Source of the DNA: a virus
DNA: 37,820 nt
Virus record (IMG/VR): IMGVR_UViG_3300034110_000680
Span: 1 to 37,820 of that record
Direction: 5' to 3' (one strand)
Shown here piece by piece: positions 1 to 37,820 of the stretch. A program made the position numbers and the translations under genes. The notes below the pieces were generated by a model. That model was not told the origin of the DNA and ran no database searches. It worked only from the letters and a program-made list of their open reading frames with translations. Within the stretch, counting starts at the first letter, position 1. The number at the start of each line of letters is the position of its first letter.

Positions 1-127
1 CGAAGCATTCGGTCCCGTTGTAAACGTCGTAAATGTGGCAGTTGTCCACCGTTACCCCGCCGCCGTTGCTGATCGCCGAGGCGTTGCACTGGCGGATGAC
101 GCAATCGGTGATCGTCTGACTGCCAAG
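1..127. repeat. Left copy of 127-bp exact terminal repeat (circular contig overlap)
   Basis: Bases 1-127 are identical to 37694-37820. The tail spike gene reads through without interruption when the two copies are merged. 127 is a common assembler k-mer size, so this is most simply the overlap left when a circular molecule is assembled, not a biological terminal repeat. Confidence 0.93.
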
Positions 128-874
128 TTCCGTGCCGCCCCCGCTCCAGATGCACTCGCCCCGCCAGTTGTCGAACTCGCAGAACTCGATGACGATGCCG
201 GTGGTCTGGAACTCGGAGGAAAGAGCGATGCCTTTGTGGGTGACATCCCAGCCGTTAGGGGATGACCCATAGGACGGTTGCCCCGCGAAAGTGTCCACGC
301 TCGCCCCGCCGCTGGCGCGGAAGCCCCGCCATTTGATGTTCGCGACATTCGACGAACCGCCGACACGCGAGAACAGCCCGCCCCGCAGAAGTATCGCCCC
401 GCTCGGATCGGCGTTGCCTTTCGAGCGGAAGAAGAAGCGGGTTTTGTTCGCGCCGTCGCCTTCGAGGGTGACGTTGGAGAAGTCGATATTGAAGCAGTAT
501 CCGGGGCTGGCCCATGGGCCGGTCGGCGCGACGCGGTAGTCGCCTTCCGGGAAATAGACGGTCACGGGCGCGTTCGCATTGGCCAGCGTCCACGCCTTCG
601 CCGCCGCGATGGCCTCGCGGATGTCGAGCGTGGAGTCCAGTTTGCCGGTGATGTCCGCGCCGTAATCGGTAACGTCGAAAACTTCGCCTCCAAGGAGCGG
701 TGCATAGGCCGCCGTCTCGGCGGGCATCTCCGAGGCATATTGGCCGGCGTCGATGAAAACCGGTGGCGAAGGCCTGTCTGGACTCGTGTTGAGCGATGAG
801 TAGCCCAGGAAGCCGCCGATGATGGCGACCGCTCCAAGGCCCATGCTGCGGATGGTGTTTGCTCCGAGTTTCAT
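1..874 (-). CDS. Tail spike, pectate-lyase-like beta-helix, N-terminal part (gene continues at 37693)
   Basis: This is the start of a 690-aa protein whose remainder lies at 36495-37693. Reading from ATG at 874 stays open to base 1 and continues in frame across the circular join. The N-terminus has a hydrophobic stretch at about residues 9-25 (MGLGAVAIIGGFLGY), then a short linker. A block follows around DVTDYGADITG and REAIAAAKAW, as in the Pectate_lyase_3 / phage tail spike superfamily, where YGA-D-x-T and an AI-A helix precede a right-handed beta-helix. Such proteins bind and often cut surface polysaccharide. It starts 1 base after the stop of the upstream lectin-like gene, in the late leftward operon. 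The membrane-like N-terminus is odd for a tail-attached protein. Depolymerase activity is inferred; catalytic residues could not be assigned. Confidence 0.85.
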   Translation of the reverse strand, partial: MKLGANTIRSMGLGAVAIIGGFLGYSSLNTSPDRPSPPVFIDAGQYASEMPAETAAYAPLLGGEVFDVTDYGADITGKLDSTLDIREAIAAAKAWTLANANAPVTVYFPEGDYRVAPTGPWASPGYCFNIDFSNVTLEGDGANKTRFFFRSKGNADPSGAILLRGGLFSRVGGSSNVANIKWRGFRASGGASVDTFAGQPSYGSSPNGWDVTHKGIALSSEFQTTGIVIEFCEFDNWRGECIWSGGGTELGSQTITDCVIRQCNASAISNGGGVTVDNCHIYDVYNGTECF

Positions 875-875
875 C

Positions 876-1598
876 TTAGATCGTGATTCCCCACTTGGCG
901 GCCTTTTCCGTTTGCGCGGCCTGCCAGTCCACGTCGGCGAGGTGGGTGTTCCATACCAGCAACTCGAAGAGGTCGGCCAGCGGCGATTCGTTGAACAATC
1001 CCGGGCGGCCAATGGTAAGCTCGCCCCAATCCGCAGAAGCGGGGCTGCCGTCCGCGATGTCGGTGGTGCCGTTGAAATAGAGCGTGGTGGTGGCACTGGC
1101 GCTGACCCGCATGGTCAGGATGCCCACGGTGTTCGTGGCGGCGACGGCGGAATTGCGCACGGCATTGCCATTGATGAACACGCAGGCCGACGCCCGGCTG
1201 ATGTTCATGAGCGAGTTCGCGCCGATCGCGTTTAGAATCCGGTTGTCGCCGCTGCTGTTCTGCTTCGCGATGAGCATGATGGTGTAGGGCCGCGTGAGGG
1301 TCAGCCCGGTCACCGTGTTGTAGCCCTTCGTCCCGCTCTCCATGTCCAGCGCGGCGAGCCCGTTCTGCGTCGCGTCGCTCCTCGTCCCTCCGACGAGGTT
1401 CTCCACCATGTGGTGGCCGTTGCCGGATCGGTCTTCGATTCGCGCGACGGTGCCGTTGTTGGCGGTCGGTGAACCGCCCGAAGAGGCGTCGAACATGGAC
1501 GCGACGTAGGATGCGTCGATGTGCAGGATCGGCTCGGGGTAGGATGTCCCCACCGCCGCGACGCGGAGCATTCCGCATTGGAGAGATACGCCGTTCAT
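876..1598 (-). CDS. LamG/concanavalin-A-like tail appendage protein
   Basis: A 240-aa protein with the pattern of a laminin-G/ConA-like jelly roll: HIDASY near residue 27, an IEDRSGNGHH block near 54-63, then beta-rich segments ending in a DLFELLVWNTHL strand and a short helix before the C-terminus. Phage proteins with this fold usually bind glycans or decorate tail fibres. It sits between the long fibre gene and the tail spike gene and is very tightly spaced with both, so it probably belongs to the receptor-binding apparatus. The fold assignment is from sequence pattern only. Alternative: a capsid or tail decoration protein. Confidence 0.6.
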   Translation of the reverse strand: MNGVSLQCGMLRVAAVGTSYPEPILHIDASYVASMFDASSGGSPTANNGTVARIEDRSGNGHHMVENLVGGTRSDATQNGLAALDMESGTKGYNTVTGLTLTRPYTIMLIAKQNSSGDNRILNAIGANSLMNISRASACVFINGNAVRNSAVAATNTVGILTMRVSASATTTLYFNGTTDIADGSPASADWGELTIGRPGLFNESPLADLFELLVWNTHLADVDWQAAQTEKAAKWGITI

Positions 1599-1601
1599 CG
1601 G

Positions 1602-3086
1602 TTAAATTTCAAGGGTGTTGACCCAAACGCGGAGATCGGTGCCGCTGCGCTTCACGCTGATTTCAAACAAGTCGTTAGCCGCCAATCCAGCAATGTCGGC
1701 GAGCGCCCCGCCCATGACGCGGACGGTCAGGCCCGAATGCGCCAGCGCGACGGTGTAGGTGCCGCTGCCTCCCATGATGCCGCTCAGGCTGGCGGATTGG
1801 CCGTCGCCGAGGTTGGACAGGGTGATCGTGGTATTGTGGGCGAGCGTGAGGGTCGGCTGGGTCGTGGTTGAAATGTCCCACGCGATCCCCGTCGAAGATG
1901 TCAACGCGACCGGGATGAGGTAGTCCGTGACGAGCTTCTTCTCCCCGGCCGGGCGGACGCTGACGATCAGCGCGGAACCGTCGGCAAAGTTCGTTGTGCC
2001 GTCCCCCGCGCTGGAGAGCAGCGTGGCGGGGAACGTCCAGTTCCCGGACGACACGGAAGGCGTGGCGGAAAGCTGCCAGATCTGGTAATTGCCCGCGGTG
2101 GACTGGACCAGGATCTTGTCGCTCTTGCTGACCAGCAGAAGCTGCGAAGCCATGTCGATCCCGCCAGCGGTCACGCCGTCAAGGTAAAGGTTCGTCGCGC
2201 TGGTCTGGGTGGCGTTGTCCCAGCGGAGTTCACCTGCTGCCGGGGTCGCGGTGATCGCCCCGGTGTCCGCTGTCCATTCGCCGATCACTGGAAATCCGTA
2301 GTCACCCATTGAGGCGTCGGTGATGATGTAATACGTGTTCGCGTCCGGTGTTCCGACCGCCGCATAACCGGCTTTCGTGATCCCCACGATGTTGTAAATC
2401 TCAGTGCCGCCTGTAAGCCCGGTGATGTCGGAGGAAATCTTAGCGTCAAGAGCGGACTGCAAATCAGTCTGATCCCCGAGCGTGCCGGTGATGCTGCCCC
2501 AGGTCCCGCCGCCGCCACCGCCGCCCGCCGCGCTGATCACGTAGGGGTCGGCCGCCGTTCCCGTGCCGGTCAAGGTCACGTTGGTCCCTTCGGCAATCCG
2601 CCCGTTGATCGTGGTGACGGTCGCAGCGTTTCCGGTGGTCGATTGGTTGAACGTCGGCCAGGTGAACGTGCCGGACGAGAAGTTTCCGCTCAGGGGGGTG
2701 CCTAGAGCGGGCGTGGTAAGGGTCTTGTTGGAGAGCGTCTGCGTGCCGGTCAGCGTGACGTAGCTGGAAAGGTCTTGGTCGCCGGTATTGGTTCCCGAGT
2801 GAGTCCCGCCGTTGAGCGTGGTGCTAGCGGAAATGGCGAGCGTAGCCCCGCTGGTCTGCGTAACGTCCGCGAACTGATCGAGCGTGCCGGAAACAAGAGC
2901 GTCGCCCGTGCCCGATGCCGTGACGAACTCAAGCGCTGTCCCTCCCGAGTTGACCCGCACGAACTTTAGCCCCTGCCCGGTGTAGCTGCTAGGCGTATCC
3001 GTGAGAGCGGTAAAGGTTGCCGCCCCGTCAGCACCGGCTGGCCCGCGTGCGGCGGTGTCGAGATTGATCGTGATGGTTTCGGCCAT
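1602..3086 (-). CDS. Tail fibre / tail appendage protein
   Basis: A 494-aa protein of low complexity rich in Thr, Gly, Ser and Ala. The N-terminus has a short collagen-like GPAGADGAA segment (about residues 15-23). It is followed by features common in phage tail appendage proteins: GGTHSGTNTGDQ (about 93-104) and TGTQTLSNKTLTTPALGTP (about 112-130). A glycine run lies near 190. The C-terminal third is beta-rich. The start context is TTTAAGCC-ATG with no Shine-Dalgarno. It lies between the small baseplate-type gene and the lectin-like gene. Role as a fibre is inferred from composition and position. Confidence 0.75.
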   Translation of the reverse strand: MAETITINLDTAARGPAGADGAATFTALTDTPSSYTGQGLKFVRVNSGGTALEFVTASGTGDALVSGTLDQFADVTQTSGATLAISASTTLNGGTHSGTNTGDQDLSSYVTLTGTQTLSNKTLTTPALGTPLSGNFSSGTFTWPTFNQSTTGNAATVTTINGRIAEGTNVTLTGTGTAADPYVISAAGGGGGGGTWGSITGTLGDQTDLQSALDAKISSDITGLTGGTEIYNIVGITKAGYAAVGTPDANTYYIITDASMGDYGFPVIGEWTADTGAITATPAAGELRWDNATQTSATNLYLDGVTAGGIDMASQLLLVSKSDKILVQSTAGNYQIWQLSATPSVSSGNWTFPATLLSSAGDGTTNFADGSALIVSVRPAGEKKLVTDYLIPVALTSSTGIAWDISTTTQPTLTLAHNTTITLSNLGDGQSASLSGIMGGSGTYTVALAHSGLTVRVMGGALADIAGLAANDLFEISVKRSGTDLRVWVNTLEI

Positions 3087-3089
3087 GGC

Positions 3090-3437
3090 TTAAAGTGTGA
3101 GGTCGGTTTCGACGGGGAGTGTGCCTTTGAGATAGGTTTTGACCCGGCCCGCGTCGTCCGTGGTCTGGATCGCCCATGAGTAGTAACCGGCAGCGAGAGT
3201 CAGCGGGGAGATAGCCTCAACCCGGAACTCCCATGCGTCAGCGTCTTCAATCGTGATGTCACCGTCCGCGCTGGTCAGGTCGAGCGCGGCGGTGGTTGCG
3301 CCAGCAAGCCAGAACGACATTTGCACCGACGCCAGCGGGTCGTCTAGCTCGGTCCCGGTCGATGTCATCGTGACACTCAGGCCGTCCCAAGTGTCACCCT
3401 TTACCACCGGGTCTAGTTGTGCAATGGCGCAAGGCAT
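3090..3437 (-). CDS. Small baseplate/appendage-type protein
   Basis: A 115-aa protein rich in beta-strand, with a KGDTWDGLSVTM block near residues 13-24, an LASVQMSFW block near 36-44 and a C-terminal LKGTLPVETDLTL strand. This resembles the short beta-sandwich N-terminal domains of siphovirus baseplate upper proteins, in which a property (here Ala, Leu, Asp-rich) is set up for a fibre attached downstream. It is followed after two bases by the fibre gene. The start reads CTAACC-ATG. Function is inferred from resemblance and position; I cannot name a specific family. Confidence 0.55.
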   Translation of the reverse strand: MPCAIAQLDPVVKGDTWDGLSVTMTSTGTELDDPLASVQMSFWLAGATTAALDLTSADGDITIEDADAWEFRVEAISPLTLAAGYYSWAIQTTDDAGRVKTYLKGTLPVETDLTL

Positions 3438-3439
3438 GG

Positions 3440-4285
3440 TTAGGCGATTCCGATGATGGTGACCTTTAGAACGGAAGCGGCGTCGGCTGTGAACTCGATT
3501 GGATCAGTGTTGAACGGGCCGATCAGCGTTTCAGCGTTGGCCAAAAGCTTCACCTCTTCGTTATACATCCGGCCCCAATCGTTCGTGCTGATTGCAATGT
3601 CGGTCGCGCCGGAAAGGTGCGTGATTTCGATACCCTTTAGGTCTGTAATGGTCGGCAGCGCTACGCCCTGGTAATCCTCGCTGTCGTAGGTCTGCCCCGC
3701 GATCCGGTAAATCTTCGTTGGCTGAACTCCTGCCGTCGTGTTGATGGAACTCACGATTGCCGAAACGCCAAGTCCTGCCGCGATGGCAATGTTAAGCGTC
3801 GGGTCATTCGCGGCGGGGGTGGTCCTGGTCAGCGTGAGATCAGCACCAGCAACTCCCAGCGTGTAAAGCGCCGTAACCGCATCACCCTGCGTCTGGTCAA
3901 TCGCGTCGAGGATCGCGTCGGCAATCAGCGCGGCGGTCGTATGGTCAACGGTGTTAAGCGCAACCGTGATCGGGTAGGCGACCCCCGCCATGGTGATCGT
4001 AACCGCGAGGTTGCCGTTTGCCGTGCATCCGGCGGCGGCGACGACGTTTGCCGTTTCGACTTGAGCCGTTCCAGCCGTTGCGCCCGTTACCGCCCCGGTG
4101 TGCGCATCGAGCGTGACGGTATCGCCAACGGCAATCTCCATCTTGACGACGTAACCCACATTACAGTTTGGGAGCGTGACTATGGTGTCGTTTGCCCCGA
4201 TTGTAAGCGTTCCAGTTACACCCTCGCCGTCGTGCGAAGCAAAAGCCCGCAATCCGTGGTTGGCGGCAGCCGATAGAATTGCCAT
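3440..4285 (-). CDS. Putative tail/virion structural protein
   Basis: A 281-aa Ala/Thr/Val-rich protein with no recognised motif. The middle (about 75-185) has alternating short beta-strands with VTITMAGVAYPITV and LADAILDAIDQT-like elements, a pattern seen in Ig-like or tail-associated structural domains. The C-terminus (NDWGRMYNEEVKLLANAETLIGPFNTDPIEF) looks like a compact globular end. It lies in the tail tip section between two other structural genes. Function unknown; virion role inferred from location. Confidence 0.5.
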   Translation of the reverse strand: MAILSAAANHGLRAFASHDGEGVTGTLTIGANDTIVTLPNCNVGYVVKMEIAVGDTVTLDAHTGAVTGATAGTAQVETANVVAAAGCTANGNLAVTITMAGVAYPITVALNTVDHTTAALIADAILDAIDQTQGDAVTALYTLGVAGADLTLTRTTPAANDPTLNIAIAAGLGVSAIVSSINTTAGVQPTKIYRIAGQTYDSEDYQGVALPTITDLKGIEITHLSGATDIAISTNDWGRMYNEEVKLLANAETLIGPFNTDPIEFTADAASVLKVTIIGIA

Positions 4286-4327
4286 GCCCGGAATGTTCCG
4301 CCCGGCTTGCGAATGTCAATTAGACCG

Positions 4328-5416
4328 TCAAACGTCATCCTGCGTGATGAAGTCAGCAAAGCCCGGAACGTCCTCGTCCCAGTCGCCAGTATTCGATGTT
4401 CCGCCTGTCACAGAAACAATGGAACCGTCAACGATATTGATCGTTAGCGAAATATCGCTTCCGACGTTCGGAGTATGGTAAAAGTTGATCGCCCCATGAA
4501 CTCCCGCAATACCCTTGGTTATCGACGTGACCAGCCCGTCCACACTGGAAAGATCAAGCATCCGAACGCTCGACTCGCTGGAATCGTAGCCGTTGCCGCG
4601 AATCTCGATTTCGTCGTCACCATCGGCGGCATTTACCCGGACTTGCGGCGATGAAGCCTTCTCCTTGACCCCTCGAAACTTGATCGTGTCCGTCAGCGGG
4701 TCTTCTGGCTTGATTATGGGTTTCCCGCTACCCGTAAGTTGCTCAAGTGTCCTTAGGTCGTAGGTGTCACCTGCCGAAATCCTCCCTGCGTAAATCTCGA
4801 TCTCGCCGCCAATGTTCTTAAGCTCCGGGAGATTCGGGCGAATCACAATCGGGCCGCCTTGTTGGATTTGCGTAACCGTCACAACCTCCGGGTCGCCCGC
4901 TATTTCAATGTTGGCAATCGGATAGTAAAGGTCGCCGGTAACCGATGCGTCAGGGGGCTGGTAGTGCGTTCCAGCTTCGGGCGTATTCGCAACCACGATT
5001 GTCGGCGCGACTGTGATGATCTCCTTGTTGGAGCTTTCGACTCGGCAGTAAACCGTTTGCCCGTCTGCGATCTCAAACTCGGGAGCCTCTTCCTCATCCA
5101 AGGCGGTAAGATCCGGCGCGGTCGGCATCCAATCCTTGACCGGCTCCGTAGCGTCCGAATCGGGGTTGACGTTACGGACATAGCCGGGGCGGATCTTGCA
5201 AAACCACGCTTCTTCGGTTGTGTCGTATCGAACACCGTAAACCTTGAATTGAATGACATCGCGCGCCCCGCCGCCATAAACGGGCGTTTGCACCCGGTCG
5301 GAAAGGTCAACCAGTCGCCGGATTGAGTCCTCAACCCATCGCGCCCAATTCAGGCTGGGAGGCTCGCCTTTCTTGGCTCGCTGCGCCGGGTTTCTGGAAA
5401 TCGGTGTCCGTGCCAT
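4328..5416 (-). CDS. Tail tip-region structural protein, unknown function
   Basis: A 362-aa acidic protein. The N-terminus (about 1-45) is basic and helical; the middle contains YGVRYDTTEEAWFCKIRPGYVRN and many short strands; the C-terminal 100 residues are Gly/Asp-rich and probably beta. No catalytic motif seen. It lies between the 275-aa gene upstream and the 281-aa gene downstream, all after the tape measure gene, where lambda-like phages carry distal tail and tail tip (hub) proteins. The start is TTGAACC-ATG, without a Shine-Dalgarno sequence. A hub or baseplate role is plausible but not shown. Confidence 0.5.
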   Translation of the reverse strand: MARTPISRNPAQRAKKGEPPSLNWARWVEDSIRRLVDLSDRVQTPVYGGGARDVIQFKVYGVRYDTTEEAWFCKIRPGYVRNVNPDSDATEPVKDWMPTAPDLTALDEEEAPEFEIADGQTVYCRVESSNKEIITVAPTIVVANTPEAGTHYQPPDASVTGDLYYPIANIEIAGDPEVVTVTQIQQGGPIVIRPNLPELKNIGGEIEIYAGRISAGDTYDLRTLEQLTGSGKPIIKPEDPLTDTIKFRGVKEKASSPQVRVNAADGDDEIEIRGNGYDSSESSVRMLDLSSVDGLVTSITKGIAGVHGAINFYHTPNVGSDISLTINIVDGSIVSVTGGTSNTGDWDEDVPGFADFITQDDV

Positions 5417-5419
5417 GGT

Positions 5420-6247
5420 TCAATCAACGTAAAGCTTTTCGATCACGACACCCGGAACAAAGCGCCACGTCAGGGTGTTGGAGGATGCGTTGGAGCTTCT
5501 TTCGTCGCTCAGGTCCACAAGCTGCCACCATCCTTCTTCGGTTGGCTCCGGTGGAGATCCGGGCGGGTCGTCCTGCTTGCCAAGGTCGGCAATTTCTGTG
5601 TTGGTCAGCCCGCCAGCGTTTGCGGTGGCGCGGGTCCATTCGTAGGATGCCGCGTCGTATTCCCTCAGCCCCTTGGTAACGATGATGTCCCACCACGCGG
5701 CATTGGTCGCGTTGTCGATCCATCCGCCAACTCCCACGATTTCCTCGTCATTGGAGTTACGGATCACCCGGTAATTGGCTGCCGACGTTCCGGTTGCATA
5801 TGCCTCCTTAAGCAAGAGCGCCACGAACGACTCGCGAACAACCGCGTTCGCCGCTTCCATGTCGCTGATGAATTTCGGATGCTCCGTGATCGAGCGGCGG
5901 TAAACCACGCCGCGCAGGCTATACGTGATCTCGCGGTCGTAACTGTATTCCCCCTCTGCCGTGTATCCGGTGAAAGTGACCGCAACCGTTGTGATCCCTC
6001 CGGGGTTGTCTTGAGACTCGAAAGAGTCAACCTGTAGGTCGGCAAACGCTGCCGGGAGGTCGCTGCAAAGGGTCGTAATGGGGGTTCCCTTGGCCAGCTT
6101 CGATTGGATGAACGGATTGCTCAGTGAGTTCTTGAGACAAGAGAACGTCCGCCTAGCCGTTGAGAGCCCCTCGGCATCGCGGGAAAGAAAAAGGTCCGGC
6201 CCTGGTGCCAGTTGGCCAACTTGTAAACCGTGGATTTTAGCGCTCAT
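5420..6247 (-). CDS. Distal tail-region protein, unknown function
   Basis: A 275-aa protein translated with ATGA overlap from the end of the tape measure gene, the usual slot of distal tail proteins (Dit) in siphoviruses. It has mixed alpha/beta composition with Trp-rich parts (VGGWIDNATNAAWWDIIV, EEGWWQLVDLS). The C-terminus ends FVPGVVIEKLYVD. A proline-rich linker (PPGSPPEPTEEG) lies near 230. I recognise no domain. Its place directly after the tape measure suggests it caps or joins the tail tube, by inference only. Confidence 0.5.
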   Translation of the reverse strand: MSAKIHGLQVGQLAPGPDLFLSRDAEGLSTARRTFSCLKNSLSNPFIQSKLAKGTPITTLCSDLPAAFADLQVDSFESQDNPGGITTVAVTFTGYTAEGEYSYDREITYSLRGVVYRRSITEHPKFISDMEAANAVVRESFVALLLKEAYATGTSAANYRVIRNSNDEEIVGVGGWIDNATNAAWWDIIVTKGLREYDAASYEWTRATANAGGLTNTEIADLGKQDDPPGSPPEPTEEGWWQLVDLSDERSSNASSNTLTWRFVPGVVIEKLYVD

Positions 6248-7287
6248 GCCCAGCCGGTGCGTTTATTGGTGAGTGTTTGCAAAAGCGCGATCTGCCGTGA
6301 CCCCTGCTCGATCAGCTTCGCGCCCGAGTTGTCGGCCTGCTTGTTCCCGCCGAATCCGAAGATGCCTTTGAGAACGCTTCCGGCGCTGATTCCCTCCGTA
6401 AATCCTTCCGCGAAGATGCGGCCAAGCTCTTTGAACTTGCTCGTAAAGTCGAGGGTGTCGCCCATGTGTCCGGGGTTCAGGACGGCGCGGATGGTGTTTG
6501 TTAGCGTCGTGGTGTCGAGCTTGAGCGTTTCCATCAAGGTCTTGCCCCAATCGTTCCCGACCGCCGCCGTGAGCGCGTCGCTGATGTTTAGCGCGGCTTC
6601 CCGCTTCACCATTTGCCAGCGCCCGAGGTCGTCGCCCAACCGCTCGATTGCATCGGTAGACTTGGCGACTCGCTCGGCAACCGTTCCGACGTTTGACCGG
6701 GCTTCCTCCATGCCCCCGTTAAAGTCGCTGAAAAACCGAATCAGCTTGTAACCCATGCGAGCACCGAAAAGGTCAGCCATGATGCCCTCTAGCCCTTCAA
6801 AATCGGCGGGGAGATTAGCAACCGTCTTGCCCAGAAGCTCAAACGATTGACTCAGCGAGAGATCCCGGAAATCCCCGCCAATCAATCCCAGCTTGTGCAG
6901 CGCGTCGCGGGCTGGCCCCGCTTCCGATCTGGCGTCAAAAAGGTTCTTGGCGAGGGTGGAAAGAATGCGGGAGGTATCGTTAGCCTCCGCGCCAGAAAGG
7001 CGAAGCGCTTCTTCCAGAACGACAAGCTCGGCAACCCCCACCTTGGTCTGGTTGCTCATGTCGTAGAGTCCGCCAACCCAATCCATCATTTCGTTCATGC
7101 TGTCCGGGATCGCCGTTAGAACGCGCCCCATCATGTCGGTCATGCCAGCGCCGACTTGCCGCGCCGCCCCGATGCCGACTTGCCGCATCCCGCGCATGGT
7201 GCCGGTGAACAGGCTGTTGATCGCCTTCATCCCCGCTTTCACGGGCGAGGCGTCGAATGATACTTTGAGGGTGGTTCCGATTGCCAT
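6244..7287 (-). CDS. Short tape measure protein
   Basis: A 347-aa, mostly helical protein rich in Ala, Gly, Leu and Met, with the N-terminal pattern typical of tape measure proteins (KVSFDASPVKAGMKAI, followed by long amphipathic helices to about residue 250). The tape measure sets tail length and is ejected with DNA. It lies just after the G/GT-type chaperone gene and its frameshift extension, exactly as in lambda-like tail operons. At about 0.15 nm per residue it predicts a tail near 52 nm, which is short for a siphovirus. The C-terminus (FGFGGNKQADNSGAKLIEQ) is low complexity. The start is CTAGCC-ATG; an AAGGA lies about 9 bases upstream. Confidence 0.8.
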   Translation of the reverse strand: MAIGTTLKVSFDASPVKAGMKAINSLFTGTMRGMRQVGIGAARQVGAGMTDMMGRVLTAIPDSMNEMMDWVGGLYDMSNQTKVGVAELVVLEEALRLSGAEANDTSRILSTLAKNLFDARSEAGPARDALHKLGLIGGDFRDLSLSQSFELLGKTVANLPADFEGLEGIMADLFGARMGYKLIRFFSDFNGGMEEARSNVGTVAERVAKSTDAIERLGDDLGRWQMVKREAALNISDALTAAVGNDWGKTLMETLKLDTTTLTNTIRAVLNPGHMGDTLDFTSKFKELGRIFAEGFTEGISAGSVLKGIFGFGGNKQADNSGAKLIEQGSRQIALLQTLTNKRTGWA

Positions 7288-7289
7288 GG

Positions 7290-7921
7290 CTAGAGTCCTT
7301 CGATGATTACTTCCCGGTTTGCGAGTTGCTCGAACTCATCAACAATTTCCGCCGACGCTTCCGGCCAGAACTTCCATTTCAGGCGTGCTCCGTTGCGAAT
7401 GGCGTTGGCGTGGAAAAGCTGCATGATTCCGGCTTCTGATAGATCCCAAAACGGTTCCGAAACTCCCAGCGTGCGGGCAAGCGATGGCAGCCCTACGCGG
7501 TCGCCTCCTTCGATGTAATAGGCGAGGTCTGAGGGTTCAGCGACGTAACCGGCTTTCCCGGCTCCTCGCTTTCAAATGCGGCGGCCTGGAACCGCTCAAA
7601 CGCTGGCAAAAGGTATTCGTCGCGAAACTTCTCAATCGCCTTGTCAGGCAGCCCGCAAATGAAAAGCCGGACTGATTGCTCCCATTGATCCTGCGGCATT
7701 TGAACCGCCGCCTTCCGCTCGTCAGGAAACAGGGTGAGAACGTGGAGAATCTCGCCAAGGTTGAAGTCATCACCCAAATCGCGGATTGAGCTTCCAAACA
7801 TCGGGTTGCCCCGCGTGGTGAGAAGCAATCGAGCCGGGGCGGAAAGCGGGCGGAATGCGATTCCTTGGACTTCGCCCCCGGTGTCGAAAAGCGCCTGCTG
7901 CAATAGTTCGTTACGTGTCAT
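7290..7921 (-). CDS. Tail assembly chaperone, G-T fusion made by -1 ribosomal frameshift
   Basis: The 142-aa frame ends at 7493, but a -1 slip at 7553-7559 opens a second frame that runs to TAG at 7290-7292, just in front of the tape measure start. The fusion would have 123 residues of the shared part and 87 from the second frame, 210 aa in total. The extension reads AGYVAEPSDLAYYIEGGDRV at its start and is Leu/Ala/Glu-rich. In lambda, gpG and gpGT bind the tape measure and tail tube protein during assembly and must be made in a fixed ratio. Position and slip site match that case exactly. The T part has no good start codon of its own in a sensible place, so frameshifting is the best explanation. 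Confidence 0.75.
7493..7921 (-). CDS. Tail assembly chaperone G-type protein (zero-frame product)
   Basis: A 142-aa acidic protein with a helical N-terminus (MTRNELLQQALFDTGGEVQGIAFRPLSAPARLLLTT) and an internal helix-rich section to about 115, followed by EEPGKPVTSLNPQTSPITS. This is the shorter product of the G/GT pair. It is coupled to the gene upstream (stop at 7925, start at 7921). Residues 1-123 are shared with the frameshift product. Size and gene order fit lambda gpG. Assigned by position plus the slip site rather than by residue identity. Confidence 0.7.
   Translation of the reverse strand: MTRNELLQQALFDTGGEVQGIAFRPLSAPARLLLTTRGNPMFGSSIRDLGDDFNLGEILHVLTLFPDERKAAVQMPQDQWEQSVRLFICGLPDKAIEKFRDEYLLPAFERFQAAAFESEEPGKPVTSLNPQTSPITSKEATA
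7553..7559 (-). promoter_or_regulatory. Slippery heptamer GGGAAAG for -1 frameshifting
   Basis: On the minus strand the codons CCG GGA AAG CCG contain G-GGA-AAG, in the X XXY YYZ arrangement with GGA and AAG as zero-frame codons. This heptamer is the same one used in the lambda G-T frameshift. A -1 slip gives GGG AAA GCC and enters the open frame ending at 7290. I did not find an obvious stem-loop just downstream. Confidence 0.75.
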
Positions 7922-7924
7922 GTG

Positions 7925-8506
7925 TCATGCGCCCTCAAGACGGGCTAGGATTTCGTTTCGGATCGGTCGGGAAAGGTTTGCGTCGATGATGGCGTGCGCC
8001 CTGCCGCGTGTTTGCATCACTTGATGCTTCGCCGCCTTGAACTCCAAAAAGGCAAGGTTCCGGCAGTCGATGAATGCGAAAACGTATCCGGCCAGGTCGT
8101 CCGCGAATGCGGTGACGAAATCCGGGATATGCGCGAGACGGGTTGGCATTCCCGGCTTTGCTTTGCTGCGCTCTGCCAAGTAGTCGTGAGCGTATCCAAT
8201 CCAATCGTCGGGGGTGGAAACTCCCTGAGGGCGCTCGCGGATAAACGCCATGAGCCAAGCAAACGGGTGATTCCCGGCCAGTCCGGCAGGATTGTTCCAC
8301 CCTTCCATTAGATCCCCGATCTGGTGCTTCCCGTCGATGCTTTGCGAAAGCAGCATGAACCGCCCGTAACTCTTTCCGTCGTCCTTGTGGATGATGTGGC
8401 AGGGCCGGTGCGGGTCCATTGGAATCCCCAGCGCCATGATTGCGGCGGCAAGGTTGATGTCTCCGGTCCCGGTGGCTAGGATGCCGTTCTCGGGGTGGTG
8501 TGTCAT
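7925..8506 (-). CDS. Putative tail-region protein, unknown function
   Basis: A 193-aa mixed alpha/beta protein: HRPCHIIHKDDGKSYGRFM near residues 33-51, an aromatic FAWLMAFI stretch near 83-90, IPDFVTAFADDLAGYVFAFIDCRN near 125-150, and a basic C-terminus. I recognise no family. It lies between the candidate tail tube gene and the tail chaperone pair, a position where phages often carry a tail completion or minor structural protein. The start reads GAAACC-ATG. Confidence 0.5.
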   Translation of the reverse strand: MTHHPENGILATGTGDINLAAAIMALGIPMDPHRPCHIIHKDDGKSYGRFMLLSQSIDGKHQIGDLMEGWNNPAGLAGNHPFAWLMAFIRERPQGVSTPDDWIGYAHDYLAERSKAKPGMPTRLAHIPDFVTAFADDLAGYVFAFIDCRNLAFLEFKAAKHQVMQTRGRAHAIIDANLSRPIRNEILARLEGA

Positions 8507-8526
8507 GGTTTCTCGGGTGTCGCGGG

Positions 8527-8955
8527 TTAGTCCGCGAGCGTGGTTGGCGAGTTGGTCGCAACCAGCGGGAAGTAGACGCCGGAAATCGAGCCTTCTTCAA
8601 ACGCTGTATTGCCACGGGTGAGGCTGGCCGACTTGACCAGAACCCCCGCGTTTGCGTCCGGGGTGGTGAACAGGTTGGCCGAGTTCGTGTTGAGTGAATC
8701 CGCCGTCACGTTGGAAAGCGAGATAACGGACGAAAGGTTGATGGCGAGTCCGGCTGTCTTCACCGCAACCACGCCAGCGCACTCGATGTTTGTCCGGTCA
8801 TTGTATCCGCTGTAACAGAACACGCTGCCGCCGTGGTTCATCGCGGTCGCTTCATCCTGCTCCGAAGAACTGGAAAAGCTAGCAAGCGCAAGACCAGAGG
8901 CTGTGGCATCTTTGACCACGCCGAAGCGGGCGGTTCCGTAGGTAGTGGCGGACAT
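8527..8955 (-). CDS. Candidate major tail (tube) protein
   Basis: A 142-aa Ser/Ala/Thr-rich protein of beta character (FGVVKDATASGLALASF, GGSVFCYSGY, AVKTAGLAINLSSVISL), with no catalytic motif. It sits after the tail terminator-like gene and before the chaperone pair, the usual place of the tail tube subunit in siphoviruses. Size is on the small side for a tube protein. The start is TTTTCACC-ATG, one of several SD-less starts. Assignment is by position and composition; it could instead be a head-tail stabilising protein. Confidence 0.5.
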   Translation of the reverse strand: MSATTYGTARFGVVKDATASGLALASFSSSSEQDEATAMNHGGSVFCYSGYNDRTNIECAGVVAVKTAGLAINLSSVISLSNVTADSLNTNSANLFTTPDANAGVLVKSASLTRGNTAFEEGSISGVYFPLVATNSPTTLAD

Positions 8956-8967
8956 GGTGAAAATTGG

Positions 8968-9420
8968 TTAGCGTAGGCAGGCGACAACTTGGAATTCAAA
9001 CCGGGTCACCCGGTTGCTGTCTTCGACCTCGGTAGTCGGGCTAGTGCCGCGAATGTCAAACACTCTGAGTCCGGTGTATCCGTCGCAGAAAGCAACAGCT
9101 AGCGGGGTGTCATCATTCCCCTCTTCCGACATCGCACGGAAAAGCGCGGAGTTAATCGCCTGGTGATCTTCTTCGGTGTGTCCTTCCTGCCCGGTTTCTG
9201 CCGGAACCGTTTCAAGAGCCGCCTCAACTTGGATCGTCAGAACCCCTCTGAGAACGTCGTGTTCCTCGCTCGCGGTGTCGCGGAGCGTGATGTTCGGGGT
9301 TTCCTTTTCCGCCTCGTTATCGCGGAGGTAAACCGAGATGCCGTCGAGTTCGTTGAGATCCAGCGCGGCCCGGTATTCGATCCACGATTTCAGCGCTTTT
9401 AGTGCAAGGTCGGTTGTCAT
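8968..9420 (-). CDS. Tail terminator/neck-type protein
   Basis: A 150-aa protein starting at MTTDLALKALKSWIEYR; the frame opens upstream, but the sequence there is the neighbour's coding region read in another frame. It has an N-terminal helix, central strands around ITLRDTASEEHDVLRGVLTIQVEAAL, and a C-terminal strand TRFEFQVVACLR. Size and layout fit tail-terminator or tail-completion proteins (gpU-like fold), which close the tail tube at the head end. It is next to the gp10-like gene, consistent with a neck module. No diagnostic motif was seen. Confidence 0.45.
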   Translation of the reverse strand: MTTDLALKALKSWIEYRAALDLNELDGISVYLRDNEAEKETPNITLRDTASEEHDVLRGVLTIQVEAALETVPAETGQEGHTEEDHQAINSALFRAMSEEGNDDTPLAVAFCDGYTGLRVFDIRGTSPTTEVEDSNRVTRFEFQVVACLR

Positions 9421-9421
9421 T

Positions 9422-10174
9422 TTACGATTGGTCGATGGCTTTCTTTGCAGCGTGGCGATACCACGCGATGGTTTTACGCAGGCCGAAGCCAAGCGCCCTC
9501 TCGGTGTCTGCTGGCCTCATGACGTAGCCGCTTGATGTGTGGCGGCTTTCGTTGATCAGGTAAGCGATGGGATTAAACGGGTCGGCGGTTGCCCTTGCCC
9601 TGCCACGGCTGGAATGCTTTTGAGCGTATCCGAGAAAGTTGCGGCCAATGTTAATCCGCTGCGCCCCGGTCTGTTTTCTGGCAATCGCCATGCCCGCGCC
9701 GATCCATCCGCCCTTGGCGATCCCTGCGCGGGCTTTCCTTGCGCGGATTACTTTCAGGACAACGCTTTTAGGCGCAACCCCAATGTTAAATTGATCGAGG
9801 CGCGGGGTGTGCCCCTTCGGCCCGCGATGGGATTCAATCCATTCGTGGCACCTTTCGACATCCGGCAGCAACCGCGCCGTTTCAACCTGAACCCACCGAT
9901 TGCGAATCTTGGCATTCTTGCGCTTGCCAGATTGGAGCAACCGGAACTCCTTATCGGTCACAATCGCGATTACGGCATTGACGCCTTTCTCGATTGCGTT
10001 CTCCTGCTTCTTTTTGGCCCCGCTCTTGCCGTGAACCTGAGTGGAAACCGCAACCTCGCGGCATACTTGAACGCCAAGCCTCGCCACGCCGGTCTTGTTC
10101 GTATCGCCAAAAGCCTTTGCCGCCCGCTTTAGCGAGTTCGTAAGCTTCGGAATATCGAATTCCGCCTTGATCAT
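9422..10174 (-). CDS. HK97 gp10-like / neck protein candidate
   Basis: A 250-aa basic protein with a helical start (MIKAEFDIPKLTNSLKRAAKAFG) followed by a Lys/Arg-rich core (QSGKRKNAKIRNRW near 80-94, RARKARAGIAKGG) and Gly/Arg-rich C-terminal half. The first 60 residues and gene position resemble HK97 gp10-type proteins, which join head and tail. At 250 aa it is much longer than a typical gp10 (about 130), so an extra domain is fused or the identity differs. It overlaps the upstream gene by 4 bases (ATGA). Confidence 0.45.
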   Translation of the reverse strand: MIKAEFDIPKLTNSLKRAAKAFGDTNKTGVARLGVQVCREVAVSTQVHGKSGAKKKQENAIEKGVNAVIAIVTDKEFRLLQSGKRKNAKIRNRWVQVETARLLPDVERCHEWIESHRGPKGHTPRLDQFNIGVAPKSVVLKVIRARKARAGIAKGGWIGAGMAIARKQTGAQRINIGRNFLGYAQKHSSRGRARATADPFNPIAYLINESRHTSSGYVMRPADTERALGFGLRKTIAWYRHAAKKAIDQS

Positions 10175-10503
10175 GACTTTGATGGTTCCGTGAGGCGGAC
10201 GATGACAAAAGCCGCGCCCTCCCGGATATTAGTCACCCGGAATGTCAGGCCGCGAGCCGTGGCGGTTTTCCCGAGATAGGAGGAAGCGGCGGCCGCATAA
10301 GCTGCGGACCAGTCGGATATTTGAACCACGGCGTCCAGCGATCTGGCCTTATCAAACCCGCCTTCCTCGTATTCCCTTCCGTTGTCCACCTCGGCAAACA
10401 CCGCCGAAACGGTGGTTCCGCCGCCGATGGCAAGCGCTTCCCCGCCGATGACGGCGCGAGCCTGCGTGAACATGCTGGCGGCAAAATCTGTAAGGCGGCT
10501 CAC
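10171..10503 (-). CDS. Head-tail connector / head completion candidate
   Basis: A 110-aa protein: MSRLTDFAASMFTQARAVIG helix, then GGGTTVSAVFAEVDNG, SWSAAYAAAASSYLG helix-like stretch and the C-terminal strands GLTFRVTNIREGAAFVIVRL. It resembles small alpha/beta head-closure proteins. It is coupled by ATGA to the gp10-like gene and lies directly after the glycosyltransferase cassette, so the neck module is cut off from the capsid gene by that cassette. Family not named from sequence alone. Confidence 0.5.
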   Translation of the reverse strand: MSRLTDFAASMFTQARAVIGGEALAIGGGTTVSAVFAEVDNGREYEEGGFDKARSLDAVVQISDWSAAYAAAASSYLGKTATARGLTFRVTNIREGAAFVIVRLTEPSKS

Positions 10504-10533
10504 GCCACCTTTAGAAAGCCAGCAGGGCGAACG

Positions 10534-11133
10534 TCAAGCGCCCTCAGGGGCTGCTGTAGTCGCCGCGTGGTGCCGGTAGGTGTGAAGCACAGCGTCGATG
10601 TGGTGCGCCGTCCTGACGCGCTTGCGTGCTTGCATGCACCATTCCCGGTCCTCGCCGTAATTGGATAAACCGAATTGGCAGCCGTGGACGACATCGCGAC
10701 GCCATGCGCAAACGTGCCACGGGGCGCGGAGGGTGATCCCGCCCGGCGTAAATGGCCCGTCCTGGTTGTTGATGCCGAAATGAACCTCGGATTCCAGCCC
10801 GTTGTAGATTGCCCGCTGGCGGAACGTGATTACGTCGGCGTTGCTCTCGGCTGCGGCTAGCAGCTTCTCCACGTAGTCCGGTGAAACGTCATCATCATCA
10901 TCGACTTGCGCGATGTAGCGTCCTTGCGCGCTGTCAACCAGCGACTGCCGTTTCGCGCCGATGCTGCGGGCGCGGTTGTCGCACAATACAAGGTGCTCAA
11001 CGGGAAGACCCTTGGATTGCCGCTCAATTTCTCTTATCAGCCACGCCGCCGGTTTGATGTTGTGGTCGGATTCGTCGAGTTGAATCAGGCGACTCGGAAT
11101 GCTTGGCGTGAGGATTGATAGGATTGGATTCAT
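10534..11133 (-). CDS. GT-A family glycosyltransferase (GT2-like), 199 aa
   Basis: A short GT2-type transferase: LSILTPSIPSRL at residues 5-16, LVLCDNRA near 48-55, ARSIGAKRQSLVDSA (GT-A type nucleotide-sugar region) and a run of acidic residues QVDDDDDVSP near 75-84 that contains the DXD metal site. A later RAPWHVCAWRRDVV and SNYGEDREW fit the acceptor-side half of the fold. It probably transfers a sugar from a nucleotide donor to a glycan or protein. It is the last gene of a cassette with the 722-aa fusion (three transferase domains in total), set between capsid and neck genes. It lacks a long C-terminal extension, so it is a single domain. Confidence 0.75.
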   Translation of the reverse strand: MNPILSILTPSIPSRLIQLDESDHNIKPAAWLIREIERQSKGLPVEHLVLCDNRARSIGAKRQSLVDSAQGRYIAQVDDDDDVSPDYVEKLLAAAESNADVITFRQRAIYNGLESEVHFGINNQDGPFTPGGITLRAPWHVCAWRRDVVHGCQFGLSNYGEDREWCMQARKRVRTAHHIDAVLHTYRHHAATTAAPEGA

Positions 11134-11224
11134 GTTTCTTGAAAATTCGGTCGTAGTTGCTGCGGAACCGCTCGCCGTTGACCGGGCGCGGATCGTCCCC
11201 TTTGCCTGCTTGGTTGTTACTCAT
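11024..11224 (-). CDS. Small conserved phage protein (GKGD-PRPVN / NYDRIF type)
   Basis: A 66-aa protein: MSNNQAGKGDDPRPVNGERF, then SNYDRIFKKHES, followed by a basic tail. The GKGDxPRPVN...NYDRIF pattern is one I know from many phage proteins of unknown function. The start ATG at 11224 overlaps the stop of the upstream fusion (ATGA), which supports it. Its 3' end overlaps the next gene's 5' end in a different frame by about 110 bases. Function unknown; the conserved part ends near residue 30. Confidence 0.6.
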   Translation of the reverse strand: MSNNQAGKGDDPRPVNGERFRSNYDRIFKKHESNPINPHAKHSESPDSTRRIRPQHQTGGVADKRN

Positions 11225-13389
11225 GGCTTCTTGATCCAGCATCGTCCGACTTGCTCCCACTCGAAACCGGCCTCTTGCACGGCTCGCAGAACTCCCGGCG
11301 CGTCGATGTCGTGACCGCCAAAGAATCCACCCGGTTTGACCTTGGGAAGCCACGCTGCGATGTCGGCCTTGACGTTCTCGTAATCGTGCGCGGCGTCGAT
11401 GAATATGCCGTCCATGAAACCGTCTGCGGTAGCGGCGGCGGATGCCGTCGATGTTGATTGGGCAAACCCGATTCCTCTGCCGCTGACGTTTGCCATGAAC
11501 TCATCCAAGAAATACTCCTTTCCCGTGTCGTCGTCTCCGCGGAAAGTATCAACGCAACACAGATTCGCCTCTTTCCCCAAGTCGCTCAATCTGTCCGCAA
11601 GATAAACGATGCTTTTGCCCTTCCAGCATCCGACTTCAGCAAAGTTTCCGCTCGCTGGAATCATCTTGGCCACGTAGTCGTAAACGTCCCGGAAGTCGAA
11701 CCAGCCTTCAATGTCGGCGGATACCTTCACGCCTTCGCACAGTCGGCGGAAAATGCCCTCGCCGGTCTTGTAGTGGTAGCCGTCGTTTGATCGGGCGTAG
11801 GTTTCATCCATGGCAGCCTTGCCAAAAGCCGGGTGGACATGCTCAAAGGTGATCCGGTCGCGGGCGTCGATCACCACGCCGTCCTTGAAAGCTTGGCGGC
11901 TAAACCAGTTGTCTGAGAACATCGAAAAGAACTCGGGGTGGAACAGGTATCCCTGCTGCTTGTAGCGGGCGCGGGTTAGAATCGCCATGCAAAGCAGGTC
12001 GTCTTTCCGGTGTCCGTCGCTGACTGCTAGAACGGCGGATTTTGATGTGTCGCCAATCGCTTCCAGAATAAGCTTATCCCAGTGCATCGGCGGCTCCCAA
12101 TCGTCCGACAGTTGAACCAGAACCTCGCCGCGTGACTTCGCTGCGCAAGCGTTCCACGCTTCAACCGGCCCGCCATTTCCCCGCGTGTAAACGTGGTTAA
12201 ACACGTTCAGAAAGCAGGATGTCGGGTCGTCCGCGTCGAGTCCGAAAATGTGCTCAATGGCGTCCGGGTTTGCCGCACGGTTCAGCCACTTCTGTTGCGC
12301 CGCTGCCGCTTGCGCCGGTCGCCCCCGCGTGGCGTGGAGCAGGCTGATTTTGGCCCCGTGGCGGATGAAGTAATTTCGTTGCGTCGTGTCTGCTTCCTCG
12401 ATACGCCCGCAAGCCCGCAGCGCCATTCCATGCAGGAACTCGCCCAGCCATCCGTGATACTTCATGCGGCTGTTCCACTCCTTGCCCGCGCCCTTTGAGA
12501 TTTCGCGCATTGCGGTAGTCCATGCCAGCGCCTCGCGGTCGCGCCCCGCCGCCACTTCGCACCGGGCAAGCTCGCCGTAGGCTTCCGGTCGCTTAGGATC
12601 GGTCGCCAGGGCTTGCAGCATCATTTGGGATCGCACCCGCTCGTCTTCCGCAAGTTGTCCGGCGGCGATGAACAGTTCGTATTTCTCAGGCTGGCCAAGG
12701 TTCGATTCCGTATCTCGAAGCATTTCGATGCAAACCTTGCCCGCGTCCTCGATCCGCCCAACGGCTCGCAGCGACTGGAACAGGTGGAACTTGTGGGAGG
12801 TTGTCCGCTTGGTTTCCGGGATGCTTTCTAGAATCCGCAGGTTCCGCTCGTTATTTGGTGAGCGCGTGCCGCTTGGCATGTGAAGGATCTTCACGGATTC
12901 CAGCCTACCGACCTTGGCCCCTTCGCGGAAAACAAGATGCTCATGGATTGGCGACTCCCAGCGTGCCGCGCCTTTACGAATAATGCGCTCGCGAAAAACC
13001 GTCAACCCGTCCTCGGGAACTTCGTATGGGATCTCGATTCCGTCGTGATCTTCAGGCAAGTTGTCGATTGCGGATCGGATCAGCTGGATAAACGACGGAT
13101 CAAGCACGTCGTCAGTGTCTGCCCACATTACAAAATCACCTGTCGCGAGGTCAAACGATGTATTTCGCGCTGCCGCGAAGTCGTCAACGTGTGACCAGTC
13201 GTTCCGGTTAAAGTATTCCCCGGTAACGCATCCGCGAGTCGCCGCAATCTCAAGCGTTTTGTCCGGCTCTTGATTCCCGATGGCGCGAACAACAATCAAC
13301 TCGTCAACCAGCGGGAGGAAATTATTGAGAAAGCGTGGCATGTAATGCTCCACGTTCCCCGCGATAACGCAGAGGCTCAGTTTCTTCAT
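11221..13389 (-). CDS. Multidomain glycosyltransferase-TPR-glycosyltransferase-methyltransferase fusion, 722 aa
   Basis: Domain order: residues 1-150, a GT2 domain (LCVIAGNVEHYMPRFL, DELIVVRA, DFAAARN, DTDD at 91-94 as DXD). Residues about 200-345, helical repeats that look like TPR (LFQSLRAVGRIEDAGKVC, AYGELARCEVAAGRDREALA). Residues about 349-545, a second GT-A domain (LLHATRGRPAQAAAAQQKWL, EHIFGLDADDPTS, QLSDDWEPP). Residues about 575-722, a class I SAM methyltransferase (FAEVGCWKGKSIVYLA as the glycine motif, CCVDTF, IFIDAAHDYENV, PKVKPGGFFGGHD). It probably builds and methylates a glycan. Targets are unknown: virion glycoprotein or host surface are both possible. ATG at 13389 chosen; an earlier in-frame TTG at 13407 is less likely. 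A terminator lies between it and the capsid gene. Confidence 0.8.
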   Translation of the reverse strand: MKKLSLCVIAGNVEHYMPRFLNNFLPLVDELIVVRAIGNQEPDKTLEIAATRGCVTGEYFNRNDWSHVDDFAAARNTSFDLATGDFVMWADTDDVLDPSFIQLIRSAIDNLPEDHDGIEIPYEVPEDGLTVFRERIIRKGAARWESPIHEHLVFREGAKVGRLESVKILHMPSGTRSPNNERNLRILESIPETKRTTSHKFHLFQSLRAVGRIEDAGKVCIEMLRDTESNLGQPEKYELFIAAGQLAEDERVRSQMMLQALATDPKRPEAYGELARCEVAAGRDREALAWTTAMREISKGAGKEWNSRMKYHGWLGEFLHGMALRACGRIEEADTTQRNYFIRHGAKISLLHATRGRPAQAAAAQQKWLNRAANPDAIEHIFGLDADDPTSCFLNVFNHVYTRGNGGPVEAWNACAAKSRGEVLVQLSDDWEPPMHWDKLILEAIGDTSKSAVLAVSDGHRKDDLLCMAILTRARYKQQGYLFHPEFFSMFSDNWFSRQAFKDGVVIDARDRITFEHVHPAFGKAAMDETYARSNDGYHYKTGEGIFRRLCEGVKVSADIEGWFDFRDVYDYVAKMIPASGNFAEVGCWKGKSIVYLADRLSDLGKEANLCCVDTFRGDDDTGKEYFLDEFMANVSGRGIGFAQSTSTASAAATADGFMDGIFIDAAHDYENVKADIAAWLPKVKPGGFFGGHDIDAPGVLRAVQEAGFEWEQVGRCWIKKP

Positions 13390-13423
13390 GTGCGAACACT
13401 TAGGCAAAATACCGCCAACAAGA

Positions 13424-13460
13424 CAAGCAAAAACCCGCCCCCATTAGTGGGAGCGGGTTT
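13424..13460 (-). terminator. Rho-independent terminator after the major capsid gene
   Basis: A 12-bp stem with one mismatch (arms 13431-13442 and 13449-13460, loop ATTAGT). On the minus strand it ends in a GTTTTTG run, so it would stop transcription leaving the capsid gene. Genes downstream (cassette, neck, tail) then need readthrough, antitermination or a promoter of their own. Confidence 0.8.
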
Positions 13461-13476
13461 GTGCCAAGATGCCGAA

Positions 13477-14370
13477 TTAAGGCTTGCGGAAAAGCTTCAT
13501 TTCCCCGGTGACGGCGGTGGTGTAGCCGTAGAGGGTGTGAAGGTTGGCGAAGTATTTGCCCTGAGCGCGGGACCAGTGGCGGGTGTAGAGAGCCGAGATC
13601 CCGGTTTCGTCGTCCGTGTAGGTTTCGACGGCTTCGTAATCGCCAGTTGGCAGGAAGTCACCAAGCGAGCGCATGGCAACCGCGATTGCGTTCTTGCCGC
13701 AAGCGAAACCGCAAAGGCTGATCGAGTTCAGCGGCAGGATGTCGCTCGAAAGGAGGTTCATCCCGTAGAGTCGGCCAAGGCGGCCTTCGCTAAGGGTTGC
13801 GCCACCGTCGCCGCGATTAAGCGCGAGCGTGATGTTCGTGTCGCTCAGAAGCGCGGCTTCGGCGTCCATGTCCACCAGGAAGGTCTTGTCGCCGCGAACG
13901 CCAGCCTTGAGAAGCTGCTTGCGGGCTTCGATCAATTCCACCCGGTCATAGTTGGCAGGGGCGGTGGTGATGATGGCTTCGCCGAAGTTGGTGGTGAGCA
14001 AGACGGACCAGATGTCCTTGAGCACGGTTTCAGCCATGCTCTTGCCAAGCTGCATCGCGTATTGGTTCCAGCGTCCAACGTTGGAGCTTTCCGCAAGCTG
14101 TTGGAGGGTAATGTCCATCGGGGTGATCCGGCGCTTGTCCAGAGTCACGGTGATGGCAGAAATCAGGCCGCCCGACTGTTCGTAAACGGTCGTGGACTGG
14201 GTGAAGGTGGTGGTCGCAATCGCGCCGAAAAGCGGAACGATAACGGCGTCCCCCTCGCCGCGCACTTCCGAACTGATGTCGGTTGCGAAAGCGGAGATCG
14301 GGGTCAGGTATTCGACAAGAGCTTGGAAGGCGGTCTGCCCGTAAAGCTTGTCATTGAAGGTAGTGGCCAT
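13477..14370 (-). CDS. Major capsid protein
   Basis: A 297-aa protein beginning MATTFNDKLYGQTAFQALVEYL, with TTTVYEQSGG, KRRITPMDITLQQLAESSN and a C-terminal FANLHTLYGYTTAVTGEMK. Length, composition and position directly after the protease/scaffold gene fit a HK97-fold capsid protein. It is the last gene before an intrinsic terminator. The start context is CTGAACC-ATGGCC with no Shine-Dalgarno. Processing of an N-terminal scaffold domain is not expected, because the scaffold appears to be fused to the protease upstream. Confidence is high for capsid, moderate for the exact family. Confidence 0.85.
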   Translation of the reverse strand: MATTFNDKLYGQTAFQALVEYLTPISAFATDISSEVRGEGDAVIVPLFGAIATTTFTQSTTVYEQSGGLISAITVTLDKRRITPMDITLQQLAESSNVGRWNQYAMQLGKSMAETVLKDIWSVLLTTNFGEAIITTAPANYDRVELIEARKQLLKAGVRGDKTFLVDMDAEAALLSDTNITLALNRGDGGATLSEGRLGRLYGMNLLSSDILPLNSISLCGFACGKNAIAVAMRSLGDFLPTGDYEAVETYTDDETGISALYTRHWSRAQGKYFANLHTLYGYTTAVTGEMKLFRKP

Positions 14371-14397
14371 GGTTCAGTGATGTTTGGTTGGGAATGT

Positions 14398-15552
14398 TTA
14401 CTTGCGAAGGCGGGCTTCGGCGTTGATCTGCTTCTTGAACTCCTTGAAATAAGAGGTCGCTTCCGACCCTTTCAGGGATTCAAACTTATCAAGGTGAGGG
14501 GTGGCGCTGTTGTCGGCTCCGGTGATTTCGGTGACTTCAACAGGAGTATGACCGGCGCTCGCGATCATCGCGGCAGCCTTGGCGGAAATGGCATCGGCAA
14601 TTACCGCGGGAGCTTCGGCGCAAGCAACAAGCTCAAGCGCCTTGGCTTCGATGGCTTCCGGCTTGGATGCTTCCTCGGCTTCCTCCTTGGCTTTTTCGGC
14701 CTGCTCGCGGGCTTCGGCTTCCGCCTTGGCTTGAGCTTCGGCGGCTTCGGCTTTTTCCTTTAACTCGCGAACTTCTTCAACCGCTTGAGCAAGCAGCGTG
14801 TCCGCTTCCTTGATCTTGCCGGTGAGGTTCTGAATTTCGACATCCTTGGCGACAAGTTCGCCGTTTGCGAAGTCGAGCTTCGCCTGGAGTTCGCCGTTAG
14901 GAAGTAACCTGTCGAGAATGCTCATTTGATTGTTCTGCGATTTCGGACCAGTGCCGCGAATGTCAACCGGGGATTTGTTCACGATGGAGTCGGCAAACTT
15001 GCGTTCAACCGCTTCGCTTGCTCCCATCCATGTCTCCTTTTTCATCAACTCGCGCATTTCGGATTTAGGCGATCCGGTAACGCCTGCGTAAATGGCGGCG
15101 ATTTCGTCGCTCATTTCATCAAGGATCTTTGCAGCGCGGGCGTGGGTTTCGGAGTCACCGGCAACCGCTTGTTGCGCTTCGTGGATCATGATGCGCGAGC
15201 CTTGCGTGATACGCCGCTCGTCTGCCGCCATGAAGATCACGCTAGCCATGCTTGCGACGATGCCGTTGCCGGTAGCGACCACGCGAACGCCACGGTCCCG
15301 CATTCCCATGATGGAATGATAAACCCGGTATCCGTCGAGCACGCTGCCGCCAGGGCTGTTGATCTCGATTTCGAGAGTCTCCAGCGCGTCGTCTGCTTTG
15401 GCAGTGAACTCCCCGATCTTCAGGTTTTCGGCAACGGCCTTCGCCCCGTAAAGCTTCTCGATGTCCCCGATCAGGTCATCGGAACTCCACGGGGTTACCG
15501 CGTCGTTCAGCTTCACCTTGCCGATGCGGTTATCAATCTGAATCAAGTTCAT
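14398..15552 (-). CDS. ClpP-type prohead protease fused to scaffold-like coiled coil
   Basis: A 384-aa protein. Residues 1-205 are a ClpP-family serine protease: NSPGGSV (oxyanion region) at 65-71, catalytic Ser at about 101 in GIVASMAS, His124 in MIHEAQQ. Residues about 235-315 are a long Ala/Glu/Lys coiled coil (EAEAREQAEKAKEEAEEASK), typical of phage scaffolds. This is the lambda C / Nu3 logic: the enzyme matures the prohead and the C-terminal part acts as scaffold. ATG at 15552 chosen (MNLIQID). An internal ATG at 14925 (MSILDRLLPNG), residue 210, could give a 175-aa scaffold alone; its leader AACAATCAA-ATG resembles other starts here. It overlaps the portal gene by 20 bases. Confidence 0.82.
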   Translation of the reverse strand: MNLIQIDNRIGKVKLNDAVTPWSSDDLIGDIEKLYGAKAVAENLKIGEFTAKADDALETLEIEINSPGGSVLDGYRVYHSIMGMRDRGVRVVATGNGIVASMASVIFMAADERRITQGSRIMIHEAQQAVAGDSETHARAAKILDEMSDEIAAIYAGVTGSPKSEMRELMKKETWMGASEAVERKFADSIVNKSPVDIRGTGPKSQNNQMSILDRLLPNGELQAKLDFANGELVAKDVEIQNLTGKIKEADTLLAQAVEEVRELKEKAEAAEAQAKAEAEAREQAEKAKEEAEEASKPEAIEAKALELVACAEAPAVIADAISAKAAAMIASAGHTPVEVTEITGADNSATPHLDKFESLKGSEATSYFKEFKKQINAEARLRK

Positions 15553-17062
15553 CTTCTTCGATAGGTTCGGGTTCTGCCGGTTCGGGCGCTTCGCCTTGAT
15601 CGCCCATTTCGTTAGGCGTAAGCATAGCCATTTCCCGGTCTTCAATCTCAACGCCAGCGGCTGCCCCGACTTCGGCGGCGATCAGCTTGCGCAGAACGAT
15701 TTCGTTCGCCCGCTCGCGGGTAAATTCCTCGATGTCGCGCCCGTTGGCTTCGATTACTTCCGTAAGGTTCCGTGTTCCGGCCCGCCAGCCTTCGACTAGC
15801 GCCTTGTCCTCGCGTCCGTCGTCAACGGTCAAGCGCGGTGGCTTGGAGAAGCTCCAGCGGGTCGGGTTGCTCAAGAATACGGGCGAGCCGTTAGCGCGGG
15901 TGATCTTGCCTTTGTTCTGAGCGAATCCGACAGCGTAGGCGGTGACCTGACGGGCGAGGAAGCCAAGCAGGCGCTGGCGCTCCACGATAGCCCGTCGTGC
16001 GCGGAGGATGTCGGCGCGTTCCGCCGTTCCCTGCCCCGCCGACTTCCAAACCATGCCGTAAGACCAGCCGGAACCCACGACCGAAGCGCGGTTCAGGCGG
16101 TCTTGGAAGCTTTCCCAAACGTCGCCGGGGTTGTCGTGCTTGATGACTTCCAGCTTTTCACCGGAGTTTGCCCGCATGTAGCGGGTCATCCCGCCCTGAT
16201 AGCTTTGGAATGTGACGCCGCTGGTTCCTTCTGACGATGTCCCTAGCGCAATGCCGGGGTCGTCCAAGTCTGGCCCGCCGTGCTCGTTGTATTCAACAAG
16301 CCCGATGGAAGAAATGATCAGTTGCCGGATGCGCTCGTATTCGGTGGACTGCAAGCAATGCTTGAGGTCTTCAACGGCGTGCGTGAACGTCGGGAACCCG
16401 CGCCCCTGGTCGCTGAAATCCGCGTCGTAAACGTGAACGATGGAGGCGGCGGGGATGTCCTGATAATCACTCGTTCCGCCCGACCCAAGCACGCGGTAGG
16501 CAATCGCCCGCATTTGCTTGTTGTAGATGATGCCGTCGCAGATCCTCGAGCCCTTGTATTTGCCAGCGCTGACAATCTCGTTGTCCGGCCCGCTGTGAAC
16601 GCGGTGGCTGGGGATGTTCTGTAGGAGCGGGAAAGTCCCGTCCTCGGTCATCGTCTTCAGCGTAAAATGGTCGCCGAAATCAATGTCACGGCTGGCGTCG
16701 TTCAGATATTGGTGCCAGTCGTGGATTCCGCCGCGAACGTCGCAGTTCGGGAGCCAAACATTCTTGAGCCATTCTTCCGCAGCGTTGCCGTTGGCGGCAT
16801 CGGTCCCGGAATAACTGGGAATCCATGCCCCGCCGACTGAGTATTGCGCCTTTTGAGCAACAATCGCCTTCGGCACGCCCATGTTTGCGGCCAGCCGCTT
16901 CGACATCGAAACAAGCGTTTTCCGGTCATTTGACGGGATCAGCTTCTCAATATCCGTGTCGTTTACCTGATATTGCGGCCCGCGCATGCGCGAACGATCC
17001 GCGCCGTGAGCGAAACGGCTGGAATAGGTAACGGGAACTCCGAATTCGTCGAGAATGGCCAT
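15533..17062 (-). CDS. Portal protein (lambda gpB family)
   Basis: A 509-aa protein with features of the lambda-type portal family: DRKTLVSMSKRLAANMGVPKAIV near 46-68, SRDIDFGDHF near 118-127, PSHRVHSGPDNEI near 141-153, DFSDQGRGFPTFTHAVEDLKH near 217-237, and a C-terminal helix region ending in an acidic tail (EPAEPEPIEEDELDSD). The portal forms the ring at the capsid vertex through which DNA is packaged. Order TerL - gpW-like - portal - protease/scaffold - capsid is lambda-like. The start is TCTAAC-ATG. Its 3' end overlaps the protease gene. Confidence 0.85.
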   Translation of the reverse strand: MAILDEFGVPVTYSSRFAHGADRSRMRGPQYQVNDTDIEKLIPSNDRKTLVSMSKRLAANMGVPKAIVAQKAQYSVGGAWIPSYSGTDAANGNAAEEWLKNVWLPNCDVRGGIHDWHQYLNDASRDIDFGDHFTLKTMTEDGTFPLLQNIPSHRVHSGPDNEIVSAGKYKGSRICDGIIYNKQMRAIAYRVLGSGGTSDYQDIPAASIVHVYDADFSDQGRGFPTFTHAVEDLKHCLQSTEYERIRQLIISSIGLVEYNEHGGPDLDDPGIALGTSSEGTSGVTFQSYQGGMTRYMRANSGEKLEVIKHDNPGDVWESFQDRLNRASVVGSGWSYGMVWKSAGQGTAERADILRARRAIVERQRLLGFLARQVTAYAVGFAQNKGKITRANGSPVFLSNPTRWSFSKPPRLTVDDGREDKALVEGWRAGTRNLTEVIEANGRDIEEFTRERANEIVLRKLIAAEVGAAAGVEIEDREMAMLTPNEMGDQGEAPEPAEPEPIEEDELDSD

Positions 17063-17063
17063 G

Positions 17064-17336
17064 TTAGAAAATCGCTCGGGTGTCGAGATTCAGCGGTCGG
17101 CCTGCGTCCGCCTGATTAACAATCATTCGCAAGAGCGACATGCGCTCGGCGTTCGTCATTGTCCGGCGTCCCGAGAAGGTCTGCCCGTTTACCGTCGAAC
17201 TCGTTAGCTCGAAAGCGCTATCCGGGTTTGTTGCCAGCGATAGAGCAAGCGACTTGGCTTCTGCCCGGATTACCGCGATAGCCGACGCATCACACGCGAT
17301 TGTCTGGTAAATGGATCGGGCTAATCTGGCGCTCAC
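17064..17336 (-). CDS. Head-tail joining protein, gpW-like
   Basis: A 90-aa protein with two predicted helices (MSARLARSIYQTIACDASAIAVIRAEAKSLA and TNAERMSLLRMIVNQADAG) and a strand pair between them (FELTSSTVNGQTFSGRR). The slot between terminase large subunit and portal is that of lambda gpW, about 68 residues, which seals the filled head. The FSG-R-x-MT...ER--LLR pattern is common to such proteins. It runs directly into the portal gene with one base between. Confidence 0.6.
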   Translation of the reverse strand: MSARLARSIYQTIACDASAIAVIRAEAKSLALSLATNPDSAFELTSSTVNGQTFSGRRTMTNAERMSLLRMIVNQADAGRPLNLDTRAIF

Positions 17337-17370
17337 AAAGCCGGTTTCCGACTGGTAGAGCGAATGTCAA

Positions 17371-19128
17371 TCAGTCATCCCCGCTCTCAAACAGGCGGAA
17401 CATGCGGGCGGCTGCTACCTGATACACTTCAACGTCCCATAAGTGATTGGCTCGCGACTTCTGAACCCATACCCGTTTGACTTGTTGCTCGCGCCCGACT
17501 TGGAACTCTTCCATGCGCTCGGCTTTGAAGTGCTTCCGGTAGGCATTCGACACGTCAGAGAACACCCGCCACTCCGCGCCCTGCCCCGATGACAGGCGCG
17601 CCAGCATGTCCTTTAGCGGGTTCGTCGCAACCCATACCCACCGGGCAATCCCTCCACGCGGGGCGGGCTTGCGCTGGATCTTTGAAAACGGGTTCTCGAT
17701 CCGCTTGCCGCTCTTTGTTTCGGCGGGCCAGCCGGGTTTTACGCCGTCACCCTTGATCCCCACCCAGCCGCGCCGGACGATCAGGTTCAGGATGCGCGCC
17801 TCGTCATAGCCGATGTCGATGAACGTCTTGTTCGGTTCCACCTTGAACTTGGCGACAAGCTCCGCGAGTTCCGTTTCGTCCCCGCCGCGCCCTGGCACGT
17901 AGCCCTCCCACAAAAGCGTTGATTCGCCGCCCTGCCACCATGCCCGAATGACCATCCAAAAGTGATCGCCGCCAACGTCGATGGTCGCAAACCGGCAAGC
18001 CTCGCCTTCCAGCGACTGCCCTTCCGCCACGTCGTCCCGGCTGTAACCGGAAACCGCAAGCGGGGTTGCCGTGTCCACCATGTCCTCAGACCAGAACTGC
18101 GCCCGCCGCTTCTGCCGCCATTGGCGAAGCTTCTCGACCGCGCCAAGCTTGGCCATGCGCTCGGCTTCCAGAAATCCCAGCACCTCGTTTGCCCACGGAA
18201 TCCACCAAACCGCCAGCGAGTCGATGTGAAAGCCGCGATAGCCGCGAACGGGCGACTCCCCGCCCGGTGTCATATAGCCCTTGGCCCCGTTGTCCATGTT
18301 CGACGACGAAAGCAAGCGGCGGTTCCCCACCGTGTCCGGGTATTCGTTGCCACAGTCGCAGCGCATCCGCGCCGTGTCCGCCGTGGCTTGCTCGTCAATC
18401 TTCCCGTCCACTTCGACCCTATCAAACTTCAAATCCTCAAACGAGAACGGGCGAGGCTGGCGGCAACCGGGACATTTCCACGAAAAGCTAGCCTTGTTGG
18501 TCTTCTGCCATTCAAGCTCAAACTCTGAGCCGGTGTATCCGCCCTGCGAAACAAGGTAAATCTTGCGGTTCCATCGGTCGTGATGCCGTGCCAGGAACTC
18601 GCGGACAAGCCCTGGCTTCCACGTCCAAACCTCGTCCCCGTAAAGCCATCGCATCGACTTTTCTTGGAAGTTCGACAGGTTCGCCCCGCCCATAATCAGC
18701 GGCATATGAGGAAAAAGAATCTCAAGCTTCCGCGATTTGTGGCGGTCTTCCGGCCATAGCGCGGCCAGCATTACGCAAGACCGGAGCGCCGGGGTTAGCC
18801 GCGACTCCGCCCAAAACTTAGCGTCTTCGTCGGTCTGCGAAGCGTATAGCATTGGGCCGGGATCTTCCGACACCACGTAAGGAATAAGAGCCTCGGCCAT
18901 TGTCGATTTGCCCGATCCGGTAGGGGCAAGAACAACGATATTCCGCGTGTCAAAGTCTGCCGCGCACTCCATTGGAGCTTTCCACCATGGCGTTTGCTCA
19001 GGGTCGAACTTACCTGAGCGCTCGCTATTCTGGATTTTAACATTGGCAGCAGCCCACTCCCACGGGGTTAGCCGGGTAGGCGGTCGCCAGCCTAAACAGG
19101 CCCCTTCAATTACCGGGTTCTTCCGCAT
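17371..19128 (-). CDS. Terminase large subunit, GpA family
   Basis: A 585-aa packaging motor-nuclease. Walker A is APTGSGKS near 68-75 and a Walker B-type WLYGDE near 161-166. A zinc-binding region follows (CPGC near 233, CDCG near 267). The nuclease half has TIDVGG near 390 and FIDIGYDEARI near 440, the acidic metal sites of the RNase H-like fold. GpA enzymes cut at cos sites and translocate DNA using ATP, so packaging is expected to be cos-type. It overlaps the small subunit gene by 23 bases. The C-terminal part keeps the portal-docking helices. Confidence 0.9.
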   Translation of the reverse strand: MRKNPVIEGACLGWRPPTRLTPWEWAAANVKIQNSERSGKFDPEQTPWWKAPMECAADFDTRNIVVLAPTGSGKSTMAEALIPYVVSEDPGPMLYASQTDEDAKFWAESRLTPALRSCVMLAALWPEDRHKSRKLEILFPHMPLIMGGANLSNFQEKSMRWLYGDEVWTWKPGLVREFLARHHDRWNRKIYLVSQGGYTGSEFELEWQKTNKASFSWKCPGCRQPRPFSFEDLKFDRVEVDGKIDEQATADTARMRCDCGNEYPDTVGNRRLLSSSNMDNGAKGYMTPGGESPVRGYRGFHIDSLAVWWIPWANEVLGFLEAERMAKLGAVEKLRQWRQKRRAQFWSEDMVDTATPLAVSGYSRDDVAEGQSLEGEACRFATIDVGGDHFWMVIRAWWQGGESTLLWEGYVPGRGGDETELAELVAKFKVEPNKTFIDIGYDEARILNLIVRRGWVGIKGDGVKPGWPAETKSGKRIENPFSKIQRKPAPRGGIARWVWVATNPLKDMLARLSSGQGAEWRVFSDVSNAYRKHFKAERMEEFQVGREQQVKRVWVQKSRANHLWDVEVYQVAAARMFRLFESGDD

Positions 19129-19627
19129 AGATAGCGTTTGTTTCGTCTGAAAGCCGCGTGAGGATCTCGATAACTTCGGCTTGAATAAGCTTCTGAATTG
19201 CCGGTGCGTCTAATCCCTCGGCCCTCGGCGGGATGTCCGAAGCAAACTTAAGTAGCTCGCCACGGGCGGCGGAAACTACCCGCGTTATAGACTGCCGCAC
19301 CTCGCCAACCGGGACAAGCTCGCGGGTTTCAACCTGAACCGCGACGATGCCCTTTAGCGCTAGAACCTTTTCCTTGAGGATCTTTACCGTGTCGATGTCC
19401 TGCGCTTGACGGATCGAAAGCTCCATGTCCTCTAGGCTTTGCGCCGTCGCTGTCGCCTCGGGCAAGCTCATCTTGGCCCCTGGTTGAACCCGGTGGCGCT
19501 TCTTGGCCAGCCACGCCGCAAGCTGGTCGGGGTCCTTGGCGTCCACTCCAGCCTTGGCAGCCGCCTTGATCTGGTTGTCGGTAAGGTTATTCTCGCGGGC
19601 TATTTGCGCCAGTGTCTTATTCTCCAT
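19106..19627 (-). CDS. Terminase small subunit
   Basis: A 173-aa helical protein. The N-terminus (MENKTLAQIARENNLTDNQIKAAAKAG) is a helix-turn-helix of the DNA-packaging type; a Lys/Arg segment KKRHRVQPGAK follows. Residues about 55-130 form coiled-coil-like helices and the C-terminus meets the large subunit. It binds the packaging site and directs the large subunit to cut there. It lies next to the 465-bp stretch that probably holds the site it recognises. The 23-base overlap with the large subunit gene supports translational coupling. Confidence 0.75.
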   Translation of the reverse strand: MENKTLAQIARENNLTDNQIKAAAKAGVDAKDPDQLAAWLAKKRHRVQPGAKMSLPEATATAQSLEDMELSIRQAQDIDTVKILKEKVLALKGIVAVQVETRELVPVGEVRQSITRVVSAARGELLKFASDIPPRAEGLDAPAIQKLIQAEVIEILTRLSDETNAIYAEEPGN

Positions 19628-19732
19628 ATCGGTGTCCTATCGTAATTATCTTTGCACTCGTAATGCACTCGCGCCGCAGCGCTTTAGCCGGTATCATAAG
19701 AAAGAGATTCCTTATGTGGGGTCTATTCTTAA

Positions 19733-19927
19733 TTATCCCGCGCTATCCCTGCGCCATGTCTTATTCCTAGCTAACCCGCGAGACTCCATGAAATCGCCGC
19801 AAGCGTTTCTTATTTGGCGACTATTACAGGCTGCCTCGTAGTAGTCCGCCCGCCCCTCCATTTCCTTTCTTCGCGTCTCATCGCGGCTGGCCTCTGTTTT
19901 TCGTGAGTAGCTGCACTTCTTACCCAT
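19733..19927 (-). CDS. Doubtful small ORF, unknown function
   Basis: A possible 64-aa Arg/Glu-rich protein starting MGKKCSYSRKTEASRDETRR. It has no recognised motif and no homology signal that I can state. It lies in the otherwise non-coding region before the terminase genes. Composition is charged and could fit a small DNA-binding protein, but base composition here is not clearly coding. Confidence 0.25.
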   Translation of the reverse strand: MGKKCSYSRKTEASRDETRRKEMEGRADYYEAACNSRQIRNACGDFMESRGLARNKTWRRDSAG

Positions 19928-19999
19928 GAGCACAGCTAAGGACATTCCCTAGAGCCTGTCAATAGCTGGTGAATCCCAGTTACCAGCCTATCCACGCAA

Positions 20000-20030
20000 G
20001 AAAGCCAACGCTTTTAATGCGCTGGCTTTC
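20000..20030 (-). terminator. Hairpin terminator after the replication operon
   Basis: Arms 20000-20011 and 20019-20030 form a 12-bp stem with one mismatch (GAAAGCCA at the outside), loop TTTTAAT. On the minus strand a TTTCTTG stretch follows, a weak U-tract. It lies downstream of the secreted-protein gene that closes the early operon and could separate early from late transcription. Confidence 0.5.
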
Positions 20031-20092
20031 CCGCTATAGATATTCGGAATTGACTAGTCTTTCAGAATCCCCTTCGTATCCCCTTGCTGGTT

Positions 20093-20422
20093 CTAGCGTA
20101 GGCTTCTGTCCTTGTTCAAGCCCGTCTTGCGCCTCGCTGATTCGGTGTCCACGACTTTCCCTCCCTCGCTAGCCGTTATCTTGTAGTCCGGCCCAAGGGT
20201 TAGCTTTAGCTTCTTGGTTTCGCCTGGCTGCACGGTCGTTCGGTCTTCCTTGCGGCTACCCCATACGACGCTCAGAGGTTGCTTATCGGCGCGTGCTGTC
20301 ACCTCGATTACCTTTTTGTCGCCCGTGCCCGTAGCCCGAACGGTGAGCTTGTCCTGATCCTTGATCGGTTCCGCTGTTGCGGTTGCGATGATGGCGAGGG
20401 CTGCGAAAAGTGCTGATTTCAT
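20093..20422 (-). CDS. Small exported protein, unknown function
   Basis: A 109-aa protein with a clear signal peptide: basic MKS, hydrophobic ALFAALAIIATATA, likely cut after ATA-EP near residue 17-18. The mature part is Lys/Thr-rich and probably beta-stranded (LTVRATGTGDKKVIEVTARA, LSVVWGSR, KLKLTLGPDYKITAS). It would be secreted or periplasmic. It is the last gene of the leftward early operon, an odd location for a secreted protein; exclusion or host-envelope function is possible. No family recognised. Confidence 0.6.
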   Translation of the reverse strand: MKSALFAALAIIATATAEPIKDQDKLTVRATGTGDKKVIEVTARADKQPLSVVWGSRKEDRTTVQPGETKKLKLTLGPDYKITASEGGKVVDTESARRKTGLNKDRSLR

Positions 20423-20458
20423 CCTTCTACGGTGGTCGGTTGCTGGCTGGCGTCAAGA

Positions 20459-20701
20459 TTATCCCGCCCTGCTCATGGCCAGCGCGTTTCTGATCGTCTG
20501 GACGGAGCGTGTGAACGCAAACGCCAGATCGCTCGTATCCACGCCCTGGTCATGCGCTAGCCGTATCGCGATGTTTCTCGCTGCCAGTGCGGCCTTGTTG
20601 GACTGGATCGGGTTCAGCGCCTCTGCCGGGTTGCACTCGCAGTCCCTGGCGGCTTCCCTGAGTGCGCTGGTGATGATTGCGGCGGTTTGGTGCTTGGTCA
20701 C
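20459..20701 (-). CDS. DnaA domain IV-like DNA-binding protein
   Basis: An 80-aa protein with GTG start at 20701, 2 bases after the SSB stop. The C-terminal half (NKAALAARNIAIRLAHDQGVDTSDLAFAFTRSVQTIRNAL) resembles the DnaA DNA-binding domain: an AR-x-IA helix, a turn, and a recognition-helix-like segment. It has no AAA+ domain, so it would bind DnaA-box-like sites without ATPase activity. It follows SSB and helicase, so a role at the origin or as a regulator of replication is plausible. The start is chosen over longer upstream frames because those lie inside the SSB gene. Confidence 0.5.
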   Translation of the reverse strand: MTKHQTAAIITSALREAARDCECNPAEALNPIQSNKAALAARNIAIRLAHDQGVDTSDLAFAFTRSVQTIRNALAMSRAG

Positions 20702-20703
20702 GA

Positions 20704-21018
20704 TTAGAAGGGGATGTCGTCCTCTGCTTCCTCCTGCGCCGGTGCTGCCTGCGCTGGCTGGCTCCTGCGAGTCGCCTCCGCTGCTGTCAGGTCGCGGCCT
20801 GCCCCACCTCCAAGCGTCTTGGCATTGCCGACGTAATCGGACTTCTCGCCCTTCCGGTCCTTGCCGAGATCCTGCTTGATGCTGTGCGTGTTCCCGAACT
20901 GGTCCTCGCCGTCGCGGTTCTCCCACAGGATGATCGAGCAATACGTGTCGCCGTTCTTGCCCTTGAAGAAGGCCGACTTGTCCAATTTATTCACTTTGAT
21001 CGTGGCTTTGATGTTCAT
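20704..21018 (-). CDS. Single-stranded DNA-binding protein (short SSB-like)
   Basis: A 104-aa protein. The N-terminal part (MNIKATIKVNKLDKSAFFKGKNGDTYCSIILW) has the strand pattern of a short OB fold, and the acidic C-terminal tip EEAEDDIPF is the hallmark of bacterial SSB, where it recruits replication and repair proteins. It sits between helicase and DnaA-IV-like genes. The leader upstream of ATG is A/C-rich (AAACAGAAACC...AAACACC) with no Shine-Dalgarno. The linker between fold and tip is Ala/Gln/Glu-rich (about 75-95). Confidence 0.75.
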   Translation of the reverse strand: MNIKATIKVNKLDKSAFFKGKNGDTYCSIILWENRDGEDQFGNTHSIKQDLGKDRKGEKSDYVGNAKTLGGGAGRDLTAAEATRRSQPAQAAPAQEEAEDDIPF

Positions 21019-21050
21019 GGTGTTTACTTGGTTTCTGTTTGTTCGTTGGT

Positions 21051-22379
21051 TTATTGCTGCTGGAATCGGGTCTTGCGCTCGGCTTGCGGCTTCTCGGGTA
21101 GTCCGTAGGTAAAGCGGAGCGTGTCACGGTCGAGGATGAGCGGGATTCGCTCGCCGCCTTTGCCGTTGTGGCTGTCCTTGGCGACAAGGATGTGCTGGTG
21201 TTCTCCGAAGTTGGCCTTTTTCTTGTCACGCTCGACGATGATCGAGAGCCACCAGTCGGCATCTTCCTCGATTGCTCGGGCTGACTTGGTTTCTCCTTCG
21301 GCCGTGACTTGGCAAAGGACGATGATCGTAATTTGAAGCTCATGTGCCAATTCTTGGAACCCGTTGGAGATTAGCCGCAATTCTTCCTCTGCATTTGCCC
21401 CTTGCCGCCTGTCACCGCGCAAAAGCCCAATCTGGTCAACAATTGCCACCTTGATACCGTGCATCCGGTGATAGCGGCGGATCGTTGCGTAGCATCCTGC
21501 GGCCTTGCGGGTCTTCGGTGCGGGGAAATGGAGGGTGCCAACCGATGATTGCACGGCGTCCCTGATGCGTCGCAGATCGTAGCCATTCGGCGCGTTGCCT
21601 TTCGGGTCTGACACCTTGCTGTGCTCAACGCCCGCTCGCTGAATGATGGTGCGCGAATAGACCGAAAGCGCTCCCCGTTCGTATGGCAGATAAAGCGTGG
21701 GGATTCCCTCGTCTGCCAGGTTTCCGGCAATCTGTGTTGCCAGCGTGCTCTTGCCGCCGCCAGGGGGGCCGCTGATGATTCCCATATGCCCGCCGTGAAG
21801 ACCGGGCAGGATACTGTCGATCTCGCCAATTCCAAAGGGCAGGCCCATCGGTGTCAGTTCGCCCGCAAGCCGTCGTTCAAACTTGTCTAAGAACTCTCGG
21901 GCAAGCGCCTTGGTGTCCTGTTCAACCTGATTTCCGGCGGCATAGTCGAAAATCGCGGAGAATGGCCCGCCAAGCGCCTCAAGGTAGTTTTCGCTGTCGT
22001 CACCCTCGGAGCAATCGAAAGCGGCTTCAGATGCCTCCTGAGCGGCAACAATGGCCATTCTGCGGGCGTGTCGGTTTCTGATTCGCGCAAGGTGGCTTTG
22101 GAAGTGTGGCCCGACCGCGTAGGTCAGCAGTTCCGAGAGGGTTGCCGGGCCACCAACGTCCTCAATCTGTCCCGCGTCGAAAAGAGATTGGGCGAAGAGC
22201 GTGATTTCAACCGGCTTCGCCTTGAGCATGTGCCGATAGATCGTGCGGTGCGCCGGGAGGAAGAAAATTTCCGGCTCAAGCGGGTAATCGTCGAGAAGGT
22301 CCGGTTGCTTGAAGAAGCTCGAAAGGACGAACTTCTCGGAGCCTTCGGCGCTCGGGAGGGGGCGGAGGATGTCGTTCAT
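21051..22379 (-). CDS. DnaB-like replicative helicase
   Basis: A 442-aa protein. Residues 1-110 match a DnaB N-terminal helical domain (EKFVLSSFFKQPDLLDDY, HRTIYRHML); residues about 175-420 are the RecA-like core with Walker A SGPPGGGKST near 203-212, Walker B-like KVAIVDQIGLL, and IIVLCQV. It unwinds DNA ahead of the phage replisome as a hexamer. ATG at 22379 chosen because it overlaps the upstream stop (ATGA). The longer frame to 22451 is overlap with the nuclease gene. It lies between the organizer/nuclease pair and SSB. Confidence 0.85.
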   Translation of the reverse strand: MNDILRPLPSAEGSEKFVLSSFFKQPDLLDDYPLEPEIFFLPAHRTIYRHMLKAKPVEITLFAQSLFDAGQIEDVGGPATLSELLTYAVGPHFQSHLARIRNRHARRMAIVAAQEASEAAFDCSEGDDSENYLEALGGPFSAIFDYAAGNQVEQDTKALAREFLDKFERRLAGELTPMGLPFGIGEIDSILPGLHGGHMGIISGPPGGGKSTLATQIAGNLADEGIPTLYLPYERGALSVYSRTIIQRAGVEHSKVSDPKGNAPNGYDLRRIRDAVQSSVGTLHFPAPKTRKAAGCYATIRRYHRMHGIKVAIVDQIGLLRGDRRQGANAEEELRLISNGFQELAHELQITIIVLCQVTAEGETKSARAIEEDADWWLSIIVERDKKKANFGEHQHILVAKDSHNGKGGERIPLILDRDTLRFTYGLPEKPQAERKTRFQQQ

Positions 22380-22963
22380 GGTCTGCGTTTGATTTGAATT
22401 CTCAAGTTGATCATCGGTGAGCCTGGCTTGTGCCCGTCTTCGGTTATCCACCCGTCCTCGTCATGCCGCTGGTCGAAAATCCTAGCTGTGAACACTCCGT
22501 CATCTTCCGCCCATTCATGGCGCGGCGTGTAATGGATGTTGAAGCATTCGGGCAAGAGCACGGAGAGAACCGATTGCGTTTCTAGCGGCTCAAGATGCCC
22601 GGTGTTGGCATCAACCCGCACAATCGACTCGATTCTAGGGTTGAGCCTGAAAATGATTTCGTCCCTTGTGTTGTCGCGCTCCTTGTCGTGGAAGGTCTTC
22701 CCGTCGAACTCAACAACCCAGATCCGGCCAGTCCGTGAGCACTCGAAAGCGTAATCAGCGCGGAAAGATCCGATTGGAACTTGGTTGCGGAGCGTGATGA
22801 AGTCGGGGATGTGCTTTGCTAGAACCCACTCGAAATCCTTTTCCCACGGTGAATCGTAGGGCATTTGGCATTCGTTCCGTCCGGGAACGATCTCGCCGCT
22901 CAGGAGCTTTTCAAAGCGGGCGCAAAACCGCTTAACGCAAAGGCTGGATGGGTAAACGCTCAT
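22376..22963 (-). CDS. PD-(D/E)XK nuclease, DUF559/Vsr-like
   Basis: A 195-aa protein with a restriction-endonuclease-like core: SPWEKDFEWVL near 38-48, a RADYAFE strand with D70, and VVEFDGKTFHDKERDN near 83-98 giving D87-G-K89. The strand after it (IIFRLNPRIESIVRV) fits the fold of single-domain nucleases of the DUF559/Vsr group. The ATG at 22963 overlaps the organizer stop (ATGA). Activity on DNA is inferred; substrate unknown. It sits between organizer and helicase, so it may process replication intermediates. Confidence 0.6.
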   Translation of the reverse strand: MSVYPSSLCVKRFCARFEKLLSGEIVPGRNECQMPYDSPWEKDFEWVLAKHIPDFITLRNQVPIGSFRADYAFECSRTGRIWVVEFDGKTFHDKERDNTRDEIIFRLNPRIESIVRVDANTGHLEPLETQSVLSVLLPECFNIHYTPRHEWAEDDGVFTARIFDQRHDEDGWITEDGHKPGSPMINLRIQIKRRP

Positions 22964-23646
22964 GGATTCTGCATTGAGTAGATTCGGGCCTTGTCGAGTT
23001 CGCCGGTCCAGTTGTTGAGCAAGACCTGCATTGTGGTGCGGCGGAAATCGTCTTTCGGGATGTCGGCCGCATAGAACTTCTCGATTTGCTCCCACTCTTC
23101 ATCGGTGGGTTCCTTGATCTTCTTTAGAGCATCAAGTTCCTTGTCGCTCCAGACGGTTGATTCCCTGCGGCCAAGAAGCTTGCCAATGCGGATTTGCAAT
23201 GGTGAAGGCTCGCGCGTTTCTCCCTCTCCTTTACCTGCTCCTTTACCTTTACCTTTACCTATGGGGCTTAGAAGCCCCTTGGAAGCCCCTTTAGGGAGAT
23301 AGATTTTGGAATCAGGAAACCTCTCTGACTGCTCAAGAAGAAGTGCGATAATCTGCCGGTGCGCGGGATTCTCCGGGTTCAGCGAATCATTCTTTTGATG
23401 CCGCAAGAAGTTCTTCACCCAATACCAACCGGAAGCCCCTTGCAAGCCCCTCTCAAGCCCCTTCAAAGCCCCTTTGAGGCTAGACGCTTCAACCTTGGTA
23501 TGAAAGGCCATGCCGTCCAAGTCTTCCTCCCAAAAACCTGCGTTATTGCACCGATCCAGCAGGTAAAGAAATACAAGCTTGTGAGCGCCAGGGAGAGCGC
23601 GAAACCATGGATCATCCCATTTCTGGCTTTCGGTGAACCTCTTCAC
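22960..23646 (-). CDS. Replisome organizer / replication initiation protein with internal iterons
   Basis: A 228-aa protein beginning KRFTESQKWDDPWFRALPGAHKLVFLYLLDRCNNAGFW, the N-terminal pattern of phage replisome organizers (lambda O / DnaD-like group). Residues about 57-72 (SLKGALKGLERGLQGAS) are encoded by 11-bp tandem repeats, and residues about 118-140 by a second repeat pair and the GKGKGKGAGKGEGE linker. The C-terminus is helical (EPTDEEWEQIEKFYAADI). It should bind the origin and load DnaB. Repeats inside the gene are discussed separately. It overlaps the gene upstream by 4 bases (stop TGA at 23643 in the ATGA style). Confidence 0.75.
   Translation of the reverse strand: MKRFTESQKWDDPWFRALPGAHKLVFLYLLDRCNNAGFWEEDLDGMAFHTKVEASSLKGALKGLERGLQGASGWYWVKNFLRHQKNDSLNPENPAHRQIIALLLEQSERFPDSKIYLPKGASKGLLSPIGKGKGKGAGKGEGETREPSPLQIRIGKLLGRRESTVWSDKELDALKKIKEPTDEEWEQIEKFYAADIPKDDFRRTTMQVLLNNWTGELDKARIYSMQNP
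23263..23291. repeat. Second iteron cluster: palindrome plus two direct AAGCCCCTT copies
   Basis: GGGGCTT at 23263-23269 faces AAGCCCC at 23272-23278 with 2 bases between, and AAGCCCCTT starts again at 23283, 11 bases after the copy at 23272. The same nonamer is used in the 23433 cluster. Beside it, 23231-23260 carries repeated TTTACC units. Confidence 0.6.
23433..23476. repeat. Four 11-bp tandem iterons (AAGCCCCTNNN), origin candidate
   Basis: Copies start at 23433, 23444, 23455 and 23466. All share AAGCCCC with T in the next position, and two or three variable bases follow. Period 11 is not a multiple of 3, so it is not explained by coding, and it places each copy on the same face of the helix. 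Lambda carries iterons inside its O gene in the same way. Confidence 0.65.
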
Positions 23647-23810
23647 TTGTCGTTTTGCTTTCTATGCTCGGGGCAGTTGCAGATTCCAAGATCAGGGTTG
23701 CCGTATGGGTGCCCTGTTCCGGCGCACCAGACACACGATGTATCGAGCGGGAAAGGCGGGTTCTTCGGTAGTTCTTTCGGGCTTTGCTCTTCGTCGAATT
23801 GGGAAATCAT
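23643..23810 (-). CDS. Small zinc-finger-like protein
   Basis: A 55-aa protein starting MISQFDEEQSPKELP. The C-terminal part has CVWCAGTGHPYG then CNCPEH, a C-x2-C...C-x-C-x2-H pattern of a small zinc finger. ATG at 23810 is chosen because a terminator-like hairpin lies between it and the alternative ATG at 23903. The longer form would add 31 residues whose codons make up that hairpin. It precedes the replisome organizer gene by an ATGA-type overlap. Confidence 0.5.
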   Translation of the reverse strand: MISQFDEEQSPKELPKNPPFPLDTSCVWCAGTGHPYGNPDLGICNCPEHRKQNDK

Positions 23811-23817
23811 AAAAGTC

Positions 23818-23882
23818 AAAAAACCCTCAACTCTCCCCACCCGTGAAGCCCCGGCAATGACGGGCGGATGGAGAGAATTGAA
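23818..23882 (-). terminator. Terminator-like hairpin in front of the replication module
   Basis: Minus-strand arms at about 23862-23882 and 23826-23844 pair over 14 bp (6 plus 8, one G-U pair) with a 2-base bulge and a 17-base loop, extended by a TCAAT/GTTGA pairing. A GGTTTTTTG run follows. It ends 8 bases before the start at 23810, so no promoter fits between. It could be a terminator/attenuator. Confidence 0.55.
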
Positions 23883-24059
23883 GGCTGTTTGTTCTGTGTT
23901 CATTGCTTTGCTACCGGGCTTCAACCGGGCCGCTCTCGCGACAACTGAATAGATGATCTTTTCGGCGGAACTGCAAACCCAACGCAAGCTGACCTGTATG
24001 TTGCGTCATTGCGGCGGAGTTTACCAAAACAGCCACCACTGGTTGACTAGCGGATTGCC

Positions 24060-24296
24060 TCACTTCCACCCTTCCCTGCGCTCGTTTGTCTCTGCCGCTT
24101 CGTGATCCACCAGTTCCCAGCAGCCGTTTCCCAGGTATCGCCGCCCGTCGATGATCCGGCCTCGTAGCATGTAGTCCATGCCCTCGACGGAGCAGAGGTT
24201 GCGGTGTGCGTAGTTGGTGGCTTCACCCGGTTTTGGCTTTGCGGTATAACCCGGAAACTCCTGCTTTCGTGCTTTAAAGAACGGGTCGGGTTTCAT
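24060..24296 (-). CDS. Small early protein, unknown function
   Basis: A 78-aa protein, start MKPDPFFKARKQEFPGY at 24296. It contains CSVEGMDYMLRGRIIDGRRYLGNGCWELVDHE, with two strands and a Cys on each side, and ends in a charged helix. It overlaps the end of the coiled-coil gene upstream by 23 bases. Not recognised. Confidence 0.5.
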   Translation of the reverse strand: MKPDPFFKARKQEFPGYTAKPKPGEATNYAHRNLCSVEGMDYMLRGRIIDGRRYLGNGCWELVDHEAAETNERREGWK

Positions 24297-24567
24297 GGCT
24301 TTCGTCCCGTGCCTCCTTCCATGCTTGGTAGGCGGGCAGCGCATGACTCCACGTGGCGCTGTCGGTCAACGCGGATGCCAGCCTGTCCGCCAGCGCCCGC
24401 TCTTGCTCAAGCTCTGCTTTAAGCCGTTCGTTCGCCTGCCAGATTTGCCGTCCGGTTTTTTCGCTGAAGTCTAGCTCGCGCTCTAGCTGTTCGTTCATTT
24501 CGTGCAAGTCTAGGATCTTCGCGTTTGCGTCGCCCTTGTGGCCGTTGCTGAGTATGTATGGGGTCAT
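24274..24567 (-). CDS. Small coiled-coil protein
   Basis: A 97-aa protein. Residues about 20-70 are a Glu/Leu/Arg-rich helix (MNEQLERELDFSEKTGRQIWQANERLKAELEQERALADRLAS) typical of a coiled coil. It follows a 12-bp perfect hairpin and an A/C-rich leader (ACAACAACCAAACAACAATC-ATG). Early location suggests a regulatory or scaffold role for replication genes; unknown. Confidence 0.5.
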   Translation of the reverse strand: MTPYILSNGHKGDANAKILDLHEMNEQLERELDFSEKTGRQIWQANERLKAELEQERALADRLASALTDSATWSHALPAYQAWKEARDESHETRPVL

Positions 24568-24591
24568 GATTGTTGTTTGGTTGTTGTTGGA

Positions 24592-24619
24592 ACCTATTTC
24601 GTGGCGTCACGAAATAGGT
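24592..24619 (-). promoter_or_regulatory. Perfect 12-bp inverted repeat after the PAPS-reductase-like gene
   Basis: Arms 24592-24603 and 24608-24619 are perfectly complementary (ACCTATTTCGTG), with loop GCGT. The minus-strand copy follows the stop codon region of the upstream gene and is not followed by a T-run. It may be an RNA-processing or stability element, or a protein-binding operator. Confidence 0.6.
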
Positions 24620-25413
24620 CATCCGTCGTAGCATCCGCACGGGGTTTCAGATTCGTCCTTTTCGTCGAGGAAGTCCCACAGTCGCGCCTGCTGGTCGTCT
24701 TGTGCGCCGATGTCGGCCCGTCTAAGCGCCCGGCCTGTGAGTCCCATATTGCGCGTGGTGATCGCGTTTGATTCCATGGCGACCGCTCTTGCGAAAAGCT
24801 CGGGCTGCTCGTCTTTGAGTCGCAGGATCTCGCCTCGTTTCATGGCTGGGCAGAAGAAGCACGACGACTTGCCGGGTTGCGTCAGCCCGTGGCGCTTGAT
24901 TGCCGCGATGCAATCGACCCGTCGCCAGTTCCATTCGATGAGCGGATACCAAAAGATTTCAGCCCGCCCCTTGCTGTGCTCCATCCGTTCGCGCCCAACT
25001 TGCCGGTGGCTCTCCCCGGCGTCGTAGCCAATCGCCTTGATGCACTCCTTGGCGTTGTTCTCGTCGAGGAATTGCAGCATCCGCTTCGTTTGTGGGCCAA
25101 CCTTGTATTTCTGCGAGCATCCCTTCGTTCCATAAGCGAGCGATGGCAGCATCTTCTTTCGGATGCGGTTTTTTTCCAGTCCTTCAAACTCGCCTTCGAA
25201 TAGCTGGCGGACTGTCTCGATGCCAATCCCCCACCAGACGCGGCATTGAGTGTCCATTTCCATTACGTGCTCGTAGGTATGCGGTGCCTCGCCGCCGGTA
25301 TCGGCAAACGTGATTAGGTCGGGCTTGATCCCGCGTTCACGGAAGCCGCAAAGCATCGCGGTCGAGTTGGTCCCTCCCCCGAAGGCAACGGCTAGCGGTC
25401 GGTCATTGATCAT
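24619..25413 (-). CDS. PAPS reductase-like ATP-PPase family protein
   Basis: A 264-aa protein with the alpha-hydrolase pattern: FGGGTNSTAM at 11-20 (P-loop of the PP-loop family), TFADTGGEAP near 35-44 and HVMEMD. Four cysteines (C99 in KGCSQKYK, C168 in VDCIAA, C185 and C188 in SSCFFCP) could hold an Fe-S cluster, as in DndC-type and related enzymes. Phage members of this family are of uncertain function: sulfur reduction, DNA or nucleotide modification have been suggested. It is coupled to the VRR-NUC gene (ATGA). Confidence 0.7.
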   Translation of the reverse strand: MINDRPLAVAFGGGTNSTAMLCGFRERGIKPDLITFADTGGEAPHTYEHVMEMDTQCRVWWGIGIETVRQLFEGEFEGLEKNRIRKKMLPSLAYGTKGCSQKYKVGPQTKRMLQFLDENNAKECIKAIGYDAGESHRQVGRERMEHSKGRAEIFWYPLIEWNWRRVDCIAAIKRHGLTQPGKSSCFFCPAMKRGEILRLKDEQPELFARAVAMESNAITTRNMGLTGRALRRADIGAQDDQQARLWDFLDEKDESETPCGCYDG

Positions 25414-25721
25414 GGCAGTTCGTTGTAAGTAGTCTCGTCGTGGGAATCGTGGTCCGGGTCGGTCACAAGCTCTACCGCTTCTTCCACGGTGCGGACGATG
25501 TGGACCGGGAAACGCTGGTGAAACTTCACCTGCGCGGGTGTCAGCTTGCCGGTAGGGGTCTTGATCTCGACAAGCAGAACGCGGTCGTCACGGGTGCGGA
25601 CAACGGTGTCAGGGAAGCCCCTGCCCGCCCCGCTCATGTCCTCCACATCGGCCCCGGCGTCGCGCATGGCCTGCCGGATATCGGCGTGGTTTCCGTCGGT
25701 TCTCTTTGCCCACAAGGTCAT
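25410..25721 (-). CDS. VRR-NUC nuclease
   Basis: A 103-aa protein with the VRR-NUC version of the PD-(D/E)XK fold: GFPDTVV near 35-41 (D38), LLVEIKTPTGKLTPAQVKFHQ near 49-69, giving E52, K54 and Q64. Such proteins act as structure-specific nucleases, often Holliday-junction resolvases, in phage recombination. Next to ERF/YqaJ in the same operon. Overlaps the neighbour by ATGA. Confidence 0.7.
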   Translation of the reverse strand: MTLWAKRTDGNHADIRQAMRDAGADVEDMSGAGRGFPDTVVRTRDDRVLLVEIKTPTGKLTPAQVKFHQRFPVHIVRTVEEAVELVTDPDHDSHDETTYNELP

Positions 25722-25936
25722 ACGTCACCCTCCCGCTTCCATTCGTGAATGTTCAGCGTGTCGTCGAGGTTGATGAAACATTTGCTTCCGTCGTGCTTGT
25801 TTCCCTCCGGGTCGTTAACACCCTTCACGAAATAGCCATCCGGTGCCTCGTCGATTACCTCAAAGGCGATCCATTCCGATCCACGGTTAAACGCTTCCGT
25901 CGTCCAAGAAACGATGATTCTGGTTCCGGGTTTCAC
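25718..25936 (-). CDS. Small early protein, unknown function
   Basis: A 72-aa protein using GTG at 25936, overlapping the upstream stop (GTGA). MKPGTRIIVSWTTEAFNRGSEWIAFEVIDEAP is beta-rich; the C-terminus is charged (INLDDTLNIHEWKREGDV). The longer reading to 26137 is an overlap with the coiled-coil gene. Not recognised. Confidence 0.5.
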   Translation of the reverse strand: MKPGTRIIVSWTTEAFNRGSEWIAFEVIDEAPDGYFVKGVNDPEGNKHDGSKCFINLDDTLNIHEWKREGDV

Positions 25937-26262
25937 TTGCCACCGCCTTTCACGCTGGCAAGCACGGCAGCTGCACGTCTGCGGGGAGTCGTCCCGCGTC
26001 CAAATTCGCCGTCGCGCTCGTCGGGTTGTGGTGAGTTGATTAGGTCCTCCAGCGCCTCCAGCAGCTCGTCGCGCTGGCGCTCTGCCGCCTCTCGCTTGCC
26101 TTGCTCTATCATGTAGGCGTTCGCGGCCCTCTCCCATCGCTCAGTAATTTCGTCGCGCTGGCGCTCCAGGCGGCGGGCGAAGTCGGCGCTTACCGGAGTA
26201 TCGCAAAGATCGTTGTAGTATGTCGCGGCTTCGTCCGTTTCCGGCGTGTCTCGTTCGTTCAT
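25933..26262 (-). CDS. Coiled-coil early protein
   Basis: A 109-aa protein starting MNERDTPETDEAATYYNDL. Residues about 22-70 form a charged helix (RRLERQRDEITERWERAANAYMIEQGKREAAERQRDEL) likely to be a coiled coil. The C-terminus is basic (RGTTPRRRAAAVLASVKGGGK). ATGA-coupled to the YqaJ gene upstream. Unknown function. Confidence 0.55.
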   Translation of the reverse strand: MNERDTPETDEAATYYNDLCDTPVSADFARRLERQRDEITERWERAANAYMIEQGKREAAERQRDELLEALEDLINSPQPDERDGEFGRGTTPRRRAAAVLASVKGGGK

Positions 26263-26900
26263 GGCTTGTTCGGTGGGAAATAAACCTCGTATTCGTCGCC
26301 AAGGATCTCGCGGCGGATCTGGTCGAGCCGGTCGCAGAATTGCAGGACGCAAGCGCCAAGCTTTTCGGTGAACTCGGAGCGCTCTACTTCGACTAGCATG
26401 TTCTCGATTGCCGGATGGTCACTGTAGGCGACGAACACGGCGGAAGGTGCGCCCGTTACCCACATGGCCCCGTGGACCTGGGGGGCGTGCTCCGGTGGTA
26501 GCCCTCCCTTGAGCTTCCACCCGATGATCGTTTTGACGTTCGGCGCTTTGATCTCAAGCGGCCTGCCGTCTGCGAGGATGCCGTCGGGGCTGTATCCGTA
26601 GCGCCCGCAGTCGGACAGGATGAAGCCAACCTGCCGGATCGTCTGGCCAAGTTGAAGGCGTGTCCAGCGTCGCGCCTCGTCCTCAAGCCGGTGTCCCCGC
26701 TCGATGTCCTCGCCGCCCGCTTCGGAGCGGTAAACTCCCAGCGTGTCGGCCAGCAGGTCGGCGGCGTATTCGTCCGCGCCTGCTGCGTATTGAGCCTTAG
26801 CGGCGGTGCAAATCCGCTTGAAGTTAGACGCCGTGGGAATCCCCTTGCGGACTGCCAGCCAAGCGGCGGTCCCTTGCGCCAAGTCGTTAATCTCTTTCAT
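26259..26900 (-). CDS. YqaJ-like viral recombinase (lambda-exonuclease fold)
   Basis: A 213-aa nuclease of the YqaJ/lambda exo family: QGTAAWLAVRKGIPTAS near 9-25, then GYSPDGIL at 102-109 (D106) and LEIKAP at 115-120 (E116, K118) as the metal-binding PD-(D/E)XK centre. It degrades one strand from duplex ends to feed the annealing protein. Paired with ERF upstream through a 71-aa gene, all ATGA-coupled. Confidence 0.8.
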   Translation of the reverse strand: MKEINDLAQGTAAWLAVRKGIPTASNFKRICTAAKAQYAAGADEYAADLLADTLGVYRSEAGGEDIERGHRLEDEARRWTRLQLGQTIRQVGFILSDCGRYGYSPDGILADGRPLEIKAPNVKTIIGWKLKGGLPPEHAPQVHGAMWVTGAPSAVFVAYSDHPAIENMLVEVERSEFTEKLGACVLQFCDRLDQIRREILGDEYEVYFPPNKP

Positions 26901-27112
26901 GGGTTCCCGGTTGCTTGGTCGATTAGGAATTGCACAAATGACGCTCGCGGCTTGTGAAAGTCGGCCTCTGAAATCTGCCCGGCGAGCATCTCGATTCTTT
27001 CCAGTCTCTGGATTACCTTGTTGGCGTTATTGATAGATTGGCACTCGTTAATAAGTCGAATCAGGCGATCAAGTTCGACCCGTCTGTCTTCTGGCCACGG
27101 CTCCTTGTTCAT
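26897..27112 (-). CDS. Small helical protein between ERF and YqaJ
   Basis: A 71-aa protein of mostly helix (VELDRLIRLINECQSINNANKVIQRLERIEMLAGQI), with no motif recognised. It overlaps both neighbours (ATGA at each end), so it is co-translated with the recombination pair. Confidence 0.5.
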   Translation of the reverse strand: MNKEPWPEDRRVELDRLIRLINECQSINNANKVIQRLERIEMLAGQISEADFHKPRASFVQFLIDQATGNP

Positions 27113-27795
27113 GCCTTGATCTGCTTGACGGTGAGAGCCTTCTTGGCACCGTTAAACTTCGCGGCGGGAATGTCGGTGAGGGAGTCGCAAGCGGCCCATT
27201 CAAGGAGGGCTTCAAGCGTGCCTGTCGGCGTGTTGCGGACCAGCGCGGCGAGTTCGTCGGCTTGCTCCTTGGTGACGTAGGCGGTTGCCGCCGCCGTGCC
27301 GTCGTCATCCTCTCCGGTCACGATTCCAAGGGCGGCAGACAAGCAATAACGCCTAGCGTAACTCGTCGCGCTTCCCATCTGCTGCGCTGCGTTCTGGCCG
27401 GTCACCTTGTCAGGCATCGGCAGGTCGTAGCTGATAGCCACGGAATGCCCTGCCTTGTGGCGAATCTCGCCTTCGATGTGCAACCCGAACTCGGTCAGCG
27501 CGTTGACTGTCCACACGACGCTCAGGCCGGTTTCGTCGAGTAGCGGGCGGATGGTGCGCCAGATGCGGTCCATCGCGGCATACTGCTTGTTGTGCGCCTT
27601 GTCGCCCTTCTCGATGATCGGGCATCGGCTTTGGAAGTCGGCAATCGCCTGGGAGTAAAGCTTGCGGGCTTCGTCGGATTCCCACTCGCGGCGAACCTGC
27701 AAAAGCTCGCGGAGGTAGGCGGGGTCTGCCCCGGTGGCGATGGCGGATTGGATGATGCTTACGGCGCTGTTGGCCGGTTGGATTAGGTCGTTCAT
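27109..27795 (-). CDS. ERF-family single-strand annealing protein
   Basis: A 228-aa protein with the ERF signature GSATSYARRYCLSAALGIVTGEDDDG at 141-166, preceded by QYAAMDRIWRTIRPLLDETGLSVVWTV near 71-97. ERF-type proteins anneal complementary single strands in phage recombination and replication. Pairing with YqaJ gives a Red-like system. The C-terminal third is helical and less conserved. Confidence 0.85.
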   Translation of the reverse strand: MNDLIQPANSAVSIIQSAIATGADPAYLRELLQVRREWESDEARKLYSQAIADFQSRCPIIEKGDKAHNKQYAAMDRIWRTIRPLLDETGLSVVWTVNALTEFGLHIEGEIRHKAGHSVAISYDLPMPDKVTGQNAAQQMGSATSYARRYCLSAALGIVTGEDDDGTAAATAYVTKEQADELAALVRNTPTGTLEALLEWAACDSLTDIPAAKFNGAKKALTVKQIKA

Positions 27796-27799
27796 ATGT

Positions 27800-28075
27800 T
27801 CAGTCTGGGAGTTTCATCAGGGCGTATCCGTGCGCCATCGCCTGCTTGCGGAGCTTTGCGAGCGGGTCGAGTGCCGAGAGCTTAATCTGGAGGTCGTTTA
27901 GCAACTCTTCGGGAGTGTCGCCGTTGCCGATAACGCACTCCGAAACGGTCGGCCAGTAAACGCAATGCCAGCCGTGCGGGCCGAATCGCGGCGTATCAAC
28001 CTTTGCCGCGTCGGGCAGCGCGTTTTGAAGCTTCAACAAAACCTCCGTCGGGTCTGGAATGGTGATCGTTTTCAT
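27800..28075 (-). CDS. Small early protein, unknown function
   Basis: A 91-aa protein: MKTITIPDPTEVLLKLQNAL, a strand pair around WHCVYWPTVSECVIGN, and a C-terminal helix. Preceded by a hairpin at 28088-28133. No family recognised. Confidence 0.5.
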   Translation of the reverse strand: MKTITIPDPTEVLLKLQNALPDAAKVDTPRFGPHGWHCVYWPTVSECVIGNGDTPEELLNDLQIKLSALDPLAKLRKQAMAHGYALMKLPD

Positions 28076-28087
28076 ATCGGAAAGTTT

Positions 28088-28133
28088 GCCCTCTGTGCCG
28101 GTGCTACCCCCTACAGGCTCGGCATCAGAGGGC
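28088..28133 (-). promoter_or_regulatory. Stable hairpin between early genes
   Basis: Arms 28088-28100 (GCCCTCTGTGCCG) and 28120-28133 form a 13-bp stem with a 1-base bulge; the loop is 19 bases. It lies in the intergenic gap ahead of the 91-aa gene and has no T-run. Role unknown: mRNA processing or regulation. Confidence 0.55.
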
Positions 28134-28142
28134 GCTGGGAAG

Positions 28143-28364
28143 TTAGCGGGAAAGCTTGTATCGGGTTACGGTCGCGCCGTTGCTGGCGAGTTCGCGGGTC
28201 TTTACAATGGCGTATCCCTCGCGGATCAACTCGCGGATTCGCTCGCTCAGTCGGCAAATGCCAAGCTCAATGAACGCTTCCAGTTGGGTAACGCCTTTGC
28301 GATACTTGCGGAGCCATGTGAGTAGGCGCTGCGTCTGTGTCTTCTTCGGTGTTGCTGTTTTCAT
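28143..28364 (-). CDS. Small winged-helix/HTH protein
   Basis: A 73-aa protein starting MKTATPKKTQTQRLLTWLRKY. TQLEAFIELGICRLSERIRELIREGY (about 26-51) is a helix-turn-helix, followed by a beta wing (YAIVKTRELASNG, TVTRYKLSR). Likely a transcriptional regulator. Leader is A/C-rich (CCCAACAAC-ATG). The frame extends to 28664, but the upstream part does not look coding. Confidence 0.55.
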   Translation of the reverse strand: MKTATPKKTQTQRLLTWLRKYRKGVTQLEAFIELGICRLSERIRELIREGYAIVKTRELASNGATVTRYKLSR

Positions 28365-28459
28365 GTTGTTGGGAAAGTTGCGGGGCTGTCGTGGGCAATC
28401 CGCCCCTGACGGGACTGAAACGACTGGCAATGTGCCGCCCCGTTTCTCACTGGAGAAAG

Positions 28460-28624
28460 TCACGCATCCGCCGTGCTGCCGACAAACGCGGCAAGGATCG
28501 CGAGGATCACGCAGGCGGTGTAAGCGCCGAACTCGCGGCAGCCGGAAGCGCCTAGCAGGATTATCGAGACGATGGCGGCAACGAATGCCGTTGCGGATAG
28601 GGTGCGGGCGGTGTCGGCGGTCAT
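28460..28624 (-). CDS. Very small membrane protein (54 aa)
   Basis: A 54-aa ORF, MTADTARTLSATAFVAAIVS at the start, with two hydrophobic stretches (about residues 13-25 and 34-49, IILLGAS and ACVILAILAAFV) around a charged SGCRE turn. Its ATG overlaps the stop of the upstream gene (ATGA). It could be an inner-membrane protein. Function unknown. Confidence 0.5.
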   Translation of the reverse strand: MTADTARTLSATAFVAAIVSIILLGASGCREFGAYTACVILAILAAFVGSTADA

Positions 28625-28887
28625 GGCTGGCCCTCCCCGGTTGCTTTGGCGATGGCGGCTTCAACCTTAGCCCACGCCATTCCGTAGCGTGAATCAGGGT
28701 CAGGATAGAACTTGCTGAATGCCTCGTCGCACTCGCAGCACGCCTCTAACAAATCCGGCGCGGCGGCTAGTATTTGCCCGGTGGCGTCGATGTCCAAAAC
28801 CTGCGCGATAATTTGCCCGCTTTCGTCTTGGATTAAACCGTAGGCCATTCCTCCGACTGGCGGGTGATAGGTAAGCTTCGCGCTCAT
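28621..28887 (-). CDS. Small early protein
   Basis: An 88-aa protein starting MSAKLTYHPPVGGMAYGLIQ. The core AQVLDIDATGQILAAAPDLLEACCECDEAFSKF has a pattern common to small phage proteins with an ILAAAPDLLEAC helix. ATGA overlap with both neighbours. Function unknown. Confidence 0.55.
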   Translation of the reverse strand: MSAKLTYHPPVGGMAYGLIQDESGQIIAQVLDIDATGQILAAAPDLLEACCECDEAFSKFYPDPDSRYGMAWAKVEAAIAKATGEGQP

Positions 28888-29114
28888 AGCAGCGAGCCCC
28901 CCTCTACGTCGGTGGTTTCGCGGGTAGCCGGGAGGGTCGCCACGTTGCAAAGCTCGGTCGCGAACTGCGTCTTCAGGCTGGCGAACATGGGCCGGTCGCC
29001 ATCAAGTAGCGTTCCCTCCTGGTTGACGTAGTGGCAGAGCGCCATTTCCTTGCCGCTCATCCGGCGCGAACAGTTGTCGATCAGGTGCGATGCGATTTCT
29101 TGGTCGGTGATCAT
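28884..29114 (-). CDS. Small early protein
   Basis: A 76-aa protein: MITDQEIASHLIDNCSRRMSGKEMALC then a mixed region. ATGA overlap at its start with the 80-aa gene and at its end with the 88-aa gene. Not recognised. Confidence 0.5.
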   Translation of the reverse strand: MITDQEIASHLIDNCSRRMSGKEMALCHYVNQEGTLLDGDRPMFASLKTQFATELCNVATLPATRETTDVEGGSLL

Positions 29115-29353
29115 CGGAGGAGGAGGCTAGGGTTCACAAGCAGCCCGTCGCCAGAAGCGGGCGCGAAGTAGTCGATACCGTGCCTGAGCGTTTGCATAAG
29201 CCGGACATCATGCCCGGTCATCGGTCGGACGCGGGCCAGCTTGCCTGCGTATTTCCTTGTCTCGCTGTCGTATTTGGCAGCGCTAGGCTCGCTGGTTCTG
29301 ACGATTACGAGCGGGTCGGTTTCAATGAACTGCGGGTTGGTGATGGTGATCAT
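29111..29353 (-). CDS. Small early protein
   Basis: An 80-aa protein: MITITNPQFIETDPLVIVRTSE, then YAGKLARVRPMTGHDVRLM. Predicted beta at the start, helix in the middle. Six bases separate it from the 64-aa gene upstream. Not recognised. Confidence 0.5.
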   Translation of the reverse strand: MITITNPQFIETDPLVIVRTSEPSAAKYDSETRKYAGKLARVRPMTGHDVRLMQTLRHGIDYFAPASGDGLLVNPSLLLR

Positions 29354-29359
29354 AATGTT

Positions 29360-29554
29360 TCAGCCTTGGAGTTTGCTAAGTGTGTCCATCGGGCGGAACT
29401 TCCGGCGTGTCGGGCGATTCGACGTGGTTGCTTGCGTGAGCAGCGACGCGGCGTTTTGGTAGGCTGCGGCTCCAAACAGGTTGCCGTCTGCCTTGGCCTC
29501 ACGGGCGAGGCGCAGGAACTCGGCTTCTAGGTGGCATTTCTGCGTAGGGGTCAT
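29360..29554 (-). CDS. Small early protein
   Basis: A 64-aa protein: a helical MTPTQKCHLEAEFLRLAREAKADGNLFGAAAYQNAASLL and a basic C-terminus (RPTRRKFRPMDTLSKL). The start is CTAACC-ATG. Not recognised. Confidence 0.5.
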   Translation of the reverse strand: MTPTQKCHLEAEFLRLAREAKADGNLFGAAAYQNAASLLTQATTSNRPTRRKFRPMDTLSKLQG

Positions 29555-29556
29555 GG

Positions 29557-29757
29557 TTAGGCGTGTTGGTGTTTGAGAGATTCGGCGGCGCGTTGGGCGA
29601 GTGCCTTACGGACTTCTGCCAGGTCGAACCGGATGCAGTTCGGTTCGTCGATTGCAGCCGGGATGCGACCGTCGCGCTTCCACTTGGTGACGACCTTGGC
29701 CGCGATGCCGAGGTGCTCGGCTAGCTCGGCGGCGGTGATGAGGCGGGGCGCGTCCAT
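29557..29757 (-). CDS. Excisionase/AlpA-like HTH protein (xis candidate)
   Basis: A 66-aa protein with the MerR/AlpA/excisionase-type helix-turn-helix: ITAAELAEHLGIAAKVVTKWKRDGRIPA near 7-34, then a wing FDLAEVRKALAQ. Such proteins bend DNA to favour integrase-driven excision or act as activators. Next to the RHH repressor gene, about 2.1 kb from the integrase gene with the rightward operon between. Confidence 0.65.
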   Translation of the reverse strand: MDAPRLITAAELAEHLGIAAKVVTKWKRDGRIPAAIDEPNCIRFDLAEVRKALAQRAAESLKHQHA

Positions 29758-29760
29758 CGG

Positions 29761-29946
29761 TCAGCCCTCGCTGGTGTTGTGGCTCTCGCTGTCCCGCTCG
29801 TCCAAAAGCTTGCCGATGTGGAAGCGGATGAAGGCAGACACGGGGCGGTCCTCGCTGGCGGCGGCTTCCTCAATCCGCGAGCGGAGGGTTTCGGGCATCC
29901 GCATGGTGATCGAGGCGAGTGGTCCAGGTGATTCGATTTCGTTCAT
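29761..29946 (-). CDS. Ribbon-helix-helix repressor, first gene of the leftward operon
   Basis: A 61-aa protein of Arc/Mnt type: SITMRMPETLRSRIEEAAASEDRPVSAFIRFHIGKLLDER (about 13-52), with the strand-helix-helix layout. It would bind operator DNA as a dimer of dimers. It starts the leftward early operon and faces a divergent RHH gene across 107 bp holding CTACGGCGTAG sites, so it probably regulates both promoters. Confidence 0.75.
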   Translation of the reverse strand: MNEIESPGPLASITMRMPETLRSRIEEAAASEDRPVSAFIRFHIGKLLDERDSESHNTSEG

Positions 29947-29948
29947 AA

Positions 29949-29974
29949 CTACGCCACCCTACGGCGTAGGACGG
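29949..29974. promoter_or_regulatory. Operator O1 in the divergent intergenic region
   Basis: CCTACGGCGTAGG at 29958-29970 is a near-perfect palindrome, with a half-site CTACGCC at 29949-29955 beside it. The 16-base stretch 29959-29974 recurs exactly at 30404-30419. It overlaps the start of the leftward RHH gene, so it fits an autorepression site. Confidence 0.7.
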
Positions 29975-30002
29975 AGCAGGGTAAAGAAAAAAAGTAGAAA
30001 AA

Positions 30003-30027
30003 CCTACGCCGTGCGCTATCGTCCTAC
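30003..30027. promoter_or_regulatory. Operator O2 near the rightward RHH start
   Basis: CCTACGCCGT at 30003-30012 and, on the other side, GTCCTAC at 30021-30027 are copies of the O1 half sites in inverted arrangement. It lies about 30-50 bases before the rightward RHH start at 30054. An A-rich tract (29981-30002) separates it from O1. Confidence 0.6.
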
Positions 30028-30053
30028 TCCCGCAAGGAAGCGGCCCCAAAAAA

Positions 30054-30338
30054 ATGAGCACTAACAGCAAAGGAAGATCGCCAGAAAACACCCAGATCAC
30101 GGTGAACATGCCGCGAGTGTTAGAGACCCGAATCCGCGCAGCAGCAGCAGCAGACGACCGCAAGATGGCTCCGTGGGTTGTCCTTCAGCTAACCAAGCTG
30201 TTAGACGCCCGCGACAAGGAGCTTGCGAAGGGCCAGGGCGACTCCGAAGCCCCCGCGTCACCGCTCCGCAGCTTCAAAGCAAACGACACCGACGCGAAAC
30301 GGGCAAATTCCCGCGTGGGAGATATTAGGCGGTTTTGA
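30054..30338 (+). CDS. Ribbon-helix-helix regulator, divergent partner
   Basis: A 94-aa protein. Residues about 13-55 (QITVNMPRVLETRIRAAAAADDRKMAPWVVLQLTKLLDAR) are an Arc-type RHH with a longer second helix; the C-terminal 40 residues are Ser/Asp/Lys-rich and probably disordered. It is the only gene between O1/O2 and O3. The pair of divergent RHH proteins plays the part of CI and Cro or of Arc and Mnt in known phages. Start at ATG 30054 follows an AAAAAA tract; no Shine-Dalgarno. Confidence 0.7.
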   Translation: MSTNSKGRSPENTQITVNMPRVLETRIRAAAAADDRKMAPWVVLQLTKLLDARDKELAKGQGDSEAPASPLRSFKANDTDAKRANSRVGDIRRF

Positions 30339-30402
30339 TAAAGGTTCAATAATTGGTCGTGTCATCGCGAGATGCCCGCCGCTTCCGAAATTTGCGCTTG
30401 CC

Positions 30403-30425
30403 ACTACGGCGTAGGACGGCGTAGT
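30403..30425. promoter_or_regulatory. Operator O3 downstream of the rightward RHH gene
   Basis: CTACGGCGTAG at 30404-30414 and GACGGCGTAG at 30415-30424 form two copies spaced 10 bases, with 16 bases exactly as in O1. It lies between the RHH gene and the terminator hairpin in front of the HNH gene. It may control a promoter for the rightward genes or a leader transcript. Confidence 0.65.
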
Positions 30426-30485
30426 GTGCCGTCGTCTCGGTTGGCACTAAGACACACCTTCCCACCTCCCGGAGCAATCCGGCGC

Positions 30486-30527
30486 AAGGCCTGATCCGAA
30501 GCCAACCCGGATCAGGCCTTTGCTTTT
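30486..30527 (+). terminator. Strong rho-independent terminator before the HNH gene
   Basis: A perfect 13-bp stem (30486-30498 with 30508-30520, AAGGCCTGATCCG), 9-base loop, then TGCTTTT. It would end the RHH transcript or a short transcript begun near O3. The HNH gene starts 21 bases later. Confidence 0.85.
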
Positions 30528-30547
30528 CCAGCAAGCGCCGGAAAAGC

Positions 30548-31321
30548 ATGAGCAAAGAAGCATACGCCAACCGTTTGAAGTCGCCTGCATGGCGGGCCTT
30601 TTCGCTGAAACTCAGGGACCTGGCTGGCAAGCGGTGCCAAATGTGCGGGGCGCAAGAAACCGAGCTTCATTGCCATCACATGCGGTATCACTCCAAGGGA
30701 ACTGCAAAAGAATGGGCCTCAATCATTGTTCTTTGCTCTCGCTGTCATAACGCCTACCACGACGCAATGCCGCTCCCGCCAATGGGTGAGCGCCCGCGCT
30801 TGGCGCTGTGTAACGAGCTTTCTCAGGTTCTTATGCGGGCCAAGATCGACGTGGGGTTTTTCCTTAACCACGGCGAGGAACTGAATCAGCACTGGCTGAC
30901 GAATCGGGTTGTTTCTGACGGACTGGTTCAGTTCACCGAGTCGCCCAAGGGGCAGCCGGTGAAGGTGAAATTCCAGCGGCTAACAAAAAAGGAAAAGCGG
31001 GCGATGCGCAAGCCGCCGCCGTTTATCGTCCGATCCCCCAAGGCCGCTTCAAAGGAATGGAAACCCGATTGCACCCTGTTCACCCGAGAACAGGCACTTG
31101 CTTTCGTCAAGAATCCCGGCAACCCCGTTTTCCAAATGGAAGGCTTTATCCGCAAATACAAAATCCCCGATCCGCTACCGAGGAAATGGGCGCGTCGATT
31201 GCGCGACGCAATGATTTCACATTTCCAATTAGGGAGGGGGCTCCGCACAAACAAGAGGCCCCGCTTTGCTTACCTGGACGACGCTCTGGACATGAACGAA
31301 TCCGCAATTTCCAACCAATGA
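30548..31321 (+). CDS. HNH endonuclease
   Basis: A 257-aa protein. The N-terminus has an HNH nuclease with zinc cysteines: C30-QM-C33, LHCHHM near 40-45, and CSRCHNAYHD near 63-72 (C63, C66, H67, N68, H71). The remaining 180 residues are basic, with no recognised domain. HNH enzymes cut or nick DNA; a role in packaging is less likely here, because it is far from the terminase genes. It overlaps the MazG-like gene by ATGA. It lies behind the terminator, so its transcription needs readthrough or its own promoter. Confidence 0.75.
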   Translation: MSKEAYANRLKSPAWRAFSLKLRDLAGKRCQMCGAQETELHCHHMRYHSKGTAKEWASIIVLCSRCHNAYHDAMPLPPMGERPRLALCNELSQVLMRAKIDVGFFLNHGEELNQHWLTNRVVSDGLVQFTESPKGQPVKVKFQRLTKKEKRAMRKPPPFIVRSPKAASKEWKPDCTLFTREQALAFVKNPGNPVFQMEGFIRKYKIPDPLPRKWARRLRDAMISHFQLGRGLRTNKRPRFAYLDDALDMNESAISNQ

Positions 31322-31671
31322 ACATCCAAGAACTGATTGAAGCCGTCCGCCAATGGGGCATCGCGAAAGGAATCACCGGCCCGAACGGAAAGGGAACGCT
31401 GCTAGGCCAGCTTGCTAAAACTCAGGAGGAACTGACCGAGACGCGGGATGCGGCAATCAAATGGCAACTGGCCGATGACTGCGACCTCGATTACAAAGGC
31501 GCGATGCGAGAGCAGCTTATCGACGGCCTTGGCGATGTCTTCGTGACGATCATCCTCGCTGCCGAAATGGCTGGCTTGCGGATCGAGGACTGCCTCGCGG
31601 CGGCTTACGGGGAGATCCGGGGACGCACGGGAACCATGCAAGGAGGCGTATTCGTGAAGGACAAGCCATGA
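31318..31671 (+). CDS. MazG-like nucleotide pyrophosphohydrolase
   Basis: A 117-aa protein, ATG at 31318 overlapping the HNH stop (ATGA). LGQLAKTQEELTETRDA near 30-46 and DGLGDVFVTIILAAEMAG near 69-86 match the MazG-type EExxE...GD pattern that binds Mg-nucleotide. It may hydrolyse dNTP or (p)ppGpp-type substrates and modify host physiology. Longer upstream frame is inside HNH in another reading. Confidence 0.65.
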   Translation: MNIQELIEAVRQWGIAKGITGPNGKGTLLGQLAKTQEELTETRDAAIKWQLADDCDLDYKGAMREQLIDGLGDVFVTIILAAEMAGLRIEDCLAAAYGEIRGRTGTMQGGVFVKDKP

Positions 31672-31820
31672 ACAACCTTGAAGGAACCCGCACGCCCGAG
31701 GAAGTTGCCGAGAACTTCCGAGAGCTAGACCGGATCGCGCCGACGCCAGCGGACAAGTTCGCGTTGATGTTCGGGCTAACCGGAGAGAACGACAGCCAGC
31801 CACTCCCAGAGCGCCCTTAG
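31668..31820 (+). CDS. Very small protein, 50 aa
   Basis: MNNLEGTRTPEEVAENFREL at the start, ATGA overlap with the MazG-like gene, followed by helix TPADKFALMFGLTG. It is short but coupled and in frame, so likely real. Function unknown. Confidence 0.5.
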   Translation: MNNLEGTRTPEEVAENFRELDRIAPTPADKFALMFGLTGENDSQPLPERP

Positions 31821-31860
31821 TAAAGAAAACCCGCCGATCCTTTCATTGGCGGGTTTCTTA
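31821..31860. terminator. Bidirectional terminator between the rightward operon and the integrase
   Basis: Arms 31827-31835 and 31848-31856 form a perfect 9-bp stem AAACCCGCC with a 12-base loop; T-rich tails occur on both strands (CTTATT on plus, TTTTCTTTA on minus). It ends the rightward operon and lies just before the integrase stop. Confidence 0.8.
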
Positions 31861-32931
31861 TTAAAGCTTTCGGGCAATTCCGAAGTATTTCCGCCCGTCT
31901 GATTCCGTGACGGCCTTTCGGTAGTGGCGAAAGAGCGTGTCGCTGTCGGCGGTGTGCCCCATGGCCTGCCTACAAGCGTCCACCCCGTAAACGGCGAGGA
32001 AGTTCGACGCGAACGTGTGCCTCGTTAAATCCTGCGACGCCCCCAGCCCTGCCGCCTTTCGCAACCGCTGCCATTTCACCTTCCACCAAGCAGGCGCAAC
32101 CGGCCCGCTTTTGGGATGCTCGCGAATCCACCATCGCAGGCGACGGCCTAGCGGAATATGCCGGTCGCTCCCGGTTTTGCTGGTGTCGTGGTCAATGTAG
32201 ATTTCATCCTTGCCGACCGCTTCCCAGTCGAGGCGCGCAATCTCACCGTCTTGCGCGGAGGGTCTGATTCCCGCGTATAGGAGCAGCCCGACCGCTCGCC
32301 TTGTCTCCGGGTCTTTCCTCGCCTCCCACTTGAGGATTGCCAGTTGCCGCTTATCAAGCAGGGCGATGCGTTTCGCCTTCCGCTTGCCGCCTCTCCCCGA
32401 CAAAACCGCGTTGATCCTGGCGGTTCGTGCATGGATCGTCGATTCCGCTTTAGCCCCGCCAGCGATGACGGCAGCTCGCACCGCAGCGGGCGTGATTTCG
32501 TGCAAGCGCGTGTCCATGAAGCCAGCCGGAACCCATCGGTCAATCTTCGCGATGTCTTCGGCATACCGCTTCCGCCACACGCCCTCCTGCCGCTCCTGAT
32601 AGGCAAGCCAGCGCTCTTTGAACGTCTCCGTGCCCTTCCCTTCCTCCCAGCGTGCTACGGCGGCTCTAGCGGCCTCCAGCAAGGTCATCCCGGTCGGCGC
32701 TAGGATTCGGATCGCCTCCGCTGCCTGGATGCTCTGAGCGGGGTCTAAGACGGTCCCGCGAATCCCCTTGCCCCACTTCGCCCGCAGTCCTCCCGCGAAC
32801 TTCTCCGCAGCCGCCTTGTCAGCCCCAAAGAACGTCCTTTCACGCTTGCCGCTTGCTGACATCGTAGGCGGGATGGAAACCCTCCACCCGTCAACGGTTA
32901 GGATTGCTCTAAGCTCTGGTCTGCGTGGCAT
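31861..32931 (-). CDS. int: Tyrosine integrase
   Basis: A 356-aa tyrosine recombinase: N-terminal arm-binding region, core-binding helices to about 180, catalytic domain with R223 (GIRPSA), K252 (SKTGSDRHIPL), R304 in DLTRHTFAS, H326 (MGHT), and nucleophile Y337 (RHYRK). The first residue of the HxxR box is Asp (D301) instead of His, a change seen in some families. ATG at 32931 is preceded by AGGAGA, one of the few Shine-Dalgarno sequences here. The frame stays open to 33129, but residues there are read from attP and are not real. attP lies 80 bases upstream. Confidence 0.9.
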   Translation of the reverse strand: MPRRPELRAILTVDGWRVSIPPTMSASGKRERTFFGADKAAAEKFAGGLRAKWGKGIRGTVLDPAQSIQAAEAIRILAPTGMTLLEAARAAVARWEEGKGTETFKERWLAYQERQEGVWRKRYAEDIAKIDRWVPAGFMDTRLHEITPAAVRAAVIAGGAKAESTIHARTARINAVLSGRGGKRKAKRIALLDKRQLAILKWEARKDPETRRAVGLLLYAGIRPSAQDGEIARLDWEAVGKDEIYIDHDTSKTGSDRHIPLGRRLRWWIREHPKSGPVAPAWWKVKWQRLRKAAGLGASQDLTRHTFASNFLAVYGVDACRQAMGHTADSDTLFRHYRKAVTESDGRKYFGIARKL

Positions 32932-33011
32932 TTCTCCTGCCACTATTGCCAGATTGCGAAGGCTCGCAAGGGATTTCAAGGGTTGGCGAGGGCGCTGGAA
33001 GCCTTGTAAAA

Positions 33012-33058
33012 TGGAGCCGCTGAAGGGATTTGAACCCTTGGCCTGCTCATTACGAATG
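33012..33058 (-). other. attP core: 3' half of tRNA-Thr (anticodon CGT)
   Basis: On the minus strand the sequence has an anticodon loop TTCGTAA (anticodon CGT, ACG codon), the anticodon stem 3' arm TGAGC, a variable loop, T-arm AAGGG-TTCAAAT-CCCTT, the acceptor arm CAGCGGC and TCCA. The 5' half of a tRNA is missing. The exact shared core with attB cannot be told from one copy. Confidence 0.8.
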
Positions 33059-33193
33059 GTCGGCGTTTCCTTGTGGCTGTAGGGCTGGCGGGCGCTTTTC
33101 TGCTCGATTGCCACCTGCTGCCAAAACAATTTGATTATTTTCTCGCCAGAATCAAAAAACCGTTCATCTTCACGTCGTCACCGAAACGAACCG

Positions 33194-33391
33194 ATGAAAA
33201 TCACCAACGAAACCACCGCCACCGAATTCGCCGCAAGCTGGAAGGGCAACACCAACGCCAAGGCACGCCTTGAATCCGCCGCCGACATGCAGGAATCCCT
33301 CGCGATTCGCACCAAGAGCAAGTGGCCAACCGATTCCGAGAATCACCTCAAAGCCGCCATGCGCCTCCGGTTGGAAGCCATGACCGCCTAA
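33194..33391 (+). CDS. Small protein, 65 aa, unknown function
   Basis: MKITNETTATEFAASWKGNT then KARLESAADMQESLAIRTKSKWPTDSENHLKAAMRLRLEAM: helical and charged. ATG at 33194 chosen over an upstream frame start at 33131. It is followed by a perfect terminator. Unknown function. Confidence 0.5.
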   Translation: MKITNETTATEFAASWKGNTNAKARLESAADMQESLAIRTKSKWPTDSENHLKAAMRLRLEAMTA

Positions 33392-33397
33392 CCTTAC

Positions 33398-33430
33398 CGG
33401 CCCGCCGCTAACCACGGCGGGCCGCTCTTT
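33398..33430 (+). terminator. Perfect 10-bp terminator right before the next start codon
   Basis: CGGCCCGCCG (33398-33407) pairs with 33415-33424, loop CTAACCA, then CTCTTT. The ATG of the next gene follows at 33431, so the hairpin lies in its leader. Confidence 0.75.
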
Positions 33431-33679
33431 ATGACCGATCAGCTAATCCGCGAGCTAATCAGCATCGCAAAAACCATCGACGAATTCGCCTCTGGTCCGA
33501 TTCCGTGGGGCGGATGTCGCTGCGATCACGGTTGCGACGGCAGGGTGCCGCTTCGTGGCGAGAAGTGCGGGCGATGCAAGGCGCTGAAACGGCTTGACGA
33601 GATCGAGCGGGAATTTGAAGGAATACCTAGCCAAGACGAATTCGACCACAAGGATTCCGACTTCGGACCATTTTTATGA
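33431..33679 (+). CDS. Small zinc-ribbon-like protein
   Basis: An 82-aa protein with Cys pairs CRCDHGC near 29-35 and CGRC near 46-49, consistent with a small zinc-binding fold. Helices flank it. It overlaps the RHH gene downstream by 4 bases (ATGA). Unknown function. Confidence 0.5.
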   Translation: MTDQLIRELISIAKTIDEFASGPIPWGGCRCDHGCDGRVPLRGEKCGRCKALKRLDEIEREFEGIPSQDEFDHKDSDFGPFL

Positions 33680-33861
33680 CCCCCAAGCCCAAGAACACCC
33701 ACGGCGGCAACCGCAAAGGCGCGGGCCGAAAGCCTAGCGGCAAGGCTGGCGTCAACCTCACAGTCCGCTTGCCGGTCGAAACAAAGGCGCGGATTCAGGG
33801 GCTGGCCAAGGACGCGGGCGTGTCCGCTGGCGAGATCGTGAGGCGGAAGTTTGCGGAGTGA
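33676..33861 (+). CDS. Small RHH-like DNA-binding protein
   Basis: A 61-aa protein: GGNRKGAGRKPSGKAG near 10-25 (Arg/Gly/Lys-rich N-terminal arm), then NLTVRLPVETKARIQGLAKDAGVSAGEIVRRKFAE (about 27-61), an Arc-type strand-helix-helix. A third RHH protein in this genome. ATGA overlap with the zinc-ribbon gene. Confidence 0.6.
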   Translation: MTPKPKNTHGGNRKGAGRKPSGKAGVNLTVRLPVETKARIQGLAKDAGVSAGEIVRRKFAE

Positions 33862-33865
33862 TGCG

Positions 33866-34132
33866 CTACAGCAGCCGGTAGTAGTAGCCGGAAACGCCGT
33901 TGAGGGTTACGGCCCGCCGCGTCGCCCTGCCCTGCTCCATTAAGGCCCGCAGTTTGCGCCTAGCGATGCACGGGCTTTTGCCCTCCAGTTCCGCCGCTTC
34001 TTGAACCGTGAACTCCCCGGCCTGCTTTTCGGCGGGCTGGGAAAACGACACGCTGGCCAGCGCGTCGGCCAATCCGGCTAGAGCACTCCTTGCGGGCTGA
34101 TCCACGTTCCGTTTTCGTTCGTTGCGTGCCAT
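33866..34132 (-). CDS. Winged-helix DNA-binding protein at the end of the late operon
   Basis: An 88-aa protein, start MARNERKRN at 34132 (or 34141). The C-terminal half FTVQEAAELEGKSPCIARRKLRALMEQG is a winged-helix motif with a TRRAVTLNGVSGYYYRLL wing. It overlaps the phosphoesterase gene and is the last leftward gene. It may regulate the neighbours. Confidence 0.5.
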   Translation of the reverse strand: MARNERKRNVDQPARSALAGLADALASVSFSQPAEKQAGEFTVQEAAELEGKSPCIARRKLRALMEQGRATRRAVTLNGVSGYYYRLL

Positions 34133-34809
34133 GCTTGCCATTGTCCGGTTTTCGAGTTGATGAGTCCGTAAAGGAAACCCTGCCGCCATGCCAGTTTCGC
34201 GGGCGTGCGGTCGGCGTAGGTCATTTGGGTGATGTCGGCCATGCAGCCAACGGAGAACGCCTGAGAGCCCTCGATGTGCCTTGCGTGGTAGGCGTCCGGC
34301 TTGTGCGTGTGACCGTGCAAGCACTCGCCCCAATTCTCGTAATGGGCTTTCGCCGGATACATCGTGGCGCGGAAGCCGTGGATGAGCCTAGGACCGCCCT
34401 CTGGCATCCGCAGGTAGCTTTTGACGTGATAGGGCACGAACGCAATCCGGCGCTTCCTAAAGGCGTCCTCGGAGGCCCTAGCAAGCTCCTGGCACCTCTC
34501 GCGTAAGATGCCGTCCGGCGCGTGCGTCGAGTTCAGCCAAATCCGGTCGTCATGGTTCCCGAGCGTGAGGAAGTTCGGCTTGAAAGCGTCGATGAACTCC
34601 AACCCCGCCTGATAATCGTCCACGATGCCCTCGGCCTTTTCCTCCTGCGATGCCCCGCGCCTGAGTGGGGAAAAATCCCAAAGGTCGCCAAGGTGAATCC
34701 GGTGCTTGGGTTTCCAAGTGTCACAGAATGCCAAGAGTTTCTTGAGCGCCACCGGGCAGCCGAGGCTCCCGTGATTGTCGGCTGCTGCGATCCACGGGAT
34801 ATAGCTCAT
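34078..34809 (-). CDS. Calcineurin-like metallophosphoesterase
   Basis: A 243-aa protein with the metal motifs of the family: AAADNHG near 8-14 (D11, H13), GDLWDFSP near 41-48, LGNHDDR near 83-89, and HGHTHKPDAY near 165-174. It hydrolyses phosphodiester or phosphomonoester bonds with two metals. ATGA overlap with the endolysin gene ties it to the lysis module, where such enzymes are unusual. Substrate unknown. Confidence 0.75.
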   Translation of the reverse strand: MSYIPWIAAADNHGSLGCPVALKKLLAFCDTWKPKHRIHLGDLWDFSPLRRGASQEEKAEGIVDDYQAGLEFIDAFKPNFLTLGNHDDRIWLNSTHAPDGILRERCQELARASEDAFRKRRIAFVPYHVKSYLRMPEGGPRLIHGFRATMYPAKAHYENWGECLHGHTHKPDAYHARHIEGSQAFSVGCMADITQMTYADRTPAKLAWRQGFLYGLINSKTGQWQAWHATNENGTWISPQGVL

Positions 34810-35309
34810 ACGGTAAAACGGATTCGTGAACGGACCAAATCAATGTGGCGACGCTTGCGGTAAACGCCGTCACCCTCGCGGGAGCCTGCGCCGTTGGTAT
34901 TCCCCTCAACGGTCATGAAATGGCCGTCCTTATCGACGCCAGAGGTGGCAATTCCAATGTGAGAGAACTTGAAAATCACTACATCCCCTCGCTGAATATC
35001 ACCCCTCGGGTTGCGCTTGGTCTGCGTGCTTTTGTCCTGAGCGAGTGACCAATCCTCGAAAGCCCATGCGCCAGGGGTGGTTGGACGCTTGAAGGTGAAC
35101 TGCTGGCCGGAAAGCTCCATGGCAGCCTTGACTGCCCATGCCACAAAACAAGCGCACCAAGCATACCCATCGTCCGTTGCGTTGGGCTTGTAGTTGTCGG
35201 CGTCGAAGAACTCACGCAATCCGCCGCCCTTGTTGCTGCCGCCGCTCTCGCGAATCCCGATCTTGGATTCCGCCTGCACCGCAACTAGTTCAGGAAGGAT
35301 AGGTTTCAT
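34806..35309 (-). CDS. CHAP-domain endolysin
   Basis: A 167-aa protein: AWCACFVAWAV near 50-60 with catalytic Cys52, FKFSHIGIA near 114-121 with H117, and VEGNTN near 134-139 (E135, N137), the Cys-His-Glu/Asn triad of CHAP peptidoglycan amidases/endopeptidases. No signal peptide is seen, so a holin must release it. ATGA overlap with the phosphoesterase gene downstream. Confidence 0.8.
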   Translation of the reverse strand: MKPILPELVAVQAESKIGIRESGGSNKGGGLREFFDADNYKPNATDDGYAWCACFVAWAVKAAMELSGQQFTFKRPTTPGAWAFEDWSLAQDKSTQTKRNPRGDIQRGDVVIFKFSHIGIATSGVDKDGHFMTVEGNTNGAGSREGDGVYRKRRHIDLVRSRIRFTV

Positions 35310-35313
35310 CTGG

Positions 35314-35550
35314 TTACGCTGGCAGAAGTTTGGTGAAGCGCTTCACAGCAGCGCGGACAATCGACCATCGCTTTTCGTTGCATGGCAAATCATCGGCCCC
35401 GCTCTTGGCGTAGGACCATGAGACGATTTCGTAATGCTCGCGGGTCATGCGGTGAAGCCTGCCCCACACGACAAAAAGAATCGGCTCGCCGCCGTCCTCG
35501 ACGTGATCGAGAAACTCACACTCCACGATGTCTCCGGTTTTCGGCTTCAT
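35314..35550 (-). CDS. Small late protein
   Basis: A 78-aa protein: KPKTGDIVECEFLDHVEDGG, then ILFVVWGRLHRMTREHYEIVSW, with beta-strand character (SH3-like is possible). ATGA overlap with the lipoprotein gene upstream. Unknown function. Confidence 0.5.
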   Translation of the reverse strand: MKPKTGDIVECEFLDHVEDGGEPILFVVWGRLHRMTREHYEIVSWSYAKSGADDLPCNEKRWSIVRAAVKRFTKLLPA

Positions 35551-35759
35551 TTGTCGTAGTTGATTTGTCGTGGCGCGATTGCAATAAACGTGTCAGCAAC
35601 GGAGCGAATTGTGCCAGCATCCGGCGCACTGATTTTCGTTTCGGTAACGGTCCCATCCGGTGCTGTCACCCGCGTTTCGGTGGTGACGCAGGACACCATT
35701 GAGAAGACGGTATAGATGGCTACCCAAACCCAAAGCGCGAGGTGTTTCAGAGTTTTCAT
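35547..35759 (-). CDS. Small lipoprotein-like protein (o-spanin candidate)
   Basis: A 70-aa protein starting MKTLKHLALWVWVAIYTVFS with a hydrophobic signal ending in MVSC, close to a lipobox (Cys near residue 23), then a Thr/Ala-rich tail (TVTETKISAPDAGTIRSVAD). ATG at 35759 chosen by ATGA overlap with the upstream stop. A small outer-membrane lipoprotein in the lysis module suggests an o-spanin, by inference only. Confidence 0.55.
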   Translation of the reverse strand: MKTLKHLALWVWVAIYTVFSMVSCVTTETRVTAPDGTVTETKISAPDAGTIRSVADTFIAIAPRQINYDK

Positions 35760-36208
35760 GGCAGAACGACAGAATGCACGTTGTTTCGATCTTTCAGGTA
35801 GGCGCTTCCAAGCATCTTCACCGCGAAATAGAACATGCCGCGAAGCCATGAGCCGTGAAGCCTCATGATGTCGTAAAGGGCCACGTCTGCGTCTTCCTTG
35901 GTGATCCGGCAGCGCATCCCATCGGTGAACAAAAATTGATACAAGCAATCATGCACCAAGCTAGCCAGCATGGCAGACCGGAGCTTCGGGGCGCACGTCG
36001 GCCCATCCCATGCGTAATCCTCGCGGATGATGAGAACAGGACCAACAAACCGCGCCCATTCCCGCCCGGTCTTGTCCCGAAACGACACGTTGCCAAACAG
36101 CGGGAGGTCGAAACGAACGTGAACGTCAGCCGTCAGCACGAAAGGCCAAGCGCCATCCGTTCGGATGTATTCAAAGCCATGCGCGAACGGTGGGATTTGG
36201 GAGATCAT
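35756..36208 (-). CDS. DUF1353-like protein
   Basis: A 150-aa protein with an AWDGPTCAPKLRSAMLASLVHDCLYQFLF block near 65-95, as in DUF1353 proteins (DGPS...SLVHDxLYQ). It ends in a membrane-like FYFAVKMLGSAYL. Found in the lysis region of several phages, with an unclear role. ATGA overlap with the neighbour. Confidence 0.5.
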   Translation of the reverse strand: MISQIPPFAHGFEYIRTDGAWPFVLTADVHVRFDLPLFGNVSFRDKTGREWARFVGPVLIIREDYAWDGPTCAPKLRSAMLASLVHDCLYQFLFTDGMRCRITKEDADVALYDIMRLHGSWLRGMFYFAVKMLGSAYLKDRNNVHSVVLP

Positions 36209-36486
36209 GGCGTTTGATCCTCGATGCGATCGGTCAAGTCCTCGATTGCATGAGTGAATTTCTCAACCGCCTGAATGTTGTCGCGGTAGGCGTCCATCAA
36301 TGCCGCGCGGTCGGCCCGTAGGTCGGCGTAAACGATGGTCGTCGAGTATCCGAAAACGCCCGCAACCACTATGCCGACGCCGAAGCGAGCAAGTGCCCAG
36401 ACGATGAGGCCTTGCCATGTATTCGGAACCGTGACGTTTTCGGGCGTGTCGGCGTTGGCAACTGATGTTAGTTCGTTTTGGCTCAT
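36205..36486 (-). CDS. Small one-TM protein, holin candidate
   Basis: A 93-aa protein with a single hydrophobic stretch at about 27-55 (LIVWALARFGVGIVVAGVFGYSTTIVY) followed by a charged helix (RADRAALMDAYRDNIQAVEKF). One-TM holins or antiholin-like proteins look like this. It follows the tail spike gene and starts the lysis cluster. No Shine-Dalgarno (TTTCCCCC-ATG). Confidence 0.5.
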   Translation of the reverse strand: MSQNELTSVANADTPENVTVPNTWQGLIVWALARFGVGIVVAGVFGYSTTIVYADLRADRAALMDAYRDNIQAVEKFTHAIEDLTDRIEDQTP

Positions 36487-36494
36487 GGGGGAAA

Positions 36495-37820
36495 CTAGGG
36501 AATGGTTACTTCCAGCGCGTCGCCGACGCGCGTGGCCGAAAGCGTGACGGTTCCGGCGCTCACGTAATCGACTCCGTTCGACATTTCGAGCACGCCGGGA
36601 ACGTGGTCGAGCGTGACGTTTGCGTTGAGGTTGAGGTCAATGGTTTCACCGATGGCGACGCCCGTGAACGAGCTGTAAGTCTGCGCGACGGTCGGCGAGA
36701 GGTTGACCTCAAGCTGTCCGAAGACGGCGATTTCAGAGGCGGCGGTCTGTCCGGTTGTCGCGGTCTGCGTGAGGGTGCGGACGTTCACGGTGTTGGGCGT
36801 GAACGACACGAAATCGAAGTCTCCGGACGCGTTCTTGGTCATGTTCAGCACGCCACCGGCAAAGAGCATGTAACCGCGGGTAAGCGTGTTCCAGCTTGCG
36901 TCAGGGATGACCTCCACGCCGAAGAAGCCGGAACCCGTGCCAATGCGTGCAAGCGTGAACCCGAAGCCTTCCGGGAATCTCTCCGGGAAGGTGAGGGTGA
37001 ACGGGTGACTCGGAGCGGCGGAGTCGACAATCGCGACTTTCCCCCACGCGGGGCATACTTCAAACGGGTCGGCGGCGGTCGGGTCGTAGCTGAAAAACGT
37101 CTCGCCGTCTGACCATTGACCGGTGATCGTGTTGAGGGTGAAGGTCGGGCGCGTTCCCGTGTTCGCCTGGATCGGGCGGGAATCCGCGATTACGTTCCCC
37201 GAGACAAGGAAGGTGCCGGTCGCTCCGGGTGATACGAGGAAAATGCCTACGGTAAAAGCTCCGGTGCTCACGGTGGTGTTGTCCGTGAACGTCCAGTCGG
37301 ACCCGCCCTGCACGGAGTTGATCGCGGAATCGACGTTGCGCGTGGCGGCGGTGAAGGTGTTGTCGGTGACCAGCCAATTGTCATAGACATTCAATTCTTC
37401 CGGCGGGAGGGATGGATAGCCGCCAGGGCTGTAGCAATAGACTCCAATGGTGTCCTCGAAAGTATTGCGCTGGATGGTGACGTTGCTGGCCGATTCAGCC
37501 AAGAAAACGCCGCCTTGGTTGGTGTCGCCAATCGTGTTATCCTCCGCGACGAGGTGGCATTGGGGGTAGCCGAGATATACCACCCCGAACTTTCCGATTT
37601 TCAGGTCCCCGGTCAGGTTCCGGTTGACCTCGATGACACTGTTTCGGACTTCAAGGAACTGGGGAACGCCGAGAGGCACGCTATCTCCAAGCGCGAAGCA
37701 TTCGGTCCCGTTGTAAACGTCGTAAATGTGGCAGTTGTCCACCGTTACCCCGCCGCCGTTGCTGATCGCCGAGGCGTTGCACTGGCGGATGACGCAATCG
37801 GTGATCGTCTGACTGCCAAG
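36495..37820 (-). CDS. Tail spike, pectate-lyase-like beta-helix, C-terminal part (gene begins at 874)
   Basis: The continuation of the spike: residues about 276 to 690. Beta-helix repeats are visible as short VTIxxN/NTF-type turns (SNVTIQRNTFEDTIGVYCY, DWTFTDNTTVSTGAFTVG, LVSGNVIADSRPI), followed by a separate C-terminal domain (FTPNTVNVRTLTQTATTG to VTIP) that may bind the receptor or trimerise. Bases 37694-37820 duplicate 1-127. ATG at 37742 is internal, not the real start. Confidence 0.85.
   Translation of the reverse strand, partial: LGSQTITDCVIRQCNASAISNGGGVTVDNCHIYDVYNGTECFALGDSVPLGVPQFLEVRNSVIEVNRNLTGDLKIGKFGVVYLGYPQCHLVAEDNTIGDTNQGGVFLAESASNVTIQRNTFEDTIGVYCYSPGGYPSLPPEELNVYDNWLVTDNTFTAATRNVDSAINSVQGGSDWTFTDNTTVSTGAFTVGIFLVSPGATGTFLVSGNVIADSRPIQANTGTRPTFTLNTITGQWSDGETFFSYDPTAADPFEVCPAWGKVAIVDSAAPSHPFTLTFPERFPEGFGFTLARIGTGSGFFGVEVIPDASWNTLTRGYMLFAGGVLNMTKNASGDFDFVSFTPNTVNVRTLTQTATTGQTAASEIAVFGQLEVNLSPTVAQTYSSFTGVAIGETIDLNLNANVTLDHVPGVLEMSNGVDYVSAGTVTLSATRVGDALEVTIP
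37694..37820. repeat. Right copy of the 127-bp terminal repeat
   Basis: Exact copy of 1-127; see the left copy. Merge the two to obtain the unique circle of 37,693 bp. Confidence 0.93.

Follow-up and report, generated by a model that had tools for sequence, protein, structure and literature searches.

A glycosyltransferase-methyltransferase cassette fixed behind the capsid gene of a clade of uncultured phages is predicted to glycosylate the major capsid protein

The computational analysis described here covers the 37,820-base IMG/VR virus record IMGVR_UViG_3300034110_000680 (the window), which may be a fragment. Pfam and PHROGs assignments define a late gene order on the minus strand, with TerL, a lambda-type portal protein and a Clp-type head protease upstream of the major capsid protein (MCP), followed by the cassette under study, a neck gene and the tail genes. 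The MCP (13477..14370, minus strand) is of the HK97 type (Pfam Phage_capsid_4, phrog_283); its structural model is of low confidence (pLDDT 62.8), with phage capsid proteins as the top fold matches. The first gene downstream of the cassette (10171..10503, minus strand) encodes a probable head-tail attachment (neck) protein, which has a sub-cut-off match to Phage_attach (E 0.009) and a conserved position. Elsewhere on the minus strand, the window encodes a CHAP-domain protein (34806-35309), a right-handed beta-helix protein (36495-37742) and a candidate tyrosine integrase (31861-33129) whose weak match falls just below the cut-off and suggests that the phage may have a temperate life style. Opposite the MCP and Clp genes, a 497-codon frame stays open on the plus strand (13270-14763); base composition probably accounts for it, and it has no support as a gene.

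The cassette comprises three minus-strand genes. The largest (11221..13389) encodes a fusion protein characterized by Pfam, PHROGs, AlphaFold2, Foldseek and a PDB profile search; its ATG start yields 722 residues, and a TTG 18 nt further upstream would yield 728. It is followed by a 66-aa protein named after its GKGD motif (11024..11224), identified from its translation, the motif and gene overlap recurring in relatives, and by GT3 (10534..11133), a 199-aa GT-A glycosyltransferase (Pfam Glycos_transf_2, 7e-7; phrog_8858, 1.7e-30). An intrinsic terminator with a 13-bp stem and a T-rich tail (13431..13460, minus strand) lies between the MCP and fusion genes. A preliminary description of this DNA had delimited the cassette as 11221-13460, a range that holds the fusion and terminator only; the cassette reaches 10534, and the GKGD protein and third GT-A protein that the description had placed beside the fusion are indeed present.

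The fusion protein consists of four parts: a first GT-A domain (GT1, residues about 1-190), a TPR-like helical block (about 177/195-343), a second GT-A domain (GT2, about 345-548) and a Methyltransf_24-type methyltransferase (about 552-722). Pfam detects Glycos_transf_2 at residues 5-143 (5e-15), a weak, below-cut-off TPR at about 257-293 and Methyltransf_24 at 585-695 (1.4e-16); the second glycosyltransferase, missed by Pfam, is found by PHROGs at residues 347-543 (phrog_14945, 1.6e-19). An AlphaFold2 model built from a 26-sequence alignment (mean pLDDT 84.9, pTM 0.65) places the helical block between two mixed alpha/beta domains, with another alpha/beta domain forming the C-terminal part, and Foldseek matches this model to GT-A and class I methyltransferase structures. 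Domain search and structure prediction therefore agree with the architecture first proposed for this protein, namely two GT-A domains, helical repeats and a class I methyltransferase. The motifs DxDD (91-94) and HE (149-150) in GT1 and DDW (429-431) in GT2 are invariant in the 26-sequence alignment. As judged from sequence, the cassette encodes glycosyltransferases, with three GT-A domains, of which the two in the fusion bear intact catalytic-type motifs. Analysis of the fusion alone revealed no membrane-helix-like hydrophobic stretch, the hydropathy maximum being 1.25 over 19 residues.

The N-terminal half of the fusion has recognizable relatives of known structure. In a single-sequence search, GmaR was the only PDB sequence match of the fusion (1e-6), and a family profile searched against the PDB retrieved GmaR (2.6e-17, residues 3-187), SunS (3.7e-10, over 4-226) and ThuS (9e-9). 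SunS and ThuS, peptide glycosyltransferases as their PDB names also indicate, are the top fold matches of the fusion model. Their targets are small peptides, modified on Cys. Identity with GmaR and SunS is remote (12-15% in the fold matches), and the DxD and His-Glu motifs of GT1 align with those of both enzymes. The GT1-TPR half thus resembles polypeptide glycosyltransferases, and transfer to a polypeptide is predicted. GmaR of Listeria is a glycosyltransferase-TPR protein that transfers GlcNAc onto flagellin, and recognition of flagellin by its TPR has been proposed (PMC9638930).

At the C-terminus, the fusion carries a class I SAM-binding fold with Methyltransf_24 motifs. It matches MeT1 and MycF by fold, and MeT1 also by profile; MycF is a sugar O-methyltransferase by its PDB title, and MeT1 is one as well. 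The domain resembles sugar O-methyltransferases of the MycF/TylF, MeT1 and FkbM types, so that its substrate may be a sugar. In relatives, the C-terminal module starts at one junction and exists in four states: Methyltransf_24-like, FkbM-like (an assignment based on a reading of the motif), a third class I type carrying the motif YDLGCGNG, and none. On the tree of the GT1-TPR-GT2 core, six changes of state are counted among 26 taxa, nearly the 6.6 that a random spread would give. The core is the constant part of the protein, and the methyl cap is its variable, swappable part.

The two smaller genes are tightly packed behind the fusion. The start of the GKGD gene overlaps the fusion stop (ATGA), and its 3' half runs out of frame over the start of GT3 for 110 nt in the window; in seven relatives (L014, L017, L050, L059, L062, L084 and L178), this second overlap measures 89-119 nt. 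The GKGD protein has a conserved N-terminal motif, GKGDxPRPVxxxxxxxNYDxIF, and a basic tail encoded inside the overlap. It is optional among relatives, has no family match in Pfam or PHROGs, and has no match in annotated phages. In one relative (L012), a C5-cytosine DNA methyltransferase-like gene (9896-10744, plus strand) lies between the fusion and GT3.

The terminator ahead of the cassette, described from the outset as strong, is the strongest in the region, where terminator-like sites are no more numerous than in shuffled sequences. Of 34 relatives, 26 have a terminator-like hairpin with a T-rich tail following the MCP gene, as compared with 5.9% of random 140-nt stretches. No sigma-70 promoter for the cassette was found above chance.

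The position of the cassette was examined across related loci. A fusion-based search identified 30 viral loci, with full-length fusion relatives 52-66% identical, and the order portal-Clp-MCP-fusion-(GKGD)-GT3 is kept in 28 of them, as far as the contigs reach. Because such a search could favour finding the fusion, three scans were carried out with the MCP alone; wherever a contig extended far enough past the MCP, the fusion came next. Clustering of the MCPs at 95% identity gives 34 clusters for the cassette group. Among those with long enough contigs, the fusion is present in 33/33, and GT3 follows it in 30/30; in the sister MCP group, clustered in the same way, the counts are 0/35 and 0/32. 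The sister group includes Verrucomicrobiota prophages: a profile search found MCP homologues in 25 of 388 Verrucomicrobiota genomes, and the 13 strongest of these regions were retrieved. A related portal is present in most of them and a Clp-type protease in several, and in none of the 13 does a cassette glycosyltransferase lie within about 6 kb downstream of the MCP. A viral scan with outgroup MCPs added 80 loci, none with a match to GT1, GT2, GT3 or the methyltransferase. On the strength of the cluster counts in the two groups, the cassette is a clade-defining insertion fixed behind the MCP gene, not a chance or one-off arrangement. The same cassette recurs in related phages and is missing at this place from the sister group, which upholds the original impression that its location is unusual. 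Annotated phages yielded only partial matches to the fusion (26-35%) and none to the MCP.

A few phages have one or two additional small genes separating the MCP from the fusion. Two such genes are found in L106, L145, L146 and L148 (about 1.4-1.5 kb) and in L097; the second (211 and 191 aa) is alike in L145 and L097.

The head genes of this phage group recombine heavily, which provides a natural test of whether fusion and MCP belong together. Strong mosaicism exists between portal/Clp and MCP: L007-L013 and L020, for instance, share about 72% MCP identity with the window and only about 24% portal identity. Distance matrices were computed for the fusion, MCP, Clp, portal and GT3 of 26 phages. 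Distances to the MCP correlate at r = 0.85 for the fusion core, 0.84 for the TPR block, 0.82 for GT1 and 0.74 for GT2 (n = 26, the distances being non-independent), versus 0.44 for Clp, 0.40 for the portal and 0.38 for GT3. The bootstrap difference between the core-MCP and Clp-MCP correlations ranges from 0.25 to 0.58. Trees tell the same story, as well-supported splits of core and MCP are in conflict in 2/17 (core) and 2/11 (MCP) cases, whereas the Clp tree conflicts with 9/11 supported MCP splits. GT3 is present in all clusters, yet it recombines away from the MCP: it tracks the fusion and, given the fusion, not the MCP (partial r -0.33), and its tree conflicts with 7/17 supported core splits. 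Closeness alone does not explain the pairing of fusion and MCP, since the equally adjacent Clp gene does not follow the MCP; a recombination hotspot upstream of the MCP could partly account for it. The pairing would be explained if the TPR half of the enzyme had to match its own capsid protein, and if GT3 took the glycan, not the protein, as its substrate. A genetic association of the transferase with a virion protein gene is present in both respects, presence (33/33 versus 0/35) and co-inheritance.

Taken together, the cassette is probably a phage-encoded system for glycosylation of the MCP, both the glycan and its acceptor being predicted; that it works like, and belongs with, virion glycosylation systems is a well-supported prediction. 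In the proposed mechanism, the TPR block would bind the product of the adjacent upstream MCP gene and, in the cytoplasm of the host, GT1 would attach a first sugar to one of the MCP side chains, most likely a Ser or Thr. GT2 and the free-standing GT3 would then lengthen this sugar into a short oligosaccharide, whose outer sugar the C-terminal methyltransferase may cap by O-methylation; the cap would be evolutionarily swappable. The terminator behind the MCP gene may hold the enzymes below the level of the structural protein. The preliminary description had spoken of a full donor-to-acceptor assembly unit, which is an overstatement: the annotated window genes include none for sugar-nucleotide synthesis, so the donors would be the host's. 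The MCP has clade-specific Ser/Thr residues at T3, T74 and T135. Its model was too weak for placing an exposed acceptor site from the fold.

As for the advantage of such a modification, capsid glycans of mycobacteriophages protect virions from antibodies (PMC11256854, PMC12363180). Antibody shielding is unlikely to be the driver here, because these are phages of free-living bacteria; protease protection, altered adsorption or surface variation are possibilities. A wider reading is somewhat less likely than not: the HK97-fold capsids of the whole clade would bear an obligate coat of glycans. A fused enzyme dedicated to the capsid would start, extend and cap the glycan and would recombine with the capsid gene as a unit, and the rapidly swapped methyl cap would be a variable surface determinant.

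Another virion protein, such as the tail tube, neck or tail fibre, might be glycosylated instead of, or besides, the MCP. The cassette sits between head and neck genes, mycobacteriophages glycosylate both capsid and tail tube (PMC12363180), and the co-inheritance comparison was confined to the fusion, MCP, Clp, portal and GT3. Among the genes compared, however, fusion distances match those of the MCP best (r = 0.85), and we regard this alternative as unlikely.

Modification of a host surface glycan, for receptor masking or superinfection exclusion, had been put forward beside virion-protein modification in the preliminary description. Of these two targets, the virion protein gains from the MCP co-inheritance and the GmaR/SunS-type half, and the host surface is less supported. 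The O-antigen is the target of many phages' glycosyltransferases (PMC12619734), the possible temperate life style would suit such a role, and GT2 and GT3 have homologues on the chromosomes of Verrucomicrobiota, in one instance side by side. Against this, the fusion has no membrane-helix-like stretch, and neither a polyprenyl-phosphate (lipid-carrier) transferase nor a Gtr-type membrane transferase and flippase were found among the annotated window genes. Moreover, the cassette lies inside the late head module, is co-inherited with the MCP and is absent from the sister prophages fetched from Verrucomicrobiota, which makes a host-surface target quite unlikely.

It could also be argued that the cassette is a conserved accessory element without a functional tie to the MCP, retained by descent alone, as it marks a single clade, is set apart from the MCP transcript by the terminator and gains and loses its methyltransferase frequently. 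Such passive retention is very unlikely in view of the absence of any loss in 33 clusters despite heavy recombination of the surrounding head genes, the invariance of the catalytic-type motifs of both fusion GT domains in 26 sequences, and the behaviour of fusion and MCP as one unit when Clp and GT3 do not follow. Glycosylation of phage DNA, of the T4 type or as a hypermodification, is highly improbable: virus-encoded DNA-hypermodifying glycosyltransferases are known (Pyle et al. 2024, as cited in PMC12619734), but the window has no thymidylate-synthase-type (hydroxymethylase) gene (PF00303, in a search whose controls worked) and no Tet/JBP match (in a search whose positive controls were silent too), the enzymes resemble protein/peptide glycosyltransferases, and the fusion is co-inherited with the MCP, in a comparison of the fusion, MCP, Clp, portal and GT3.

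When one genome per GTDB species was scanned with a pattern, the fusion GT2 domain turned up, alone, in just two Verrucomicrobia MAGs, and GT2 homologues occur in 4 of 388 Verrucomicrobiota genomes. One of these four (L113, genome G068) encodes a protein that joins a fusion-type GT2 domain to another GT domain (424-2139, minus strand) and, divergently adjoining it, a GT3-like gene (2243-2857, plus strand; 31% identity); this pair may represent the cellular origin of the two phage genes. Derivation of the whole cassette from a host genome was also considered and set aside: no complete fusion was found in the 388 Verrucomicrobiota genomes. The GT2 homologues, the GT3-like neighbour and the related MCPs in Verrucomicrobiota prophages are a lead suggesting that these phages infect the phylum Verrucomicrobiota and took the genes from it, the MCP search of cellular genomes having covered that phylum alone.

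Virion glycosylation by phages is described, in the literature considered here, for a small number of mycobacteriophages. If the proposed function is correct, capsid glycosylation would be a constant trait of an entire group of uncultured phages whose hosts are probably Verrucomicrobiota; the enzyme would be tied to its substrate by co-inheritance and would combine initiating GT, elongating GT and cap in one polypeptide. The cassette would then serve as a compact genetic marker of capsid glycosylation in metagenomes, and would offer a testable enzyme-substrate pair and a prokaryotic parallel to chlorovirus A064R.

Several known systems share parts of this design. GmaR likewise has an N-terminal GT domain followed by TPR and carries out O-GlcNAc transfer to flagellin (PMC9638930), but it is a cellular protein with a single GT and an antirepressor domain, and has neither a second GT nor a methyltransferase. 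SunS and ThuS combine a GT-A with a helical domain and act on a polypeptide, but lack elongation or capping domains. WsaE, from Geobacillus S-layer glycan synthesis, is trifunctional, with two GT domains and an O-methyltransferase whose cap ends the chains (PMC2943079); unlike in the fusion, its methyltransferase is N-terminal, and it works on a lipid-linked polymer, which an ABC transporter exports before its transfer to protein. A search of the literature for capsid glycosylation in phages involving a methyltransferase or TPR returned nothing matching the cassette.

Functionally closest are mycobacteriophage capsid glycosylation and chlorovirus A064R. In the former, exemplified by Che8 gp110, Corndog gp38 and Myrna (Freeman et al. 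2023, as cited in PMC12363180 and PMC11256854), an ordinary tailed phage encodes glycosyltransferases that modify its HK97-fold capsid protein and tail tube; these two accounts mention no methyl cap (PMC12363180, PMC11256854). The Maravista glycosyltransferase genes lie near the genome 3' end and not behind the capsid gene (PMC11256854), and the Che8 enzyme is only a weak fold match to the fusion, whereas in the present cassette a fusion of four parts has a fixed place after the MCP gene. PBCV-1 A064R is a 638-aa protein with the order GT, GT, methyltransferase, which builds and O-methylates the outer glycan part on the viral MCP (PMC9614988). It belongs to an algal virus, acts on N-glycans begun by other enzymes, lacks a TPR block and has a second GT of another family; its likeness to the fusion is treated as functional convergence. 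In the light of both precedents, the preliminary suggestion of a new glycosylation system narrows. What sets the cassette apart is that a GmaR/SunS-type half, an elongating GT and an exchangeable cap come together in it, fixed to the capsid gene and co-inherited with it.
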